NCBI RefSeq assembly: GCF_001294455.1
Contig: NZ_LIKT01000027.1
Location: forward strand, 1 to 59,857
From: Phaeobacter sp. 11ANDIMAR09
GTDB lineage: Bacteria; Pseudomonadota; Alphaproteobacteria; Rhodobacterales; Rhodobacteraceae
Length of the DNA stretch: 59,857 bases
Direction of reading: 5' to 3'
This document shows positions 1 to 59,857 of this stretch, piece by piece (within the stretch, counting starts at the first letter, position 1; every line of letters begins with the position of its first letter). The position numbers and the translations under genes were made by a program. The notes under the pieces are model-generated. The model made no database searches. It was not told where the DNA came from and saw only the letters and a list, made by a program, of their open reading frames with translations.

Positions 1-1
1 A

Positions 2-202
2 TTAGGCCCCCGCTGGAAAACACTGCAACGCTGTGTCTATGTCGCGGCTGTTTTGACCCTTGTCCACTGGGCTGCTCTGCACAATTGGGGAGGCATAGCC
101 GCCGCACTTGTACACTTTGGTCCACTTGTCGCTTTGGAGATCTATCGCGTTTTTCAAAATATGCGGCGCAAGAGGTCGCGGTTGGGGCCTCTGCAAAGTT
201 GA
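2..202 (+). CDS. Ferric-reductase-like / MsrQ-type heme-binding membrane protein, C-terminal part
   Basis: An open frame entering from the left edge gives 66 residues before a TGA at 200-202. It reads LGPRWKTLQR, then a hydrophobic segment with VHWAALHNWGG and a second hydrophobic helix ending in a basic tail (NMRRKR). The G-x-R-W-K-x-L-x-R start and the His at the end of the helix resemble the last two helices of ferric-reductase-like membrane proteins such as MsrQ, the heme subunit that feeds electrons to the periplasmic methionine sulfoxide reductase MsrP. Only the C-terminus is present, so the family call is tentative. The gene is on the strand opposite to the downstream LysR gene and ends 75 bases before it. 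Confidence 0.5.
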   Translation, partial: LGPRWKTLQRCVYVAAVLTLVHWAALHNWGGIAAALVHFGPLVALEIYRVFQNMRRKRSRLGPLQS

Positions 203-276
203 CTGGGATGCCAACTCTTCGCAAGCCTTTCCAAAGGGATTTCCGCTACAAACCTTATCGTGAAATCAGCAAAGCC

Positions 277-1206
277 TCAGACTTGAATTAGTTTCCCGGA
301 GAGTTTCCCGCCTGAAATCAGCGATTGGATTTCCATGACCAGAGTGTCATGAACAACCTTGGTTGCAGCCGACATTGGCCGACCCGGCATCCAGCACAGG
401 GAATGCACCCGAGTGACGCTGGGGTCAACAACCAGCTGAGCGCCAATGCGGCCGGCGGCAATTCGGTCCAGCCAATAGGTCACAGGCACGATGCTGGCTG
501 CCAGACCCTGTTCAACAATTGCGCCTAGAACATTGATGCTGCTGGTTTCATATTTGACATTCAGGGACACACCGATGCCGCGCGCGGCGTCCTCCAGACG
601 ACGGCGCAGATCATGATTGTGAAACGGCAAGACCAAAGGCTGGGCCGCGGCCTCTGCGAGCGGCAGGGGTTTGGTACGACCGTGCGGCGTTGTCCGGCTG
701 ACAAAAAAGAAGCTTTCCTCAAACAGAGGATGCGTCTGGGCCTGCGGCAAATCAGTTGCTGCATTGGAGGTGACGGCGAGCTCGGCCTCCTGGTTTAACA
801 GGGCCTGCCCTGCCTGTTCTGAGGAATGGTCGGCAATATGCAGGGTAATTCCAGGGTAGTGCTGCTCCATGCGCGGATAGAGCTCGACAGCCAGAACAGG
901 GGCAAGCGAGGCAATGACTGCAACATTGACGGTGCCTGTTATGTTGTCGTCCTGCCGCAGGATCGACGTTTTTATGGCCTCAATACGGCGGATTAACTCG
1001 GTGGCTTCCGACCTTAATCTCTCACCGGGTTTGGTCAGTGTGACCCCGCGAGAATGGCGTTCAAAAAGCTCGACCTGTAACTCATGCTCCAATTGAAGGA
1101 TCTGTTTGCTGAGTGCAGGCTGTGCGATGCCCAGTTCATGGGCGGCAGCCGACATAGAGCCTTGCCGACAAATAGCCAGGAACTGATACAACTGCCTTGG
1201 GCGCAT
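277..1206 (-). CDS. LysR-family transcriptional regulator
   Basis: Classical LysR-type regulator of about 309 residues. The N-terminus has the winged HTH (RQLYQFLAIC, then SMSAAAHELGIAQPALSKQI) and a co-inducer-binding domain follows from about residue 85. I prefer the ATG at 1206 because GGAGAG sits 8 bases upstream; an in-frame ATG at 1227 would add 7 residues and leave that site inside the gene. It is divergent from the tctC-tctB-tctA-sulfatase-dehydrogenase cluster, the usual arrangement for a LysR protein controlling its neighbours, so it probably senses the imported substrate or a product. The ligand cannot be read from the sequence. Confidence 0.9.
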   Translation of the reverse strand: MRPRQLYQFLAICRQGSMSAAAHELGIAQPALSKQILQLEHELQVELFERHSRGVTLTKPGERLRSEATELIRRIEAIKTSILRQDDNITGTVNVAVIASLAPVLAVELYPRMEQHYPGITLHIADHSSEQAGQALLNQEAELAVTSNAATDLPQAQTHPLFEESFFFVSRTTPHGRTKPLPLAEAAAQPLVLPFHNHDLRRRLEDAARGIGVSLNVKYETSSINVLGAIVEQGLAASIVPVTYWLDRIAAGRIGAQLVVDPSVTRVHSLCWMPGRPMSAATKVVHDTLVMEIQSLISGGKLSGKLIQV

Positions 1207-1324
1207 TTCAGGCTCTCCAATAACCATTAGGTTATAGCTAGCATATGCAAGTAATATTTCCGGGTCTATATTTCTTCTCGTAAGCTGAGGTCAGTTCAAC
1301 CTTGTTGAGCGAAAGGGAGGAAAC
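1207..1324. promoter_or_regulatory. Divergent control region between lysR and tctC
   Basis: The intergenic stretch between the divergent LysR gene and tctC is AT-richer than its surroundings. It contains an imperfect dyad centred on GCTAGC (1237-1242), a plausible LysR binding site. The tctC start is preceded by a strong Shine-Dalgarno (AGGGAGG, ending 5 bases before ATG 1325). Promoter hexamers are not clear enough to assign. Confidence 0.35.
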
Positions 1325-2266
1325 ATGAAAACGCTTTTGAGCGCTGCTGCCGCAGCGATACTATCCGTGTCTGCAGCCTATGCGGACTGGGCCCCATCGG
1401 GCCCGATCAAGCTCCAGATTGGTTTTAAAGCTGGCGGTGGGGCTGACACCATGGCGCGGCTGATCGCTGAAGATATCCAGGCCGAATATGGCTGGACCCT
1501 GCTGCCCGAGAATGTCACCGGCGCTGGCGGAGGCGTGATGGCACGTTCGGTGAAAGACTCAGCCGCTGATGGGCTGACCATCGGCGTTGGGATCACCGAC
1601 ACTTTTGCCTATGGCGTCTTGGCCGCACGTGATCCTGGCTATGCAACCAGTGATTTTGAATACCTTAGCACCCTGGCTGGCACACAGATGGGCATCGTTG
1701 CCAAATCTGATCGTGGTTGGAAAAACATGTCCGACGTGATTGCAGCGGCCAAGGCCGGGGAGGAAATCTCCTTTGGGGCGATGACCCCCAGATTGGCCGA
1801 TGGGTCCTACTATATCGGCAAGGTGAACGGTGTCGAATTCAACATCGTTTCCAGCTACAAAGGTGGCAAGGCGGTCCTGAATGCCGTCAATGCATCAGAT
1901 GTGGATATTGGCTGGGTTGCTGGCCCGCAAAAATCAGGCGTTTCTGCCGGTGATCTGCTCAACCTGGCCAACGGTGAAGACAAGCCGCTGCGGGTATCTC
2001 CAGATGCGCAGACTCTGGCAGAGATCGGTGTTGACTTCTTCTTTGGTGCAACCTTCGTGGCCATTGCCCCTGCAGGTCTGCCGGATGACGCAAGACTGGC
2101 GCTGTCTGATGCCATCTCTACCGTGGTGCAGAAGGATGGCACCAAATCCAACGCCTTCATTTCCAAGGCTTTGACCATCAAGGTCATGACCGGGGATGAG
2201 GCACGCAGCTATGTCGAAGGCGAACTGGCGGATGCTGAAGCCTTGCTGAACGCAACTGTCGAATGA
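1325..2266 (+). CDS. tctC: Tripartite tricarboxylate transporter, periplasmic binding protein (TctC)
   Basis: A 313-residue secreted binding protein. Residues 1-20 form a signal peptide ending A-Y-A before Asp21. The mature part begins WAPSGPIKLQIGF and carries the family-typical GGGADTMAR motif near residue 40 and GAGGGVMAR near 65. In the TTT family the periplasmic protein captures a carboxylate and delivers it to the TctAB membrane complex. It is the first gene of a transport operon (tctB starts 27 bases downstream, tctA overlaps tctB). The adjoining sulfatase and 2-hydroxyacid dehydrogenase suggest an organic acid or sulfate-ester ligand, which is inference. Confidence 0.9.
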   Translation: MKTLLSAAAAAILSVSAAYADWAPSGPIKLQIGFKAGGGADTMARLIAEDIQAEYGWTLLPENVTGAGGGVMARSVKDSAADGLTIGVGITDTFAYGVLAARDPGYATSDFEYLSTLAGTQMGIVAKSDRGWKNMSDVIAAAKAGEEISFGAMTPRLADGSYYIGKVNGVEFNIVSSYKGGKAVLNAVNASDVDIGWVAGPQKSGVSAGDLLNLANGEDKPLRVSPDAQTLAEIGVDFFFGATFVAIAPAGLPDDARLALSDAISTVVQKDGTKSNAFISKALTIKVMTGDEARSYVEGELADAEALLNATVE

Positions 2267-2293
2267 TCACCTGAAAACACGGGGGGGGGAGCA

Positions 2294-2854
2294 ATGGATC
2301 ATCCAGGTAAATTACGTGAAACCGTGCTCGGCCTTGTTGCAATTTGCTCTGCTCTCGTGGCCCTTGTTGTTTGGATACCTGCAGACATCGACACAGGAAT
2401 TGTTGATGTCTGGCGCCGGACCATCCGCATTGGGGATGCCATGTTGCCGAGTTTTGCCGCCGCAGGAATGCTGCTGGCTGGTTTGGTGATGCTGGTGCGG
2501 GCCATTGTCCTTGTCCCCAATGGCCTCCACCGCGTGATCTCCCCAGTTTTTTTGGTAACGAGTTGCCTTGTTATGGCACTGGGGCTGACCCTTATGCAGG
2601 CGAGCGGACCCTTCATCGTCTGGCTCTGGTTTTCCGGCGAGATCTCATATCGCCAACTGTTAGACACTGCGCCCTGGAAATACATTGGTTTTGTCATCGG
2701 AGGCAGCTTTATGATTTTCTGTTTTACTGCCCTGACAAGCCATAGATTCAGCTGGAGGTTTGTCTTTCTGGCTCTGGTCTCAACAGTGCTGATCGCGCTG
2801 ATCTATGATCTGCCTTTTGACAACCTTCTTCTGCCCCCCAACGGTGACATCTGA
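2294..2854 (+). CDS. tctB: Tripartite tricarboxylate transporter, small membrane subunit (TctB)
   Basis: A 186-residue membrane protein with about four hydrophobic helices, matching the TctB small subunit in size, topology and position between TctC and TctA. A run of nine G followed by AGCA precedes the ATG and supplies the ribosome binding site. The stop codon overlaps the tctA start (TGATG at 2852-2856), indicating translational coupling. TctB proteins diverge strongly, so the call rests mostly on topology and context. Confidence 0.85.
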   Translation: MDHPGKLRETVLGLVAICSALVALVVWIPADIDTGIVDVWRRTIRIGDAMLPSFAAAGMLLAGLVMLVRAIVLVPNGLHRVISPVFLVTSCLVMALGLTLMQASGPFIVWLWFSGEISYRQLLDTAPWKYIGFVIGGSFMIFCFTALTSHRFSWRFVFLALVSTVLIALIYDLPFDNLLLPPNGDI

Positions 2855-4434
2855 TGGGGGGGCTAGAATACATCCTGGCCGGCGTCATGGAGGCCCTCTT
2901 TGGCAATCCGGCCATCGTTCTAGGCCCGATTGTTCTGTCCTGGCCGATCCTGTTGGTGGCCCTGGGCTTCTTTATCGGGGTCTTGATTGGTGCCACACCG
3001 GGTTTGTCCGGCCCCTTTGCCATGGCACTGGCGCTGCCGATCCTGATTTCGATCTTTGGCTTCACACCAGATGCACTGCTGCCGGTGTTTGGTTTTCTGG
3101 TCGGGGTGATGAAGGGGGCAACGGTTGGCGGTGCCGTGCCTGCCATCCTGTTCAATACGCCGGGCACCCCGGATGCCTTTATGACCACGCTGGATGGTTA
3201 TCCGATGGCCAAAAACGGTCAGGGCGGCAAGGCCCTGCGGGTTGCGCATTTTGCCTCCGTCAGTGGCGATACGTTTTCTGACATTGTGCTCTTTGTCTGC
3301 GCGCCGTTTCTGGCGATTTCGATCGAGGCCTTTCTGGGCCTGCCCGAGAAATCCGCACTGATGATCCTGTCGCTCTCCTTTGTCGCGGTGGTCGTCGGGA
3401 ACGATACCTTCAAGGGCATTCTTGCCGCCTGCTTTGGCCTTCTGGTGGCTTCCATCGCCACGGGCACCGACTCCTATCCGCGTCTGTCGATGGGCAGCGA
3501 TGTGCTTGCTTCCGGCCTGCCAACAATAGCGGTGGTGATCGGCGTTCTGGTGGTTGGCGAGATCTTTGTTAGCTTTGAAGACATGTGGCGCTCTGCCCGC
3601 GAAAAGCAGAAAGCCCCGCCCAAGATCGCACCGGGGGATACCTCGCTCAGCATGGGTGAGCGACGCAAACTGCTGCCCTTTATCGGTGTCTCCATGAGCA
3701 TTGGCACGGTCATTGGCGCGCTGCCGGGGATCGGCACGACACTCGCCGCGGCTCTTGGCTATACGGCTGGGCGCAAGATGCACAAAGGCGAGGTCGATTT
3801 TGGAAAAGGTGCACCAGAAGGCATCGCTGCGACCGAAGCCGCGAACTCCGCGGTGTCAGGCGCCAATCTGATCCCAGCGCTGAGCCTCGGCATTCCCGGC
3901 AATGTGGCGGCCGTGTTCATCATCCTGGCGGCCGATACCATCGGTGGGTTCAATCCCGGCCCATCGGTGTTCCGCTTTTCCGCGGATGAGGTCAATCCCG
4001 AACTGGTGGTGGCCTTTGCGCTGTTCACTCTGATGGTTGCGGCCAATCTGTTGAACTGGACAACGGGGGCCTGGTTCATGCGTCTCTTGGGCGGGCTGAT
4101 CCATGTGCCCAAACAGATCCTGTTGCCGATTGTTCTGCTGCTGACGCTGACCTCGGTCTATGTGCAGGGCAGCAATATGAGCGACGTCTATGTGCTGCTG
4201 TTCTTTGGTGCACTTGGGTACCTCATGCGGTCCACCGATATTCCGATCCTACCCTTTGTCATCGCCTATATCCTGGCAGGCCCGCTGGAAACCACCATCC
4301 GTAGCGCATTCGAGGCCACGGGCAGCGATCCCTGGTTCCTGTTCCGCAGCCCGATTTCCGTGATCTTCCTGATCCTGGCCACCGCCATCATCTGCGGCGC
4401 GGGCTGGCTGCGCGGCGGCCCCAGACTGAAATAA
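2854..4434 (+). CDS. tctA: Tripartite tricarboxylate transporter, large permease subunit (TctA)
   Basis: A 526-residue polytopic inner-membrane permease. The two internally repeated family motifs are visible: GATPG at residues 46-50 in the first half, followed by LSGPFAMALALP, and GALPGIGTT in the second half. Roughly ten or more hydrophobic segments follow the TctA pattern. With TctB it forms the channel fed by TctC, driven by an ion gradient. The next gene (sulfatase) begins 37 bases downstream on the same strand, so transport and desulfation are probably co-transcribed. Confidence 0.92.
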   Translation: MGGLEYILAGVMEALFGNPAIVLGPIVLSWPILLVALGFFIGVLIGATPGLSGPFAMALALPILISIFGFTPDALLPVFGFLVGVMKGATVGGAVPAILFNTPGTPDAFMTTLDGYPMAKNGQGGKALRVAHFASVSGDTFSDIVLFVCAPFLAISIEAFLGLPEKSALMILSLSFVAVVVGNDTFKGILAACFGLLVASIATGTDSYPRLSMGSDVLASGLPTIAVVIGVLVVGEIFVSFEDMWRSAREKQKAPPKIAPGDTSLSMGERRKLLPFIGVSMSIGTVIGALPGIGTTLAAALGYTAGRKMHKGEVDFGKGAPEGIAATEAANSAVSGANLIPALSLGIPGNVAAVFIILAADTIGGFNPGPSVFRFSADEVNPELVVAFALFTLMVAANLLNWTTGAWFMRLLGGLIHVPKQILLPIVLLLTLTSVYVQGSNMSDVYVLLFFGALGYLMRSTDIPILPFVIAYILAGPLETTIRSAFEATGSDPWFLFRSPISVIFLILATAIICGAGWLRGGPRLK

Positions 4435-4471
4435 CCGAACGGGGCAATTGCCCCTGTCAACGGAGATAAAA

Positions 4472-5998
4472 ATGACCGATGCAACTTCCAAACCCAATAT
4501 TCTGTTCATCACCTCGGACCAGCAGCGCGGCGATTGCTATGGGTTTCGTGGGCGCAATGTCTACACGCCGCACCTGGATATGCTGGCCAGCGAGGGCATC
4601 AGTCTGGAAACCGTGGTCACGCCCTGCGTGGTCTGCCAGCCCGCACGGGCCTCGATCCTGACAGGGCTGCTGCCGCGCACCCATGGGGTGCATGACAATG
4701 GCATCGATCTGGACCCCGAGATTGGCGAAAAGGGCTTTGCCGCATCCCTGTCGGCAGCAGGCTATCACACCGCCAAAATCGGCAAGGCGCATTTCTCTAC
4801 CTACCATGTGTTTGAGGACCACGACACGGTGGAATCCATTCCCGGTTCAGCCAAGGTGCCCGAAGGTTGGCGCGGCCCCTACATGGGCTTTGACCATGCC
4901 GAGCTGGTCCATATCGGCCACAACTGGTGGCTGCCCGAAACGCCCCCGCATGGGCTGGCCTATGAGGAATGGTACTATGGCGATGGACGCGGAGAACAGA
5001 AAAACAAACTGCTGTGGGAAAGCCACAAAGACCACAACGGAGCGCCGCAGGTCTGGACTTCAAAGCTGCCGGTGGCCTGGCATAACTCGACCTGGATCGC
5101 TGACAGGGCGATTGATTTCCTGAAACAGGATCATGACAAGCCTTTCTGCATGTGGGTTTCCTTTCCTGATCCGCATCATCCTTTTGACTGCCCCGAACCC
5201 TGGGCTTCGCTTCACAAACCCGAAGACGTCGATCTGCCGGAGCATCGCACCCGTGACTTTGAGGGCCGCCCCTGGTGGCACCAGGCTGCGGTCGAAACCA
5301 AGATTGAGGGCAAGGGAGCGGAGATCCGGACCAGCTACTCGCGCTTCCCTGAGGTCTCGGATGCGCATCTGCGCGAGATCATTGCCAATACCTATGGGCA
5401 GCTCTCGCTGATTGACCATTCGGTTGGCCGTATCATCGCGGAGCTCGAAGCCCAGGGCCTCGCGGAGAATACCTATATCGTCTACACGGCCGACCATGGC
5501 GATTGGCTGGGGGATCACGGTCTGGTGCTAAAGGGACCGATGCCCTTTGAAGGCCTGCTGAATGTGCGTGCCATTGTCAAAGGTCCGGACGTTCCTGTGG
5601 GCAAGGTCAGCCATGAGCCGCTCTCGACGCTGGATCTGGGAGCCACATTTATGGATTGGGCCGATGCCAACAGCCTGATGGAGATCCACGGGCGCTCCAT
5701 GCGCGACGTTATCAGCGGCGACGGCACCCGCGAGGGCGCGCTCAGCGAATGGGAGCTGCTGCCGGGCCGGGTAGGCGTGGGTCTGTCCCTGCGCACGGTC
5801 CGGAGCAAAACCGCCAAACTGACGGTGGACCTGAAATCCGGCGCCGGGGAGATGTATGATCTGGAAAAGGATCCGGATGAGCTGACCAATGTGTTTGATG
5901 ATCCGGACTATGCCGCATTGAAATCTGATCTAACCCTGATCCTGATGACACGCCCAGATGATATGCGTCCCAACCAGACGCCTGTTGGCATGGCATAG
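4472..5998 (+). CDS. Cys-type sulfatase (arylsulfatase / choline-sulfatase-like)
   Basis: A 508-residue sulfatase of the alkaline-phosphatase fold. The N-terminus PNILFITSDQQRGD supplies metal-binding Asp, and Cys55 lies in the C-Q-P-A-R motif (C-x-P-x-R) that is oxidised to formylglycine in type I sulfatases. Later motifs include a His-Asn pair in the middle and YTADHGDWLGDHG, the second metal-binding block. Start: ATG at 4472 has CGGAGAT upstream; a TTG at 4448 would be the alternative. No signal peptide is visible, so the enzyme is probably cytoplasmic and acts on a substrate brought in by TctABC. A true FGE gene at 7333-8283 can activate it. Substrate unknown. Confidence 0.9.
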   Translation: MTDATSKPNILFITSDQQRGDCYGFRGRNVYTPHLDMLASEGISLETVVTPCVVCQPARASILTGLLPRTHGVHDNGIDLDPEIGEKGFAASLSAAGYHTAKIGKAHFSTYHVFEDHDTVESIPGSAKVPEGWRGPYMGFDHAELVHIGHNWWLPETPPHGLAYEEWYYGDGRGEQKNKLLWESHKDHNGAPQVWTSKLPVAWHNSTWIADRAIDFLKQDHDKPFCMWVSFPDPHHPFDCPEPWASLHKPEDVDLPEHRTRDFEGRPWWHQAAVETKIEGKGAEIRTSYSRFPEVSDAHLREIIANTYGQLSLIDHSVGRIIAELEAQGLAENTYIVYTADHGDWLGDHGLVLKGPMPFEGLLNVRAIVKGPDVPVGKVSHEPLSTLDLGATFMDWADANSLMEIHGRSMRDVISGDGTREGALSEWELLPGRVGVGLSLRTVRSKTAKLTVDLKSGAGEMYDLEKDPDELTNVFDDPDYAALKSDLTLILMTRPDDMRPNQTPVGMA

Positions 5999-6011
5999 GG
6001 AGAGCTCAGCA

Positions 6012-7157
6012 ATGCCAGCCATCACCTGCGTTGAAGATTTCCGCCAGCTGTACAAACGCCGCGTTCCAAAGATGTTTTATGACTATGCGGAAAGCGGCTC
6101 TTACACCGAGACCACCTTTCGCCGGAACGAGGCCGATTTTCAGAACCTGAACATCCGCCAAAGGGTTGGCAGGGATATCACGGATATCGACACCTCGGCC
6201 CTATTGGCCGGGGAGGCCGCCAACCTGCCCGTGGCCTTTGCACCGGTTGGCATGCTGGGGATTCAGAATGCCGGGGGCGAGATCAAGGTAGCCAAAGCTG
6301 CACGTGATTTTGGCGTCCCCTTCATTCTGTCCACCATGTCGATCTGCTCTATTGAACAGGTGGCCGAGGCCACGGGGCAGCCCTTTTGGTTTCAACTCTA
6401 TGTGGTCAAGGATCGGGATTTTGTCCGGGATCTGATCCATCGCGCCAAGGCTGCAGGGTGTTCCAAGCTGGTGGTCACCATGGATCTTTCCATTTTGGGG
6501 CAACGCCACAAGGATGTAAAAAACCAGCTGTCGATCCGGCCCAACCTGAAAAACATGCTCAATATCGCGACCAAACCCCGTTGGGCGATGGAAATGGCCG
6601 CTACGCCCTACAAGAGCTTTGGCAATGTCATCGGCCATGCCAAGGGCATTGATGACATCAGCAGCCTGCTGACCTGGGCGGTGGAGATGGTTGACCCCTC
6701 GTTGGACTGGGCAGATGTGGAATGGATCCGCAGGGAATGGGATGGCCCGATCATCCTGAAAGGCATCATGGACGCCGAAGACGCCAAGATTGCTGCGGGC
6801 ATGGGGATTGAAACCATCGTTGTCTCCAATCATGGCGGTCGCCAATTGGACGGGGCGGGAAGCTCTATTTCCTGGCTGCCAAGGATCGCGGAGGCCGTGG
6901 GGGATGACATGGAATTGATGCTGGATTCCGGGGTGCGCACGGGAATGGACATTTTCCGGGCGCGCGCGCAGGGGGCCTCTGGCGTTCTGTTGGGCCGTGC
7001 AATGGTCTATGCACTGGGCGCTATGGGGCAGCCGGGAATTTCGCATCTGCTTGAAATTCTGCAAAAAGAGCTGCGTACCACCATGGGACTTGCGGGGAAA
7101 AACAACCTTGCTTCAATTGGCAGGAGTGATGTCTATTCTTCCAGGTCTGACGCTTGA
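6012..7157 (+). CDS. FMN-dependent alpha-hydroxyacid dehydrogenase (LldD family)
   Basis: A 381-residue TIM-barrel flavoprotein of the L-lactate dehydrogenase / glycolate oxidase family. It begins ITCVEDFRQLYKRRVPKMFYDY, a typical family start. The catalytic His274 lies in SNHGGRQLDG, and the phosphate-binding end (SGVRTGMDIFRARAQGA, then LLGRAMVYAL) is present. ATG 6012 has an upstream AGGGAGAGC and starts 13 bases after the sulfatase stop. The family oxidises 2-hydroxyacids to 2-oxoacids with electrons passed to quinone or oxygen. Its place behind a transporter and sulfatase suggests that the desulfated product is a 2-hydroxyacid, which is inference. Confidence 0.9.
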   Translation: MPAITCVEDFRQLYKRRVPKMFYDYAESGSYTETTFRRNEADFQNLNIRQRVGRDITDIDTSALLAGEAANLPVAFAPVGMLGIQNAGGEIKVAKAARDFGVPFILSTMSICSIEQVAEATGQPFWFQLYVVKDRDFVRDLIHRAKAAGCSKLVVTMDLSILGQRHKDVKNQLSIRPNLKNMLNIATKPRWAMEMAATPYKSFGNVIGHAKGIDDISSLLTWAVEMVDPSLDWADVEWIRREWDGPIILKGIMDAEDAKIAAGMGIETIVVSNHGGRQLDGAGSSISWLPRIAEAVGDDMELMLDSGVRTGMDIFRARAQGASGVLLGRAMVYALGAMGQPGISHLLEILQKELRTTMGLAGKNNLASIGRSDVYSSRSDA

Positions 7158-7363
7158 ACAAGAACCCGCCCAACCTGCTAGTCATCCTGTCTGACCAACT
7201 TCAGGCGCAGGCAATGCCCTGTGAAAACCATGCTGTTGTGCAGACACCCAATCTTGATGCATTTGCGGCGATTCGATTGGCAAGCAGCGTTATCGCCAGT
7301 CTCAGGACAGCAAAGCGATTAGCGCAAGGCAGTCACGTAGGCCAAACTACGCGAAACCCCTGA
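7154..7363 (+). pseudogene. N-terminal remnant of a second sulfatase
   Basis: A 69-codon open frame starting at TTG 7154 (overlapping the dehydrogenase stop) reads PPNLLVILSDQLQAQAM and then VVQTPNLDAFA, the standard first 40 residues of a sulfatase, including the metal-binding S-D-Q. After about position 7270 the similarity stops and the frame runs into unrelated sequence. No C-x-P-x-R motif or later block follows. It looks like a sulfatase cut off by a deletion that also brought in the convergent FGE gene, with which it overlaps by 31 bases. Confidence 0.6.
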
Positions 7364-8283
7364 TGTGTTGTCGCGCTATCCGGCGAGGTTCCGGACCGCG
7401 CGGCGATCCTGTAGCGGTAGCAATAGGATTTATGGCACAGGAAGGACCCGCCCTTGCTCAGCTTATAGCCCTTCATCCCGGCAAGACGCTGGCGCACATG
7501 TTTCTTGAGTGATTTGATCCGATAGGCTTCGGCCGTCCATTCCCAGACATTGCCCACCAGATTGTAAAGCCCATAACCATTGGGGTCATAGAACTGTGCC
7601 GGAGCCGTGGCTGCAAAGCCATCTTTGGCGGTGTTCACTTCTGGAAAGCGGCCCTGCCAGATATTGCAGGGCTGAAAATCCGTGTCATTGGGTTCTTGAT
7701 CGCCCCAGGGAAACCGGACATCGCCCATGCCGCCGCGGGCCGCATGTTCCCATTCTGCTTCGGTGGGAAGGCGCCCGCCCACCCAGTCCGCATAGGCCCG
7801 CGCGTCATTCCAGGACACCTGGACCACCGGATGGTCTGGATGCCAGTGTTCAGCCATGGTGCCGGGCCCATTGATGTCGCGCCAGTTGGCCCCATCAACA
7901 CGGCGCCACCATTCGATGTCAATCACGCCCTGCGTTGCTCCTAAGGACTCGGGCACCTGCGCCCAAAACACAAAGGACCAGCCAAACCTTTCGGCTTCGG
8001 TGACATAGCCTGTGGCCTCGACAAAGGCTTTGAACTGGGCATTGGTTACGCTGGTCGCCCCCATCCGAAAGGGTTTGATCCGTGTCTTGCGCATCGGATC
8101 TTCGCCATCATCTGGAATCTGGGGGTTCTGCGTTCCTAGCAGCGAAGCCCCCCCAGGAATAAGCACAGCATCGGGTGCCGGGCGCAGCATTGATTTTCCT
8201 GACAAAACGGGTGTTGGCAGGTTTATAGAAGTGCCGTCTCTTTGGGGAATGCAGCAGATCTTGGTATGGGGTGTTTTAGTCAT
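7333..8283 (-). CDS. Formylglycine-generating enzyme (FGE / SUMF1 family)
   Basis: A 316-residue C-type-lectin-like FGE. The body has the family landmarks LIPGG, NAQFKAFVEATGYVTEAE, HPVVQVSWNDA, RLPTEAEWEHAARGG, FPWGD and NLVGNVWEW. The C-terminal block contains both copper-binding catalytic cysteines, Cys283 and Cys288 (CHKSYC), spaced as in human SUMF1, followed by RYRIAARSGTSPDS. The paralogous SUMF-domain proteins usually lack this cysteine pair, so this should be a genuine sulfatase activator that converts the CxPxR cysteine to formylglycine. It is convergent to the sulfatase operon and the obvious partner of the sulfatase at 4472. Confidence 0.92.
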   Translation of the reverse strand: MTKTPHTKICCIPQRDGTSINLPTPVLSGKSMLRPAPDAVLIPGGASLLGTQNPQIPDDGEDPMRKTRIKPFRMGATSVTNAQFKAFVEATGYVTEAERFGWSFVFWAQVPESLGATQGVIDIEWWRRVDGANWRDINGPGTMAEHWHPDHPVVQVSWNDARAYADWVGGRLPTEAEWEHAARGGMGDVRFPWGDQEPNDTDFQPCNIWQGRFPEVNTAKDGFAATAPAQFYDPNGYGLYNLVGNVWEWTAEAYRIKSLKKHVRQRLAGMKGYKLSKGGSFLCHKSYCYRYRIAARSGTSPDSATTHQGFRVVWPT

Positions 8284-8880
8284 GAGGCACCTTATGATCC
8301 AGGGGGAGGCTTGCCAATACGTTCATCACGCCCTGAAAAAGCCCGCCATTGCCGCGGTTAAGATAAGGTAGAACAGGTGATGTCTGCTAAGCAGAACCGG
8401 CCCCTCCTGTCTGAGCGCAACCAGACACATCTCGGCAATGCTTTCAGGGGCCTAGGTGGTTGATGCCAGGAGGGATTTTACGATGAGATGCACCAAATTC
8501 AGCAGGATAGTGGAGCCCTGGATATCAACAATCCTGAACGCCTGAAGGCGCGCTGCCAGCGGCAGAGGTCCGAACAAATTTCGCGCAGGCAGCTTTGGTC
8601 CTGACGCCTAAGCAAGCGAACCGAATGTGCAGTCCCCACTCTTCGTTCTGGCGACCTCGGGAGCTAAATCTCTATGGGCGAACAGTTTCCTATCTATCCT
8701 GCTGGATTCACGCAGTGAATCTTCCTCCTGATTGATAAAAAGGCAGGCTTGATCAAAACAGCGGCAGGGGGAAATGGTCACATCTCTGGGAACAGGGCTT
8801 TCCTCCGCTTTGAAACAGCGCCATTTTGGCGCAAACTGGCAGGCAATTTTGCGGTGCCGGCAGAGTTTCAGGAGAGAGAG
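8284..8880. other. Intergenic stretch with decayed coding sequence
   Basis: About 600 bases lie between the divergent FGE and rhodanese genes without an intact gene. The part nearest FGE should hold its promoter. A short decayed coding trace is listed separately at 8464-8604. The last 120 bases lead into the rhodanese gene; a longer in-frame start at 8749 exists but lacks a ribosome binding site. Confidence 0.4.
8464..8604 (+). pseudogene. Possible remnant of an ABC peptide-binding protein C-terminus
   Basis: Between stops at 8461 and 8602 the frame reads EGFYDEMHQIQQDSGAL, which resembles the conserved segment near the C-terminus of family-5 (dipeptide/oligopeptide) solute-binding proteins, usually Y-x-E-M-Q-x-I-x-x-x-G. 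It has no start codon, and the similarity is lost after about 20 residues. Short and tentative. Confidence 0.3.
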
Positions 8881-9279
8881 ATGGCAGTTTCTTTGCAAGA
8901 GATGATGGCAGAAGCCAATGCAGCCGTGGCGCGGATTTCGGTTGCCAAGGCACAGGACTTGGTTGCGCAGGGTGCTTTGTTGCTGGATGTCCGTGACGCG
9001 CCAGAGTTGGAGGCGCAAGGCCGTGCGACCGGATCACATCACATCTCGCGAGGTATGTTGGAGTTTCGCGCCGACCCCAACAGCCCGTTTCACGATCCTG
9101 CCCTGCGCCCGGACCGGACAGTGGTGTTGCATTGCGCCAGCGGTGGCCGTGCGGCTTTGGCGGGCAAGTTGCTCAAGGATATGGGATTTGGTGAAGTCTA
9201 CAACCTTGGCGGCTTTGCCGAGTGGAAAGAGGCGGGTGCAGCGGTCGAGGAACCGGTCGATCGCGGCATGACACCCTGA
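8881..9279 (+). CDS. Rhodanese-domain sulfurtransferase
   Basis: A single-domain rhodanese of 132 residues. The N-terminal strand LLLDVRDAPELEAQG and the active-site loop CASGGR, with nucleophile Cys85, are intact; LGGFAEWKEAG near the end is the family C-terminal helix. ATG 8881 was chosen because GGAGAGAGAG directly precedes it. Such proteins carry persulfide sulfur between donors and acceptors in the cytoplasm. It stands about 600 bases from the sulfatase/FGE locus, and no link to that locus can be shown. Confidence 0.88.
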   Translation: MAVSLQEMMAEANAAVARISVAKAQDLVAQGALLLDVRDAPELEAQGRATGSHHISRGMLEFRADPNSPFHDPALRPDRTVVLHCASGGRAALAGKLLKDMGFGEVYNLGGFAEWKEAGAAVEEPVDRGMTP

Positions 9280-9366
9280 GGCGAACTGATCCGGATCAAG
9301 GTGCAGCAGGTCGGTTTTCGTTAGCAAGTGATTCACATAGCTAACCAGATACCCGAGGAGGCCCGC

Positions 9367-9558
9367 ATGTTGCGCCTTGCATCCATTCTTTATTCTCTCA
9401 TTGGCAGCTCTCTGGCTGGGGTCGGCGTGATCGCCGTGCTGGTCGCGGGCTTTGTTTCCGTCAAAGCCATCCTGCTCGCGGCTGTCGCCGGGGCGGTCCT
9501 GGGGCTGCCGGTGGCTTGGTTTGTGGCGCGCCAGCTCTATCAGAACTCGGCGCATTAA
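9367..9558 (+). CDS. Small two-helix membrane protein
   Basis: A 63-residue protein consisting almost entirely of two hydrophobic helices (roughly residues 6-30 and 34-55) and ending VARQLYQNSAH. ATG 9367 has a good ribosome binding site (GAGGAGG, spacing about 5). It is followed directly by a rho-independent terminator. The family is unrecognised; similar small membrane proteins are common in roseobacters. Confidence 0.65.
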   Translation: MLRLASILYSLIGSSLAGVGVIAVLVAGFVSVKAILLAAVAGAVLGLPVAWFVARQLYQNSAH

Positions 9559-9575
9559 GTCGGCAATTCCCCCCA

Positions 9576-9607
9576 AGCCCGGCGGTCCCTGATCTGCCGG
9601 GCTTTAT
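9576..9607 (+). terminator. Rho-independent terminator
   Basis: Inverted repeat AGCCCGGC (9576-9583) and GCCGGGCT (9596-9603), followed by TTAT. It lies 18 bases after the stop of the small membrane protein gene and would end that transcript. Confidence 0.7.
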
Positions 9608-9649
9608 CATAGGCCGCAGACTGTCAGGACCATTCCGGGGGCGAAGCCC

Positions 9650-10408
9650 CTAGGCGTTTAGGAAGGCCCGCGCATTGGCTTCGAATTCGCGCGGTTTTTC
9701 CGCATGCAGCCAATGGCCGGCGCCGGGGATCTTGGCAAAGCGGGAATTGGGGAAGCGTGGCAGAATGACCGTGCGGTGTTCGCGCAGCACGTAGTCCGAG
9801 TTGGCACCGGATAAAAAAAGCACAGCCCCTGGCCACTGGGCCGTGGTCTGGGGGAAGGACATGATGTCGGGCATATGCCGGGCCAATGTGTCCAGATTGA
9901 GCCGCCAGCCCCTATTTGGAATATCAAGCGACTGGGTGAAAAAGCTCTGCAGGGCGGGTTCGACACCCGCCTCGGCCAGCTGAACTTCAACATCCGGGCG
10001 GCGCTCCACCCGGTCGAAATCAACCGATTTCATGGCTTCGATGAATTGAATCTGGCTGTGTGTGTAGGTTACAGGGGCGATATCCGCGACGATCAGGCGA
10101 TGCACCATTTCAGGATGGTTGAGCGCCAGCATCATGGCGGCTTTGCCGCCCATGGAATGGCCGATCACATCCATCTGACCGCCATGTTTTTCAATCACCT
10201 CGGCCAGATCCTCGGCCATTTCGGTGTAGCTGTGGCTGTCTGTCCAGGGGCTTTGCCCGTGGTTGCGCAGATCGACAGCCACCACTTGCCGCTCATCCGA
10301 GAGTCTTTTGCAGATCACGCCCCAGTTACGGGCCGAGCCATAGAGGCCATGCACAACCAGGAGCGCGGGTTTGTCGGTGGGGGAGCCATGTAGGATGTAG
10401 TTCAGCAT
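9650..10408 (-). CDS. Alpha/beta-fold hydrolase (YbfF-like esterase)
   Basis: A 252-residue cytoplasmic hydrolase. The oxyanion-hole motif HGLYGSARNW, the VDLRNHGQS strand-loop, the nucleophile elbow GHSMGG (Ser85) and the catalytic His in GAGHWLHAEKP are all present, the layout of the YbfF / abhydrolase-11 esterases. The start at 10408 (MLNYILHG) matches family N-termini; an in-frame ATG at 10450 has a better AAGGGG site upstream and cannot be excluded. Substrate unknown. It is convergent with the small membrane protein gene. Confidence 0.85.
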   Translation of the reverse strand: MLNYILHGSPTDKPALLVVHGLYGSARNWGVICKRLSDERQVVAVDLRNHGQSPWTDSHSYTEMAEDLAEVIEKHGGQMDVIGHSMGGKAAMMLALNHPEMVHRLIVADIAPVTYTHSQIQFIEAMKSVDFDRVERRPDVEVQLAEAGVEPALQSFFTQSLDIPNRGWRLNLDTLARHMPDIMSFPQTTAQWPGAVLFLSGANSDYVLREHRTVILPRFPNSRFAKIPGAGHWLHAEKPREFEANARAFLNA

Positions 10409-10562
10409 GGCGCAGTGATAGCGCTCGGGGGCAGACTTTGCCAGAGCCATTGAGCCACCCCTTAGCGGCAGAGCCATTGAGGCGCGCCAAGGCTTGCGGT
10501 AATGACATCACAAAGGAAAGCGGGGCGTGGCTGGCACCCCCGATGAGCGCGGAGCAATAGTC

Positions 10563-10928
10563 ATGGCCAGAGATATCTTTGACGAGATCGAAGAGCTGCA
10601 GGACTTGCTGAAATCCCGAGCCGAGGTTTCGGGAGATCTGGCAGCCGCTTTGGGCAAGGCGCGGCGCCAGTTGCCACGACGGATCTATAATCAGGGGATG
10701 CGCCTGGCGGCTGCTCTTCCGTTGTTGGAACACCCCAAACTGCGTCTGACCCAGGATGAAAAATCCCTGCACAAGGCCGCTTTGGAAGTCAAAAATCACC
10801 TGAAAGCCATTGATGTCGCAGATCGGAGAAAGGGCCGCATCCTCGAGATCCTGGGCAGCATTGCCTTTGCAATCTTGGTGGTTTTTGTGTTGCTGGTGAC
10901 TGTTCTGCGCTGGCGCGGTTTTATCTGA
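10563..10928 (+). CDS. Small membrane-anchored coiled-coil protein
   Basis: A 121-residue protein starting MARDIFDEIEELQDLL, with a charged helical body and one C-terminal transmembrane helix (residues about 97-118) ending RWRGFI. GGAG lies 9 bases before ATG 10563. It is divergent from the hydrolase gene. No known domain is recognised. Confidence 0.6.
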   Translation: MARDIFDEIEELQDLLKSRAEVSGDLAAALGKARRQLPRRIYNQGMRLAAALPLLEHPKLRLTQDEKSLHKAALEVKNHLKAIDVADRRKGRILEILGSIAFAILVVFVLLVTVLRWRGFI

Positions 10929-10983
10929 TCTGCCCACAGCTTATCCGTTGTGTCTACCGCCCGGCGCGCGCATAGGCGCGGGG

Positions 10984-11514
10984 TTACTCCAAAAACTCGG
11001 GCGCCACGTGATCACATAGCCAAACACCGTTCTTGGACAGGAAAAACAGGTGCCCCGCGGCATGCATTTGACCGCTTTTGACGCGCAGCACCACAGGACG
11101 CCCATGGCGTTGTCCCACCTTGTGCGCGGTCTCCGAGTCTGGTGACAGATGCACATGCTGTCTTGTCCCCTTGATCAGGCCAAGCGCCCGGATCTGTTCG
11201 ACGCTCTCTTCTGCTGTGCCATGAAACAGGGTGGCGGGAGGTGCTTGCGGCTCCAGCTCCAGATCCACCAGGATCGAATGACCCTGGTTGGCGCGGATCT
11301 TGCTGCCGTCAGCCGAGAGTTCAAAACGCTGTTTGGCATTTGAACGCACAATCTCGGTGATTTGTGCCTTTGAGATGCGCTGATCCGAATTCTTAATAAT
11401 CTGAGAGACCGGGACCCAGCCCTGGGCATCCATGGTCAGGTTCAGCGCTCCGGGCCTGTGCCGCAGCAAATAGCTGAGAAATTTGCTGCGTGCCTTTAGT
11501 TCGTGTTTGTCCAT
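10984..11514 (-). CDS. kptA: RNA 2'-phosphotransferase KptA/Tpt1
   Basis: A 176-residue KptA homologue. Family motifs are KFLSYLLRHRPGA near the start, a winged-helix N-terminal half, then FHGTAEESVEQIRALGL and HVHLSPD in the ADP-ribosyltransferase-like half, and VVLRVKSGQMHAAGH. The enzyme moves an internal RNA 2'-phosphate to NAD+, giving ADP-ribose cyclic phosphate. Bacteria lack the eukaryotic tRNA-splicing substrate, and the physiological role of bacterial KptA is uncertain. ATG 11514 is preferred over a TTG 6 bases upstream. It follows glyA on the same strand but is separated by a strong terminator hairpin. Confidence 0.9.
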   Translation of the reverse strand: MDKHELKARSKFLSYLLRHRPGALNLTMDAQGWVPVSQIIKNSDQRISKAQITEIVRSNAKQRFELSADGSKIRANQGHSILVDLELEPQAPPATLFHGTAEESVEQIRALGLIKGTRQHVHLSPDSETAHKVGQRHGRPVVLRVKSGQMHAAGHLFFLSKNGVWLCDHVAPEFLE

Positions 11515-11527
11515 TCCCAAAGTAAAA

Positions 11528-11560
11528 CACCCTGCCGCGGGTAAATCCAGCGGCAGGGTG
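11528..11560 (-). terminator. Rho-independent terminator downstream of glyA
   Basis: Perfect 11-bp inverted repeat CACCCTGCCGC (11528-11538) and GCGGCAGGGTG (11550-11560). Read on the minus strand the stem is followed by TTTTACT. It lies 24 bases after the glyA stop and just upstream of kptA. Confidence 0.85.
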
Positions 11561-11584
11561 CAATTTTGTCATTCCATCAGAACC

Positions 11585-12880
11585 TTAGAGGTTTGGATAG
11601 AGCGGGAATTGGGCGCACAGGGCCGAGACCTTGGCGCGGACAGCAGCTTCGACGTCACCGTTGCCATCTTCGCCATTGGCAGCCAGGCCATCGACAACTT
11701 CGACGATGAGGTCTGCGATCTGACGGAATTCTGCTTCCCCAAAGCCACGGGTGGTGCCCGCTGGGGTGCCCAGGCGGATGCCCGAGGTCACGGTGGGCTT
11801 TTCTGGGTCAAACGGAATGCCGTTTTTATTGGTGGTGATATGGGCACGGCCCAGAGCCTTGTCGACGATGTTGCCGGTCACGCCTTTGGGACGCAGGTCA
11901 ACCAGCATCACGTGGGTGTCGGTGCCACCGGTGACAATGTCCAACCCGCCTTTGATCAGCTGATCTGCCAGTGCAACGGCATTTGCGCGGACCTGTTTTT
12001 GGTACTCTTTGAACTCGGGACGCAGGGCTTCACCAAAGGCGACAGCCTTGCCTGCGATCACATGCATCAGGGGACCACCTTGAATGCCTGGGAAGATGGC
12101 CGAGTTGACCTTCTTGGCGATGGCCTCGTCATTGGTGACGATCATGCCGCCACGCGGACCGCGCAGGGTTTTGTGGGTGGTGGTGGTGGCCACATGGGCA
12201 TGCGGGAAGGGCGAGGGGTGCTCACCCGCGGCGATCAGACCAGCGATATGGGCCATGTCGACCATGAAATAGGCGCCAACGGAATCGGCGATTTCACGGA
12301 ACTTGGCGAAATCGATCTGGCGCGGGATGGCGGACCCACCGGCGATGATCAGCTGTGGTTTGTGCTCATTGGCCAGGGCCTGGATCTGGTCATAGTCGAT
12401 CAGGTTGTCGTCTTCACGCACACCGTAGTGCACGGCGTTGAACCATTTGCCCGACTGGTTGGGGCGGGCGCCATGGGTCAGGTGGCCACCGGCAGAGAGA
12501 TCCATGCCCAGGATGGTATCACCGGGTTTGATCAGCGCCTGAAACACGCCCTGGTTGGCCTGGGAGCCGGAGTTTGGCTGCACATTGGCGAAGTCACAGC
12601 CAAACAGCTGTTTGGCGCGATCAATGGCGAGGTTTTCGGCAACATCGACATGCTGGCAACCGCCATAGTAACGGCGGCCTGGGTAGCCTTCTGCATATTT
12701 GTTTGTCAGAACCGAACCCTGCGCTTCCATCACGGCGGCAGAGACGATATTCTCAGAGGCAATCAGCTCGATCTCGTCGCGCTGGCGCTGCAGCTCGTCG
12801 GTCATTGCGCCAAAAAGTTCGGGGTCACGTTCGGCCAGGGCTTCAGTGAAAAATCCGGGGTCACGGGTGGTCGCGGTCAT
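11585..12880 (-). CDS. glyA: Serine hydroxymethyltransferase
   Basis: A 431-residue PLP enzyme converting serine and tetrahydrofolate to glycine and 5,10-methylene-THF. Landmarks: [35 protein letters not shown], and the PLP-lysine segment [14 protein letters not shown]. Length is normal for the family. The start at 12880 ([11 protein letters not shown]) is preferred; an upstream in-frame start would add 13 poorly conserved residues. A single-gene unit with its own terminator. Confidence 0.97.
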
Positions 12881-13067
12881 GGTGGCTCCGTTTGATAGGA
12901 AGTGGCAGGATTGGGTCATCTGGGGAATTTCCTATCGGAAACTTCATGGTTCTTAAAGGCTGTAAAGCGGCAATCACTCGCGATAGAGCGGCAACTCTGG
13001 TCTTTGTGGTTCAGCTGTGCTTGTTTCGGAACAAAATGGCTCAGACCGGAAACAGAGTTTAGTGACT

Positions 13068-13823
13068 ATGAGAATCGCCTTTTTGGCCAGCGAGGCCCCC
13101 GTGGCCCAAACAGCCCGTGCCGCCCTGGTGACACTGCATGGCAATACAGAGCCGGAAGAGGCCGAGGTGATTGTGGCCTTGGGCGGCGATGGGTTCATGC
13201 TGAAAACCCTGCATGAGGCGGTGGATCTGGGATTGCCTGTCTATGGCATGAACCGGGGCACGGTTGGCTTCTTGATGAATGAATATCATGAGACGGGCCT
13301 GCTGGACCGGCTGCGGGCCGCCGAGGAGGAGATCATCTATCCACTGTCGATGACGGCGATGGACCGGCAGGGCATCTGTCATAAGGCTCTGGCGATCAAC
13401 GAGGTGTCGCTGTTGCGGGCTGGCCCGCAGGCCGCGCGATTGAAGATCTCGGTGGATGGGCGGCAGCGATTGGCGGAGCTGGTCTGCGATGGGGCGCTGG
13501 TCTCTACCCCAGCGGGATCTACCGCCTACAACTATTCGGCCCATGGGCCGATCCTGCCCATTGGGTCGGATGTGCTGGCGCTCACGGCCATCGCCGCTTT
13601 TCGACCGCGCCGCTGGCAGGGCGCCCTGTTGCCGAGCAATGCCAAGGTGCGTTTTGATGTGCTGGAGGCAGACAAACGCCCGGTGATGGCGGATGCGGAT
13701 TCTATCTCCTGTCCGGACATCCAATGGGTGGAGATTCAGACAGAGCCCAGCATTCGCCACAGGATCCTGTTTGACCCCGGCCATGGGCTGGAAGAGCGTC
13801 TGATCTCCGAACAATTCACCTGA
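13068..13823 (+). CDS. nadK: NAD kinase
   Basis: A 251-residue NAD kinase (ppnK family) making NADP from NAD and ATP or polyphosphate. The catalytic GGDG is at residues 39-42. Other family motifs are YGMNRGTVGFLMN, the AINEVSLLR segment with the conserved N-E, and STPAGSTAYNYSAHGPI. ATG 13068 gives the usual short N-terminus (MRIAFLAS); the start at 13017 would add 17 residues without support. Divergent from glyA. Confidence 0.96.
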   Translation: MRIAFLASEAPVAQTARAALVTLHGNTEPEEAEVIVALGGDGFMLKTLHEAVDLGLPVYGMNRGTVGFLMNEYHETGLLDRLRAAEEEIIYPLSMTAMDRQGICHKALAINEVSLLRAGPQAARLKISVDGRQRLAELVCDGALVSTPAGSTAYNYSAHGPILPIGSDVLALTAIAAFRPRRWQGALLPSNAKVRFDVLEADKRPVMADADSISCPDIQWVEIQTEPSIRHRILFDPGHGLEERLISEQFT

Positions 13824-13851
13824 AGGCTCTTATTGAGACTCTCAAAATATT

Positions 13852-13882
13852 AAAAAAATCAGCTATGTAAGCTGATTTTTTT
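13852..13882 (+). terminator. Rho-independent terminator after nadK
   Basis: Inverted repeat AAAAAAATCAGC (13852-13863) and GCTGATTTTTTT (13871-13882) with a 7-base loop. The A-run and T-run make it potentially bidirectional. It lies 29 bases after the nadK stop. Confidence 0.88.
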
Positions 13883-14090
13883 ACGTTTTTGTCAAAAATA
13901 TTTCGTGCGAAATGCGATCACATTCCCGTGAGGAGGGCTGGTCTAACCCTCTTGGGTTGAGGCAGTCTGTGAGTATGGTTGCTCAAGTTCGGTGCATGTG
14001 TCTGCCGGAGCTGCCATTGTTTTGGACGATGACTTTGGCTCGTTGGCGGAAGGCAGTCGTGCGTGAAAGAGTTTTCATGGTATGAAAGGT

Positions 14091-14118
14091 ACCGGGAGTG
14101 GGTTTCCCACCTCCCGGT
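14091..14118 (-). terminator. Likely terminator of the amidase gene
   Basis: Stem ACCGGGAGTGGG (14091-14102) and CCCACCTCCCGGT (14106-14118) around TTT, with small mismatches. On the minus strand it is followed by a short pyrimidine tract. It lies about 55 bases after the amidase stop. The rest of the 13883-14172 gap shows no gene. Confidence 0.6.
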
Positions 14119-14172
14119 GTCCTTTCTGCCAGCTCTTTGCGAAGTCAGGCCTGCCCTCAAAGCGGATGCTTG

Positions 14173-15612
14173 CTATCCCACCTGATCCATCAGATCCCAA
14201 AGATGCGGGCTAAACCGACCCACCCTCTGCTCAATCGCGATACAGGCATCCACTGCCATGTCTTCGCGCCAACGCCGAGAGACGATCTGCACGTTGATCG
14301 GCTGTGGGCCACTGGGAAGCGGGGCCAAGCGGGCAGGGACGCAGCCCGCAGGCAGCCCCAGGTAGTTCATTGCATAGGAATAGACCGCGCAGCCCAGCAC
14401 CTCGTGAACGCCCTCGGCGCCTTCGGTGTCGCGGTCGGGTTTGAAAAAGGGTTGCGGCAGGAACGGGGTCAGCACCAGCGGGTAGTCCTGCAGGAACAGG
14501 GACCATTGCCGCGCATAGTGGCTGCGCTTCGCCATCATCTCCAACAGCTCAACCCCGGCAAAGGGCGGAAATTCCTGAAAATAGACCTCAAAGATCTGAC
14601 GCACGGTCTCCGAGCCGGCGGCGTCCACATCCTGTTTCATCATCGCGTAGACTTCACCCATTAGCGCCCGGTAACCGGTGCGCCCGGCCTCAAAGACATT
14701 GGGGGGCTCGACCTCTTCGACGACATATCCGGCCTCGACCAGCGCATCGCGGGCGGTCTCCAGCGCCAGATTGACTTCGGGGTGCAGATCATAGCCAAAG
14801 GTGTTGCGGGTAAAGGCAACCTTGATCGGCCCGTCCATGGACTCGCCACGCCAGGGCAGGGGGACGTGAAAGGGGTCGCGGGCATCTGGTGCAATCAGCG
14901 ACGGCATCGCCAGATGTAGATCCGCTGCCGAGCGAGTGATCAGCCCCTGTACTGACATGGACTGCGCCAACAGCCCGCGTTCCGCCTTTTGGCTTGGGTT
15001 CCAGGCAGCGACCCGTCCCAGTCCCGGCTTAACCGTCACCGCCCCATTGGCGGCTGCCGGAAACCGCAGGGAGCCGCCAATATCATTGCCATGCGCCAAT
15101 GCGCCAATCCCGGCCATCACCGCAGCGCCGGCGCCGCCAGAGGAACCTCCGGGAGAAATATGGCGGCCCCAGGGGTTATGGGTGCGGCCATGCAGGGGGT
15201 TGTCGGTGTCGGCGCGAAAGGAGAATTCCGGCGTATTGGTCCGGCCAATCACCACCGCGCCAGCGCGTTCCAGATTGGCCACCACCGGAGCATCCTCTGG
15301 GGCGATCAGGTCTTTCAGCGCTGTCACCCCGTTGGAGGTGGCATGGCCTTTTTGATCAACATTGATCTTGATGGTCACCGGCAGCCCTTGAAGCGGTCCC
15401 GGCGCCGCCCCGGCGCTGCGTGCCCTGTCGAGATCCTGCGCCCGGCTCAGGGCCTGGGCGCTTAGGTCTTCGACCACCGCGTTGAGACCTGGATTCACCG
15501 CAGTCATTCGGTCAATCGAGGCCTGCACGGCCGCCTCGGCGGAAAGATCTCCGGCGCGGGTCAAGGTGGATAGTTCAGTGGCGCTCAAGCGCCAGATGTC
15601 GTCTGTGGTCAT
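14173..15612 (-). CDS. Amidase (amidase-signature family)
   Basis: A 479-residue amidase-signature enzyme. The Ser-cisSer-Lys triad is visible: Lys82 in PVTIKINVDQKG, cis-Ser157 in GGSSGG (155-160) and nucleophile Ser181 in GNDIGGSLRFPA. ATG 15612 follows AGGAG with 9-base spacing; ATG 15621 lies too close to that site. The family hydrolyses varied amides. It is a lone gene rather than part of gatCAB, so it is probably a catabolic amidase of unknown substrate. The next gene on the same strand upstream is prpE, about 160 bases away. Confidence 0.88.
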   Translation of the reverse strand: MTTDDIWRLSATELSTLTRAGDLSAEAAVQASIDRMTAVNPGLNAVVEDLSAQALSRAQDLDRARSAGAAPGPLQGLPVTIKINVDQKGHATSNGVTALKDLIAPEDAPVVANLERAGAVVIGRTNTPEFSFRADTDNPLHGRTHNPWGRHISPGGSSGGAGAAVMAGIGALAHGNDIGGSLRFPAAANGAVTVKPGLGRVAAWNPSQKAERGLLAQSMSVQGLITRSAADLHLAMPSLIAPDARDPFHVPLPWRGESMDGPIKVAFTRNTFGYDLHPEVNLALETARDALVEAGYVVEEVEPPNVFEAGRTGYRALMGEVYAMMKQDVDAAGSETVRQIFEVYFQEFPPFAGVELLEMMAKRSHYARQWSLFLQDYPLVLTPFLPQPFFKPDRDTEGAEGVHEVLGCAVYSYAMNYLGLPAGCVPARLAPLPSGPQPINVQIVSRRWREDMAVDACIAIEQRVGRFSPHLWDLMDQVG

Positions 15613-15774
15613 GATGTTCATCTCCTGCCCGGCAGGGTAGAGCGACAATCCAATGGTGCAAGGAAAACCGGACGTGACATCGGGTCTGCCCTCGAGATTT
15701 ATCCCGTGCGGCAGGCTTTTGTGCGCAATGGGGCCAAAAGGCAGATTCTGCCCTCCCGCCCCATTGCTGGGATC

Positions 15775-17667
15775 TTAGCCCTTGGCGTAGCCGAGGCTTT
15801 GCAGGGCGGTGGTGATTTCATCCAGGATCGTGGGATCATCAATGGTCGCAGGCATTTTCCACGGCGTGCCATCGGCAATATTGACCATGGTACCGCGCAG
15901 GATCTTGCCTGAGCGCGTCTTGGGCAGGCGATCGACAACCACGGCCAGCTTAAAGGCGGCCACCGGGCCGATCTTTTCGCGCACCAGCTTGACCACTTCC
16001 TTGACGATCGCATCGGGATCGCGATCAACACCAGCATTGAGGCAGAGGAAGCCCAGGGGCATCTGGCCCTTCAGCTGATCCGCCACGCCGATTACAGCGC
16101 ATTCCGCCACATCCGGATGGCCCGCCAGCACCTCTTCCATGCCGCCGGTGGACAGGCGGTGGCCGGCCACGTTGATCACGTCATCGGTGCGCGCCATGAT
16201 ATAGAGGTAGCCGTCTTCGTCCTTCATGCCTGCATCACCGGTTTCATAGTAGCCTGGGAAGGTGGTAAGATAGCTCTTCTTGAACCGATCTTCGGCATTC
16301 CACAGAGTTGGCAGCGTGCCAGGGGGCAGCGGCAGCTTCACGGCAATGGCGCCCAACTCGCCCGCAGCAACGGGATGGCCGCCCTCGTCCAGGATGTCGA
16401 CCTCATAGCCCGGCATTGGCACAGCAGGCGAGCCCAGCTTGGTTGGCAGCTCTTCGATGCCCAGAGGGTTGGCGGCAATCGACCAGCCGGTTTCTGTCTG
16501 CCACCAGTGGTCCACAACCGGAACTTTTAGCTGTTCCTGTGCCCAGGTAATTGTGTCTGGATCGGCGCGCTCGCCAGCCAGATAGACCTGGCCCAGGCAG
16601 CTGAGGTCATATTTGCCTACAAACGCCCCCTTAGGGTCTTCGCGTTTGACCGCCCGAAAGGCAGTAGGCGCGGTAAAGAAGCTTTTGACCTTATGCTCCG
16701 AGATTACCCGCCAGAAGGTGCCCGCATCCGGGGTGCCGATGGGTTTGCCTTCGAACACAATGGTGGTGTTGCCGTGGATCAGCGGCGCATAGCAGATATA
16801 GCTATGGCCCACGACCCAGCCCACATCGGATGCGGCCCAGAACACATCGCCGGGATCGACGTTATAGATGTTCTTCATCGACCAGTTCAGCGCCACCAGT
16901 TGACCGGCGGTGTGACGGATCACACCTTTGGGCTGGCCAGTGGTGCCCGAGGTATAGAGAATATAGGAGGGGTGGTTGCCTTCGACCGGCACACATTCGG
17001 CGGGTTCCACACCATATTGAAAGCCGTGCCAATTGACGTCGCGGCCCTCTATCAGCTGGGCCACTTCCTGTTCGCGCTGTAGGATGACGCAGAACTCGGG
17101 CTTGTGCTCGGCCAGATCAATGGCGCCATCCAGCAGAGGTTTGTAATGCACCACCCGGCCGGGTTCGAGGCCGCAGGAGGCGGCAATGATGGCCTTGGGG
17201 GTGGCGTCATCAATCCGCACAGCCAGCTCGTTGGCGGCAAAGCCGCCAAAGACCACAGAATGCACCGCGCCAATGCGGGCACAGGCCAGCATAGCTTCCA
17301 GCGCTTCTGGGATCATCGGCATATAGATAATGACGCGATCGCCCTTCTCGATGCCCTTGGCCCGCAGCGCCCCGGCCAGATTGGCCACCCGGTTGCGCAG
17401 CTCCACATAAGAAATCTCGCGTTTTGTATGGGTAATCGGGCTGTCATAGATGATCGCGGTCTGCTCGCCCCGACCGGCTTCGACATGACGGTCCACAGCG
17501 TTGTAGCAGGTATTCACCTTGGCATCGGCAAACCATTCATACAGGCCTTCGCCTTTGTCAGTCAGCGCTTTGGTCGGAGCTTCCACCCAATCGATCGCTT
17601 CGGCGGCCTGCATCCAAAAGGCCTCAGGATCGGCTTTCCAGCTGGCATATATCTCTTTGTAAGACAT
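15775..17667 (-). CDS. prpE: Propionate-CoA ligase (PrpE-type acyl-CoA synthetase)
   Basis: A 630-residue AMP-forming acyl-CoA synthetase. It opens SYKEIYASWKADPEAFWMQAAEAIDW, the characteristic PrpE start. The P-loop YTSGTTGQPKG, the YETGDAG region and the catalytic-lysine segment TRSGKILRG are intact. PrpE converts propionate, CoA and ATP to propionyl-CoA; acetate can also be used by relatives. Length and architecture are full. The upstream region (17668-17925) should hold the promoter. Confidence 0.93.
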   Translation of the reverse strand: MSYKEIYASWKADPEAFWMQAAEAIDWVEAPTKALTDKGEGLYEWFADAKVNTCYNAVDRHVEAGRGEQTAIIYDSPITHTKREISYVELRNRVANLAGALRAKGIEKGDRVIIYMPMIPEALEAMLACARIGAVHSVVFGGFAANELAVRIDDATPKAIIAASCGLEPGRVVHYKPLLDGAIDLAEHKPEFCVILQREQEVAQLIEGRDVNWHGFQYGVEPAECVPVEGNHPSYILYTSGTTGQPKGVIRHTAGQLVALNWSMKNIYNVDPGDVFWAASDVGWVVGHSYICYAPLIHGNTTIVFEGKPIGTPDAGTFWRVISEHKVKSFFTAPTAFRAVKREDPKGAFVGKYDLSCLGQVYLAGERADPDTITWAQEQLKVPVVDHWWQTETGWSIAANPLGIEELPTKLGSPAVPMPGYEVDILDEGGHPVAAGELGAIAVKLPLPPGTLPTLWNAEDRFKKSYLTTFPGYYETGDAGMKDEDGYLYIMARTDDVINVAGHRLSTGGMEEVLAGHPDVAECAVIGVADQLKGQMPLGFLCLNAGVDRDPDAIVKEVVKLVREKIGPVAAFKLAVVVDRLPKTRSGKILRGTMVNIADGTPWKMPATIDDPTILDEITTALQSLGYAKG

Positions 17668-18104
17668 TGGCGTCCTCCCACGCGTTAGATCTGTGACGAG
17701 TTATGCGCAAGCCTGTGCTTGGAGCAAGCAATCTTGGTAACCCCGCGTCACAGGGACGCAAGAAATTTGCACTTTGTATGATCGGAAGTCTGCAAATTTT
17801 TGCAAAGCTTCACGAATTATAAGGATTGGGGTTGGGTTAAAATCTTTTTGCAAAGTTGCAAATATTGAGGCTGTAATGGAGTAGCCCGCTATTGCGGGAC
17901 GATCAGGTTCGGCCGCCACTGTAGCTGTAGCGGGACACTTCGCGTTGCAGTAAGGGACACTTCCCGTTGCAGCAAATTGTTTTGCCCATTGGACGCGACC
18001 ATTGGGCGCTCGGACGCCTTTTGGAATTTGGCCGCAGGAAGAAGCCAACATCAACGGTCAGCAAAAATTCCGAACGATACCCCGCTTTCGAACTACACGA
18101 ACCA
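17668..18104. other. Intergenic region: prpE promoter side and start of lower-GC DNA
   Basis: A 437-base gap without a gene. The first 250 bases upstream of prpE include AT-rich TTTGCAAA-type tracts (17790-17870). The 53-bp direct repeat begins at 17926, and after it the sequence becomes lower in GC. This looks like the junction between core chromosome and accessory DNA. Confidence 0.45.
17926..17978 (+). repeat. 53-bp direct repeat, left copy
   Basis: This segment is identical to 59473-59525, in the same orientation and 41,547 bp away. It begins 5'-TGTAGC and consists of two 22-bp tandem units, GGGACACTTCGCGTTGCAG + TAA and GGGACACTTCCCGTTGCAG + CAA, then ATT. Sequence on either side of the two copies is unrelated. 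A TG start with internal tandem units looks like a transposon end (IS21-like ends have this style). Direct orientation means the copies are not the two ends of one simple element. Confidence 0.8.
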
Positions 18105-18866
18105 CTAAAAGTGGCCGTGTTCTATAATTGCCCCTGCTATTCTAGGATCTTGAATCAGTAAGTGTTTGATATTTTCTGCCAGTTGGCCAGCTTTACCAGG
18201 ATCAATGACGAGCATACGGAATTCTTCTTCGTGTTCGTATGCTGTCGACTTAACAAAAGAAGTGCCGAGCCAGATTTCTAAGTGATCACGGTCCTCGGTT
18301 ATTGCAATTTCACCTTCGACTGACCAGTGACGATCTTTTTCTCCGTATATCACTTCGCGAGACAAGATTTCGAAGTGTTGCCACATCGAATTTTCCGCAA
18401 AAATCTCTCTTAAGGCTTTCGTCAGCTTCTCAAGATCGTAAACGACAAAGGTGTCTATGTCTGGATTCCCTCTTGCACGAAGAGTGTTTGCGCGGTCCTG
18501 TCTGAAACCGTTGATTGATGAGCAGGAGCAGTAGTCGTTCACCGAATATTCGATGACTATAGGGTTTTCAAAACCGTCGATGCTGACGTCCCGAATATTT
18601 GTCCCGATAAAGTTCCCATTGTACACCCCTGTTCGACTAGAAAATACTTGCCTCTGTGACCCTTCTTGCAAATCGCCCAAGCGCCCACCTTGTGCGGTAT
18701 CTGCAGGCTTGTAGCCAGCAATCGTACCAAATCGAAAGCCCCCTTTGATAGTATCTTGTAGATATTTGCGATTGATATGCCGTGTAATTGTTTGAGGGCT
18801 TTGGCCTGCGATAGACGTGAGCGACGCGGTCGTTAGGGAAGGGACCGCGATCGTTCTCGTCATCAT
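18105..18866 (-). CDS. Hypothetical protein (possible DUF2971-like)
   Basis: About 253 residues from ATG 18866 (a second ATG follows at once). The frame stays open back to 19046, but those 60 codons look unlike coding sequence, so the later start is preferred although no good ribosome site is visible. The middle reads YLQDTIKGGFRFGTIAGY and the C-terminal half has FVKSTAYEHEEEFRMLVID, recalling the phenotype-unknown DUF2971 family, which often sits in defence or mobile islands. GC is visibly lower than in the adjoining core genes and prophage. It lies between the 53-bp repeat and the prophage end. Confidence 0.5.
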   Translation of the reverse strand: MMTRTIAVPSLTTASLTSIAGQSPQTITRHINRKYLQDTIKGGFRFGTIAGYKPADTAQGGRLGDLQEGSQRQVFSSRTGVYNGNFIGTNIRDVSIDGFENPIVIEYSVNDYCSCSSINGFRQDRANTLRARGNPDIDTFVVYDLEKLTKALREIFAENSMWQHFEILSREVIYGEKDRHWSVEGEIAITEDRDHLEIWLGTSFVKSTAYEHEEEFRMLVIDPGKAGQLAENIKHLLIQDPRIAGAIIEHGHF

Positions 18867-19073
18867 TATCGCAACTGAACCGGACCGGTTGGAGCTCTTC
18901 TTTGTTTCCGAAACCCGGCCCCGGCCGTTTCTTGGGCCGGAGATATGGTTTCGTGATATGGGGGTGGGGCAAAGGGCCGTTGTGGAATAAAGCCCTGCTA
19001 ATAGCTTACTCATAGCTCTCTCCGAAATGGCGGCGGTCGAAAACAAGTTTCATGCGAATCTCCGGGAAATAAA

Positions 19074-19105
19074 AAAAGGCCAATGCCTGCCAGCATCGGC
19101 CTTTT
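19074..19105 (-). terminator. Rho-independent terminator at the distal end of the phage modification module
   Basis: AAAAGGCC (19074-19081) pairs with GGCCTTTT (19098-19105), with an additional inner ATGC/GCAT pairing. On the minus strand the stem is followed by TTTATTTCC. It lies 21 bases after the stop of the formyltransferase-like gene and closes the com operon. Confidence 0.8.
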
Positions 19106-19125
19106 GAAGGAGATTTAAAGGGGGT

Positions 19126-19686
19126 TTAACGGCGGTTTATGTAGGCCGTGGCGTCGGTCAGCAAATTTGCCCCCAGTGGGGCAAGCACCCGCTTCCAAAG
19201 CTGCAAGGCTGTCTCTCCAGGTAAGATTTGGACACGCTCCTGGAGCCGTTGCCCGTTGGCCACGACAACCGGCCCGCCATCGATCTGCGGTGTGAGCCAA
19301 TAGACGCTGCCCCCGGTGAAGCGCTGCTCGTCCTCCAGACAGTCCCGGATCGCATGACGGCCCTTGTAGGCGGGCAGGAGGGAGGGGTGGTAGCCAATGG
19401 CCCCCAAGCGGGACCATTCAATGAACCAATCCGGGACAATGCGGAACGAGTGCGCAGAGACGACCAGGTCTGGCCGCCAGGGCAGATCTGCGGAGCGCAG
19501 AGGCAACCAGTGCGGCTTGATCTCATAGGGCAGGCCCAGTGCCTGTGCGGCTTCCAGAGGTTGGCTGTCATCGGGTTCTCCGATCAATGCGGTGTCAAAG
19601 CCTTCGGCGGTCAGGCGGCGCAGCACCTCTGCGGCAAGCCAAGAACGGCCAATAACGGCGATGCGGGGGGCGGGTTTACTCGACAT
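19126..19686 (-). CDS. Formyltransferase-fold protein (Fmt/GART-like), phage-encoded
   Basis: A 186-residue protein with a Rossmann-like start (RIAVIGRSWLAAEVLRRL) and the formyltransferase block IGYHPSLLPAYKGRHAIRDCL near residue 100, followed by GGSVYWLTPQIDGGPVVV. In methionyl-tRNA formyltransferase and ArnA the corresponding motif is N-x-H-x-S-L-L-P with catalytic Asn, His and a later Asp. Here the Asn is Gly (G-Y-H), while His and Asp (QIDGG) remain. It overlaps the ABC-GNAT gene by 11 bases, so the two are co-translated. Substrate unknown; a role in base hypermodification is inferred from position only. Confidence 0.75.
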   Translation of the reverse strand: MSSKPAPRIAVIGRSWLAAEVLRRLTAEGFDTALIGEPDDSQPLEAAQALGLPYEIKPHWLPLRSADLPWRPDLVVSAHSFRIVPDWFIEWSRLGAIGYHPSLLPAYKGRHAIRDCLEDEQRFTGGSVYWLTPQIDGGPVVVANGQRLQERVQILPGETALQLWKRVLAPLGANLLTDATAYINRR

Positions 19687-20752
19687 AGCGAAATCCTTGA
19701 ACAGCTCTGAAATGGCCCCCTAAGCGGCCCTTGATAGATTTTCTTTTTACGGACGAGGATTGCCCGAGGTTCGCAGAGACCTGCGCCCAAAGAGGCTGGC
19801 CACGCAGTGCTGTGGCCAGGCCGGGGTGGGAGGTGTGAAACAACGTGGGCATGGGGCGCTCGTAGCGGTTCACACCGCGCCGCCAGAGGGCACAGACCTC
19901 ATTAAGGAAGCGCAGGCCCAGCCCTGCACCTTGCCATTCAGGCATAATCACCAGGCGGCAAGCACGGGCCTCGACCAATCCCGGCCGAGGCGAAAAGCAA
20001 ACATGCGCCACGGGTTCGCCGTCCACAAAGCCGACGTAGTAGTCAGCCGCCACCATCCGGGGCAGCTTCAGGTAGTGATGCGGCTCAAACAGGGGCCAGT
20101 AGGAACCGTCGGTCTTGTGAATTTCCATGCTGATCCGGGGCGCGCGTCGAAGACGCCTCCATTTGAACTCGGCCGAGCGGGTGTCGATTACCCAGTCGGG
20201 ATTGAGCCATTGCACCACGTCGTCGTGGCATGTGACGCCGACGAACTGGCCGGGACCACGCCGCCAGGCTTTGGCGAAGGCGGCCGCGCCGATCCGGGCA
20301 ACGTGGCGGTCGATGGTAGAGGTGAACTCATCCACCACGGCCAGCGCTGGGCGCTCACAAAGGAGGCGGGCCAGATTGGCGCGGAACTGTTCGCCGTTTG
20401 ACAGGTGCCCCCAGGGGCGCAGCCAGCTCGGCACTGAACCTAATCCAACAGCGGCAAGAGCGGCGGTGACCTGGTCCATTTCAGAGTCGGGGGAAATGGC
20501 ATCAATAATGACATCCTGGCGGGGCCATTGCGGCTCGGCGTCCAGCTCCCGGCCAAACAAGGCCCGGCCGAGAGAGGTCTTGCCGGAACCTGAAGGCCCG
20601 ACGATCAAGCCAACCTGCCAGGGGCGGGCGCTTAGGTCTGCCTCGACGGTCAGGCGAAAATCGGCGTCGCCCTCAACATTGAACATGCTGGAGACGCGCG
20701 CTGCGCGGTAGGTTTCGGGGATGGGCGAGGCGTGATGAATATCAATTTTCAT
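19676..20752 (-). CDS. ABC-type ATPase fused to a GNAT acyltransferase domain (candidate Mom-like modification enzyme)
   Basis: A 358-residue two-domain protein. The N-terminal ABC ATPase has Walker A GPSGSGKTS (52-60), signature LSNGE (117-121), Walker B VVDEFTS (139-145) and switch His176. The C-terminal GNAT domain (about 215-358) carries the acyl-CoA loop in PEWQGAGLGL (ends at 280). No membrane segments or partner permease are present, so it is not a transporter. ATG 20752 overlaps the stop of the preceding small gene (ATGA). It sits where Mu encodes Mom, itself a GNAT-fold enzyme that modifies adenine in DNA, and follows a com homologue. An anti-restriction DNA modification function is inferred. 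Confidence 0.75.
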   Translation of the reverse strand: MKIDIHHASPIPETYRAARVSSMFNVEGDADFRLTVEADLSARPWQVGLIVGPSGSGKTSLGRALFGRELDAEPQWPRQDVIIDAISPDSEMDQVTAALAAVGLGSVPSWLRPWGHLSNGEQFRANLARLLCERPALAVVDEFTSTIDRHVARIGAAAFAKAWRRGPGQFVGVTCHDDVVQWLNPDWVIDTRSAEFKWRRLRRAPRISMEIHKTDGSYWPLFEPHHYLKLPRMVAADYYVGFVDGEPVAHVCFSPRPGLVEARACRLVIMPEWQGAGLGLRFLNEVCALWRRGVNRYERPMPTLFHTSHPGLATALRGQPLWAQVSANLGQSSSVKRKSIKGRLGGHFRAVQGFRYVE

Positions 20753-20931
20753 GTATTCACCACCCGGCATTTGCGACCCTGCGCTTTCAGCTCTTCAAAG
20801 AGGGCCTTCTGCGCGGGTTCGTCCTGGACCAGGACAATGACGCCAAACTGCTGCTTATAGCGTGTCCCTTTGGGAATACCGTGGCAGCCTGGGGGTAGCG
20901 GCGGGAGATTGATCTCGGATGACTTGGGCAT
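20749..20931 (-). CDS. Small phage protein between com and the ABC-GNAT gene
   Basis: A 60-residue protein (MPKSSEINLPPLPPGCHG..., ending CRVVNT). ATG 20931 is preferred because GGAGG lies 7 bases upstream; an ATG at 20949 is possible. Its 5' part overlaps the com 3' end out of frame by 77 bases, and its TGA overlaps the next ATG (ATGA at 20749-20752). This repeats the Mu layout in which com overlaps the start of mom. GGGC and GCCC flank the start codon (20926-20939), so a small hairpin could hide it. Function unknown. Confidence 0.65.
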   Translation of the reverse strand: MPKSSEINLPPLPPGCHGIPKGTRYKQQFGVIVLVQDEPAQKALFEELKAQGRKCRVVNT

Positions 20932-21106
20932 TTTGGCCCTCCGTTCCATCGCGCTCTTGGCGCTCAGGTGAAGGGCTCGGTGGCCTCAAGGTGGTGTGTG
21001 CCTTGCATCTAGGGCACTTGATAGAGAGCGTGCCGCTCAATGCGCCAGGCTCGATCTTAAATAGCAATCTACGACATTCGCCGCAACGCTGGTCTTGCAA
21101 CGTCAA
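20855..21106 (-). CDS. com: Com-like zinc-finger translational activator
   Basis: An 83-residue protein whose first 36 residues carry a C-x2-C...C-P-x-C zinc finger (Cys8, Cys11, Cys31, Cys34) with RCGEC, RLLFK and IKCPRCK, closely resembling Mu Com (RCKNCNKLLFK ... IRCPRCK). Mu Com binds mom mRNA and frees its hidden start codon. The start is TTG 21106 with GAGGTG 9 bases upstream. The C-terminal half is Pro/Arg/Glu-rich and less conserved. It overlaps the next gene out of frame, as com overlaps mom in Mu. Confidence 0.8.
   Translation of the reverse strand: MTLQDQRCGECRRLLFKIEPGALSGTLSIKCPRCKAHTTLRPPSPSPERQERDGTEGQNAQVIRDQSPAATPRLPRYSQRDTL
20926..20939 (-). promoter_or_regulatory. Possible start-occluding hairpin (Com target candidate)
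   Basis: On the transcript, GGGC (20939-20936) can pair with GCCC (20929-20926), placing the ATG of the 60-aa gene in the loop and at the stem edge, just after its GGAGG site. The stem is only 4 bp, so this is a suggestion by analogy with the translation-inhibitor stem of Mu mom. Confidence 0.25.
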
Positions 21107-21260
21107 GTGGAATCACCTCATGAAGGCCGGGTCCTCGAGGACAGGGAGCGGCCATGAAGTAGTCGTTGGTCGATGGGGTTTGATGTGAGAATTTGGCCCC
21201 ATGTTGAAGGGTGTTTTAAGCGCCCTTTAACCTCCCGTTACCGTGAGGCGTCTTCTGATT

Positions 21261-21686
21261 TCAAGCTGCGGTTTGAAGGGCGTTTAAGGCCACTTTAAAG
21301 GCCGACTCCGTGTTGAAACTTGCCGGGTCTTCAGAGGCTTCAATTTGGGCCTGGACGGTGCGTTCTGCGGCAAAGCAGACTTGGACGTGACCGGCGACCG
21401 CACTGGTTATGGCCTCCAGTTCTGTTTGAGACAGGTCCGCCCAGCCGTCTGCCATTTTCCAGGGCACAGGCCCCTGCATAAGACCAGCCTGCAGAGCGTT
21501 TACGGCTTCTGTGAGGGAGGCGCGGGTTTCGCGGTCGGTGCGAACAAGAGTACCGTCTGGCGTCAACAGCCCCCCGGTTTCGGCCTGCCAGCGCAAATGG
21601 GCCAACTCGTCATTGAGGCGGGCTTTCTGCGTTTCATGAATATCATTGGCGGTGATCGTCTGCGTGAAGTCGATGTTGCTGCTCAT
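21261..21686 (-). CDS. DUF4376-type tail fibre accessory protein
   Basis: A 141-residue protein with the DUF4376 pattern: an Ile-Thr-x-x-Asp segment near the start (ITANDIHETQKARL), LRWQAETGG, then TDRETRASLTEAV and a Trp-containing helix. Such proteins sit at the 3' end of tail fibre operons and are thought to assist fibre assembly or be its C-terminal cap. Its start overlaps the preceding gene (ATGA at 21683-21686). The gap 21107-21260 before com contains no gene and should hold the promoter of the com operon. Confidence 0.7.
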   Translation of the reverse strand: MSSNIDFTQTITANDIHETQKARLNDELAHLRWQAETGGLLTPDGTLVRTDRETRASLTEAVNALQAGLMQGPVPWKMADGWADLSQTELEAITSAVAGHVQVCFAAERTVQAQIEASEDPASFNTESAFKVALNALQTAA

Positions 21687-22009
21687 GGCTGATCTTCCGT
21701 CTGCTGAACTGTGGGGCTGTGAGCGGGCAATTTGACCGGCCCGTCCCCGGTGACGAGCAACGGAACCGGGAAAAGGGTTTCGCGTGGGGCTTGGGCACCG
21801 TGGGGGAGGATCAAGGTCATTTGAACCACGCCGCTGACGCGGGTCACATCGGAAACCAGCCAGTCGCTGACAACGGCCGCGCGGGGCAGGATGTGCCCCT
21901 CGGGCAGGGGGGTGAAATCAAAGGCCTCGCCGTTGATTATCAGGACGTCGCCTTGCTTTTCCAGAGTCAGCTCCTCATCGAGGCGCATTGGCGTGAAAGT
22001 AATATGCAT
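21683..22009 (-). CDS. Small tail-fibre-associated phage protein
   Basis: 108 residues starting MHITFTPMRLDEELTLEKQGD with an internal LILPHGAQAPRETLFPVP. Beta-rich, soluble, with no recognised catalytic motif. It sits between the receptor-binding fibre gene and the DUF4376 gene, a common pairing in roseobacter siphophages, so a fibre assembly or decoration role is likely. Confidence 0.6.
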   Translation of the reverse strand: MHITFTPMRLDEELTLEKQGDVLIINGEAFDFTPLPEGHILPRAAVVSDWLVSDVTRVSGVVQMTLILPHGAQAPRETLFPVPLLVTGDGPVKLPAHSPTVQQTEDQP

Positions 22010-22021
22010 TGCTGTGTCTCC

Positions 22022-23146
22022 TTAGAACCAGCGGCCAACAGCCAAGAGGTTGCAGGTCACTGCGACCTTTGAACCGGCTGTATTCCAGGCATTGAAGCCG
22101 ATGATTGAACTGCTCACCCCGTGCACGGTTCCCATGCGCGCCCCGTTATACTCGGGCGCTGCCGTTACTGCTGGTGGGGCAGAAAACTGGCTCGGGAACA
22201 CCCAAGGCGCAGAGGTTCCGGCGCTGGAAAGCGTTTTGTGGGTGCAGATCTGAGTACCGTCGGCCAATCGCACATAGTGACCATTGGCGTTGTTCCCTTG
22301 CTCGATCAGCGCACCAGTAGGCTGGCCGCCACTTTGTGAAACGCTGCCGAGAATACTGGCTTGAGTGAAAATCTCGACCCAATCCGCCCAGGTCGTTTCG
22401 CTGAGTTTTGATCTGACAGCTGCCCGAGACCGTTGGCCGACGCTGGTGTTCAAAGAGAAGGCGAGCTGCGCGGCCAGGCTCTCATGGCGCGGAAGGGACA
22501 GGATCGAGAAATTGGCTGCGAAATCGGGTTTGTTCGCGCCGACGGAATCAACGTGAAAGATCCCGCCAAAAGCCCCTAGATTGTCTAGATCAGCTTTCGG
22601 GGCCGGGGCGGTGTAGCCGCCCAGGCCAAAGCCGCCTACTTTCATTAGCTTGTCCGGGGAGGCGTCGACCACCGAGCTTTGAACGGCGGCTCCGCTAGCC
22701 CGGCCCCCGGTTAAGCGGAGCTGTTCGACCGCACCAGCGATCAGGGATAGGGTGTTTGAGCTTAGGCGAGACAGGCCCGTGTCACGGTCTGCGTCAAACC
22801 CAATACCAGCAGCGGCCACGGTTCCGTTGTTAAACCGCCCTTGGCCTGCCTTGTCATAGATGGACTGGTAGTTGCCAATGAGAGTTTGCAGGGCGGTGGT
22901 CAACTCATGGGCCAAAGATTGGGTCGGAAAGGCAGAGTAGCTCTGCCCCGCTGCCGTTGGGCCGCCATAGTCCGTCGCCAAAGTGAGTGCGGTGTTGCTG
23001 CTCACGGCCGAGATTTCATAGGTCTTGCCGTCGGGGCCGACAAAGCCCCATCCGGCCTGTAGGGAGGCCACCCAATTGGTGCCTGATCCGGTGACGACTG
23101 GGGAACCGCTTGTGACTGAAACTGTGCCTGTCTTTTGCCAAGCCAT
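22022..23146 (-). CDS. Tail fibre / receptor-binding protein
   Basis: A 374-residue protein. The N-terminal 80 residues (WQKTGTVSVTSGSPVVTGSGTNW, then GPDGKTYEISAVSSNTALTL) are a beta-rich attachment domain seen in many phage tip proteins. The middle is low in charge with Gly/Ala/Ser-rich stretches, and the C-terminal 120 residues look like a fibre tip with many aromatic and Gly residues. It directly follows the large tail tip gene. The C-terminal part should determine host range. Confidence 0.7.
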   Translation of the reverse strand: MAWQKTGTVSVTSGSPVVTGSGTNWVASLQAGWGFVGPDGKTYEISAVSSNTALTLATDYGGPTAAGQSYSAFPTQSLAHELTTALQTLIGNYQSIYDKAGQGRFNNGTVAAAGIGFDADRDTGLSRLSSNTLSLIAGAVEQLRLTGGRASGAAVQSSVVDASPDKLMKVGGFGLGGYTAPAPKADLDNLGAFGGIFHVDSVGANKPDFAANFSILSLPRHESLAAQLAFSLNTSVGQRSRAAVRSKLSETTWADWVEIFTQASILGSVSQSGGQPTGALIEQGNNANGHYVRLADGTQICTHKTLSSAGTSAPWVFPSQFSAPPAVTAAPEYNGARMGTVHGVSSSIIGFNAWNTAGSKVAVTCNLLAVGRWF

Positions 23147-23158
23147 TGGAGGCCTCCT

Positions 23159-26100
23159 TCAGGTTACCTGGAACACGGTCCATTCGATTGTGGGGTTGTT
23201 GAAATAGAGCCCGCCTGTGGTCTCCATTTCTATTTTGAGAAATACCCTTTGATCGCTGGCGCTAGCCCAGCGGGGTGTGATCAGAGTTGAGGGATCTTTC
23301 TGCCAGACCGGGCCGGGCTGAGGGTTGCCGTTGAAACCATTCCAGCGGCCACCTGGTTGCACGGAAGCGTTCAAGGTCCAGAAGGAATTGTTTGGGTCGA
23401 TACCGCCCGGAGCGGTGGCGGCGCTGGACACAGATGCGACCGCGACCAAGGCTACAGAACTGGCTTGCCAAACATCTGCTTTTCCGACCCGAATGCCGGT
23501 GTTTACAAAGCTCCATGCGTCCCCGTCGTCGAAGGTGCCAGACAGGCTGAAAGAGCCCCGTGCCAGAACCATTGGGCGAGAAAACAAAACGCCCGCGGCC
23601 TTGATCTGCCCCGTCTCAAAATCCAGTTTCAGACCGGCTGTGGGGGTGCCGTTGGCGTCTTCTGCATAGTCATCGCTCTGGATGCTGTCTTCAATCTGGG
23701 CGCGTCCAATGGCGGCGCGACCCAAAAATACATTCTCCATATAGACCCCGGCCGGGTAGAGCTTTCCGGCAATGGTGCGGGGGCTGGCATAGACAACAAA
23801 GGGGACCTCGCGGGTGCTGCCGTCGGGGCTGACAACGGCGAACTTATCTGTCTGAAACGCGACCTGGCTGGTGGGCTGGCCCGCGTCGTCGAGATCCGAC
23901 CGCAGCACCATGCCCGACACCACGCCGTTGGCCTCAATACGCAGGGTGTATTCGGCGCTAATCCCGTCGACCGTCTCTAGGGTTTGGGCAATTGACGCGG
24001 TGTTCTGCCCGACCGTTGTTTGCAGGCCAAGGAAAGCACTGGCCTGGGCTGAGACACGTCCGTCAACTTCCTGCACCGCCGTGTCCAGGGTCTCAAGTGC
24101 GGCGGCATGGCCAATAAGCCCTTTGCCTGTATCAGCGAGTTGGCTGTCCAGGCGGGTGAGTTTTTGTGCAGTTACCAGGCCTTCTTCAGTCACACGGGCG
24201 TGGAGATCCTCGGAGGCAAGCGATTGCGCCTGGCGTTGCTCTTCCCGGTCCCCGTGGCCTTTGACGGTCAAAGCCAGGGTGGCCAGTTCTGCGTCGCCTT
24301 GGGCCGCTGCCTGGGCCGCTTGCTCGGCGTCAATTGGATCAAGGCGGCCTTCGATCAGGTCGTCATTCAAGGCGCTAGCGATGTCGTAGGCATCGTCTGC
24401 CAGGGCGTCAAAGGTCTCATCTGACAGATCCGCAGGGGACAGACCAATGTCGAGCGTGGTGACTGGCAGCCAGAGGCTCCAATCGGTTACGCGGCTGGCG
24501 GCGATGGGCTTGGCGCGCACCAGGTAGTCGGTCGCGCGCAGCACCGGCTCCAGGACGAATTCGCCGGATGCAACGTCCGAGGTGCTGGCCGTGATCTTTT
24601 CTTCATTGCCTGTAACCTTGGCCTGGAAGGCAAGCGCGCTGGTGGTGTCGGCAAGTGATCCGATCCAGTTGATGCGGATGACTGGCGCACGGTAGTTTGA
24701 TGCGCCGTCTTTCCGGGCTGCAGCGGTGACGGCCAGACCGGGAACGCCCGCATCAACTGGGGTGATAAGCCCGGTCGGGCGCGGTGCTTCGGGCAATTCC
24801 AGGTCAAGATCCGGGTCATAATCCGCCGGGTCGGCCTCCCGCACACTGACAACGGAGGTCAACGTCTGAAGGTTGTAGGCCATTTCCGTGATGCGAAAGG
24901 CTTTAGCCTCGTATCCGTATCCAGAGCTGTTCGCCTTGATCGTCTTGAGCGGGCGAAGGTGGAAATGCTCTGGCAGCATCGGCCACTTATGGGTGCGAAA
25001 CTGGCGGTTTTCCTTTAGCAGCGCATTGGCAATCTGCCGGGCCTGGGAGGTATCCCAAACCATGGGCAGGCTCAGATCAAAGAGCTTGGTGCCGCCGTCC
25101 TCGGTGACCCACTCGTCCCTTGTGATCGTCTCCAGCGTTGTGGCGTTCCACAGCGCTTCGGGCGAGGGAAGGGACGTTGAAATGGCGTTAAAGGTGCTTT
25201 CAACACCGGGAAAAGGGGAGTGCTGCCAGGCCTCGGAGACAAGCAAATCGTCTTCCAGCGAGATTTCGACAACCGCCGGGCCGCTGTCTCCGACCAGAGG
25301 ATACCAATACCCGCCGACCTCGACGACCTGGGCGTTGCAGGCGGAAAAGATTTCTTTGAGGATATCGGCGGGGATCTCTTCAAACTTGATTTCATAGCCG
25401 CCCCGGAACTGCGGGCGATTGTCATCCCCGACGAGTAAATCACAGGCGTTGAGCGCGGCGAACCAGTCGGGCAGAGGCAGGTCTTCGGCTTCAAAACCGC
25501 CACCATAGACACGGCCACAGGGGAGGCGGACGCCACGCAGGATGTTGTAGGCGATCACCAGAAGATTGGAGGTCTGTGTCCATGTGGCCGGGGTGTCAAA
25601 GCGCTGCGGGCCGCTGCCGCCGACTGTGCTGTCCTGGCGCGGATCGTAAAAGCCTGGTCCGTCCAGCTCGAGCTGGTAGTCCGGGCGGCCGTTTGGGAAC
25701 ATGCTGTCACTGCGGTAGAAGGTGAACACCGCATAGCAGACACCGGTCAGAATGTGGCTATCGGTCCAGGGGCGTTCCCCGTCGCCGCTATAGAGATCCA
25801 CGAGGTCGGGGTCGGCGGCGGTTTGGGTGCCGTCATGGAAGCGGACCCAGGCATAAGCGTTTGCTCCATTGACCTTTGACAGGATCTTGTAGCCAAGCCC
25901 CGGCACCCATTCAGTGCCAAGATCAGAGAACTCGCCGTCGATGATGACGCGGCGCAGACTTGCGCCGGGCAGGTCTCCGAACTCGACCACATGGGTGTTG
26001 TAGATATTGTTGCCGCCGTGGGCGTTCTGATAGACCACATGGCCGCCAGAGGCATATCTCCCAACTATTGTGGCCTGCGGATCAGTGCCGCCGCTGGTCG

Positions 26101-26335
26101 TGTGGGTGGTGACCAGGCCGGGGTCCCGTTGCGAACCCTTGTTGAGTTTCTGCAGAAGGACCGAAACCCCGGTGGTGATCAGGGTTTTGAGGGCGGCGAC
26201 TGCAATCGCCTTTATCGTGATCGCAGCCTTGAATGCCGTTCCGAGAGCGGCAAAAACGGCGGCGACGGGGGCGGCTTCGGCGGGCTGGCTCAACAGCAGC
26301 AGGAAGAAAGCGGCGAGGGGAAGCAGGCGGATCAT
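23159..26335 (-). CDS. Tail tip / host-specificity protein (J / GTA gp15-like)
   Basis: 1058 residues, the largest virion gene. The N-terminus is unusual for a tail protein: a signal-like hydrophobic stretch (residues 1-21, ending PAEA) and a second hydrophobic helix around 35-60. A long beta-rich body follows (GDLPGASLRRVIIDGEFSDLG and other baseplate-hub-like sequence), then fibronectin-like and coiled segments from about 560 on (EQAAQAAAQGDAELATL). Order after the NlpC/P60-like and distal tail genes matches the GTA tail cluster. It overlaps the upstream gene by 4 bases. Confidence 0.8.
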   Translation of the reverse strand: MIRLLPLAAFFLLLLSQPAEAAPVAAVFAALGTAFKAAITIKAIAVAALKTLITTGVSVLLQKLNKGSQRDPGLVTTHTTSGGTDPQATIVGRYASGGHVVYQNAHGGNNIYNTHVVEFGDLPGASLRRVIIDGEFSDLGTEWVPGLGYKILSKVNGANAYAWVRFHDGTQTAADPDLVDLYSGDGERPWTDSHILTGVCYAVFTFYRSDSMFPNGRPDYQLELDGPGFYDPRQDSTVGGSGPQRFDTPATWTQTSNLLVIAYNILRGVRLPCGRVYGGGFEAEDLPLPDWFAALNACDLLVGDDNRPQFRGGYEIKFEEIPADILKEIFSACNAQVVEVGGYWYPLVGDSGPAVVEISLEDDLLVSEAWQHSPFPGVESTFNAISTSLPSPEALWNATTLETITRDEWVTEDGGTKLFDLSLPMVWDTSQARQIANALLKENRQFRTHKWPMLPEHFHLRPLKTIKANSSGYGYEAKAFRITEMAYNLQTLTSVVSVREADPADYDPDLDLELPEAPRPTGLITPVDAGVPGLAVTAAARKDGASNYRAPVIRINWIGSLADTTSALAFQAKVTGNEEKITASTSDVASGEFVLEPVLRATDYLVRAKPIAASRVTDWSLWLPVTTLDIGLSPADLSDETFDALADDAYDIASALNDDLIEGRLDPIDAEQAAQAAAQGDAELATLALTVKGHGDREEQRQAQSLASEDLHARVTEEGLVTAQKLTRLDSQLADTGKGLIGHAAALETLDTAVQEVDGRVSAQASAFLGLQTTVGQNTASIAQTLETVDGISAEYTLRIEANGVVSGMVLRSDLDDAGQPTSQVAFQTDKFAVVSPDGSTREVPFVVYASPRTIAGKLYPAGVYMENVFLGRAAIGRAQIEDSIQSDDYAEDANGTPTAGLKLDFETGQIKAAGVLFSRPMVLARGSFSLSGTFDDGDAWSFVNTGIRVGKADVWQASSVALVAVASVSSAATAPGGIDPNNSFWTLNASVQPGGRWNGFNGNPQPGPVWQKDPSTLITPRWASASDQRVFLKIEMETTGGLYFNNPTIEWTVFQVT

Positions 26336-26736
26336 GGGCGAAACACTCTCTCTGCGCGGTCAAGTCGGGTGACGTCGAGGCCTATTGCAGACAGAACATG
26401 GATCTGCTTGCCGCCAATGATGCCAAAGGCGGTTTCGCCGTCCTCCTCGATGGCGGCAATGTCGCCCGGCCGGGCGTTTTGCCAGCCGTCGATTTCGACC
26501 AGGTACTTGGCCGCCAGATCGGCGGGACCGGCGAAACCGGCCGCGCGTAGCTTGGCCCTGCCGTCTTGCAGGCGGCGGTAGGTGCCGCGCCACTCAGAAG
26601 CCAGATCCCGGCCGGAACAACGCTTGACCCATTCCGCCGCGTAGAGGGCGCAGTCAAACCGTCCGGGGCGCATTTTGGCTCCCTGGGCGCGGGTCTCGCG
26701 GAGGTACAAAAGCAATAGGGGGGCGCGGTCACTCAT
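26332..26736 (-). CDS. GTA-like tail cell-wall peptidase (NlpC/P60-like, DUF6950)
   Basis: A 134-residue protein with the motif RFDCALYAAEWV, giving the candidate catalytic Cys, and IIGGKQIHVLSAIGLDV, giving the His, the arrangement of cysteine peptidases in GTA-like and siphovirus tail tips that open peptidoglycan during DNA entry. ATG 26736 overlaps the upstream stop (ATGA). Earlier in-frame ATGs up to 26778 would lie inside the preceding gene and are less likely. Confidence 0.7.
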   Translation of the reverse strand: MSDRAPLLLLYLRETRAQGAKMRPGRFDCALYAAEWVKRCSGRDLASEWRGTYRRLQDGRAKLRAAGFAGPADLAAKYLVEIDGWQNARPGDIAAIEEDGETAFGIIGGKQIHVLSAIGLDVTRLDRAERVFRP

Positions 26737-27332
26737 GCTCGCCCCCATGGAATGGTCCATTCGCCTGCCACGTCGCAATATTCACGGCCCTTGTCAGCGC
26801 CATTGCGGCGCTGCAGCTCTGCGCTGGAGCGCTTCAGGGGCAGCCCATAGGTGAGGTGACGCGCAGCGGTGACCAGGACCAATTCGGTGTAGCTGCTCCC
26901 GTTCTTTGGGCCGAGTTCCTGGGGAGCCTGGTTCAGAAAACCTTTGAAGGCCCGAACCGGTGTGCCCATCTGCCCGCCGGTGTCGATATTGAGCGCGACC
27001 GAGTAGATCAGTACCTTGGCGAGGCGGGGCTTGTAGGCCTCCAGAAGGGTTTTCACCTCATCCGTAAAGGGTGGCATCTTGATCCGCAGGTTGCGCACTG
27101 TGAAGCCGGGTTTGACCACGATGGGCGGCACGTCGATCACATTGCCTGCGCCGTAGAAGGTGCGGATCTCGCCGTCGATCAAAAATTCCTCGTGGTCGTC
27201 ACCGTTCCAGAACCCCAGGGTTTCAGGCGCGCCGGTCTCGCGGTTCTCTGCCTCAAACCACAGCAAGGTTTTGGCGTTGGTGCCCCGCCGCTCTTCCAAT
27301 TGTGCCTGTGCTTCTGCGCTGAAAATCTGCAT
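26733..27332 (-). CDS. Distal tail protein (GTA-like, DUF2163/BR0599-type)
   Basis: 199 residues from ATG 27332 (MQIFSAEAQAQLE). The sequence LLWFEAENRETGAPETLGFWNGDD and the C-terminal LKRSSAELQRRNGADKGREYCD recall the baseplate-hub proteins encoded between the tape-measure and NlpC genes in GTA-like tails. The terminal segment with Cys and the GEWTIPWGR end is typical of this position. The exact family is uncertain. Confidence 0.6.
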   Translation of the reverse strand: MQIFSAEAQAQLEERRGTNAKTLLWFEAENRETGAPETLGFWNGDDHEEFLIDGEIRTFYGAGNVIDVPPIVVKPGFTVRNLRIKMPPFTDEVKTLLEAYKPRLAKVLIYSVALNIDTGGQMGTPVRAFKGFLNQAPQELGPKNGSSYTELVLVTAARHLTYGLPLKRSSAELQRRNGADKGREYCDVAGEWTIPWGRA

Positions 27333-27334
27333 GG

Positions 27335-27985
27335 CTACCTCAGAGTTTGAACCCACTCAAAAGATCCACCTTCGCTGACTGTTGCGCGGCTGGACCCGTA
27401 GTCGGATTGTTTCAGGGTGGCTTTGAGAACCGGGTCGCCCAGGGTGACCGGCGCGCCGATCTGGGCACCTTTGCGGATCTTGGGAACCACAGCGAGGTCC
27501 GCGAGTTCACCGGCCAGATTAGCAACTCCGCCAGCGAACACCCGATGATAGGCATGGCGGGTTGGGTCGGCCCCATAGGTGAAGCCCAGGAGGTCGCCAC
27601 GTTGCAGGATATAACCAGCGGGCAAGCCTGATAGGCTCAGCTCATGGGCGTTGTTTGAGAGGGCAGCAATGACCGCGACCGCGCTCCCCAGAATGGTCTT
27701 TTGAGGATCTGCAATAGGTCCGGTCATGCGCGGGTCTTTGAACAGAAAGGACGCGCCGGGTTCTTCCAGGAGGGACAGGGTCGCATCTACTGAGGCCCAG
27801 ACGTCGTGAAAGTCCAGATCCAGCGTGATTTGTCCCTGCCAGAGGCGGGCTCCGCGCTGATGATACAGCACCGATCCGTCGCCCGCTTCCGAGCTGGACG
27901 CCGCGCGGCCGGGGCGGGAGGTGAGGCTCTTGATCGGCAAGACGTCGATAAACTCAGAGGTGGGGAGGGGCCATGAAATGGGCAT
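27335..27985 (-). CDS. Phage tail protein, hub/distal component
   Basis: 216 residues, soluble and beta-rich, starting PISWPLPTSEFIDVLPIKS. It begins at the tape-measure stop (TAATG overlap at 27985), which fixes both position and start. In GTA-like and B3-like tails the gene directly after the tape measure encodes a distal tail or hub protein. No catalytic motif seen. Confidence 0.6.
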   Translation of the reverse strand: MPISWPLPTSEFIDVLPIKSLTSRPGRAASSSEAGDGSVLYHQRGARLWQGQITLDLDFHDVWASVDATLSLLEEPGASFLFKDPRMTGPIADPQKTILGSAVAVIAALSNNAHELSLSGLPAGYILQRGDLLGFTYGADPTRHAYHRVFAGGVANLAGELADLAVVPKIRKGAQIGAPVTLGDPVLKATLKQSDYGSSRATVSEGGSFEWVQTLR

Positions 27986-30402
27986 TAGCCAACTCCTAGC
28001 GGGTCATGGATGATGCGGTGCACGGTGTCCGGGGCGACCTCCCGGTCGTAGTGTTCCAGCCCCTGGGCCACGGCATCGCCTGAGACCTCTCGAACTTTGA
28101 CGTCGAACAATGGGCTGGGCAGAACTTCCACCTGGGTGCGATTGGAGCCGCCGCCCTGGTTGTTGCCATATGCGGGGGCGCTGCCGGAGAGGCCGCCGAT
28201 TTCGCCACCGTTCGCTAGGCCGGGGATCTCGACGCCGTCATTCATCGCCTGCAGGACAGGGCGATAGCGGCGGGTCGCTTTTGCATGAACCACGGTTTCG
28301 CCAGGGGAGAGCCAGGCCGGAACCATGTCGTCGCGGTTGCCGCCGTCGCCGTGGACTGTCCCGATTCCGACGTGACCTTCAGCCAGGCCCAAGCCGTCGA
28401 GCAGGATGCCGACAAGGCCGCCGACCGCCCCGTCTTTGCCGCCAAGGCCGAAGAGGTTTCCAAGCGGCCCGTCGCCAAGCAGGAGCGCCTCAAGAGCCGC
28501 TGCTGCAATGGCCTCCTTGACGCGGTCCCAGGCTTCGGCGGCTTCATCGCCACCCCGAACAAGCCCCTGGATCAGATCCGTGGAATTGTCGCGGAGAAAA
28601 TCGGTCGCAGCTTCGGTTCTCGCAATGGCTTGCTCTTCTTCCACGCGCTCGCGGATCAGGGCCTCTACCGCTTCGCGTTCTGCATCTGTCGCGCCCTTCA
28701 GCCGGTCACGAATGCGGATCATCTCTTTCAGAACCGGATCTGTTTCTTGAAGCACCTCTAAGCGCTGCCGTTCACGCTCCATCAAGCGCTCAATGGCCTC
28801 GCGCTCTTTGTTGTAGCTGGCCGCACCGCCGCCCTTGCGGGACCGTCGCGATTTTGGGTTCGACGGCATATCGACGTCGGGCAGCCCGTGATCCTGGTAG
28901 ACATAGTCGGAGTTGCCCGCTCCCTGGCTTTCGCCGCGCGGGTCAGCAAAATCGGGGTTCTCCCGGATGCGGCCCATGATCTCCTGGCCGTTGGCCTTCA
29001 TCATATTGACCATGAGGCGATGGGCCTCGTCTGCGGCCAACCCGATATTGCCTGCCATGTCCACGGTGGCGACACCATTGGCCGCGTCCCAGGCGGCCAT
29101 CATTTCAGCCTTCAGCAGCTCGGAGACGTCTTTGCTGTCGAGTTGCTGCTCATAGGCCAGCCGTTCGGCCTGCAGGCGCAGCTCTGCGACCTCAACGCTG
29201 CCTTCACCAAAGGCGGTGATCGCCTGCTGGGTTTCGGCCTCGAGGCGGAGCAGCTCAATCTGGTTGCGGGCTTGGGTTTCGACCTGCAGGCGCTTGCTCA
29301 GGTAGGTTTCCACATTGGCGGAGAGGCTGGACCAAAGATCGGCGCCGGTCGCCTTTAGCTCATTCCAGGGGGCCTGCAGGGCACCGGCAAACAGCTCCAG
29401 ATCCCGGATGATTGCGCTTAGACCTTCATAGAATTCACGCTGGGTTCCGTTTAGGCTCTCCAGCCCCCCAGCCGCATCCAGGAGCTGGCCGCGCACGTCG
29501 AGGGCGGCTTTGAGACGGGTCGCCGCGTCTTCGTTGCTGTTTAGGAGTTCGAGGTTCTGTGCAAAGGCATAGCCGGCTTCTCGCGCGGCGCTGCCAATGG
29601 AGCCCAACCCGAGGAAGTCCTGAGAGGCGGATGTGCTGGACCGGTCATCCCAATAACTTAAATCAAGCACCAGGTTGCGAACGCTCTTGGCGGTTGCGTC
29701 GATCTCGTGCTGGACGTCCATCTTTGCCAGGGCCGCCATGTCTGCCAAGACCATGCGCAATTCCGGGGAGGCGCTACCAAATTCTTCGATCATCTCGGCA
29801 GTGCTGAGGCGCGTTTTCCCGGCCTTGGCGGCAAAGGTTTCAATCGCTTCGCCCATTGCCGTGAGCTGGTCTTCAAAACTGGCAATTTCGTCATCCGCTC
29901 CGGTAAGCCAGTTCACCATGGCGGCACCGGCGGCGATGGAGCCAATGGTGATCAAGGTCAGAGGGCTGACCATGGAAACCAAGGCGGCCTTGAGTGCTTT
30001 TGCTGCCCCGGCCGCGCCCAGATGGCCGATGACCTGGGTGATCTGGGTGCCCTGCTGGATGGCGAGCTGAAAGGGGTTCTGGCCCGCTGCCATCATCACG
30101 CCGATATCGTTGAACTGGGCTGTGAGGTTGCCGACCTGACCGGCAGCCAGTTGGTGCGACCGGCCCAGTGTTACGGCTTGGGTCGCGACGGCGGCCTCTT
30201 CAATCTGCAAGGCTTTGGCTTGCCTGGCCGCGTCTCCTGCAGCCTGTCCAATTCTGCGAATTTCAGCCTGGGCGGTCTTCTCAACCTTGTTGAGATCCAT
30301 GGTTGCAAAATAGAGGCTGCGCTTGACCTTCTGCAGATTGGTCAGCTCGGACTTGCCCTGGGAGGCATCAATCGTCAGCTTTCCAGAGACAACAAAGGTC
30401 AT
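27985..30402 (-). CDS. Tail length tape measure protein
   Basis: 805 residues from ATG 30402 (MTFVVSGKLTIDASQGKSEL). The N-terminal third is helical (LQKVKRSLYFATMDLNK), residues about 100-180 contain a Gly/Ala-rich hydrophobic patch (GAAGAAKALKAALVSM), and long charged helices follow (EREAIERLMERERQRLEVL). Length and hydrophobic-patch layout fit a siphovirus tape measure, whose size sets tail length. Its ATG comes one base after the stop of the frameshifted chaperone extension, the classical order chaperone then tape measure. Confidence 0.88.
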   Translation of the reverse strand: MTFVVSGKLTIDASQGKSELTNLQKVKRSLYFATMDLNKVEKTAQAEIRRIGQAAGDAARQAKALQIEEAAVATQAVTLGRSHQLAAGQVGNLTAQFNDIGVMMAAGQNPFQLAIQQGTQITQVIGHLGAAGAAKALKAALVSMVSPLTLITIGSIAAGAAMVNWLTGADDEIASFEDQLTAMGEAIETFAAKAGKTRLSTAEMIEEFGSASPELRMVLADMAALAKMDVQHEIDATAKSVRNLVLDLSYWDDRSSTSASQDFLGLGSIGSAAREAGYAFAQNLELLNSNEDAATRLKAALDVRGQLLDAAGGLESLNGTQREFYEGLSAIIRDLELFAGALQAPWNELKATGADLWSSLSANVETYLSKRLQVETQARNQIELLRLEAETQQAITAFGEGSVEVAELRLQAERLAYEQQLDSKDVSELLKAEMMAAWDAANGVATVDMAGNIGLAADEAHRLMVNMMKANGQEIMGRIRENPDFADPRGESQGAGNSDYVYQDHGLPDVDMPSNPKSRRSRKGGGAASYNKEREAIERLMERERQRLEVLQETDPVLKEMIRIRDRLKGATDAEREAVEALIRERVEEEQAIARTEAATDFLRDNSTDLIQGLVRGGDEAAEAWDRVKEAIAAAALEALLLGDGPLGNLFGLGGKDGAVGGLVGILLDGLGLAEGHVGIGTVHGDGGNRDDMVPAWLSPGETVVHAKATRRYRPVLQAMNDGVEIPGLANGGEIGGLSGSAPAYGNNQGGGSNRTQVEVLPSPLFDVKVREVSGDAVAQGLEHYDREVAPDTVHRIIHDPLGVG

Positions 30403-30403
30403 G

Positions 30404-30763
30404 TCAGTTTCCGTTCCATTCTGCCACGGCGGCGTATTCAATGATCTGGACCTGGCCAAACAGCTCGGGGGTCATCTCCACTCCGGCCAGATCCCAGGCG
30501 GCGCGGGAGCTGCCGTAATCCAGTCCAAGGGTTCTGACGCGCCCGTCTGCCAGGCCGATACGGCTGAACTGTGTGGCCGCATCAAGGAAGGCCTCAAGGG
30601 CCGGGAGGTTGCATTCCCAAACGCCTTCTTCGTCCTGTTCCTGGGCAAGGGTCTCGATGGGGATGCCCAGGACGTTGCAATCCTGCAGGGCCTCGGCCTG
30701 GCGGGCCTTCTGGGTGCCTGTGAACAGGGTTCCATTGGCAAAGGACCGCCCGGCCCAGGTTAG
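30404..30763 (-). CDS. Tail assembly chaperone, -1 frameshift extension (T-like)
   Basis: A 119-codon frame in the -1 phase relative to the upstream chaperone gene. It runs LTWAGRSFANGTLFTGTQKA ... MTPELFGQVQIIEYAAVAEWNGN and ends one base before the tape measure start. It has no start codon of its own until 23 codons from the end, so it can only be made by ribosomes slipping at the GGGAAAC heptamer. Fused to the 109-residue upstream protein it gives a 228-residue GT-type chaperone, as in lambda gpG/gpGT. The fused C-terminal part binds the tail tube protein in known systems. Confidence 0.8.
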   Translation of the reverse strand, partial: LTWAGRSFANGTLFTGTQKARQAEALQDCNVLGIPIETLAQEQDEEGVWECNLPALEAFLDAATQFSRIGLADGRVRTLGLDYGSSRAAWDLAGVEMTPELFGQVQIIEYAAVAEWNGN

Positions 30764-31089
30764 TTTCCCGTGACGGCCTTGATCTGCGCCTTGGTGTAGG
30801 TGGAGAGCAGCGCGATCCGCACGTAGCCAAAGCCCAGAACCTGCTCCAGGATCTCGGGGCTGTAGGGAACGGGCTTTCCTTCGTCATCTGCCAGGTCGTC
30901 CAGATGCAGGATGATTTCGCGCAGAAAATCTTTGACGTTTTCAGTGACAGACAGATCGCGGGCGTCGCGATCCTGGTCGGACAGAACCTTAAAAGTCGCC
31001 TTTAAGGACTGGTCCACATACCCGTCGCCAGAGGGAACAGAGATGGGAACTTTGCGGGTGAAGGTCGGGGCGTTGACAACATTGAACAA
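30760..31089 (-). CDS. Tail assembly chaperone (G-like)
   Basis: A 109-residue protein between the tail tube and tape-measure genes, the fixed position of tail assembly chaperones. It starts MFNVVNAPTFTRKVPISVPSG and is helical in the second half (YSPEILEQVLGFGYVRIALL). The last codons before the TAA are ACG GGA AAC, forming the slippery heptamer G-GGA-AAC. Most ribosomes should stop here; a fraction shift to -1 and add the extension at 30404-30763. It coats the tape measure during tail assembly. Confidence 0.82.
   Translation of the reverse strand: MFNVVNAPTFTRKVPISVPSGDGYVDQSLKATFKVLSDQDRDARDLSVTENVKDFLREIILHLDDLADDEGKPVPYSPEILEQVLGFGYVRIALLSTYTKAQIKAVTGN
30763..30769 (-). promoter_or_regulatory. 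Programmed -1 frameshift slippery site GGGAAAC
   Basis: The heptamer GGGAAAC fits the X-XXY-YYZ rule in the zero frame of the chaperone gene and is followed at once by the TAA stop (30762-30760). Lambda uses the close relative GGGAAAG between G and T. The downstream -1 frame is open for 119 codons with phage-like composition, which would be improbable by chance. Confidence 0.8.
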
Positions 31090-31113
31090 GGGGGAGGCTC
31101 CAGTCCTGGGCGC

Positions 31114-32049
31114 TTAGGTGAGGGTCAAGGACCACTGATCGTTGACAGCGGCGGCGCGGGGCACCAGGCGCAAAGGCCATTCCTTGATGTTCTGGCTCTG
31201 GCTGAGAGAGGGCCGCTGCATCTGGGCAGTCGGCAGGCTCAAAGTGACGATCTTTCCGGCCGCTGTCCCATGCACCAATTCCACTGGCACCTTTGCCATG
31301 GCCAAGGCTTTGGCGAAGGGGTTGTACTCCGCCAGGGTCTTGGCCTCGACGGTGGTCTCAAACAGCTCGGATTTGTCGGTGATCAGCACCCGCTCGGCCC
31401 CAACCAGGAACCGGTTTTCCACCTTGTTGCCGAGGTTGAGCTTGGCGGTTTTCATCACGAAATCCACACCGTCGATAGAGAACGTCGGTGTGTTCTGATG
31501 CGACACGACCAGCGGCTCCACCCAGCTCATCAGATCGACCGTGGGCGGTGCCACATCGCTTGGTAGCGTAAACAGGCCGGTGAAATCGAACTTGATCTTG
31601 GGGGTGGCCTGGGCATCCAGCATCAGCTCGGCCTTGCCACGCGAGCCGCGCATGACATAGCGGGTGCCGTCGATATTCAGATGGAACGTCCCGGCCTCAT
31701 GCCCCTTGGCGACCGGCGTGTAGATGACAGAGGTCCCGGCGTTGATTGTTTCGGCAACGGCGCAGGCGCGCAGCAGCGGCCCCCAAGCAGGCGCGGTTCC
31801 GGCGACACCTGGGGCGCTCAGATCCACGGTGAAGGACAGGGTGGAATGCAGTTCAGTCGGGATGGTGCCATTGGCGCTCATGCCGGGCTGTTCTAGGTCA
31901 CGTTCCTGATCCTGGCCTTCCATGGGCTTGTAGGTGACGTCCTGCGCCAGGATCGCATTGGCGGCACCGGTTGGGCCTGCGTCGACGCCATAGGTGCCTT
32001 CCAGGGCAAACAGCAGGTACTTGTCTTTCCAGTATCGGGGAGCGGACAT
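31114..32049 (-). CDS. Major tail tube protein
   Basis: 311 residues, starting APRYWKDKYLLFALEGTYG, a common siphovirus tail-tube opening, with a beta-rich body and no cysteines or membrane segments. Sits immediately before the tail assembly chaperone. The size exceeds that of simple tube proteins, suggesting an extra C-terminal domain (from about residue 200). Its ATG follows directly after the stop of the 48-aa gene. Confidence 0.8.
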   Translation of the reverse strand: MSAPRYWKDKYLLFALEGTYGVDAGPTGAANAILAQDVTYKPMEGQDQERDLEQPGMSANGTIPTELHSTLSFTVDLSAPGVAGTAPAWGPLLRACAVAETINAGTSVIYTPVAKGHEAGTFHLNIDGTRYVMRGSRGKAELMLDAQATPKIKFDFTGLFTLPSDVAPPTVDLMSWVEPLVVSHQNTPTFSIDGVDFVMKTAKLNLGNKVENRFLVGAERVLITDKSELFETTVEAKTLAEYNPFAKALAMAKVPVELVHGTAAGKIVTLSLPTAQMQRPSLSQSQNIKEWPLRLVPRAAAVNDQWSLTLT

Positions 32050-32196
32050 TTAGGCCTCCTGTTCCTTAGTGGGATTTTCCGGGGGCGAAGGTTCCGGCCG
32101 GGTGGCCTCCTTCGTGGGGTGTTCGACCTGTTTCAGCTTGCCGCCCCTTTGAAGTTCAAAGCGGCCACCGCTGGTGGGAGGGGTGAATTTGGTCAT
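32050..32196 (-). CDS. Small phage protein (48 aa) between gp37-like and tail tube genes
   Basis: A 48-codon gene starting MTKFTPPTSGGRFELQRGGK and ending in a Pro/Glu-rich tail (PEPSPPENPTKEQEA). Its ATG overlaps the upstream stop (ATGA at 32193-32196) and its TAA abuts the tail tube ATG, leaving no gap in the operon. This packing is the main evidence that it is real. Function unknown. Confidence 0.6.
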   Translation of the reverse strand: MTKFTPPTSGGRFELQRGGKLKQVEHPTKEATRPEPSPPENPTKEQEA

Positions 32197-32621
32197 GCCG
32201 GGGTCCTCAATTGTGCGTCGATGGTGAAGGTCAGCTCGTAAAAGGCGCGGCCTTGGTGCATGGAGAGCAACCTGCGCCGTTCAAACACCAGAACGCCTGG
32301 GCCGGGCTCCGGGGACCAGCCGACCAGGGCAAGGGTGACTTCGGTAAGCATAGGGTGCAGACGGTTAAGGGCTTTGCGGCCGGTCGCGTCGTTCACATCG
32401 AGCGAGAGATAGACACCAAAGCGCTCATTGATTGCCTGGCGAAAGATACCGGTGCCTGCCTCCGCCTTGCCCCCCTTTGCGTCCAGCGGAACAACCAGGG
32501 CAGTGGCATTCTGGGGCAACCGGCCGTCGCGCAGCAGCTTTGCCATCTCAACGACCGGCTCGACCCGGTTCTTCAGATCCGGCACCTCGGCCTTAAGCTT
32601 TTGAATGATTGCGCCCAGCAT
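32193..32621 (-). CDS. Mu gp37-like protein (DUF1834), head-tail joining/tail completion
   Basis: A 142-residue protein starting MLGAIIQKLKAEVPDLKNRV with FGVYLSLDVND in the middle, resembling DUF1834 (Mu gp37). It follows the DUF1320 gene by one base, the same order as in Mu. The family is thought to act at the head-tail connector or as tail terminator. Confidence 0.72.
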   Translation of the reverse strand: MLGAIIQKLKAEVPDLKNRVEPVVEMAKLLRDGRLPQNATALVVPLDAKGGKAEAGTGIFRQAINERFGVYLSLDVNDATGRKALNRLHPMLTEVTLALVGWSPEPGPGVLVFERRRLLSMHQGRAFYELTFTIDAQLRTPA

Positions 32622-33049
32622 CAGATGTAGCTCTTCATACTGTCGGCAGACATTGGGCGCTCGCGCTTGGTAAAGCGCACGTCATTTTCGGGTTTCTCGG
32701 CGGGTTCCACGCCAGCAATGGGCAAGCGGATCTTGCCTTCTCCAATCCCTTTGAGGGTTTCGCGGGCCTTCTTTTCTTCGGCGGCGATCTTTTCCGGGGC
32801 GTCGTAGATATGCAGCTCGTAGATCACCAAGGCTCTGGTGACCTTGGCAACCAGGTCAGGCACCTCGGCAAGTGGCAGCGCATAGTGATTAGCCAGGAAA
32901 CCGTCGACCAAAGCCTGCGCCGATGTGATCGCTGCTGAGACAATCGCGGCGTCGATCACGCCGGTGGGCTCGTCGCTCCGGTCGGTCAGATCGACCAGCA
33001 GGCGGCGACCATAGCGCGTCTCAAGCTCTTGTTGGCTGGTGTAGTCCAT
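32621..33049 (-). CDS. Mu gp36-like protein (DUF1320)
   Basis: 142 residues from ATG 33049 (MDYTSQQELETRYG), the usual DUF1320 opening. Features are DAAIVSAAITSAQALVDGFLANHYALPL and VTRALVIYELHIYD, helical and conserved in the family. It acts at the head-tail connector in Mu-like phages. An upstream ATG at 33085 would add 12 atypical residues. Confidence 0.8.
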   Translation of the reverse strand: MDYTSQQELETRYGRRLLVDLTDRSDEPTGVIDAAIVSAAITSAQALVDGFLANHYALPLAEVPDLVAKVTRALVIYELHIYDAPEKIAAEEKKARETLKGIGEGKIRLPIAGVEPAEKPENDVRFTKRERPMSADSMKSYI

Positions 33050-33113
33050 GACGATTTCCGGTGAGGGTTGGGGAAGGCGGCGCAAAACCTGCGCCGCCTT
33101 TCAAAGGACAGTC

Positions 33114-33455
33114 TTAGGTGAGCCGCTGAACAACGCCGCAGGCCTCGAGCGGCGCCAGTTCTTCTGGCGTTAGCTCGACGGTTTCGCGGCTTGTGCCGGG
33201 GCCGTAGTCGGTGCCGTTGTGCTTGAGCGCGTCGAGAACAAGAGCTGGGACCAGGCTGCTAGAGGCCTTTGCCTTGGCTTTCGCATCGGCTTTCGCATCG
33301 GCTTCCGCTTCAGCCTTGGCTTCTGCGTCGGCCTTTGCCTTGGCCGCTGCTTCGGCTTCCGCAATTTTGCCTTTCAGCTTCTCCTCACCGATATTGGCAG
33401 GGTGGGAGATTTCCAGCTCCTTTGCACGGGCCAGCAGGGCTTCACGTTCGCTCAT
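33114..33455 (-). CDS. Small head-associated protein with Ala/Lys-rich coil
   Basis: 113 residues. The N-terminus (EREALLARAKELEISHPANIGEEKLKGKI) looks like a HeH/LEM-type helical hairpin. Residues about 35-65 are almost pure Ala-Lys-Glu-Asp helix encoded by repeated GCT/TTC/GCA triplet blocks (33270-33350), and a compact C-terminus ends VVQRLT. It lies directly after the major capsid gene, as in B3-type phages. Function unknown. Confidence 0.6.
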   Translation of the reverse strand: MSEREALLARAKELEISHPANIGEEKLKGKIAEAEAAAKAKADAEAKAEAEADAKADAKAKAKASSSLVPALVLDALKHNGTDYGPGTSRETVELTPEELAPLEACGVVQRLT

Positions 33456-33465
33456 AACAGCCCCC

Positions 33466-34443
33466 TTACCCTGCGACTGCGTTCTGGATGAAATAGCCGA
33501 CGTCCTTGGCGACGATCAGCTCTTTCACCCGCTCACCCCGGCGGATGCGATAGCCGCCTTCGAGGCCGATATCGGGGTCCTCGATGCGCCCGGCCACCTT
33601 GCCACCGAACTCCGCTGTTAGGCCCCAGGTGACGCCGCCGCCCTCGGTGTTAACCTGCTTGTTGATGTGCAGGAGCGAAATGTGGTTGCCCCAGGCGCGC
33701 TGCAGGTTTGCCGCCTGGCCCGGCTTGGCCGCGTTGAAAAAGGCGTCGCCGATCAACAGCCGCTTGATGCCTTCACCGGCAAAGAGTTCCAGGAACTGCT
33801 GGCGGGTCACGATGCCTTCGCTGGTCAGGTTGCCCTTGACCGCGTTGACGATCTTGGGGTGCGAGGAAATTTTGCCCCAGACCTTGCGCCCCATCACCAT
33901 GGTATTGGCGGGCATGATGAAGACGTTTTCCAACCCGGTTTTGATTACGCCAATAGGATCAGAGTCGGCGTAGTTGGAAAACTGATCAGACCCAGACAGA
34001 GTGGTCTTGCGGCCGGTCGCATAGTTTGCGGCATTGTGAACCGTGCGGGCCACACGGACTTCGCGAATGTTCTCGACTGTTTCCGAGATCATCTCAACGG
34101 CATGGCCTTCGGGGTCGTGTTTTGACAGTCCGGCTTTTCGGGCTGCGGCTGCGGACCTGATGTCGGAGAATGGGACGGGTGCATCCAGGCCGAAATCTTC
34201 GACTTCGGCGGTTCGCGTTTTTCCGCCGAATTCCAGCTGATTGACACGGCCTTTGCGGCCAACACGCGCGTCAGGCACGTTAAACGCCTCTTCAACCGGG
34301 TATTCAGTCCAGCCGAACTTTTCAGTGGGCACGGTTTGGCGCGGCATGACCTCATCGGCAATGCGGGAGGCCTCGGGGTTCTTGTAGCCAATCGCAATCG
34401 CGGTCAGCGCCGCGTCGGATTGAAAGGGACGTTTAGGGGCCAT
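33466..34443 (-). CDS. Major capsid protein
   Basis: 325 residues. The order protease/scaffold, decoration protein, then this gene identifies it as the head subunit. It has APKRPFQSDAALTAIAIGYKN at the start, VPDARVGRKGRVNQLEFGGKT, and NTMVMGRKVWGKISSHPKIV, characteristic of the HK97-fold capsid proteins of Mu-like siphophages. Length is normal. No frameshift or truncation. Confidence 0.85.
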   Translation of the reverse strand: MAPKRPFQSDAALTAIAIGYKNPEASRIADEVMPRQTVPTEKFGWTEYPVEEAFNVPDARVGRKGRVNQLEFGGKTRTAEVEDFGLDAPVPFSDIRSAAAARKAGLSKHDPEGHAVEMISETVENIREVRVARTVHNAANYATGRKTTLSGSDQFSNYADSDPIGVIKTGLENVFIMPANTMVMGRKVWGKISSHPKIVNAVKGNLTSEGIVTRQQFLELFAGEGIKRLLIGDAFFNAAKPGQAANLQRAWGNHISLLHINKQVNTEGGGVTWGLTAEFGGKVAGRIEDPDIGLEGGYRIRRGERVKELIVAKDVGYFIQNAVAG

Positions 34444-34462
34444 CAGGCTTTCCTTTCAGGGA

Positions 34463-34843
34463 TCAGGCTTCGTGAAGAAGGCCGGGCGACAGGAAGGTCG
34501 GGCAAAGGTCATCGGCAACGCCGGGCTCCTCTGCAAAACCAATGATGCGGATGGTTGTTCCGGCTGCGGCGACCGCCTTGATGGCAGCGCCATTGGCATC
34601 GGATGTCAGCGGGTCGCCCGCTGCCACAGGGCCGCCCAGGCGAACCGGATAGAGGCCGTCGCGGTGGACGTCACACATTCCGCCAAGCTCCGCGCCCATG
34701 CTGTCGGCAATGCCCAGAGATGCGGAGGTGTTGTCGCTGGCTGTGGTGATCGTGGAGCCGTTGGCGGGATCTGCGAAAACCACGATGCGGTAGCCTTCGA
34801 TGGCGGCGGCGGCCTCATAGGCGCGGGTAAAGGACGGGATCAT
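34463..34843 (-). CDS. Capsid decoration/cement protein (DUF2190-like)
   Basis: 126 residues, starting IPSFTRAYEAAAAIEGYRIVVFAD with GLYPVRLGGPVAAGDPLTSDANGAA, the beta-rich pattern of DUF2190 capsid-stabilising proteins that sit between the protease and major capsid genes. Start overlaps the stop of the upstream gene (ATGA at 34840-34843). Confidence 0.7.
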   Translation of the reverse strand: MIPSFTRAYEAAAAIEGYRIVVFADPANGSTITTASDNTSASLGIADSMGAELGGMCDVHRDGLYPVRLGGPVAAGDPLTSDANGAAIKAVAAAGTTIRIIGFAEEPGVADDLCPTFLSPGLLHEA

Positions 34844-35454
34844 GCCTGTTCCTCCTGTACGGCCTGCACCGCTTCGGTGATGGTCATATCAATGCCCGCT
34901 TCGGCTTTCTTGGCGACCAGGGCTTGGGCCTTTTCAGCCAGTTCCTGAGCGTTGATGGCATCGGAGGTGACGTCGCTGCCGGGCGGGATGTCAGCGAGCA
35001 GCTCGCCTTTGAGCTTGGGTAGATCATTGATCAGCTCTTCTGTCCCTTCAGGGTCCTGCTGGTGCAGCGCGATAAAGCGGTCACGGGCGGGCTTGACGCC
35101 GATGTGGCCAAGCGAGATCGCGTTGTCGACAAAGGTTTCAGCAGCGGTCTTCGTCGTGCTGGCTTGCAGGCTTTTGACCGTGCCAGACAGGTCTTTGACC
35201 GAAGCCTGCAGGGCTTCGATGGTTTCGTCCTTGTCTGTGCCCTGGCTTTGGGCAGCGGTTAGGATGTCCCCGGCGCTGGCGTCTTTTTCGCAACCCAGGG
35301 CCTCGCCGATCTCGCCGAGCTGAGAATGAAGCGCCGTGGTGCCTTTGCCCTCGTCCGTGGCTTCCGCAAGGCGAGAATTCAGCGCTGTGGTGATATCGTC
35401 CTCGCTGGCATCGGGCTTTAGGCCCAGCAGCTTGGCGATGCTTTCCTGAAACAT
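34840..35454 (-). CDS. Nested scaffold protein (Mu Z-like internal start)
   Basis: Internal in-frame start ATG 35454 (MFQESIAKLLGLKPDASEDD) preceded by AGGAG and a 9-base spacer, within the protease gene. The product is 204 residues of mostly helix (EALQASVKDLSGTVKSLQAS), matching a scaffold released from the protease fusion. In Mu, I and Z share this arrangement. Supported by the ribosome site and domain boundary, not by direct evidence of expression. Confidence 0.6.
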   Translation of the reverse strand: MFQESIAKLLGLKPDASEDDITTALNSRLAEATDEGKGTTALHSQLGEIGEALGCEKDASAGDILTAAQSQGTDKDETIEALQASVKDLSGTVKSLQASTTKTAAETFVDNAISLGHIGVKPARDRFIALHQQDPEGTEELINDLPKLKGELLADIPPGSDVTSDAINAQELAEKAQALVAKKAEAGIDMTITEAVQAVQEEQA

Positions 35455-35943
35455 GGTGTCGTTCTCCTGGTTGAGGGAATGGAGCCCACGCAGGTTTGGC
35501 CGGTTGACCAGGCTGGCGCGGCGAATGGCGACAATTTGCTGTGTGGGCTTGGCAAGGTGGGCAATGACCGGGGAAATTCCGCTGTAAGCGCGGTCTTTCA
35601 ATAGAGCCGACCCGGAAGGGGTCCAGTCGACCCGGCCCCAGATCCCGTCCTCGCGAGCCTGCATTTCTACGATCCAGCCCCGCGCAGGAGCCGGACGACC
35701 TTCCTTGGCCGCCAGGTCCATGGCGTGATCTTGATCTATGGGAAGCTTGTCGGCCTCCGCAAAGCTGTTTTGGATGATCTGCTCTGGTGCTGCTACATGG
35801 TAGGGGCCTCGCTTGTCATGGGTCTGCACAGCACCCGCAGAAGTCGGCAAGAGATGCACCCATGTCGGAACGGCATCCTCGCCAGTAGGCGAGGGGAGTT
35901 CCGCATGGATCGCGTTGAAGACGGTTTGAAGGCGCTTTGACAT
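34840..35943 (-). CDS. Mu gp32-like head maturation protease with scaffold domain
   Basis: 367 residues from ATG 35943. The N-terminal half (to about residue 165) carries the Mu-I-type protease region with PIDQDHAMDLAAKEGRPAPARGWI (His) and SGISPVIAHLAKP. The C-terminal half is helical and charged, fitting a scaffold. A second in-frame ATG at 35454 with AGGAG 9 bases upstream would give a separate scaffold, as Mu gene Z is nested in I. Confidence 0.82.
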   Translation of the reverse strand: MSKRLQTVFNAIHAELPSPTGEDAVPTWVHLLPTSAGAVQTHDKRGPYHVAAPEQIIQNSFAEADKLPIDQDHAMDLAAKEGRPAPARGWIVEMQAREDGIWGRVDWTPSGSALLKDRAYSGISPVIAHLAKPTQQIVAIRRASLVNRPNLRGLHSLNQENDTMFQESIAKLLGLKPDASEDDITTALNSRLAEATDEGKGTTALHSQLGEIGEALGCEKDASAGDILTAAQSQGTDKDETIEALQASVKDLSGTVKSLQASTTKTAAETFVDNAISLGHIGVKPARDRFIALHQQDPEGTEELINDLPKLKGELLADIPPGSDVTSDAINAQELAEKAQALVAKKAEAGIDMTITEAVQAVQEEQA

Positions 35944-35978
35944 GACCGCAAATGTGACAGTCGGCTGCAAACCGAGAC

Positions 35979-35998
35979 ACCCGCACCAGGGTGCGGGT
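35979..35998 (-). terminator. GC-rich hairpin between gpG-like and protease genes
   Basis: Perfect 8-bp inverted repeat ACCCGCAC (35979-35986) and GTGCGGGT (35991-35998) with a 4-base loop. It lacks a T-run, so it may be an attenuator or RNA-processing site rather than a full terminator between the two head gene blocks. Confidence 0.4.
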
Positions 35999-36058
35999 TA
36001 TGCGAGGCTCATAGGTTTGAGGGAGATGGCGGCAGGTTGCCGAGGTCCGGCTTGCGGG

Positions 36059-36550
36059 TCAACCCCGACTATCTGCCGCGTGTTCCAGCCACTCTTCCAG
36101 CTCGAGGGCCAGATTGGTTTCGTCGTCTTCTGAGATCCCGATGAATGGGCGGGCCGGGATGTTTCCCCAGGGAATAGACGAGCCATTGGCGGCGGTGCCG
36201 AATGCGCCTTTTTCAGCGCCGAACTGCATGACGGCCGATTGAATGGCGTTGGAACCAAACTCCATGCTGTCCTTGTCGGCCGCGTAGTGAAGGTGGTTTC
36301 TCATGTCGCCCGAGACATTCAAGGGGGCACCAAAACTCAAACCCAATTTGGTGTAGCGTTTCAGAGTGGCGGCTGACCTAGGCGCAAAAGGCGCGCCGTC
36401 GGGCTGAAGGCCCTGCAGAACGCGGTCCTGCGTTGCCGAGACGAGCAACTCGCCTGCATCCTGCATAAACTCGGTCAGGTCTCCGGTCGCTTCCAAGAGA
36501 GCGATCAGGAGTGGATCCAGGGTGTCCGTGTTGTATTCAAGGCCAGTCAT
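36059..36550 (-). CDS. Mu gpG-like virion morphogenesis / tail completion protein
   Basis: 163 residues starting MTGLEYNTDTLDPLLIALLEATGDL with FAPRSAATLKRY and the conserved end region FGAEKGAFGT ... PWGNIPARPFIGIS, the signature of phage virion morphogenesis proteins (Mu gp31, G). In Mu it follows gene F directly. Here 2.2 kb with a chemotaxis receptor gene separates it from F. Confidence 0.85.
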   Translation of the reverse strand: MTGLEYNTDTLDPLLIALLEATGDLTEFMQDAGELLVSATQDRVLQGLQPDGAPFAPRSAATLKRYTKLGLSFGAPLNVSGDMRNHLHYAADKDSMEFGSNAIQSAVMQFGAEKGAFGTAANGSSIPWGNIPARPFIGISEDDETNLALELEEWLEHAADSRG

Positions 36551-37029
36551 GTTGCCCTCCTTGTTCGCCAGAGCTTACATTCTTGCTGAGTCGACGCAAA
36601 GGCTTCTCCCAGCCCAAAGCGGACCGGTGCGAAGGGAGGCTGCTTCTCATTGCCGCACATGCAAAAATGCGCCTCGACTTCCCGGAAGCGGACATTCAAG
36701 TATTTCAAATGCGGCTTTTTGCCCTCGATGTCGGCTTCGAGCCCTGACCTTCACTGCGGCGCCGTGGCTGAAGAAAAACCCACTATACTCAGGCAGGGGG
36801 CTGCAAAAATGCCTCTTTCGTTTGTGCTAGATGATTCGCAGTTAGGAATCAGTTCCTTCAAGAACCACTTCTACTCAAAGTTGCCGAATGGTTTCAAAAT
36901 GACACTTAAATCCAGAAGTCAGGCTGAAGAATCAACCACTAGGTGAATTTTTTGAAGTTTTCGTTTTATCAACCCCAATTCGCCAAAATCACTCATCTAT
37001 AACGAATTCAACCAACTAGGTGAGAGAAC
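36551..37029. other. Non-phage flank upstream of the chemotaxis receptor gene
   Basis: 479 bases without a phage gene. The half near gpG has GC-rich sequence with GCGGACATTC and ATGCGGCTTT (about 36690-36725), a style I associate with dispersed intergenic repeats of roseobacter chromosomes. The half near the receptor gene is AT-rich and should hold its promoter; AGGTGAGAG precedes the ATG. No repeat matching the other flank was found by eye. Confidence 0.45.
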
Positions 37030-38406
37030 ATGTTATTTACATCTGGACGTCGCGCTCAAGCGGTAGAACTGGCTGAAAAGCAGGCATTCATGGATGTCAT
37101 TGATCGAACACAAGCCGTTATTGAGTTTGAGCCTGATGGAACAATCATAAAAGCCAACGAAAACTTTCTTTCGGCGCTAGGGTATGATCTCAATGAGATT
37201 GTCGGACAACATCATTCTATGTTTGTCGACAAGGATTACGGAAAAACAGCAGCCTATAGAGCATTCTGGGAGGACCTGGGCTCCGGCAAGTTCTTCACCG
37301 ATCAGTTTCCGAGGCTAACAAAGAGTGGTTCTGAAATCTGGATCCAGGCAACATACGCGCCGGTGTTCGATTCTGAAAATAAGGTCAAGAAAGTCATCAA
37401 ACTCGCAACCGACGTCACTCAACGCCGGAAGGACACAGATGATATCGCGAGCAGTTTGACAGAGATGGCTAATGGAAACCTCGCGCAACGAGTTCAAGTC
37501 TCCAGTATCGAAGACTTAAGTGTACTAGGCCAATCTCTAAACCAAGCTATGGAAAAACTCTCAATGGCCATAGAAGCTGTAAAGACAGTGTCAGGTACGG
37601 TCTCATCAACAGCACAAGAGATCAACGGTTCGACGTCTGAATTGTCCAACCGTACAGAAACTCAAGCTGCAACACTGGAACAAACTGCCGCTGCGATTGA
37701 AGAACTTACAGCAACAGTGCGTTCTGCTGCAGAAGGGGCGAAACAAGTAGAAGAAATTGTTGCGAGCGCCAGAGCTGCGGCTCAAGGAAGCAATCAAGTT
37801 GTGCAAGACGCGATCTTGGCCATGGATCACATTCAAGAGTCTTCGGACAAAATTTCCCACATTATTTCTGTCATTGATGACATCTCGTTTCAGACTAATC
37901 TACTTGCACTAAACGCTGGGGTCGAAGCTGCTAGGGCAGGTGAAGCCGGACGTGGGTTTGCGGTCGTGGCCTCGGAGGTTCGAGCCCTTGCCCAGCGTTC
38001 AACGGAGGCTGCCGGAGAAATCAAGGGGCTGATTTCGGAGAGCTCAAATCATGTATCCAAGGGTGTAGAGCTGGTAGGGCAAGCTGGAGTAGAACTCAGT
38101 TCAATTATCGAGAATGTTGGAAATATTTCCGGGCACGTCACTGAAATTGCCCGGGGGGCGCATGAGCAATCGATAACGTTGGAAGAAATCAATACTGGTG
38201 TGAGCCAACTGGATGCGGTGACACAACAAAATGCCGCAATGGTGGAAGAAACTACCGCCGCGAGCCAAATTCTGGCCAATGATGCGACAGACTTGGCTCA
38301 ACAAGTTGATAAGTTCACTACCCAGCCACACAATATCGTTTCGTTGCCGTCTATTGAGTTTGAAAACAACCATGACCAAGATGAAGCTTCGATGTTTGGG
38401 ACTTGA
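37030..38406 (+). CDS. Soluble PAS-domain methyl-accepting chemotaxis protein (cargo gene)
   Basis: 458 residues on the strand opposite to all phage structural genes. Domains: PAS at about 20-135 ([23 protein letters not shown] ... [11 protein letters not shown]), a HAMP-like linker at about 145-185, and the MCP signalling helices at about 190-430 with the conserved tip ([19 protein letters not shown], then [18 protein letters not shown]). No transmembrane helix is present, so it is cytoplasmic and probably senses redox or an internal ligand through PAS. It has its own ribosome site and lower GC than the phage genes. It interrupts the F-G head gene pair and looks like an acquired moron. Confidence 0.92.
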
Positions 38407-38727
38407 TGCCCTCTGCCTCTAGTTTTTGATAGGCCAGCAGTTGCACACCTTCTAGCCGAGGTTTCACTGCACTGACTGCTTGCAACCGCTTCCGACGTGA
38501 CAGTGGGCTGGGTGCTGAGATAACCCTTAGCAGACATCTCAGGCGGCACGTGCGGCGAAGGGCCGCTCCGTCCCGCACTGCTGCACTCCAACCCTCAAAT
38601 TTCGCTGCAACTCTCATCAATGACCGCTTTCCACGCGGCATCGCAGCGGTCGTTGGCAGTATTCCAAGGCCGAAAGGCGGACTTTGCAAAGGTCGCTCTC
38701 TGCGCTTAGCTGCTCTTCGTTTCTAGC
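38407..38727. other. Non-phage flank downstream of the chemotaxis receptor gene
   Basis: 321 bases without a convincing gene between the receptor stop and the gpF-like stop. It includes GCAGCGGTCGTTGGCAG and AAGGCGGACTTTGCAAAGG (38645-38695), again resembling host intergenic sequence rather than phage DNA. No terminator with a clear T-run was seen. Confidence 0.4.
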
Positions 38728-39858
38728 TCACAAAATTGGATCTGCTGCGGTGGCCTTGGCAGCAGCCTCCCTTCGAAACTCGGTAACCAACAAACCTTTT
38801 TCAGTCTGAGTCACTTTGAGGGTGAGCAAGTTTTTCCCGTCCTTAGTCACCTGTCGGAAAATCAGGCTGTGAGATCCATGTTGGATCCTATGTGCTGCAT
38901 AGTTGATCGCCTCCTGAGCCACAGCAAAGTCGGTCGCGGTCAGCCCCGGCTGCTCACGTAAAAGCTTGGCGATGGTTTCAGAAGAAATATCAGCCACTAG
39001 GCGTTTCGATCCAATAGCCTGGGCATCTTCCGGACGCAGCCGAACCAGAGGAAAACTGCCTTTGGGATCCTTCAGCCAGGTTTCAAAGGGCCCTCCCGTG
39101 ATCCAGCTTTGGATCAAGTCAGAGGACGGGCGTGCGTTTAGAGTTTCCAGCTTGTCGCGGAGCTGTAGGACCGTTTCGCTGACTGTATCGCCAGGGGCAT
39201 AGGCCCAGCCGCGCCCGACGCCTGGTGGATTACCGGTCTTGGGGTCAGGCTTGTCCCAGTTGGGGGCAAGTTTCACATCTGCCTTGCCGCCACGGCGGAG
39301 CGCGGCATTTAGCGATCGCGCACCAAAGACCCTGCAGGAACAGCCCCACTCATTCGGGGGGTAGTGTGTTTCCCAGAAAGGGTGGTCGGCCTCAAGAATG
39401 AGGCCATCCCAAGCAAGATGCTGGGGGCGGGGATCTGCTGATCCGCCGTGACGGTAGACCCACAGAGGGAAGCCCCCATCGCGGAGCTGGGCGAGACGTC
39501 CGGCCATGTAACTGGTGCGCATGTTGGTGCGGTAGATCGTCCGCATTCGCCAGGCTTCGCCCTTTGGGGTGCCTTCGCCTGTCCAGCCATGCCAGCCGTG
39601 TTTTTCCACGATGGCACGAAAATCGCGTTTGAAGGCCTCAAGGCCAGTGCCCTCGGAGATCGCCTTGTCCACGGCGCTTGCCAGGTCCTGCAGGAGATCA
39701 GCCTTTGTGGCACCAGCGACCATGAATGCTCGATCATGGGCGCTGTGAAGCAAATCGTCCCAAGCGCTGGTCGGGACCAGGTCACCGAGGCGCAGGCGAA
39801 AGGCCGCAAGCTGTTCAGCAAAGGGCTTGCGAAAGATCGCGCCAAAGGCATCAGCCAT
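38728..39858 (-). CDS. Mu gpF-like minor head / head morphogenesis protein
   Basis: 376 residues from ATG 39858 (MADAFGAIFRKPFAEQL). It has the Mu F core: RTIYRTNMRTSYMAGRLAQL, HGGSADPRPQHLAWDG, and the terminal HYPPNEWGCSCRV. These proteins act at the portal vertex in head assembly. The C-terminal 150 residues (TGGPFETWLKDPKG, then HRIQHGSHSLIFRQVTKDG) look like an added barnase/EndoU-type or other domain, as in several Mu-like phages; the exact family is uncertain. Overlaps the portal gene by 8 bases. Confidence 0.85.
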   Translation of the reverse strand: MADAFGAIFRKPFAEQLAAFRLRLGDLVPTSAWDDLLHSAHDRAFMVAGATKADLLQDLASAVDKAISEGTGLEAFKRDFRAIVEKHGWHGWTGEGTPKGEAWRMRTIYRTNMRTSYMAGRLAQLRDGGFPLWVYRHGGSADPRPQHLAWDGLILEADHPFWETHYPPNEWGCSCRVFGARSLNAALRRGGKADVKLAPNWDKPDPKTGNPPGVGRGWAYAPGDTVSETVLQLRDKLETLNARPSSDLIQSWITGGPFETWLKDPKGSFPLVRLRPEDAQAIGSKRLVADISSETIAKLLREQPGLTATDFAVAQEAINYAAHRIQHGSHSLIFRQVTKDGKNLLTLKVTQTEKGLLVTEFRREAAAKATAADPIL

Positions 39859-41494
39859 CGGCTTCTTCCTCAACCATTGCCCGGCCGCCGGCGGATGCGG
39901 CCAGTATCGCCGCCGCCATTACACCGGGTAATTCTGCACCCGGCAAAGCCGGGAAGGCGGACAACAGGTTTTCCCGCAGCTCTTCCAGCGAACCGGAGCC
40001 CTCCACGATGGCTTCGACACCGGACAGGATCTTGTGCATTTCCGGCAAGGCCTCGGCCTCGAGCCGTTCGGTCAGGCTGCCAATTGGCGAGATCGCCACA
40101 GAGCCGCCCTGAGGGGCCTCAACAGCCTGCGCCGCGTCAACTCCCCCGGAATTCCCTTTGAGCCCCTTAAACCCCCCTTTAAATTCAGTCTCAGAGGGTT
40201 TCTTGTCCGACTTGTCGTCGACCTCCGCCAGTTTTTCGACCTGATCACCGGATTTCCGCAAGATTGCATCCCCTTTCTGTGGAGTGGAGAGGCTCAGCTT
40301 GTCCCGGATGTCTTTCTCGACAAATTCCAGACCGGCAGCGAACCAGGGCGACGTGGCCTGCGTCCAGGCCGCGAGGTCTTCGGGCTCGGGGCGGGTGATT
40401 TTGAGTTTGGGATAGAGCTTTTGCGGCCCGTAGTTCAGATCGATGTAGGGACGCACCAGAGTTCTGTTGAGAATTGCCGCAAGCATTTTGCCGTCAGCCC
40501 GTTCGATGTCTTCGCGCACATCGCCGTGTTCCTTTCCGGATCCCAAGCCGCCAGTTTCGGCATCTGTGGTGGCCGTCTGGCCAAGCACGATTTTAGAGAT
40601 CTGCTTGTCGTACCAGTCGGCGCGCTTTTCATAGAGGTCAATGGATCCGCTGATGTTGTCGCTGGAGACAAATTCCATAGACATGCTTTGAGGAATGATC
40701 GCGGCGCAATCCCCGGCAATCCCTGCTACCGCACGAAACAGCTTGTTCTTCTCCTCGTCTGAAGCGCCGGGACCGTATTTGCCCAGGCGAATAGGCTGGC
40801 CATAAGTCTGGGTGAAAATTGCCCAGTCCCGTTGAGTGAAGGCGCTGAACATCCAGCACCAGGAGGCGACCCGCGCCAGGCCAGAACGGATCTCCAGACC
40901 GGATTTGGAAGGGAAGGGCGCATAGATGAACTTGTAGGGCGGCAATGGAACCTCTGCGCCGCTGTCTTCCAGCAAGAGCGGGGTCCGCAAATCTCTGCGG
41001 TCAAACCGGAACCAGCGCTGGTCCCGCCATTCCAGGCGGTTCGGCTCATACTGCCCTTCGGAAAAGTCCCAGATGATTTCGGTGAAACTGTATCCCTTGC
41101 TGATGGCGTCCAGGATATTGATGATCTCAAACGTCAGCTCGTCGCGCTGCAGCCAGTTCTCCAGCGCCGTAGATTGCAAGAGCGCCGCCTTGTCTTCTCC
41201 TGCTGGCTCCACAGTGATTTCAAGCTGGCTCACAGCACGTTTCCGGTTGCCCAGGACCGCCATGTATTGCGGGCTGCGCTCTTCCAGGGTTTCTGCCAGG
41301 CCCATATATCGGATTGGGTCTCCGTGATCGGCAGACCGCAAGATCGACCCAAGTAGAAGCGGGTCCAGACCATCTGCCGGATAGCCGAAGATGGGCGAAC
41401 GAACAGTGCCAATAGAGGCTTCTGCAACCTCACGGGTCAGGGCAGAATGTTCCACGGGGCGGCCGCTGGGGTCCAGAACACGGGATTTTGCCAT
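39851..41494 (-). CDS. Mu gp29-like portal protein (DUF935)
   Basis: 547 residues starting MAKSRVLDPSGRPVE. Portal features include RYMGLAETLEERSPQYMAVLGNRKRAV, GYSFTEIIWDFSEGQ, RDQRWFRFDRRDLR and WAIFTQTYGQPIRLGKYG, all characteristic of DUF935. It forms the dodecameric DNA channel with the terminase. The start overlaps the terminase stop (TAATG). Confidence 0.9.
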   Translation of the reverse strand: MAKSRVLDPSGRPVEHSALTREVAEASIGTVRSPIFGYPADGLDPLLLGSILRSADHGDPIRYMGLAETLEERSPQYMAVLGNRKRAVSQLEITVEPAGEDKAALLQSTALENWLQRDELTFEIINILDAISKGYSFTEIIWDFSEGQYEPNRLEWRDQRWFRFDRRDLRTPLLLEDSGAEVPLPPYKFIYAPFPSKSGLEIRSGLARVASWCWMFSAFTQRDWAIFTQTYGQPIRLGKYGPGASDEEKNKLFRAVAGIAGDCAAIIPQSMSMEFVSSDNISGSIDLYEKRADWYDKQISKIVLGQTATTDAETGGLGSGKEHGDVREDIERADGKMLAAILNRTLVRPYIDLNYGPQKLYPKLKITRPEPEDLAAWTQATSPWFAAGLEFVEKDIRDKLSLSTPQKGDAILRKSGDQVEKLAEVDDKSDKKPSETEFKGGFKGLKGNSGGVDAAQAVEAPQGGSVAISPIGSLTERLEAEALPEMHKILSGVEAIVEGSGSLEELRENLLSAFPALPGAELPGVMAAAILAASAGGRAMVEEEADG

Positions 41495-43170
41495 TAGAGG
41501 ATCCCTCCTTTCAAATCTGCCCCAAGAGGCGTGTCCCACCAGTTGCGGCCGCTGCCTTCGGGCTGCCCAAGAGCGTGGTCTTCGGGGTTGTCGTATTCCT
41601 GCCCCCTGGGCAGACCGCGATAGTCGGTTTCAAAGTAATCCTGGCGGCTGGCAAAGAAGGCGAGGGCGCTGGCAACAGCGCTGTCGCCGTGACGGTCCAA
41701 GCCGTCGCTGCCCTTCATGCGGAAACCGTCAGGCACTTTGATGATGCCGTCGACGAACTGCAGGGACTGGTGATCCTGGACCACGTCGGCATGGGCGCAC
41801 AGGACAATGGTCTTGTCACCGAATGCTTCGATGTAGGGGGGCATTTCGCGGGAGTACCATTCCCGGCTGAAGGCAACCTCCACAATCCGCTCGCCATAGC
41901 GTTGGGTGGCTTTCTCAGCGAGGTAGGCGCCGTTACCGGTTTTGTCCAAAGCACCTTTGATGAAATTGGGCACCCGGTCGCAGATGTAGAACAGGATATC
42001 GCGCTGCTGATCGAAAGGGATGTTGCGCAGTTCGACCAGGAGCTTGGTTTCCCGCACCAGGGTTTCTGTGACTTCCTGGATCACGATATCGGTGGCATCA
42101 CCGGAGCGGGCAAAGTCTTCGCCCATGACGTGCTTGCCGTTCTGGTTCAGTTTCTCAAGCGCCGGCTTTAGATGTTTCTCGCACCAGGCCAGGGCTTCTG
42201 CCTTGCGGATCTCGTCGCTGGCGTTCTTGAACTCGTCCGGTTGGATCCAGCGGTGAAACGGGATCCCTTGCTTTGTACAGGCCTCAATCTGAACGCGGGT
42301 GAGGGCAGCGCCCTCGGCCTCTGCTGGGATCGCGTCGAGCTCCTGCTTCATCGCAGCGGTGCGTGAACCATAGGAACCCCGGATCTGTGCTTCCCAGGCG
42401 TCTTGGTCTTCTTGAGACCAGTCTTTGCCGCGCATCAGGCAAACGCGCCTGTAAAGCCCGTTTTTAACCGCGTCCCCAAATGGGATGTGGTGAACTTCGT
42501 ATGGGGTCTTCTTGGCTCGCGCTTCGCGGATCAACTCATTGAAGGGGTTCAAGACCCCATTGTGGGTTGAAATAATCCGAACCTTGCCGCCCCAAATAAG
42601 CATGGCGTTGACGGCATCAATGACTTCGCGCACGTCTTTATGAAAGGCGGCTTCGTCAATAACCACGATGCCCTGCAGACCGCGAATGTTTGCCGGGTTC
42701 GACGACAGCGCCTCCACCCGAAACCCGCTGTTGAAGCGAGCGCGATAGGCGGTGATGTGTTTGGTGGTGCCGTCGGGCTGCTTGTCCTCAAAGAGGTACT
42801 CGTCAATCTCGATCAGCTCACCCGCTACGGCTTTGGCAAAGTGGGCCACGTAGCCGATGAACTCGCGGCCTTTTTCTTTGGTGTCGCCAACATAGAAAAC
42901 GTTGTCGCCGCCTGCGGATTTCTTGCTCGCGGCCGTGATGGCGGAATCGAGAGCCTCGGCAAAGGTGATACCCGTCCGGCGGCCCTTCTCGGCGATCTTC
43001 AGATCGCTCTTGTCCTCCAGCCAGGTCTTCTGGTGTTCCATCAGAATGCCGTCTGCGAGCGGGTCCAGATCGTCGGGCAGGTCTGTCCCGAGGTTCAGCG
43101 TCTCGGGAAGCTCGGACGGATCACGCGAAAGGATTGGCTTTTTGGGGGCCAGGTTTGCGGCTGCGTCCAT
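41494..43170 (-). CDS. Terminase large subunit (Mu gp28-like)
   Basis: 558 residues. The ATPase part has HQKTWLEDKSDLKIAEKGRRTGITFAEAL, an atypical Walker A as in Mu gp28, and GIVVIDEAAFHKD as Walker B. The nuclease half contains GEDFARSGDATDIVIQEV and GDGLDRHGDSAVASALAF-type acidic segments (SDGLDRHGDSA). It packages phage DNA by headful, cutting into flanking host DNA in Mu-type phages. Confidence 0.9.
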   Translation of the reverse strand: MDAAANLAPKKPILSRDPSELPETLNLGTDLPDDLDPLADGILMEHQKTWLEDKSDLKIAEKGRRTGITFAEALDSAITAASKKSAGGDNVFYVGDTKEKGREFIGYVAHFAKAVAGELIEIDEYLFEDKQPDGTTKHITAYRARFNSGFRVEALSSNPANIRGLQGIVVIDEAAFHKDVREVIDAVNAMLIWGGKVRIISTHNGVLNPFNELIREARAKKTPYEVHHIPFGDAVKNGLYRRVCLMRGKDWSQEDQDAWEAQIRGSYGSRTAAMKQELDAIPAEAEGAALTRVQIEACTKQGIPFHRWIQPDEFKNASDEIRKAEALAWCEKHLKPALEKLNQNGKHVMGEDFARSGDATDIVIQEVTETLVRETKLLVELRNIPFDQQRDILFYICDRVPNFIKGALDKTGNGAYLAEKATQRYGERIVEVAFSREWYSREMPPYIEAFGDKTIVLCAHADVVQDHQSLQFVDGIIKVPDGFRMKGSDGLDRHGDSAVASALAFFASRQDYFETDYRGLPRGQEYDNPEDHALGQPEGSGRNWWDTPLGADLKGGIL

Positions 43171-43173
43171 GGG

Positions 43174-43488
43174 CTATACTCCGGCCCAGGCGCGTTCGTA
43201 ACGTGACTGTAGGGTGTCTTTCTTTGGCCGGTCACCGAGCAGATCGGGGAAGAACTCGCCTTCACCTAGCCGCCACAGGTGACGGGTGTTGCGGGAGTTC
43301 ACGATCTGGCTTTTGGGGGGGTAGACCTCAACCGCCGCAGCGCCGTTGCCCCAAACGCTGCACTTGATCGCCTGTAGTTGGTCCCAGGTGATCGTGCCAT
43401 CATGGTCGACCCAAAGGTGCCCAAGTTCGACGTCGAGGTGGGCGCGGAACCCATAAAAGGACATTTCCCGAATTTCGCGGCCGCTCAT
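43174..43488 (-). CDS. Small phage protein (DUF7694-like)
   Basis: 104 residues with GHLWVDHDGTITWDQLQAIK and AAAVEVYPPKSQIVNSRNTRHLW, a conserved small family found near terminase genes in Mu-like and GTA-like clusters. The TTTRRH-type end (NTRHLWRLGEGEF) is typical. Function unknown. Overlaps the terminase small subunit gene (ATGA at 43485-43488). Confidence 0.65.
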   Translation of the reverse strand: MSGREIREMSFYGFRAHLDVELGHLWVDHDGTITWDQLQAIKCSVWGNGAAAVEVYPPKSQIVNSRNTRHLWRLGEGEFFPDLLGDRPKKDTLQSRYERAWAGV

Positions 43489-44066
43489 CGCTTTAGCCCC
43501 AAGACGCGATTACGCAGGGCTTCGGCGGCCTTTGCGGACAGTCCGGCTTCAGCCGAAGCGGTATCCAGATTGTCTGCCATCTCTGCCGCCGCAGCCTTGC
43601 GCGCGTCTTCTTCGATCCGCTTGCGCTCATCGTCTTTCAGTTTTTGACGGATGCCCGAGCTGTGCATGATGTCTTTGAGCATCTTGCCGATGAAGTGCAG
43701 GTCCTGCGGTTTGATCTCGTCGCCGGTCTTGGTCATCTGGCTTTGCATGACCTTGAAGGCCAGCGTGGTGACCATCTGGAACAGGACGTTGTGCCGCTGC
43801 GCCTCTTCTTCCAGGCCGTTGTCATTCATCCAGTCGGCGGCCCATTGGCTGGCCTGTTCCTGGTACTTGACGAATTCGCGGTATTCCTGGCCGTATTCAT
43901 GGACAGCGGACTTGCCGATACTGACCTCGTAGCCCGCCGCCTGAAGCTTGGTGTTCAGGTCGTCAGCGATTTTCGTGTAGCCGCTCCAGCCGCCCTCTTT
44001 TAGCGCCTGGTGGAGCCAGTCGCGGAACTCTTCCGGCATAAGATCTATCTTGCGAGGTGGGGGCAT
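43485..44066 (-). CDS. Terminase small subunit (Mu gp27-like, DUF3486)
   Basis: 193 residues from ATG 44066 (MPPPRKIDLMPEEFRDWLHQAL). Pattern GYTKIADDLNTKLQAAGYEVSIGKSAVHEYG is the HTH of DUF3486, followed by the helical FQMVTTLAFKVMQSQM. It recognises DNA for packaging. A longer start at 44123 lies inside the upstream gene and is disfavoured. Confidence 0.85.
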   Translation of the reverse strand: MPPPRKIDLMPEEFRDWLHQALKEGGWSGYTKIADDLNTKLQAAGYEVSIGKSAVHEYGQEYREFVKYQEQASQWAADWMNDNGLEEEAQRHNVLFQMVTTLAFKVMQSQMTKTGDEIKPQDLHFIGKMLKDIMHSSGIRQKLKDDERKRIEEDARKAAAAEMADNLDTASAEAGLSAKAAEALRNRVLGLKR

Positions 44067-44067
44067 G

Positions 44068-44367
44068 TCAGGCACCCGGCCGAGGGCGCTGGACGCCAGC
44101 GCTACGGGCCTTGCCTGTGGCAATGTCTACGCCCCGGCTTGTTACGGTCGCCACCCGGAACGAACCGTTGTCTTCAAATGTTGCAAAGCCTTGCTCCTGA
44201 AGCCAATCTAGCTCGCCCATCACCTGGTCACGGGAAGAGGAGATGCCGAAGTCGTTGCAAACGTGTTCCAAAATGGAGGCGTTTGACGTGTATCCGGGGC
44301 TATCCGCCAGGAACTTTAGGATGGTCAATCGCCGATGCTGCGAAAGGGTTTCTGCGTAGCTGGTCAT
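44068..44367 (-). CDS. Mu gp26-like winged-helix protein (VpaChn25_0724 family)
   Basis: 99 residues with TSYAETLSQHRRLTILKFLADSPGYTSN and NDFGISSSRDQVMGELDWLQEQG, a winged-helix fold typical of the VpaChn25_0724 phage family in this position between gp25- and gp27-like genes. Start overlaps the upstream stop (ATGA at 44364-44367). Confidence 0.75.
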   Translation of the reverse strand: MTSYAETLSQHRRLTILKFLADSPGYTSNASILEHVCNDFGISSSRDQVMGELDWLQEQGFATFEDNGSFRVATVTSRGVDIATGKARSAGVQRPRPGA

Positions 44368-44732
44368 TTCTTGGGACTTCCTGAAAGCAGGTGTTCTTCG
44401 TGGCGGGTTACGACATTTTCGATGCGCCGCATGACGTCGCGCTGACCGGCCATATGGGCACCAATGGCTTTCAACTCTCCCGAGACGTCGCTCATGGCGA
44501 GTTCCATGCGGTGCATGTCTTCCTTGGCGGGAAGGGCCGCAACGGTTTGTTGGAGAGCCTGGATTTCCAAATCGTGCTGATCCATGCGCTTTGAGCCAAC
44601 ATCGAACCGGAGGTCCACGTCTTTCCGGCGGGTTGCGAACCAGGTGAAAATTATCGCCCCAATGGACAATAGGAGACTTGCCAGCTTCAGCCCCGTTTCA
44701 AGATCTAGGGCCACTCTTTGCTCTCCTGCCAC
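44364..44732 (-). CDS. Mu gp25-like membrane protein (DUF2730)
   Basis: 122 residues with one N-terminal transmembrane helix (LKLASLLLSIGAIIFTWF) followed by a long coiled coil (HDLEIQALQQTVAALPAKED). This is DUF2730. Possibly involved in lysis, as a spanin-like or holin-associated protein, given its place next to the holin. It overlaps the holin gene end by 28 bases. Confidence 0.75.
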   Translation of the reverse strand: MAGEQRVALDLETGLKLASLLLSIGAIIFTWFATRRKDVDLRFDVGSKRMDQHDLEIQALQQTVAALPAKEDMHRMELAMSDVSGELKAIGAHMAGQRDVMRRIENVVTRHEEHLLSGSPKK

Positions 44733-45286
44733 TCAGTCACAGCGGGGTTGTCGCTTTGCTCGGTGACGGACTGAGCCAATCCCGCATCCGTGCCGGTATC
44801 AGCAACGCCGGGGCTGTCATGACGCAGAGAGCGGAGCGTGTTGATATTCTCCACGACTTGGGGAACGCGGCTCATCGTTTCGGCCAGACTGCGTTGAAAC
44901 TCCTGGGCCTTCACCTGATGCCGCGCACCGAAATAGAAGGATACAACGACCCCCAGGAGCCACCACAGAGGCTCTGGCACCAGGATCAGCCCCTGCATCC
45001 GTTCAGCAAACCAGACGGGGTTGAACATGGCCGAGGTAAACAGAGCCAGGATGCCGATCACCATGGCCGGGCGGGGCAGGCGGTTCAGGCCATCCATGAA
45101 GCGGTCGAACCAACCGCGCTGGCGATACCCGAATTCAGCCGAAAACTGGCCCATGGCCCCGGTTTGGATCTGGGCGCTTCGCGCGGCCCCAGCCTCGGCG
45201 TTCTCTCGGAAGACTTCCACGGTCTCAGTGACCATGTTGCGGCCCCCGCCAAAGAACATCCCAAACAGATCTTTGATCACGCCCAT
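44705..45286 (-). CDS. Holin (three-TM, GTA release type)
   Basis: 193 residues with hydrophobic segments around 73-92 (PAMVIGILALFTSAMF) and 100-125 (PEPLWWLLGVVVSFYFGARH), after an amphipathic N-terminus (GVIKDLFGMFFGGGRNMV). This layout matches the 3TM holins used for gene transfer agent release. It would permeabilise the inner membrane to let the muramidase out. The start lies inside the muramidase 3' end (10-base overlap). Confidence 0.8.
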   Translation of the reverse strand: MGVIKDLFGMFFGGGRNMVTETVEVFRENAEAGAARSAQIQTGAMGQFSAEFGYRQRGWFDRFMDGLNRLPRPAMVIGILALFTSAMFNPVWFAERMQGLILVPEPLWWLLGVVVSFYFGARHQVKAQEFQRSLAETMSRVPQVVENINTLRSLRHDSPGVADTGTDAGLAQSVTEQSDNPAVTEWQESKEWP

Positions 45287-45888
45287 TTTGCGGTCCTTTC
45301 CTGAAACTCTTCATCGCTCATGTGAAAGCGCGGTGAGATGAACTCTTCGGCGCGCTTGATCCAGCCGCCTTTGCCACCAGCTCGGGTGCGGGCATATTTG
45401 CGCGAGGCGCGACGCCGATCTGCGAGCCGGAAATAGTAGTTGCGGCGGGCGATGCCGTAGGCGTCGACAAAGTGGCCGTCGGCCTTCTTGAAGGCCCTTT
45501 GAACGGCTTGAGCGGTCCTAGGGCCGAGTGCCCCGTCCACCGCTACTGGCTCCTGGAAATCCGCCAAAAGCTTCTGCAGTATCTTGACCGCGTTGCCACC
45601 GGCATTGACGTACATGTCAAAGACCGAAGGCTGCAGGGGCTCCGGCAGAAGATTGATCCGGGGCTTCTCAAAATAATGACGGATGAAGATCTCGACAGCC
45701 TGGGCGCGGGTCAGTTTGCGGACGTCCTGGGCGTCGACGTCGCCGTCACGGTCCAGGTCCAGCCCGAGGCGGCGCATGGTGTGGATGGTGACGCCGTAGT
45801 TGGTGGCCCCGCCCGGATCGTCTGGATCGTTCACATATCCGCCCTCGCGGGCGACGATTTCTTTCGCGATGTGCTGGACTGAGTGCAT
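45277..45888 (-). CDS. Endolysin: GH108 N-acetylmuramidase with peptidoglycan-binding domain
   Basis: 203 residues from ATG 45888. Catalytic Glu15 lies in EGGYVNDPDDPGG, the GH108 signature, followed by ATNYGVT. The C-terminal part (VAVDGALGPRTAQAV) is a type-3 peptidoglycan-binding domain. An upstream in-frame start at 45927 would read through the terminator hairpin and is rejected. It cleaves the glycan backbone during lysis. Confidence 0.9.
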   Translation of the reverse strand: MHSVQHIAKEIVAREGGYVNDPDDPGGATNYGVTIHTMRRLGLDLDRDGDVDAQDVRKLTRAQAVEIFIRHYFEKPRINLLPEPLQPSVFDMYVNAGGNAVKILQKLLADFQEPVAVDGALGPRTAQAVQRAFKKADGHFVDAYGIARRNYYFRLADRRRASRKYARTRAGGKGGWIKRAEEFISPRFHMSDEEFQERTAKWA

Positions 45889-45905
45889 GGCCGACCCCAA
45901 AGAAA

Positions 45906-45924
45906 AACCCCGTTTAACGGGGTT
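45906..45924 (-). terminator. Rho-independent terminator ending the early/middle operon
   Basis: AACCCCGT (45906-45913) and ACGGGGTT (45917-45924) with a 3-base loop; on the minus strand it is followed by TTTCTTTGG. It separates the Mor-like gene from the lysis genes, so late genes need their own, probably Mor-activated, promoter. Confidence 0.8.
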
Positions 45925-45955
45925 CAAAATGGCAGCGGTGGGGGGATCGGAACCA

Positions 45956-45973
45956 CCCGCACCTATGTGCGGG
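45956..45973 (-). other. Second hairpin in the Mor-to-lysis leader
   Basis: Perfect 7-bp stem CCCGCAC (45956-45962) and GTGCGGG (45967-45973) with loop CTAT, about 18 bases after the Mor-like stop, with a further GGTGG/CCACC pairing next to it. Together with the terminator at 45906 it makes a densely structured leader. Confidence 0.5.
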
Positions 45974-45990
45974 GTAGGCGGCTAGCGGCC

Positions 45991-46380
45991 TTAAAAGAGA
46001 GAGGGTTGATTGGGGTCTGCCTCAGGGCGGGCACCCGGCTTAGCGAGCCAGCGGCGGACACTGGCGTCAGCCACGCCAAGCTTGCGGGCAATCTCGACAG
46101 TTTTCAAGCCCTGAGAATAGTAGACCTTTGCGCGCCATTCTTTGACCAGGGGAACGCGGCTTTGCAACCGGGCCTCAACATCGGCCAGCATCTTGGCCTT
46201 GGGAAACCCGATAAGGTCCACGACTTGAGAGCGCGCTGTGGGGTGTGTGGCAATGTAGATCTCGGTGCCCCCGAAGGCCTCCAGGAGTTTCAAGGTGTCC
46301 TCTAGTCCAAGCGCCTCCATGTAGGGCTCTACTTGCGCCGGAGGCTTGGGAAAGGGTGGCTTCGGTTCAGGCTTTGCCAT
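45991..46380 (-). CDS. Mor-like transcription activator
   Basis: 129 residues. The conserved Mor/C dimerisation strand appears as FGGTEIYIATHP (about residues 36-47). A C-terminal HTH follows: YYSQGLKTVEIARKLGVAD, then VRRWLAKPG. In Mu, Mor (or C) activates the middle/late promoters. It is the last gene before the early terminator, which fits a protein that switches on the late genes downstream. Confidence 0.75.
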   Translation of the reverse strand: MAKPEPKPPFPKPPAQVEPYMEALGLEDTLKLLEAFGGTEIYIATHPTARSQVVDLIGFPKAKMLADVEARLQSRVPLVKEWRAKVYYSQGLKTVEIARKLGVADASVRRWLAKPGARPEADPNQPSLF

Positions 46381-46621
46381 TGGACCGCCCCTTGCGACGT
46401 GCCTTGCGGCTTCGAGAAACCGGAATGACAGTGGTCACAACGCCGTTCTGGATCTTGTAAGAGCAGCCGCACGAGAAGACCCCGGTGGCTCCAGGGTGAT
46501 CCGCTAGAAAATCTACTTTGCGGGCAATCTTGCGGCGCAGCGTTTCAACATCGAGGCCTTCAACATGTCTCAGGTGGCGGAGGACCGCCTTGTCGGAAAC
46601 TGAAATACGGGGCTGTTTCAT
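46367..46621 (-). CDS. Conserved phage hypothetical protein
   Basis: 84 residues starting KQPRISVSDKAVLRHLRHVEGLDVETLRRKI, a pattern (S-D-x-A-x-x-R-x-x) seen in many phage small proteins of unknown function. The end is strongly basic (SRSRKARRKGRSNGK), suggesting nucleic-acid contact. It overlaps both neighbours by 4 and 14 bases. Confidence 0.6.
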   Translation of the reverse strand: MKQPRISVSDKAVLRHLRHVEGLDVETLRRKIARKVDFLADHPGATGVFSCGCSYKIQNGVVTTVIPVSRSRKARRKGRSNGKA

Positions 46622-47070
46622 CGCTGGTGAGCCTCCCAGTCAAAGTCAATATCGACGCGCTGCCCCCAGCTTTTGAGCGCCTGAATGACCTGGTCGATTT
46701 CCTTGTGATCGCGCATCATGTCCACGTCTGCGGGCACGTTGCTCCAGGCTTTGCCAAAGCGTTCCCGAATGAACTTGTTGAGGCCCTTGCGGCTGGGGTC
46801 GCGAAGTTTATTGGCTTCGCCAAGTTTGCCCCACAGGACATGAACCAAGCGCAGATCCGGGCGGGAGGCTTTGGGGTGTTTTTTCTTATTAGAACTGGCC
46901 TGGAAACCGTCCTGTTTAAGGCGCTTTAAAACTGCGTTTAACTCGGCTTCATCCATGTCTTTCATGGAGGCCTTGCCGGTAACAACAAGTTGCAACTCCC
47001 GGCGGGCGTCGGCGTCCAAGCCGAGTTCCCGGCAGCCGACGTGGATCTTTTGTTGCAGAGCGCGGGTCAT
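46618..47070 (-). CDS. gemA: GemA regulatory protein (DUF1018)
   Basis: 150 residues with the DUF1018 pattern: MTRALQQKIHVGCRELGLDADARRELQLVVTGK, LRLVHVLWGKLGEANKL and a C-terminal basic segment. Mu GemA (gp16) affects host gene expression and DNA topology. Its position between DUF3164-type and Mor-type genes matches Mu. The start abuts the upstream stop. Confidence 0.85.
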   Translation of the reverse strand: MTRALQQKIHVGCRELGLDADARRELQLVVTGKASMKDMDEAELNAVLKRLKQDGFQASSNKKKHPKASRPDLRLVHVLWGKLGEANKLRDPSRKGLNKFIRERFGKAWSNVPADVDMMRDHKEIDQVIQALKSWGQRVDIDFDWEAHQR

Positions 47071-47324
47071 CAGGACACCTCCTGCAGGAAGGGCGTTACT
47101 GGGTGAAAGGTCCGGGCGTTGGCCTCCATCCGGCGGTCAGCGGCTTCCCCTTCCTCACGGGCAATCTGAGTAAACCGGCCTTCTGGAAGCTTGCTCATTT
47201 CCGCTTCCCGGCGCAGGACAGCGAGCCGGTTGCCCAGCACCAGATTGGCGCGGTGCAACTTGGTTGCGTAGAGGCTCATACCCTCTTTGAGGTTGGCGCG
47301 GATTTCGTCTTCGGACATAGACAT
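47070..47324 (-). CDS. Small early phage protein
   Basis: 84 residues, mostly helical and charged (EDEIRANLKEGMSLYATKLHRANLVLG). Overlaps gemA by one base and starts 8 bases after the DUF3164 gene. No recognised family. Confidence 0.6.
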   Translation of the reverse strand: MSMSEDEIRANLKEGMSLYATKLHRANLVLGNRLAVLRREAEMSKLPEGRFTQIAREEGEAADRRMEANARTFHPVTPFLQEVS

Positions 47325-47332
47325 GAGCGCCC

Positions 47333-48010
47333 CTATGCCTTGGCCAAGTCAATGGTGATAGCTTCCCAAGGGGCGTCTGTCGAAGCGCGGCGGTGACAAT
47401 GAAAATAGGTAGCGCTGCCGACTTCCCGTTCCGCGTCTTTGATGGCCTGCAGGGCGCGGGTCCAGCGCTCGTCCTCGATGTCCCATTTTTTTAACCGCAG
47501 CAGGGCGGAGCGGCTCACCTTGCCTTCCTGATTTACGTTGAATGCTTCGGTCACAAAGACTTTCAGTTCATCGCGCGCGCCGTCACTCCAGTCGTTTACG
47601 CATTCGTCGACCAAGGCTTTTGCCGTCTGCAGCTCAGGGCCGAATTCGTATTTGTCTGCGGTGCGCACCGACACTTTGAAAAGGCCATCATAGGACAGGA
47701 TGGTTTTGTTACCTTTGGGGCCGCCGATAGTAGCGCCGTAGTCCATCGCGAGGATCTCTTCGAAGAGGCTGATATCCTCTGCGACATGAGCTTTGAAACG
47801 TGACACCTGCTCGCTCAGGGCAATTGCATGACCGATGATCTTGCGGGCGGTTTCGTCCTGGAGCAAATCACGGGACTTGACCATGTTGGCAGGCACCAAT
47901 GCGCCTCTGGTGTCAGTGTGGTGCTTTTTGCCATTCACCATAACAACCCCATCAGGGATCTTGGCCGGTTTGAATTCTGTTTCAGGAGTCGGATTCTGGG
48001 CGTCGGTCAT
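47333..48010 (-). CDS. DUF3164 family phage protein
   Basis: 225 residues. DUF3164 features: a short N-terminal segment with MVNGKKHHTDTRGALVP, helical middle with KDETARKIIGHAIALSEQ-type sequence, DYGATIGGPKGNKTILSYDGLFKVSVRTAD and ALVDECVNDWSDGA. The family is characteristic of the early region of Mu-like phages and its function is not established; single-strand or DNA-binding roles have been suggested from position only. Confidence 0.8.
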   Translation of the reverse strand: MTDAQNPTPETEFKPAKIPDGVVMVNGKKHHTDTRGALVPANMVKSRDLLQDETARKIIGHAIALSEQVSRFKAHVAEDISLFEEILAMDYGATIGGPKGNKTILSYDGLFKVSVRTADKYEFGPELQTAKALVDECVNDWSDGARDELKVFVTEAFNVNQEGKVSRSALLRLKKWDIEDERWTRALQAIKDAEREVGSATYFHCHRRASTDAPWEAITIDLAKA

Positions 48011-48112
48011 GTGTGGTTTCTTTCAAAATTGGGTGGGGTTTGGGTTCTGGATTAGGGAACTGGAAACCTATGCCAGCTATATCGCTAGTTGAGCTCCTAG
48101 ATCGTCCTCAAT

Positions 48113-48280
48113 TTAAGGAGCTTCTAGCTTGTTGTCACAGGCAGTGAGATCGGGTGCATGGGGTGCACTCGATCTTTTGCGTTTTTCCCTTTCTAAATTT
48201 CTTACTATCTCCAATGGGTTCGGCTTCGGTGACCTTCGGGTTCCTAGAATAGGAACGCCTGCTCTAAGCATGGTTTCCAT
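48113..48280 (-). CDS. Small basic early phage protein (55 aa)
   Basis: A 55-codon gene starting METMLRAGVPILGTRRSPK with an EREKRKRS basic segment. GGAGAGG precedes ATG 48280 with 8-base spacing. It fills most of the gap between the HU and DUF3164 genes. An AGCTCCT/AGGAGCT inverted repeat follows its stop (48092-48120). Unknown function; evidence is the ribosome site and gap filling. Confidence 0.45.
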   Translation of the reverse strand: METMLRAGVPILGTRRSPKPNPLEIVRNLEREKRKRSSAPHAPDLTACDNKLEAP

Positions 48281-48342
48281 ATCTTTTTCCTCTCCGGTAA
48301 CTGGCTGCTCATCAGACCAGGGCCGCCACTCCCTGATGACCG

Positions 48343-48361
48343 CGCCCGGCTAGGCCGGGCG
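48343..48361 (-). terminator. GC hairpin after the HU gene
   Basis: CGCCCGGC and GCCGGGCG form an 8-bp stem with a 3-base loop 18 bases after the HU stop. No T-run follows, so it may only attenuate or stabilise the transcript. Confidence 0.4.
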
Positions 48362-48378
48362 GGTTTCGCAAATTCCGG

Positions 48379-48663
48379 TCAGGCGTTCAGCTCGTCCTTG
48401 ACCGCCTGTGCTTGTTTGAAGCTCAGCGAGGAAGAGGCCGCGATATCGATAGCTTCGCCGGTGGCTGGGTTGCGGCCCTTGCGCGCCGAATTCTCCTTGC
48501 GCTTGAACGTGCCGAAACCGGAAAGGGTGACGTCGTTGCCATTCTTAACGGTCTGGATGATCTTGTTGGTCAGAGCCGCAAGGGTCTTTTCAATGGCGTC
48601 CTGGCTTTGGCCGGTTTCCTCTGCAACGGCACGAATGAGTTCTGCTTTGGTCAGTTTAGGCAT
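48379..48663 (-). CDS. HU-family histone-like DNA-binding protein, phage-encoded
   Basis: 94 residues with the full HU pattern: KLTKAELIRAVAEETGQSQ, VTLSGFGTFKRKENSARKGRNPATGE, and IAASSSLSFKQAQAVKDEL. It bends DNA as a dimer. Mu transposition needs host HU to assemble the transpososome, so a phage copy in the early operon with MuA and MuB could supply it. It may also act on nucleoid or gene expression. Confidence 0.9.
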   Translation of the reverse strand: MPKLTKAELIRAVAEETGQSQDAIEKTLAALTNKIIQTVKNGNDVTLSGFGTFKRKENSARKGRNPATGEAIDIAASSSLSFKQAQAVKDELNA

Positions 48664-48709
48664 GGTTCAGCTCCTATGGCTGGTTGGTGCGCTCGGCGGC
48701 GCGGGTTGA

Positions 48710-48787
48710 TCAGGCTCCGTTTGGATCCAGCCAGTCGGCTAGTCTGTGGAGCCAGATGGCGAATTTGGTTCTCGGCGGCAGTGTCAT
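48710..48787 (-). CDS. 25-aa micro-gene coupled to the upstream regulator
   Basis: ATG 48787 overlaps the TGA of the preceding gene (ATGA) and opens 25 codons, MTLPPRTKFAIWLHRLADWL then DPNGA and TGA at 48710. The amphipathic helix with two Trp suggests membrane or protein contact. The overlap is like those seen throughout this operon, but so short a frame may be chance. Confidence 0.35.
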   Translation of the reverse strand: MTLPPRTKFAIWLHRLADWLDPNGA

Positions 48788-49158
48788 TCCTCGGCCTCCG
48801 GCTTGAATTTGGGGCAGCCCCGGCAGGCGTGAAACATCATCACCTTCATGGGGCTTGATGAGGTCAAGTCCTCAGCGCGTCGCCGCCAGGTCAGGCAGGT
48901 CGCGCTTTCAATCTCGCCGCCCAGAGCATCGCACTGCACCGGGGCGTTCATGAAGGTATCGCGGACAGTGGCCTCAACATTGGCCATGTTGCCCTTGTAC
49001 TGGTTGCGAATGGTCTGGCTGACCAGCGCGGAGCTGACAGCCAGTTTTTTGGCGACGTCGGCCTGAGAAGACTGGTCACATTCGGTAACGAGAACGGTCA
49101 CCCAATCGGGAACATTTCCGTTCCAGCCATCATCAGCAAGGATTGCTCGGTTGCTCAT
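48784..49158 (-). CDS. Phage HTH protein with cysteine motif
   Basis: 124 residues. A HTH at about residues 33-52 (DVAKKLAVSSALVSQTIRN) and a C-terminal C-x2-C (HACRGCPKFKP) with other Cys suggest a DNA-binding zinc protein. It lies after the 292-aa gene with an ATGA overlap. Family not recognised beyond HTH. Confidence 0.65.
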   Translation of the reverse strand: MSNRAILADDGWNGNVPDWVTVLVTECDQSSQADVAKKLAVSSALVSQTIRNQYKGNMANVEATVRDTFMNAPVQCDALGGEIESATCLTWRRRAEDLTSSSPMKVMMFHACRGCPKFKPEAEE

Positions 49159-50033
49159 TGTACTTGCCCTAGTGGTGAGTAAGAAATTCTGTCTTCGTTG
49201 GGGTCCACAATCACGGTCACACGCTGGGATTGAGGGGGGAGCGGGCCGGTGTTGTTGACCAGATTGAATGGGGTTTCACGGGTGATCTTCTTGGTTGGTT
49301 TTGGGGGCTTGATGTAGCCCGCTTTGGTGAGGGTCCGGCAGTACCTAGTGACCTCGTTCAGCGAGAGGTCGGGTAGGGTCGGCAGAAGGGCTTGGTGCAA
49401 TTCAAGGGGGCGAAAACGGCGCTTGATGCGGATCGCGGACCAGATTGCGCCCTCAGTGCTGGAGCGAAGGTCTTTTGCTGCCGCGCGCTGCTCTTTAGGG
49501 GAATGAACCGTATAGAAGGTTGAAGTCTTCTCGCGGCCCCAGAACTTGACCACTTTTGCGGCGCGCAGCGCGCGCAGAAAACCCATGGTTGCAAGCGGGT
49601 TCTCTGGAAAGGCGGCCATGACGTCACCGTTGGTGAAATGGCGGTGTGCAGAGATGAATTGCCATATCTTGCGCTCGTGGTCTGTGCGGGGCTTTGTGGT
49701 CGGCACATCCACCGCAACGCCCTCGGCTTCTGCCCCTTCGATCAGCTCAAGAAGATAGGCGCGGGCCTTTGCGTCAGAAAGTTCACCGGCCTTATCCATG
49801 GCGTCGATCTTGGTTGCTTCACGAGGCCCCCAAGCGGTGAGGTAGCGAAGACCGCCCGAGACACCACAAGGCACCACCGCGCCCATCTCCCGTAACTTTT
49901 CCAGAAAGCGGGACATGGCTTCTGGCTTGGCTGAACAATGTGCAGAAACATCTATTTCGACAAAGCGAAGCTGGGAGCGAATGAACTCCAGGATCTCCCG
50001 CTCGTGGCCTTTCTTTACAGGAACCTGCATCAT
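49155..50033 (-). CDS. Phage protein downstream of MuB, winged-helix-rich
   Basis: 292 residues with repeated short winged-helix-like segments (EREILEFIRSQLRFVEIDVSAH; HERKIWQFISAHRHFTNGDVM; ATEGAIWSAIRIKRRFRPLE). It overlaps MuB by 4 bases (ATGA). Similar proteins follow MuB in alphaproteobacterial Mu-like phages. Function unknown; DNA binding likely from fold. Confidence 0.6.
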   Translation of the reverse strand: MMQVPVKKGHEREILEFIRSQLRFVEIDVSAHCSAKPEAMSRFLEKLREMGAVVPCGVSGGLRYLTAWGPREATKIDAMDKAGELSDAKARAYLLELIEGAEAEGVAVDVPTTKPRTDHERKIWQFISAHRHFTNGDVMAAFPENPLATMGFLRALRAAKVVKFWGREKTSTFYTVHSPKEQRAAAKDLRSSTEGAIWSAIRIKRRFRPLELHQALLPTLPDLSLNEVTRYCRTLTKAGYIKPPKPTKKITRETPFNLVNNTGPLPPQSQRVTVIVDPNEDRISYSPLGQVQ

Positions 50034-50776
50034 TTCAGGCCACCCCGCGGTACAGGTGCGGTATCACGCAGGAACTCAAGACCGCCCCAGCTTTGCTTGG
50101 TGATTTCGCTGATGGCGTTGAGACGGGCCTGTTTGCAGATATGGGAGACTTCCTTGACGATCCAGCGGGCATTCCCGGTGTGACGGGTGCGCACTTCCTC
50201 TAGGATCTGGTCATCAAAGCTTATGCCCTGGGGGGACACCATGTCTGCCAGTTCCCGTGTATCTCTTAGGTCGGCGGGCAGGGCTTCGGCATAAGCGAAG
50301 ATCCGGCTGTCAAACTGGGTGAACCGCCGGAGTTTCTGCGGGAGGTCCTCTTCACCAACCAACAGGATAGGTGTTTGAGACCCGTCATGCAGGTCACGGA
50401 CAATGCCGGTCAGCCCTTTGGCGACGAGGTAGTCGGCCTCGTCAATGATTAGGGGGCGGCTCTCAATGGCAAGAGCTTGGGTTGCGGCTTGCACCAGTTC
50501 GGGAACCGTCCCTTGTGTAGACTGTCCCAATTCGCGCAGGAGCTGCTGGAGGAAGAATTTCTTACTCCACTCGCTTTGAACAAGCAGGTGAATTGCATCC
50601 AGCTCAACCGCGCAGAAGATCGCGCCAAAGGTTTTGCCGTAGCCCGGAGGGCCATGGAATACGCCAAAGCCGGGGGCACCAAAGACGCGGCCTTTCAACT
50701 CATTAAGCAGCCCGGCCATTCTGGCCACATTGGTCAGCGGCCTGACCGCATTGCCGATTTCAGAAAGATATGCCAT
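50030..50776 (-). CDS. MuB-like transposition ATPase (target selector)
   Basis: 248 residues, AAA+ ATPase. Walker A GPPGYGKT lies near residue 43 and Walker B LIIDEAD near 108, followed by a sensor region (TPILLVGEEDLPQKL) and QFDSRIFAYAEALP with the Arg finger region. MuB binds target DNA non-specifically and delivers it to MuA, and gives target immunity. It follows the transposase gene by 65 bases. Confidence 0.92.
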   Translation of the reverse strand: MAYLSEIGNAVRPLTNVARMAGLLNELKGRVFGAPGFGVFHGPPGYGKTFGAIFCAVELDAIHLLVQSEWSKKFFLQQLLRELGQSTQGTVPELVQAATQALAIESRPLIIDEADYLVAKGLTGIVRDLHDGSQTPILLVGEEDLPQKLRRFTQFDSRIFAYAEALPADLRDTRELADMVSPQGISFDDQILEEVRTRHTGNARWIVKEVSHICKQARLNAISEITKQSWGGLEFLRDTAPVPRGGLK

Positions 50777-50841
50777 GCTCGCTCCTATTCGCTTCTATGC
50801 CGTCGCCTTGGGGTCCAGCCAGGCGGCGGCGTTTCTTTTGT

Positions 50842-52974
50842 CTAACCGGCGTTATCGCCGCTAAAGCTTCGTTTGACGGCCAGGAGGCCGGTGTATTCGG
50901 GGTGATCGACAAAGCCTTCCATCCAGCTCCGTTCCCGCTCGCCCACTGGTTCGCCGGCGGTGAATTTCCGCTGGATCTCGGCGACCTGGTCAAAGCGTCC
51001 ATCCGGTGTGCTAGCCACTTGAAACTCGGCGGGGGCGGCCTTGGTCTTTGGCTTGGATTTCATCTGCAGGACCAGCGCGTCCCGAGCTGCAGCCGCGTCG
51101 GGATTGGGCTGAGATGAGGCAATTCGGGGCTGTGGCTTTGGAAAGACCGGCGAAACTACCTTGGCTTCCACCAATGCCGGGGTTTCCCGTCGCCCTGCGT
51201 TCATATCCGCGCCCAGTTGATCGGGTGTGATCGGCGCATGAAGCTCGGCCAGTTTCTTCTGGGCTTTGGTGATTTGGCTTCGGCGGCGAGCCGTAGAACG
51301 CGCGCCTTCCAGGTCAAAGAAACCGACCTTCTGCTGGCATTCGGCAAAGCCCATGTATTCGCCGGTGGTGGCGTAGATATGCAACCCGCTGTGCAAGTCT
51401 TCTGGGTCAAACCGGGCGACAATCTTGGTGCCTGCCTCCTGGCTCATCCAATCGCAGTGATAGACGTTTTTGTGCAGCGTCAGGCTGCCGTTGGATTTGT
51501 GCAGCTTTGCTGGAGCCTGACCCATCAGCCAAAGGCGGCGCTGATCTTCGGTCGCTTTGCGGATCGGCGCGCTGGCATAGCTTTCCTCAAAGGTCTGATC
51601 GAAGGACCGTCCGTTGGTGGTTGCTGAGCGGCGACCGGGGCGGGCGTTGTGTTCAGCGATCCCTTCTTCCAGGACCTCCAGGAAGTCAGCGGCCCTGATA
51701 GCCCGGCTGGCGTAGTTTTCGGGTTTGGCGTCAGGCCGGTTGCCAACATAGGCCCCGGCAAAGCGCGGGTCTTTCGCCACGTCGCTTGCCAGGTCCCGAA
51801 AGGCCCGCTCGATGGGCTTGGCCTGACCATGGGCCGGGGTGGCCCAGTGCATTTGAATTCCCAGATGGGGAAGCACTCCGATTGGGTCGTCTTCGCGCAC
51901 CTTGAACCTGAAACGGGTAGGGGCGCCGGCGGTCATCCACTTGTTGGCAAATTCCCGGCCATTGTCGAAGAGGCAGCGTTTGGGGATACCCCAGTTTTCG
52001 ACCATCTCGCCAAAGGCGGCCATCACCATGACCTTGTTGGGGTCATGATCGACGCGCCAGGAAAGGATTTTGCCGGAGTAGAGGTCCTGAAAGGCGACGA
52101 TCTGAGGGCGGTTTATGGTCCCATCAGGCCATTCCACAAAGACGTCGATCTTATGGCAGTCTGCGTTCACCGCTTCCAGAGCGGTCAGCGTGGACCGGTC
52201 GCGGATCTGGGCAGGAAAGCAGCGCATAAGGCCGTTGGCCCCTTCACGCTTGAAGACCTGGACTGTGCGCGGCACTTCTGCATCCACTTGGCGCTTGGCC
52301 GTCTTCTGGATCGGGTAAGGCCAGCCTTTGCGTTTCGCCTCTGCAACAGCGGCGCGATAGCTTTGGGCGAATGTCGGGCGCTCAAGGCGCAGGAATGCAC
52401 TCTTGAGCCAATCCATAAAGGGGCGGTACTGGGCGCGGTCCTCGGGCTTGCTTCGCTTCTTTGGCGGGCGCGGGGCGAGATAGGCCAGGCGGTCTTCTGG
52501 GGCAATGCCCTCAACCAGGGCGATCCAGTTGTAGACCGTGCGGGGGCTGACGCCCTTCTCCTGGGCGATGGCCTCTACCGCCACCACATGGGTCGCGCCG
52601 CTGATGTGCAGGGCTTCGACCTTCTGCAGGGTGTCCAGACGATCAGCGGCAGTGTCTTTCGCCTTCTGGTTCAGCGCGTCGAACTCTGCCCAGGCCTGGC
52701 CCCGGTCGAGGTTTTCTTCGGGGTGATCTTTGGCGCGCTGCGCTTCCTGCTTAAGCAGGGTTAAACGGGCGTTCAAAGGCAGCACAGACCAATGGTAGAG
52801 CATACCACCGCCGCGGCCAGGCTTGCGCTTGATCGCGCCGGGGGTGGCGCGCCAGTTTTCACGCAAAGCATAGGCATTCACGCCGCGCTCGGAACCGGGC
52901 AGGCCAGGCAGGCAAGCCTCTGCAATCTGCTCAGCAGACCACCATTCACGGGAGGGCGAGATATCAGCACTCAT
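50842..52974 (-). CDS. MuA-like DDE transposase
   Basis: 710 residues. The N-terminal Mu-type DNA-binding domain reads SREWWSAEQIAEACLPGLPGSERG; internal HTH domains follow (KGVSPRTVYNWIALVEG). The RNase-H core has D (DCHKIDVFVEWPDG), D (CLFDNGREFANKW) and E (KPIERAFRDLASD), about residues 285, 350 and 405. The C-terminal Mu-transpos_C barrel and a MuB-contact tail follow. It carries out strand transfer and replicative transposition. ATG 52974 overlaps the ParB stop (ATGA). Confidence 0.95.
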   Translation of the reverse strand: MSADISPSREWWSAEQIAEACLPGLPGSERGVNAYALRENWRATPGAIKRKPGRGGGMLYHWSVLPLNARLTLLKQEAQRAKDHPEENLDRGQAWAEFDALNQKAKDTAADRLDTLQKVEALHISGATHVVAVEAIAQEKGVSPRTVYNWIALVEGIAPEDRLAYLAPRPPKKRSKPEDRAQYRPFMDWLKSAFLRLERPTFAQSYRAAVAEAKRKGWPYPIQKTAKRQVDAEVPRTVQVFKREGANGLMRCFPAQIRDRSTLTALEAVNADCHKIDVFVEWPDGTINRPQIVAFQDLYSGKILSWRVDHDPNKVMVMAAFGEMVENWGIPKRCLFDNGREFANKWMTAGAPTRFRFKVREDDPIGVLPHLGIQMHWATPAHGQAKPIERAFRDLASDVAKDPRFAGAYVGNRPDAKPENYASRAIRAADFLEVLEEGIAEHNARPGRRSATTNGRSFDQTFEESYASAPIRKATEDQRRLWLMGQAPAKLHKSNGSLTLHKNVYHCDWMSQEAGTKIVARFDPEDLHSGLHIYATTGEYMGFAECQQKVGFFDLEGARSTARRRSQITKAQKKLAELHAPITPDQLGADMNAGRRETPALVEAKVVSPVFPKPQPRIASSQPNPDAAAARDALVLQMKSKPKTKAAPAEFQVASTPDGRFDQVAEIQRKFTAGEPVGERERSWMEGFVDHPEYTGLLAVKRSFSGDNAG

Positions 52975-53984
52975 CCGGTGGCCCCCCGCTTGCTCTCAAA
53001 TGGAACCACCTCAGGGGCTTCTGCGTCTTCGACGGCAACATCGTTGATCAATTTGATCAACTCGTCGCAGTACAACCGTGTAAACTCACGGCGGGCGCTC
53101 TTAGGTGCCCGCGAAAAGGCGTCTTTCAGCTTTCCCACGTGCTGCTCATGCGGGGACTGCACCGCCGCTCCTGGGGCTTTCTTGCGGTTTAGCACTTCCT
53201 TGGCGGTCTTGGCTTCCCCAGATCCCAGGGAGGCGCAAATCGCGCTACGGTCGGCCTGTTCGCCACATTTGGCGATCTGTTCCAGGTCCTTGAACTGCAC
53301 CCGATTGGGGGCCTGCCGCAAAAGGGCGATTTCGTGCTTGGAGAGCTTCTCCCCGACGCTGATCAGGCGGCGAATGTGCCGGTCTCCCTTGCCGAAGACC
53401 TCGGCGGCATTGGCGCTGAAAGATGCAACGGACATTATGTCCGTTGCATTCCACCGCCCATGAGCTCCGGCCTTTCCTCTGGCAGTCTCAGGGTTGTCTC
53501 GCTCATAGAGTTCTTTGTGAGCTGCCAGGAAAACCGCCATGTCCAACGGGGTCAGCGGCGCGCCGGCCACGTTGGCGTCCACCTCAATGCGCAACGCTTG
53601 GTCATTGGTGCATTCGCTTACCTTGACTGGCACGTCTTCCAGCCCGGCTTCCTTGGCGGCGGTCAGGCGATGCAGCCCGTCCATCAGGCGATAGCCGCCC
53701 TTGATCCGGCGCACCAGCAACGGCTGCAGGATGCTGCCGACCTCCTGAATAGAGGAAACGATACTGGCGACGGCAGTTTCGGATGCTGTGCGCAGCCGTT
53801 CTTCGACTTCGATATCTGCGACGGGCAGGGTTTGAACGTTCTGCCAATTTGGAGGGGTCATAGCGGATGCTCCAGTTGTCTTGGGTTCAGTTGACGAAGG
53901 CCTGCCGTTCTGTGTGGCATGACCGATGGGACCGGCGCGCTCCGGGGCCTGAAAACGGCCCTCTATGATCTGCGCGCCAGGCAT
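52971..53984 (-). CDS. ParB/Srx-fold phage DNA-binding protein
   Basis: 337 residues. The ParB N-terminal domain is seen at about residues 45-150 (VADIEVEERLRTASETAVAS, then GGYRLMDGLHRLTAAKEAG) with a HTH further on (FGKGDRHIRRLISVGEKLSKHEIALL). Located just before MuA in the early operon. Phage ParB-like proteins of this type may organise phage DNA or control transposition. The start forms TAATG with the upstream gene. Confidence 0.8.
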   Translation of the reverse strand: MPGAQIIEGRFQAPERAGPIGHATQNGRPSSTEPKTTGASAMTPPNWQNVQTLPVADIEVEERLRTASETAVASIVSSIQEVGSILQPLLVRRIKGGYRLMDGLHRLTAAKEAGLEDVPVKVSECTNDQALRIEVDANVAGAPLTPLDMAVFLAAHKELYERDNPETARGKAGAHGRWNATDIMSVASFSANAAEVFGKGDRHIRRLISVGEKLSKHEIALLRQAPNRVQFKDLEQIAKCGEQADRSAICASLGSGEAKTAKEVLNRKKAPGAAVQSPHEQHVGKLKDAFSRAPKSARREFTRLYCDELIKLINDVAVEDAEAPEVVPFESKRGATG

Positions 53985-54286
53985 TAGGTGGCGTCTCGAT
54001 TGTGGGCCGAGACAAAGGCGTAGAAATCGGAGAGGCCGCCCATCGCCTGGAGGCCTGCCATCAGGTTGGCAACCCGCTCTTGAGAGACTTCCATAGCTTC
54101 AACGGCTGCATCTGATTGGTCCGCCAATTCAACGCGTTCGGGCGCTTGGCAAAGCCGAGCGGCCTGAAGTTCCTGGCTGACTTTTTCGAATGCCAGGCGG
54201 CTCTCTGCGTATTCGACAGTCGCAGCCTGCAAAGCAGCGGCAATTGGGACCAAAGAGGTCCGGCGGGATTGAAAGGTTGGGGTCAT
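53984..54286 (-). CDS. Small early phage protein, helical
   Basis: 100 residues from ATG 54286, all-helical (ATVEYAESRLAFEKVSQELQAARL; AAVEAMEVSQERVANLMAGL). Its ATG overlaps the TGA of the upstream gene (54283-54286). No family recognised. Confidence 0.6.
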   Translation of the reverse strand: MTPTFQSRRTSLVPIAAALQAATVEYAESRLAFEKVSQELQAARLCQAPERVELADQSDAAVEAMEVSQERVANLMAGLQAMGGLSDFYAFVSAHNRDAT

Positions 54287-54567
54287 TTCAAGAACTCCAG
54301 AAACAAGAGGAGAAAGAGCAATAGGCAGACGCACAAGCCTCCGATCAGGTCGTCAAGAAACTCGCCAAGCGTTGCCCAGGGCAGCCGGATCTTGCGGCCC
54401 CGGCCTGCCCAAAATGGAACAGAGCCGGGACCCATCGGTGCCGTGAGCGGGCATGAGATATCAAAAGCCCCCAGCGACCCATCCGCTGTGTCGCTGGGGT
54501 AGTGGCCCAACCGCATACAAGCCTTCGGAGCGTCTCGGTTGAGCGTGGGGGAACCAGGGGAGCGCAT
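54283..54567 (-). CDS. Small early phage protein with C-terminal membrane helix
   Basis: 94 residues with a single hydrophobic helix at the C-terminus (IGGLCVCLLLFLLLFLEFL). The N-terminal part is Pro/Gly-rich. It starts 4 bases after the stop of the preceding gene. It could be a membrane-targeted early protein acting on the host; function unknown. Confidence 0.45.
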   Translation of the reverse strand: MRSPGSPTLNRDAPKACMRLGHYPSDTADGSLGAFDISCPLTAPMGPGSVPFWAGRGRKIRLPWATLGEFLDDLIGGLCVCLLLFLLLFLEFLK

Positions 54568-54571
54568 TGTC

Positions 54572-54877
54572 TTAAACGCTCTCGGAAATTCGGAAGAAAG
54601 ACTGGAGCGGTTTGATTTGGATCGGCTTCAAATGAACGCCTTTGCGAACCGCATCGGTTAGAATTTGCCGCTGCAGTTCACAGGCCAATGAAAGGCTCAA
54701 ATGCTCCGGGTCAGCGAGGAAATTTGTGACACGGTTCTTTGAGCCGGGCTTCTTGGGGTCCAACAGGTAGTTGCTGGGGAAAGTTCCCAATTGGAGGGTC
54801 GACTCCTTGACCCAGACTGAAAACTGATCCGGGGAGGGGATGACTAAAACAATGTGCTGTTCTGGCGCGTTGATCAT
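54572..54877 (-). CDS. First early-operon gene, unknown function
   Basis: 101 residues (MINAPEQHIVLVIPSPDQFSVW ... FFRISESV). It is the first gene transcribed leftward from the control region, where Mu has ner. It does not look like the Ner HTH family. GAGG lies upstream of ATG 54877. Confidence 0.6.
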   Translation of the reverse strand: MINAPEQHIVLVIPSPDQFSVWVKESTLQLGTFPSNYLLDPKKPGSKNRVTNFLADPEHLSLSLACELQRQILTDAVRKGVHLKPIQIKPLQSFFRISESV

Positions 54878-54889
54878 GGGTGCCTCGCG

Positions 54890-54928
54890 TTATGATTGCC
54901 CAATCTTAATCATAACGCTTTATGATTA
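54890..54928. promoter_or_regulatory. Early promoter/operator cluster
   Basis: Three copies of TTATGATT in 38 bases: TTATGATT at 54890-54897, its inverted copy AATCATAA at 54908-54915 and TTATGATTA at 54920-54928. The last two form a perfect 8-bp inverted repeat with a 4-base spacer. It lies immediately upstream of the early operon and about 110 bases from the divergent repressor gene, so it is probably the operator that silences the transposition genes. Confidence 0.65.
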
Positions 54929-54989
54929 TCAACCATCAAATATGAAAAAATCCCGTGAAGATGTGAACCTGCAAATTTATGCAGGTTGC

Positions 54990-55012
54990 GAAAATCACAT
55001 TGTGGTATGATA
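54990..55012 (+). promoter_or_regulatory. Repressor promoter element (duplicated upstream of luxR)
   Basis: GAAAATCACATT, then 4 bases, then TATGATA. The same 23-bp layout occurs at 55495-55517 before luxR, with 19 of 23 positions identical. ATCA and TGAT arms lie 10 bases apart. TATGAT could be the -10 box for the repressor. A 26-base gap separates it from ATG 55038. Confidence 0.6.
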
Positions 55013-55037
55013 GAGTGCCCGAAACACGGGGGTGAAC

Positions 55038-55373
55038 ATGCCAAAGATCGATTGGGAGCGGCGTCGGAAAAATATCCGCATCCTTATGGCAGTGGCGGGT
55101 ACTAATCCTACTAGCCTGGCCGAAAGCGTTGGGCTTTCGCCAAATACTCTGTCGAAATTCACCGGTGGAGCCACGCAAAGCCTGAGCCCGCGTTCGCTAG
55201 GTTTGATTGTGGACGGTTTGGGGCTTAGCTCGGCATCTGATCTTGATACTGACAACCCAATAAATGACCCAAAGGTAACTCTCAGAAGGCTTATTGATGA
55301 TCTTCCTGAGGAAAAGCTTCCTGCGCTCCTAAAGGAGCTTGAAGTTCGGTTTTCCGAGTATCTTCAAGAGTAG
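55038..55373 (+). CDS. HTH phage repressor (c-like)
   Basis: 111 residues. A Cro/CI-type HTH lies at about residues 10-65 (NIRILMAVAGTNPTSLAESVGLSPNTLSKF); the C-terminal helix (DLPEEKLPALLKELEVRFSEYL) may oligomerise. It is divergent from the early operon, as c is in Mu. GGGGGTGAAC supplies the ribosome site before ATG 55038; a GTG at 55032 is possible. It should bind the TTATGATT operators. Confidence 0.8.
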   Translation: MPKIDWERRRKNIRILMAVAGTNPTSLAESVGLSPNTLSKFTGGATQSLSPRSLGLIVDGLGLSSASDLDTDNPINDPKVTLRRLIDDLPEEKLPALLKELEVRFSEYLQE

Positions 55374-55483
55374 ACACTTCAAGGACAATTAGTATCGCTG
55401 CGCAGAGCGTTTCCTCCGGGAGGCGCTCTACAAGGCGTTGCAGGTCCAATCTTGCTGGGATCATTTGGACATTTTCATCAGTG

Positions 55484-55517
55484 TTGACATTTATGAAAAT
55501 CACATTCTATTATGATA
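55484..55517 (+). promoter_or_regulatory. luxR promoter with shared operator
   Basis: A near-consensus promoter: TTGACA (55484-55489), an 18-base spacer and TATTAT (55508-55513). The duplicated element GAAAATCACATT-N4-TATGATA (55495-55517) overlaps the spacer and -10 box, so a protein bound there would block the promoter. AAGGGGA before ATG 55539 is the ribosome site. Confidence 0.7.
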
Positions 55518-55538
55518 AAACATCTTTAAGGGGAATGT

Positions 55539-56147
55539 ATGGTAATGACTACCTTTCTTCAAGAAAATTTTTCGGGGTTTGGCTACGTGGTCCTCGGGTT
55601 AGGGGAGATGCCGACTTCAGCAGTGACCAACTTTGAGGTCGACTGGCACCAAAAGTATTTTGCAGAGCAGTATCATCGAGTTGACCCGGTCTTTAAATTC
55701 TTTGCCGACTGCCGGGGCCGATCCGGGACCAGGTTAGTCTCTGAGGCAGAAATGGAAACGCCTCTGTATGAAGAGGCAAAACTCTACGGGGCCGACAGTA
55801 ACTTCATTTCAGTTTCGGCCATAGGAGGGAGCCAGATGGTCCTTGGCGGCGTTAACCATGATCTGGATGTTACCAGGGCATCAATGATCCATAAGTCCTG
55901 CCGAGCAGCGCATAGATCGATCCTTTTAGAGAGGGTTGACCAACTGAGTGACCTGCAGATCGATTTTCTTGAAATGTGCGAGGAAGGACTGATCGACAAG
56001 CAAATCGCCTGTGAGCTTGGGGTGTCGATTTCGGCGGTTGCCCAGAGGAAAAAGGCGATTTGCAACAAGATCGGAGTTTCTAATTTCCGGGCGGCGCTTT
56101 CCCTATACTCGGTTCGAAAATGGAGCGGAATTGTTCCCCTTGTATAG
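55539..56147 (+). CDS. luxR: LuxR-family quorum-sensing regulator, prophage-encoded
   Basis: 202 residues. The N-terminal autoinducer-binding domain (about 10-130) has the family residues Trp36, Tyr40, Tyr45 and Asp49-Pro-Val (WHQKYF, YHRVDPVF) and FISVSAIGG in the sheet. The C-terminal LuxR HTH (about 137-190) reads LSDLQIDFLEMCEEGLIDKQ, then CELGVSISAVAQRKKAI. It should bind the signal made by the adjacent LuxI. It is co-oriented with the repressor and luxI, inside the phage control arm. An ATG at 55545 is an alternative start. Confidence 0.92.
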   Translation: MVMTTFLQENFSGFGYVVLGLGEMPTSAVTNFEVDWHQKYFAEQYHRVDPVFKFFADCRGRSGTRLVSEAEMETPLYEEAKLYGADSNFISVSAIGGSQMVLGGVNHDLDVTRASMIHKSCRAAHRSILLERVDQLSDLQIDFLEMCEEGLIDKQIACELGVSISAVAQRKKAICNKIGVSNFRAALSLYSVRKWSGIVPLV

Positions 56148-56171
56148 AAGTGTAGCCGGTTGAAAAAAACA

Positions 56172-56187
56172 TATCAAATTATGATAA
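56172..56187 (+). promoter_or_regulatory. luxI operator (TATCA-N5-TGATA dyad)
   Basis: TATCA (56172-56176) and TGATA (56182-56186) form a perfect inverted repeat around AATTA, ending in the TTATGATAA motif shared with the early operators and the luxR promoter. TATGAT (56180-56185) could be the -10 box of a separate luxI promoter. It is unlike the classical lux box (ACCTGT-type), so it may be read by the repressor, LuxR or both. Confidence 0.5.
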
Positions 56188-56197
56188 GTAGCGTCAT

Positions 56198-56818
56198 ATG
56201 ATGACTAACACCTTCCTGGTCGATCTGCGTGACCCTTCGTCTCGTGTGGATCTGTATGCTGATTGCCTCCGTTTGCGGAAAGAAGTGTTTATCTCTCAGA
56301 TGGGTTGGAACCTCTACGAGGCCAGCGGTTGCGAGTATGACCAATATGATATCCCGGCTTCGATCCATCTGGCGGCAACGTTGAACGGGGTTTTGGTTGG
56401 GTGCATTCGGTTGCTCCGTACCGATAGCGTTCATAGCGGTGTCACATACATGATCTTGGATGCACATCGAGGGAAGATCCCAAACTTGCCCCAGGGGATA
56501 ATGCATGAAGAGCTTGTGTCCGAGAGCGTTTGGGAAGCTTCAAGGCTTGCGATTTCCACGTTAGTGCCCGGCGAAATTCGAAACCAGCTCCTGATCGGTT
56601 TGGTAGATGCAGCGCGGCGGTACGTTCAAGAAGCAGGAGGGGTCTCAATGTTAGGAATGATGCATCCGGCTTTTTTGAGAACCTTTAGGAGAGCGGGTTT
56701 CAATGTGCGCCGGTTCGGCCCAACGGCGCCGCAAAGAGATGGCCCGATCTGTGTCTTACGCTGGGACTTTGTGGCAGAAACCTCCGAAAGAACGATAAGC
56801 GTGCTGTGCAGCGGTTGA
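56198..56818 (+). CDS. luxI: LuxI-family acyl-homoserine lactone synthase, prophage-encoded
   Basis: 206 residues. All diagnostic LuxI residues are present at the family spacing: Arg27, Phe31, Trp37, Glu46, Asp48, Asp51, Arg71, Glu113 and Arg116 (RKEVF, GW, EYDQYD, CIRLLRT, WEASRLA). The enzyme makes an N-acyl-homoserine lactone from SAM and acyl-ACP or acyl-CoA. It follows luxR with a 50-base gap holding the dyad at 56172. The start is ATG 56198 or 56201. Chain length of the signal cannot be read from the sequence. Confidence 0.93.
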   Translation: MMTNTFLVDLRDPSSRVDLYADCLRLRKEVFISQMGWNLYEASGCEYDQYDIPASIHLAATLNGVLVGCIRLLRTDSVHSGVTYMILDAHRGKIPNLPQGIMHEELVSESVWEASRLAISTLVPGEIRNQLLIGLVDAARRYVQEAGGVSMLGMMHPAFLRTFRRAGFNVRRFGPTAPQRDGPICVLRWDFVAETSERTISVLCSG

Positions 56819-56842
56819 GGCTGCACAGGAGGTATTGAATTC

Positions 56843-57022
56843 ATGAAGAAAATCGTCCTCAGCTCTCCTGGTGTGCAGCAGCCAAAGGTGCACAAGGGGT
56901 GGCGGAGTTTTGCAAATTCCGTTGAAATGCAAAGGCTTAAAATTCTCGACGAGAGAATAGAACGTCAAAAAAAATTCTTAGCGATACTGTTAAGGATCGG
57001 AAGGCGATCCGTTCCAGGCTGA
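56843..57022 (+). CDS. Small basic protein at the end of the lux operon (59 aa)
   Basis: A 59-codon gene with a strong AGGAGG 8 bases before ATG 56843 and only 24 bases after the luxI stop. Sequence is Lys/Arg-rich with helical character (MKKIVLSSPGVQQPKVHKGW, then EMQRLKILDERIERQKKF). It is too short for usual gene finders. Being third in the lux operon it may act downstream of quorum signalling, for example as an anti-repressor, but no family is recognised. Confidence 0.6.
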   Translation: MKKIVLSSPGVQQPKVHKGWRSFANSVEMQRLKILDERIERQKKFLAILLRIGRRSVPG

Positions 57023-57079
57023 TCCGCCGAATGCGTCGGGCAAACGGCGCAGAATAGAAGCGAACTTTGAATTGAGGGA

Positions 57080-57122
57080 TATCAGACACCTAGCTAGGCT
57101 TTGCACGTTTAGGCGTCTGATA
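57080..57122 (+). terminator. Hairpin downstream of the lux operon
   Basis: TATCAGACACCTA (57080-57092) and TAGGCGTCTGATA (57110-57122) pair at 12 of 13 positions across a 17-base loop. No T-run follows, so it may be a weak or bidirectional terminator, or part of the phage end region. It lies 58 bases after the 59-aa gene. Confidence 0.5.
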
Positions 57123-57129
57123 AGCGTTT

Positions 57130-57393
57130 CTAGTTAAGGCACAGGAACAGATCTGCGTTTTCGTATGTATTGGAGTTGGCGCGCGTTGAAACATATTCAG
57201 CACGCTTTTTGTGGCCCTTCTCGCAGATCCGTTGGGCCTCGGCTGTTGAAGCTGCAAGCGCCTCTTCGCGGTTCGTGAGTTGAGAGGTGATAATCGTTAC
57301 GCTGTCGCCGTTGAAGTCGGAGACAATTGGATTTGCTGCGATGTCGCAGGCGGCCAGGGCTGCCAGTGCGAATAAAGGTATGGCTTTTCTCAT
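57130..57393 (-). CDS. Small lipoprotein
   Basis: 87 residues from ATG 57393. The N-terminus RKAIPLFALAALAAC has a lipobox L-A-A-C at residues 13-16. The rest has VSDFNGDSVTIITS and AAEAQRICEKGHKK, resembling short surface lipoproteins found scattered in roseobacters. GGAAGACC precedes the start. It is convergent with the lux operon; whether it belongs to the phage is unclear. Confidence 0.65.
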   Translation of the reverse strand: MRKAIPLFALAALAACDIAANPIVSDFNGDSVTIITSQLTNREEALAASTAEAQRICEKGHKKRAEYVSTRANSNTYENADLFLCLN

Positions 57394-57790
57394 AGGTCTT
57401 CCACTTTTTGAATGTGAGCCAGTTTGAACACGGTGCACCGCACAACTCAAGAGTTTATTTTGTCGGCAAGAAAACCTTTTGGGTGAATTTCGGTCGGGGC
57501 GTATCCCTGAAAGCCTCTGAAAATCCGTTCCGAGTTCGAAAGCGATGTTCCGGTTGCTCATTCTCACTAACCGTATGCAATTTATGCCAATATTTCGTTC
57601 TCGGAACTGGAAAGCACCGACGCGCTCTAATTCCGAGTTCGGGACTCAACATAATGACGCTTATCGGCTCGGCAGGGCGTGGTTACCGCTTCAGCCTGGC
57701 AGGGAGCGTTGAAGGTCTGGTGTGCGGACGGAGCCGACATTAGCCGCAGTTCCACGGATGGCCGCTTTGAGGCAGGCGACCTCAAGCCAC
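57394..57790. other. Non-coding region with the left 128-bp repeat
   Basis: 397 bases without a convincing gene. It contains the 128-bp repeat at 57527-57654 and, near the end, GCGGACGGAGCCGACATT (57724-57742), similar in style to intergenic sequence near the chemotaxis receptor gene. No clear promoter is visible. Confidence 0.4.
57527..57654 (+). repeat. 128-bp diverged repeat, copy 1
   Basis: Begins GTTCCGAGTTCGAA and ends TTCCGAGTTCGGGACTCAACATAA, with an inverted related block CGTTCTCGGAACTG in the middle (offset 69). Copy 2 at 59078-59205 has the same length and the same block offsets (0, 69, 104), so the pair is collinear with no net insertion. Internal inverted blocks can fold into a hairpin. 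The two copies flank one gene. Confidence 0.65.
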
Positions 57791-58930
57791 CTATCGAGAA
57801 CTAAGCCATCTAGCGAGCAATTCGGTTAGCTCTGGCGAATATTTATCCTCGCTATGGCTGAGCAAAATTGCGTCCTTGAATGCGCTCGCGAGAGATGTGT
57901 TTTCTGGATTGTCTTTCTCGTCTCGGCAGGATGCGTACCCATTGAGTAAACGTACTGAGTAGCTACCGGGCGAAGGAACAGCCTCGTGGTTTGCTTCGAT
58001 CAGGAAACAACGGAGGGGAAAGTCAAAGCCATTGGCCATGCCCAAGAACAGCCTGAGAATAACAATCAACGGCAAAGCAAAAAGGATCAGTCCTGCGACC
58101 ACCCAAAGAGGCAGCAACCCGCTAGAATGTAAGAGAAATGACAGTAGAGCAACGAGTATTATTGCTAGAAATCCACCGCCAGCCCCACCAAAAACGGCGC
58201 CAAGAACCAATCCGATTTTCATGATAACCTGGAGAATCCAGCTAGAGAAGTTTGCTAATGCAATCAGTCCGCCTGCTTCGTCTCCAACCGTCTTCAGAAT
58301 TAGCAATTTCTCTGGGGGAATTGCGGGCAGGTTCAGTCGATCAACTCTGCGCTTTTGGCGAGCCAGAACTGAGGGCGTCAGCTTATCAACTGCCAACAAT
58401 GAAAGCGGCACGATGAACAATGACAACAAGGCTGCAGGCCCTATGTCTCGCCCAAAATAGTCGTTTACTAAGAGATAGAACCATGCTGCCATGATCGCCG
58501 GTAATAGCAACCCGATGATGGTGAGTTGGATAAGCGTATTACTGGTTCGAAAGTGGATAAATGGTGTAAACATACATGCCACACCAGCTACGCTATTGGA
58601 AAAATCACTATCCTTGCATGCGTATAATGCGGCTGACCCCCCGTGACTGTGGCAAATTAGAAAATGCCTATGTTTGATGCCTCGGCTTTCATATTCACTA
58701 CGAACTCTTGAGACGTGTTTTTTCAGGGCTTCGGCTGCACGAAGTCTCGCCGAAATGGTGTTCGCACCCGACCAAGAAAAACGCTCGAAGTTCACTTCAC
58801 CGGTGCATTGCCTACGGATCGCATTTGCAAATCGTGAATGCGAAAACGCCCATTCTGCGTTCGGGGAGAACGTTCCGTTTACTAGCGTAACTACTAGCTC
58901 TTCAGTCGTTGGTTGCTCTGAACAGTCCAT
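57791..58930 (-). CDS. Membrane-anchored alpha/beta-hydrolase-like protein
   Basis: 379 residues. The N-terminal 120 residues form a lipase-like domain, starting VVTLVNGTFSPNAEWAF with a nucleophile elbow ICHSHGGSAAL (Ser in H-S-H-G-G, near residue 94). The middle has about five to six hydrophobic helices (from IIGLLLPAIMAAWFYLLV on), then a soluble tail with His-containing segments (EANHEAVPSPGSYS). An esterase or lipase fused to a membrane domain, unrelated to phage structure. It stands alone between the two 128-bp repeats, looking like mobile cargo, possibly defence or toxin related; that role is inference. Confidence 0.6.
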   Translation of the reverse strand: MDCSEQPTTEELVVTLVNGTFSPNAEWAFSHSRFANAIRRQCTGEVNFERFSWSGANTISARLRAAEALKKHVSRVRSEYESRGIKHRHFLICHSHGGSAALYACKDSDFSNSVAGVACMFTPFIHFRTSNTLIQLTIIGLLLPAIMAAWFYLLVNDYFGRDIGPAALLSLFIVPLSLLAVDKLTPSVLARQKRRVDRLNLPAIPPEKLLILKTVGDEAGGLIALANFSSWILQVIMKIGLVLGAVFGGAGGGFLAIILVALLSFLLHSSGLLPLWVVAGLILFALPLIVILRLFLGMANGFDFPLRCFLIEANHEAVPSPGSYSVRLLNGYASCRDEKDNPENTSLASAFKDAILLSHSEDKYSPELTELLARWLSSR

Positions 58931-59472
58931 ATTTCCCTTTCATCAAAAAGCCTTTCAGAACCAGCGGATTAAAAGCCGACGATCGTGCAATATGCAGCAT
59001 TTGTCAAAGTGGGCTCATAGCTGCCATTCTCCGCGCCGCAGCAAGCGAAGGCAAGTCTGAGATGGGTTCCAAAATCAGTTCCGAGTTCGAAACGCGGCTG
59101 AGGCATGTCGATTTTGTTCAAATTGTTGTCATGAAACACATAATCCCGTTCTAGGAACTGAGCCGCTTCAGTCCGCGCTAGTTCTGAGTTCGGGACTTAA
59201 CATAAGTGCCATTATTGGACTCTGCTGCGTCGCAAAAGCCTTATTTGTAAGGGGCAGAACGGGGTAGGGGAGTTTGATAAGCGAAGTGTCCGCAAATCGC
59301 CTTGGTGCCCTGTTTGGGCCTTTTGAGCCGGGTTTGAAAGACAAAACGTCCGGGGGTGTAAATCCCCTTTGAACCCTATTGAAAGCCCTTTTTTACATAG
59401 TTCTATCCGGCTTCTTCCGGGATCATCCGGCCTCTTCCGGTTACTGCAATATCAAGTGTCTCCTAACACTGT
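58931..59472. other. Non-coding region between the hydrolase gene and the 53-bp repeat
   Basis: About 540 bases without a gene of more than 60 codons that looks real. It contains the second 128-bp repeat (59078-59205) and two tandem 16-base units ATCCGGC-TCTTCCGG type (59405-59420 and 59425-59440, one mismatch). Confidence 0.45.
59078..59205 (+). repeat. 128-bp diverged repeat, copy 2
   Basis: Partner of 57527-57654, same orientation. Starts GTTCCGAGTTCGAA, has CGTTCTAGGAACTG in the middle and ends TTCTGAGTTCGGGACTTAACATAA. Identical length and block offsets to copy 1, with scattered substitutions elsewhere. The two lie on either side of the membrane hydrolase gene. Confidence 0.65.
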
Positions 59473-59525
59473 TGTAGCGGGACACTTCGCGTTGCAGTAA
59501 GGGACACTTCCCGTTGCAGCAAATT
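59473..59525 (+). repeat. 53-bp direct repeat, right copy
   Basis: Identical to 17926-17978, same orientation. It ends inside the stop codon of the zinc-ribbon gene that follows (TTA at 59524-59526 on the plus strand). The neighbouring sequence differs from the left copy on both sides. Confidence 0.8.
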
Positions 59526-59757
59526 ATTTCTCTGATTTATCGGGCGAGGGCTGTTCCGGCGTCAAGAGGATTTGAGCCCCATTAGCCGTTGGGTTTACTG
59601 AGGCGTCCCACCCGAGGAGGGGCTGGAATTGGTTCAACCTACCGCAAACCGTACAGCGCCCGTTGAAGCCCTTTAGCGCCTTCCTGGCCTCTACCGCGTT
59701 TTTGTCCCTTATTGTTCCGGTATGACCGCATACGCAGACGGCATGAATAACGTGCAT
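59524..59757 (-). CDS. Small zinc-ribbon protein
   Basis: 77 residues with CVCGHTGTIR and GRCTVCGRLNQF, giving a C-x-C and C-x2-C zinc ribbon. The TTCTTTPEQPSPDKSEK-style tail is acidic/polar. Family unknown. Its last codons overlap the 53-bp repeat, so the repeat may have changed or created its 3' end. The window ends 100 bases upstream of the start, with no further gene. Confidence 0.55.
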   Translation of the reverse strand: MHVIHAVCVCGHTGTIRDKNAVEARKALKGFNGRCTVCGRLNQFQPLLGWDASVNPTANGAQILLTPEQPSPDKSEK

Positions 59758-59857
59758 GGTTCTCCTAAGTCTTTGTGGCGGTCGCTGTGACGACCAGTGT
59801 AGGCGGCGAAAGTGGTTTGCATTGTCTACAGCGCCCTTTGGAACTGTGGCTCGCCAT

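Follow-up and report, generated by a model that had tools for sequence, protein, structure and literature searches.

A LuxR-LuxI Quorum-Sensing Module in the Early Control Arm of a Mu-Like Prophage of Phaeobacter sp. 11ANDIMAR09, a Probable Lysis–Lysogeny Switch

Introduction

The closest described system is found in the preprint of Bunsick et al. (bioRxiv, July 2026; PMC13345283), whose main text presents Phage A of Phaeobacter inhibens T5, a Mu-family phage with an hth / xre-luxR-luxI switch, such modules being described as four-gene. In Phage A, luxI, luxR and xre are all required for the lysogeny promoter, and the activity of a reporter without luxI is restored by the signal; LuxR with the signal drives lysogeny, and blocking the signal induces the phage. 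The host signal, acting with PgaR, represses the lysogeny promoter and induces the phage structural genes. The same text counts 53 quorum-sensing prophages among 93 Roseobacter prophages, distinguishes types A–J with a cut-off of 80%, and also presents Phage B of P. inhibens T5, a myovirus-like phage having the gene order described below on a different backbone. In the Aeromonas phages ARM81ld and Apop, as the available parts of their descriptions state, XRE and LuxR with the signal turn on a small ORF of opposite orientation, by which CI is inactivated (PMC10432266, PMC9894119).

The DNA analysed here, called the window, has 59,857 bases and makes up the whole of contig C27; the genome is 4.7 Mb in size and split over 101 contigs. 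Its prophage is similar to Phage A, as described in the preprint's main text, in being a Mu-type phage with a divergent gene and an xre-luxR-luxI row, in having no recognised CI or Mu-type Ner/C repressor, and in the swapping of cassettes between related phages, including to CI cassettes (PMC13345283). In contrast to Phage A, 165 bp separate xre from luxR in the window, where a promoter-like site is found along with an antisense ORF. The original prediction was unsure whether such a pair had been described; the kind already is, and this copy is a divergent one, set beside the modules of the preprint by description. What is added here is a predicted lux box, operator-like dyads at the predicted lytic promoter and a small antisense ORF. 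The original prediction mentions neither the lux box nor this ORF, nor the divergent gene. A word search of the preprint's main text returned none of the terms 'Lux box', 'operator', 'palindrom', 'antisense' and 'antirepressor' (PMC13345283).

Among the sequences of the phage collection, the nearest MuA proteins (43–52% identical) belong to the roseophages vB_PeaS-P1, vB_RhkS_P1 and vB_ThpS-P1, which have the ParB-MuA-MuB order and lie outside the four phage records with a LuxI match. For the Pelagibaca and Thiobacimonas phages, the available text reports that the arm has a gene annotated as repressor or regulator (PMC5488378), and a word search of the available text of PMC8224337 and PMC5488378 found no word beginning with lux.

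Gene Organization of the Switch Region

In the early control arm of the Mu-like prophage, the + strand holds xre, luxR and luxI one after the other (55032–56818). Divergent from them, on the opposite strand, is a gene of 101 amino acids, followed by ParB, MuA and MuB (Table 1). The neighbouring prophage genes, including those for tail, head and terminase, are on the - strand, and homologues of both MuA and MuB are present, which marks a Mu-like transposable phage. The LuxI of the window has an identical counterpart in an IMG/VR record of 39,244 bp, which, if collinear, covers about 19,687–58,930. At the late end of the prophage (19126–20770), a formyltransferase-like gene is seen together with a gene having an ABC-ATPase-like part.

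Table 1. Positions of the genes and predicted control sites in the window.
Feature	Position	Strand	Evidence or remarks
MuB-like DNA transposition protein	50030..50776	-	phrog_296, 1.8e-41
Mu transposase A (MuA)	50842..52974	-	PF02914 DDE_2 1.6e-50; phrog_310 1.2e-147
ParB-like protein, heads the conserved early genes	52971..53984	-	PF02195 4.3e-11
Small conserved gene separating ParB from the exchangeable switch	53984..54334	-	53–56% identical in five same-genus prophages
Divergent 101-aa gene, in place of the preprint's 'hth' (lytic-side regulator)	54572..54877	-	tblastn homologues
Overlapping AATCATAA/TTATGATT dyads, likely repressor operator at lytic promoter	54887..54928	.	inverted repeats
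Predicted lux box ACCTGCAAATTTATGCAGGT	54967..54986	.	sole mismatch-free ACCTGY-N8-RCAGGT match in the window
-10-like TATGAT, predicted lysogeny promoter	55006..55011	+	sequence
xre, Cro/CI-type regulator	55032..55373 (ATG start 55038)	+	113 aa; HTH_26, HTH_31 below Pfam cut-off
Small antisense ORF between xre and luxR	55291..55464	-	57 aa from ATG; 70 aa from GTG at 55503
Sigma-70-like promoter TTGACA-18-TATTAT before luxR	55484..55513	+	11/12 positions; TTATGATAA over -10
luxR, predicted AHL receptor and activator	55539..56147	+	202 aa; Autoind_bind + GerE
luxI, predicted AHL synthase	56198..56818	+	206 aa; Autoind_synth 46 (cut-off 24)
ORF 3' of luxI	56843..57022	+	59 aa; no Pfam or PHROGs match

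The assignment of XRE relies on sub-threshold Pfam matches and on one relative (L041) that scores above the threshold; the window gene is 48–64% identical to seven relatives. No S24/peptidase domain is recognised in it by Pfam, unlike the CI of two alternative cassettes discussed below, and this fits a switch that is deaf to DNA damage. The divergent gene has homologues, as found by tblastn, at the same place in seven loci (L041–L044 and L011–L013), and its product has no Pfam or PHROGs match. It is predicted to be helical (mean pLDDT 74.7), and a fold search gave no significant match, HTH proteins standing first among the non-significant ones (E about 2). A conserved counter-oriented gene is present upstream of the row, and it may encode an HTH protein.

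The original prediction placed a full LuxR, with autoinducer domain and HTH, after the phage repressor on the same strand, and this holds, both domains passing the Pfam cut-offs, narrowly in each case (Autoind_bind 23.8, cut-off 23; GerE 25.3, cut-off 23.5). The predicted model of LuxR (mean pLDDT 88.8) is similar to LasR, SdiA, RhlR and TraR with a Foldseek probability of 1.00, the full-length TM-scores being modest (0.36–0.52), and a sequence-only search of solved structures gave no match at E≤0.001. Regarding LuxI, the claim of a full synthase is confirmed as well, as it passes the Autoind_synth cut-off, and the nine residues listed as diagnostic by the original prediction (Arg27, Phe31, Trp37, Glu46, Asp48, Asp51, Arg71, Glu113 and Arg116) are all found at those positions. 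Eight of them are invariant in an alignment of eight rows, Phe31 being replaced by leucine in three. Among the matches of LuxI are two AHL synthases of solved structure (3p2f and 1ro5) and phrog_31881, a PHROG of unknown function (1.7e-21), and the best full-length LuxI relatives found are 57–58% identical. Against the exosortase acyltransferase family TIGR03694 LuxI scores 43.9 bits, which is below the cut-off of 112 but better than against the TraI models, so that the identity of the LuxI product is not certain.

Control Sites Before xre and luxR

The predicted lux box agrees at 12 of 14 arm positions with the Vibrio fischeri consensus. When the xre start site is assumed to be 7 bases past the TATGAT hexamer, the centre of the box falls at about -41.5, near the usual place for activation by LuxR-type proteins. 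A sigma-70 scan listed no + strand promoter at this hexamer (55006–55011), which would fit an activator-dependent promoter. The pattern ACCTGY-N8-RCAGGT with up to two mismatches has 11 matches in the window against 6.8 expected, which is unremarkable. For the comparison of modules, a looser pattern picked after the sequences had been viewed was set aside, and the score against the V. fischeri consensus was relied on instead. Summed over eight related modules, this score reaches 85 of 112, and the maximum of 2000 shuffles is 72. Therefore, a chance origin of the box was rejected for the group by the summed score, relative to single-base shuffles. The sums include L069 and leave out L012 and L013, which are near copies of L011. 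In seven of the eight modules the site is centred 57–73 bp upstream of xre, and L067 lacks it at the usual place, its best match (8/14) lying 38 bp from xre. The boxes of L044, L069 and L011 have 10/14 each, a score that 58–113 of the 2000 shuffles reach when each is taken singly, and three modules of other types gave chance-level scores in the same test.

At the divergent lytic promoter, where a promoter-like site is found on the - strand (54932–54903, 9/12 positions), an inverted repeat of 12 pairs spans 54887–54918, and the perfect 9+9 dyad TAATCATAACGCTTTATGATTA is equalled in 2 of 300 shuffles. The operator dyad is prominent in the window and in L042 but not in most of the ten sequences tested. 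By eye, elements resembling AATCATAA/TTATGATT are also present before luxR in the window and in several relatives. It is plausible that these dyads are XRE binding sites.

The site before luxR is a better promoter match in the window than in the relatives, which reach at best 9 of 12 sigma-70 positions, and it might let luxR and luxI run without the lux box. Together with the long gap between xre and luxR, this site could be taken as a sign that the lux pair is phage cargo acting on host behaviour or on rival phages, with little part in the decision of the phage itself, and one prophage of the preprint does activate the quorum sensing of its host, according to its main text (PMC13345283). This reading is unlikely, as the lux box precedes xre, with a site at the matching place in seven of eight related modules, and what is exchanged between prophages is the switch, starting a short way beyond the divergent gene.

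A Small Antisense ORF Between xre and luxR

A small ORF recurs on the opposite strand in the region where xre ends and luxR follows, in phages of different hosts. A leave-one-out profile search, whose members were chosen by place and by eye, ranks this ORF first in seven of the nine loci tested, with E values of 0.003 in L067, 1e-6 in L043, 1e-8 in L041, 7e-10 in L044 and 3e-10 in L042. In the window it is rank 1 of 1630 stretches (E 0.058), and in L011 its E is 0.1, the next match having 0.21; the matches in these two are weak when taken singly. The profile did not pick it out in L069 or L071. An ORF is also seen at the same place in the second-type modules of L082 and L085, when compared by eye.

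Comparing L011–L013, the ORF has 40 variable columns, distributed as 20 at the third codon position, 12 at the first and 8 at the second, with nine consecutive third-position columns in its core. Over the whole ORF, however, nonsynonymous codon differences exceed synonymous ones (18 to 14, 8 to 2 and 21 to 11). In addition, its conserved segment weakly resembles the C-terminal tail of XRE (HHalign probability 35%). A tentative and rather doubtful proposal is that the ORF is a fifth gene of the switch, encoding a lytic-strand protein that would pair with XRE and disarm it, that is, an antirepressor opposed by the signal–LuxR loop.

The presence of XRE, LuxR and a counter-oriented small ORF recalls ARM81ld and Apop, where the phage XRE and LuxR act together and a small protein gene is counter-oriented, as stated in the available parts of their descriptions (PMC10432266, PMC9894119). 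Those similarities would speak for an inverse wiring, in which XRE and LuxR with the signal drive lysis. However, the Aeromonas modules, in which lysis is driven, are described without a synthase and sense the C4-HSL of the host, and the small ORF of Apop precedes xre instead of following it (PMC10432266, PMC9894119). The synthase stands in the row here, hence with such wiring every lysogen would signal to itself. Moreover, no CI is present among the ten arm ORFs scanned with Pfam, the rest of the phage being partly scanned. An inverse wiring is thus quite improbable, and a switch in which the signal holds lysogeny is preferred.

Related Loci and Synteny

A scan of species-representative genomes with the LuxI alignment found seven loci. 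Four of them carry the whole module, namely L041 (Rhodobacter sp. MAG), L042 (Rhodobacterales MAG), L043 (Alphaproteobacteria MAG) and L044 (uncultured Pelagimonas), and the other three are two stumps (L045, Roseobacter sp. MED193, and L046, Phaeobacter sp. HF9A) and a distant type (L047, 31%). Synteny with Mu-like prophages, the check proposed by the original prediction, bears it out: MuA, ParB, xre, luxR and luxI occur in the same order in five loci (L041–L044 and L067), the row lying beside the Mu transposase and the divergent gene being found by tblastn in L041–L044 and as an ORF by eye in L067. Relative to the window, MuA is 37–52% identical and LuxI 53–57% in these loci (58% for the gene of L041). 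L069, left out of this count, has an xre-luxR-luxI row that is 47, 40 and 35% identical, with one stop, and no MuA match within 19.5 kb. The IMG/VR records L011–L013 (about 41 kb) also have the hth, xre, luxR and luxI row, their xre, luxR and luxI being 42–50% identical to those of the window; they gave no match to the window MuA used as the sole query, a negative that shows little there.

In a survey of 394 genomes of the family (393 genera), 6 have a window-type LuxI (E≤1e-30). The 101-aa gene (E≤1e-4) is found in 4 genomes, all of them within the LuxI-positive 6, and the own genome is counted in both. Judged from these genomes, this is a rare module with linked parts. Regarding the genus of Phaeobacter sp. 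HF9A, 5 of 18 genomes have a MuA match and none has a full window-type LuxI. A plasmid-cargo reading was also considered and rejected, a blastn search having found no similar DNA in 72,556 plasmid records (E≤1e-5).

Cassette Exchange and Decay

Within the genus of the window's host, 6 of 12 members, own included, have a MuA match, with eight matches in total. Five of these prophages, from three genomes, retain a full-length ParB (L082–L086), with 71–82% DNA identity to the window from the early genes and a ParB that is 73–82% identical across them. L087, whose ParB is mostly lost, and L079, a fragment, are excluded from this count. In all five, the homology to the window ends at 54513–54552, 20–60 bp past the stop of the divergent gene. 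Past this junction, L082 and L085 carry a second lux module with a LuxI only 28–29% identical to that of the window, L083 has a CI with S24 peptidase, and L084 and L086 have a CI-like HTH gene. The whole switch is exchanged as a unit at one junction between prophages of the same genus, and the same kind of exchange is described in the main text of the preprint (PMC13345283).

The recurring order beside divergent Mu transposases, along with other switches at the same place, indicates that the lux pair belongs to the phage switch. Its assignment to the lysogeny-control arm, made by the original prediction, therefore stands, and the idea of a host gene merely adjoining the phage is ruled out by the synteny and the exchange. 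What is observed comprises the genes with their order and conservation, the lux box, and a cassette that is exchanged as a unit; the module is real, functional-looking and phage-borne.

Decay is also seen in relatives. The Mu-like prophage of Phaeobacter sp. HF9A (L046/L010) has kept MuA, but its switch region holds a CI repressor of the S24 type with a luxI stump beside it, likely the trace of a quorum-sensing switch replaced by a DNA-damage switch. The stumps L045 and L046 have one internal stop each, one of 11 genus mates has the same luxI stump as MED193 at the same place, which marks the host as a member of the roseobacter group, and another stump is found on contig C19 of the own genome (L073; 94 bp at 95.7% identity). 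That stump is part of a phage remnant (L073 1717–1881), in which a piece of the formyltransferase-like gene adjoins it. Those stumps and the other cassettes of relatives would agree with a module that is decaying or unused, the window copy being a remnant; this is very improbable, since the frames of xre, luxR, luxI, ParB, MuA and MuB are open in the window and the catalytic residues are kept.

Phage Ends and Neighbouring Repeats

The location of the lux pair inside the phage is supported by the synteny and the exchange, which also speak against a Mu left end between the repressor and luxR, the find that the original prediction named as refuting. End scans for target duplications with inverted tips, begun at 56,820 and 56,990, identified no end. 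They gave 21 candidate pairs, each with TG/CA tips and a repeat of 5 or 6 bp, and no pair was prominent. Two phages of the same genus with near-identical second-type modules show a homology break about 106 bp past luxI, which was not called as a phage end, being without a clear TG tip. An inverted repeat, TATCAGACACCTA ... TAGGCGTCTGATA (57080–57122), was weighed as an end or a terminator; among 102 loci it occurs only in four copies of the same region.

Farther out, direct repeat copies, made of two tandem 22-bp units (GGGACACTTCGCGTTGCAGTAA), are present at 17926–17982 and 59475–59529. This repeat has matches in 12 of the 12 genus genomes searched, often in several places, and by eye it looks like a transposon end. 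The segments 57598–57770 and 58970–59470 have matches elsewhere in genus genomes and are thus perhaps host sequence beyond the phage.

Other lux Loci of the Host Genome

The own genome has three full-length LuxI genes (window, contig C2 and contig C7), similar to the three-system situation of P. inhibens T5. Contig C2 carries, near its end, a second hth-like ORF/xre-luxR-luxI module (L002; L070, 17726–19832), whose LuxI is 29% identical to that of the window. In this module xre and luxR overlap, it adjoins an integrase match just below the cut-off, and a relative is found in a genome of the HF9A genus (L098, 41% LuxI identity). On contig C7 (L003, 1447–2049), a luxI is seen without a luxR beside it, between ureG-like and histidine kinase-like genes, by eye. 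The relatives of this synthase, 86% identical in MED193 and 64–70% in four HF9A-genus genomes, suggest that it is probably the host's own.

Proposed Mode of Action

The module is most likely a lysis–lysogeny switch of the Mu-like prophage run by quorum sensing, in which the signal reports the density of lysogens and holds lysogeny. In a lysogen, LuxI would make an acyl-homoserine lactone, and the signal-bound LuxR would act at the lux box, centred near -41.5 relative to the predicted xre start site, switching on xre, luxR and luxI in a positive loop. XRE would then bind the AATCATAA/TTATGATT dyads at the divergent promoter, shutting off the 101-aa gene and ParB-MuA-MuB. With many lysogens there would be much signal and stable lysogeny; when the signal is scarce or blocked, the loop would fail and the lytic genes would be turned on. 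We infer direct binding of LuxR to the lux box and of XRE to the dyads, as well as the identity of the signal and which way this phage decides. Arbitrium, the system of SPbeta phages, has a peptide signal and proteins unrelated to the lux ones. It is similar in that a signal made by lysogens favours lysogeny, as found in the main text of the preprint (PMC13345283).

That the signal from lysogens holds lysogeny is the best model, by analogy with Phage A. According to the main text, XRE is an activator in Phage A but a suppressor in Phage B, so that its role in the present phage is not settled (PMC13345283). The suggestion that the signal concentration affects the lysis–lysogeny choice or reports lysogen density agrees with the experiments described there, which show a module of this kind controlling it (PMC13345283).

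Conclusions

The prophage probably counts its fellow carriers through a signalling system of its own. Its lux box gives a testable site of action, which the main text of the preprint does not name (PMC13345283). The small antisense ORF may belong to the switch as a component that has gone unrecognised and, if the proposal made for it is true, the phage would have opposed divergent promoters in two pairs (hth/xre, small ORF/luxR) rather than in a single pair. The cassette family is old and wide, standing beside transposases only 37–52% identical to that of the window, and its relatives also occur in phage records without a detected Mu transposase. Such viruses carry both halves of a bacterial language, with which they may count their own lysogens and interfere with the decisions of hosts and rivals.
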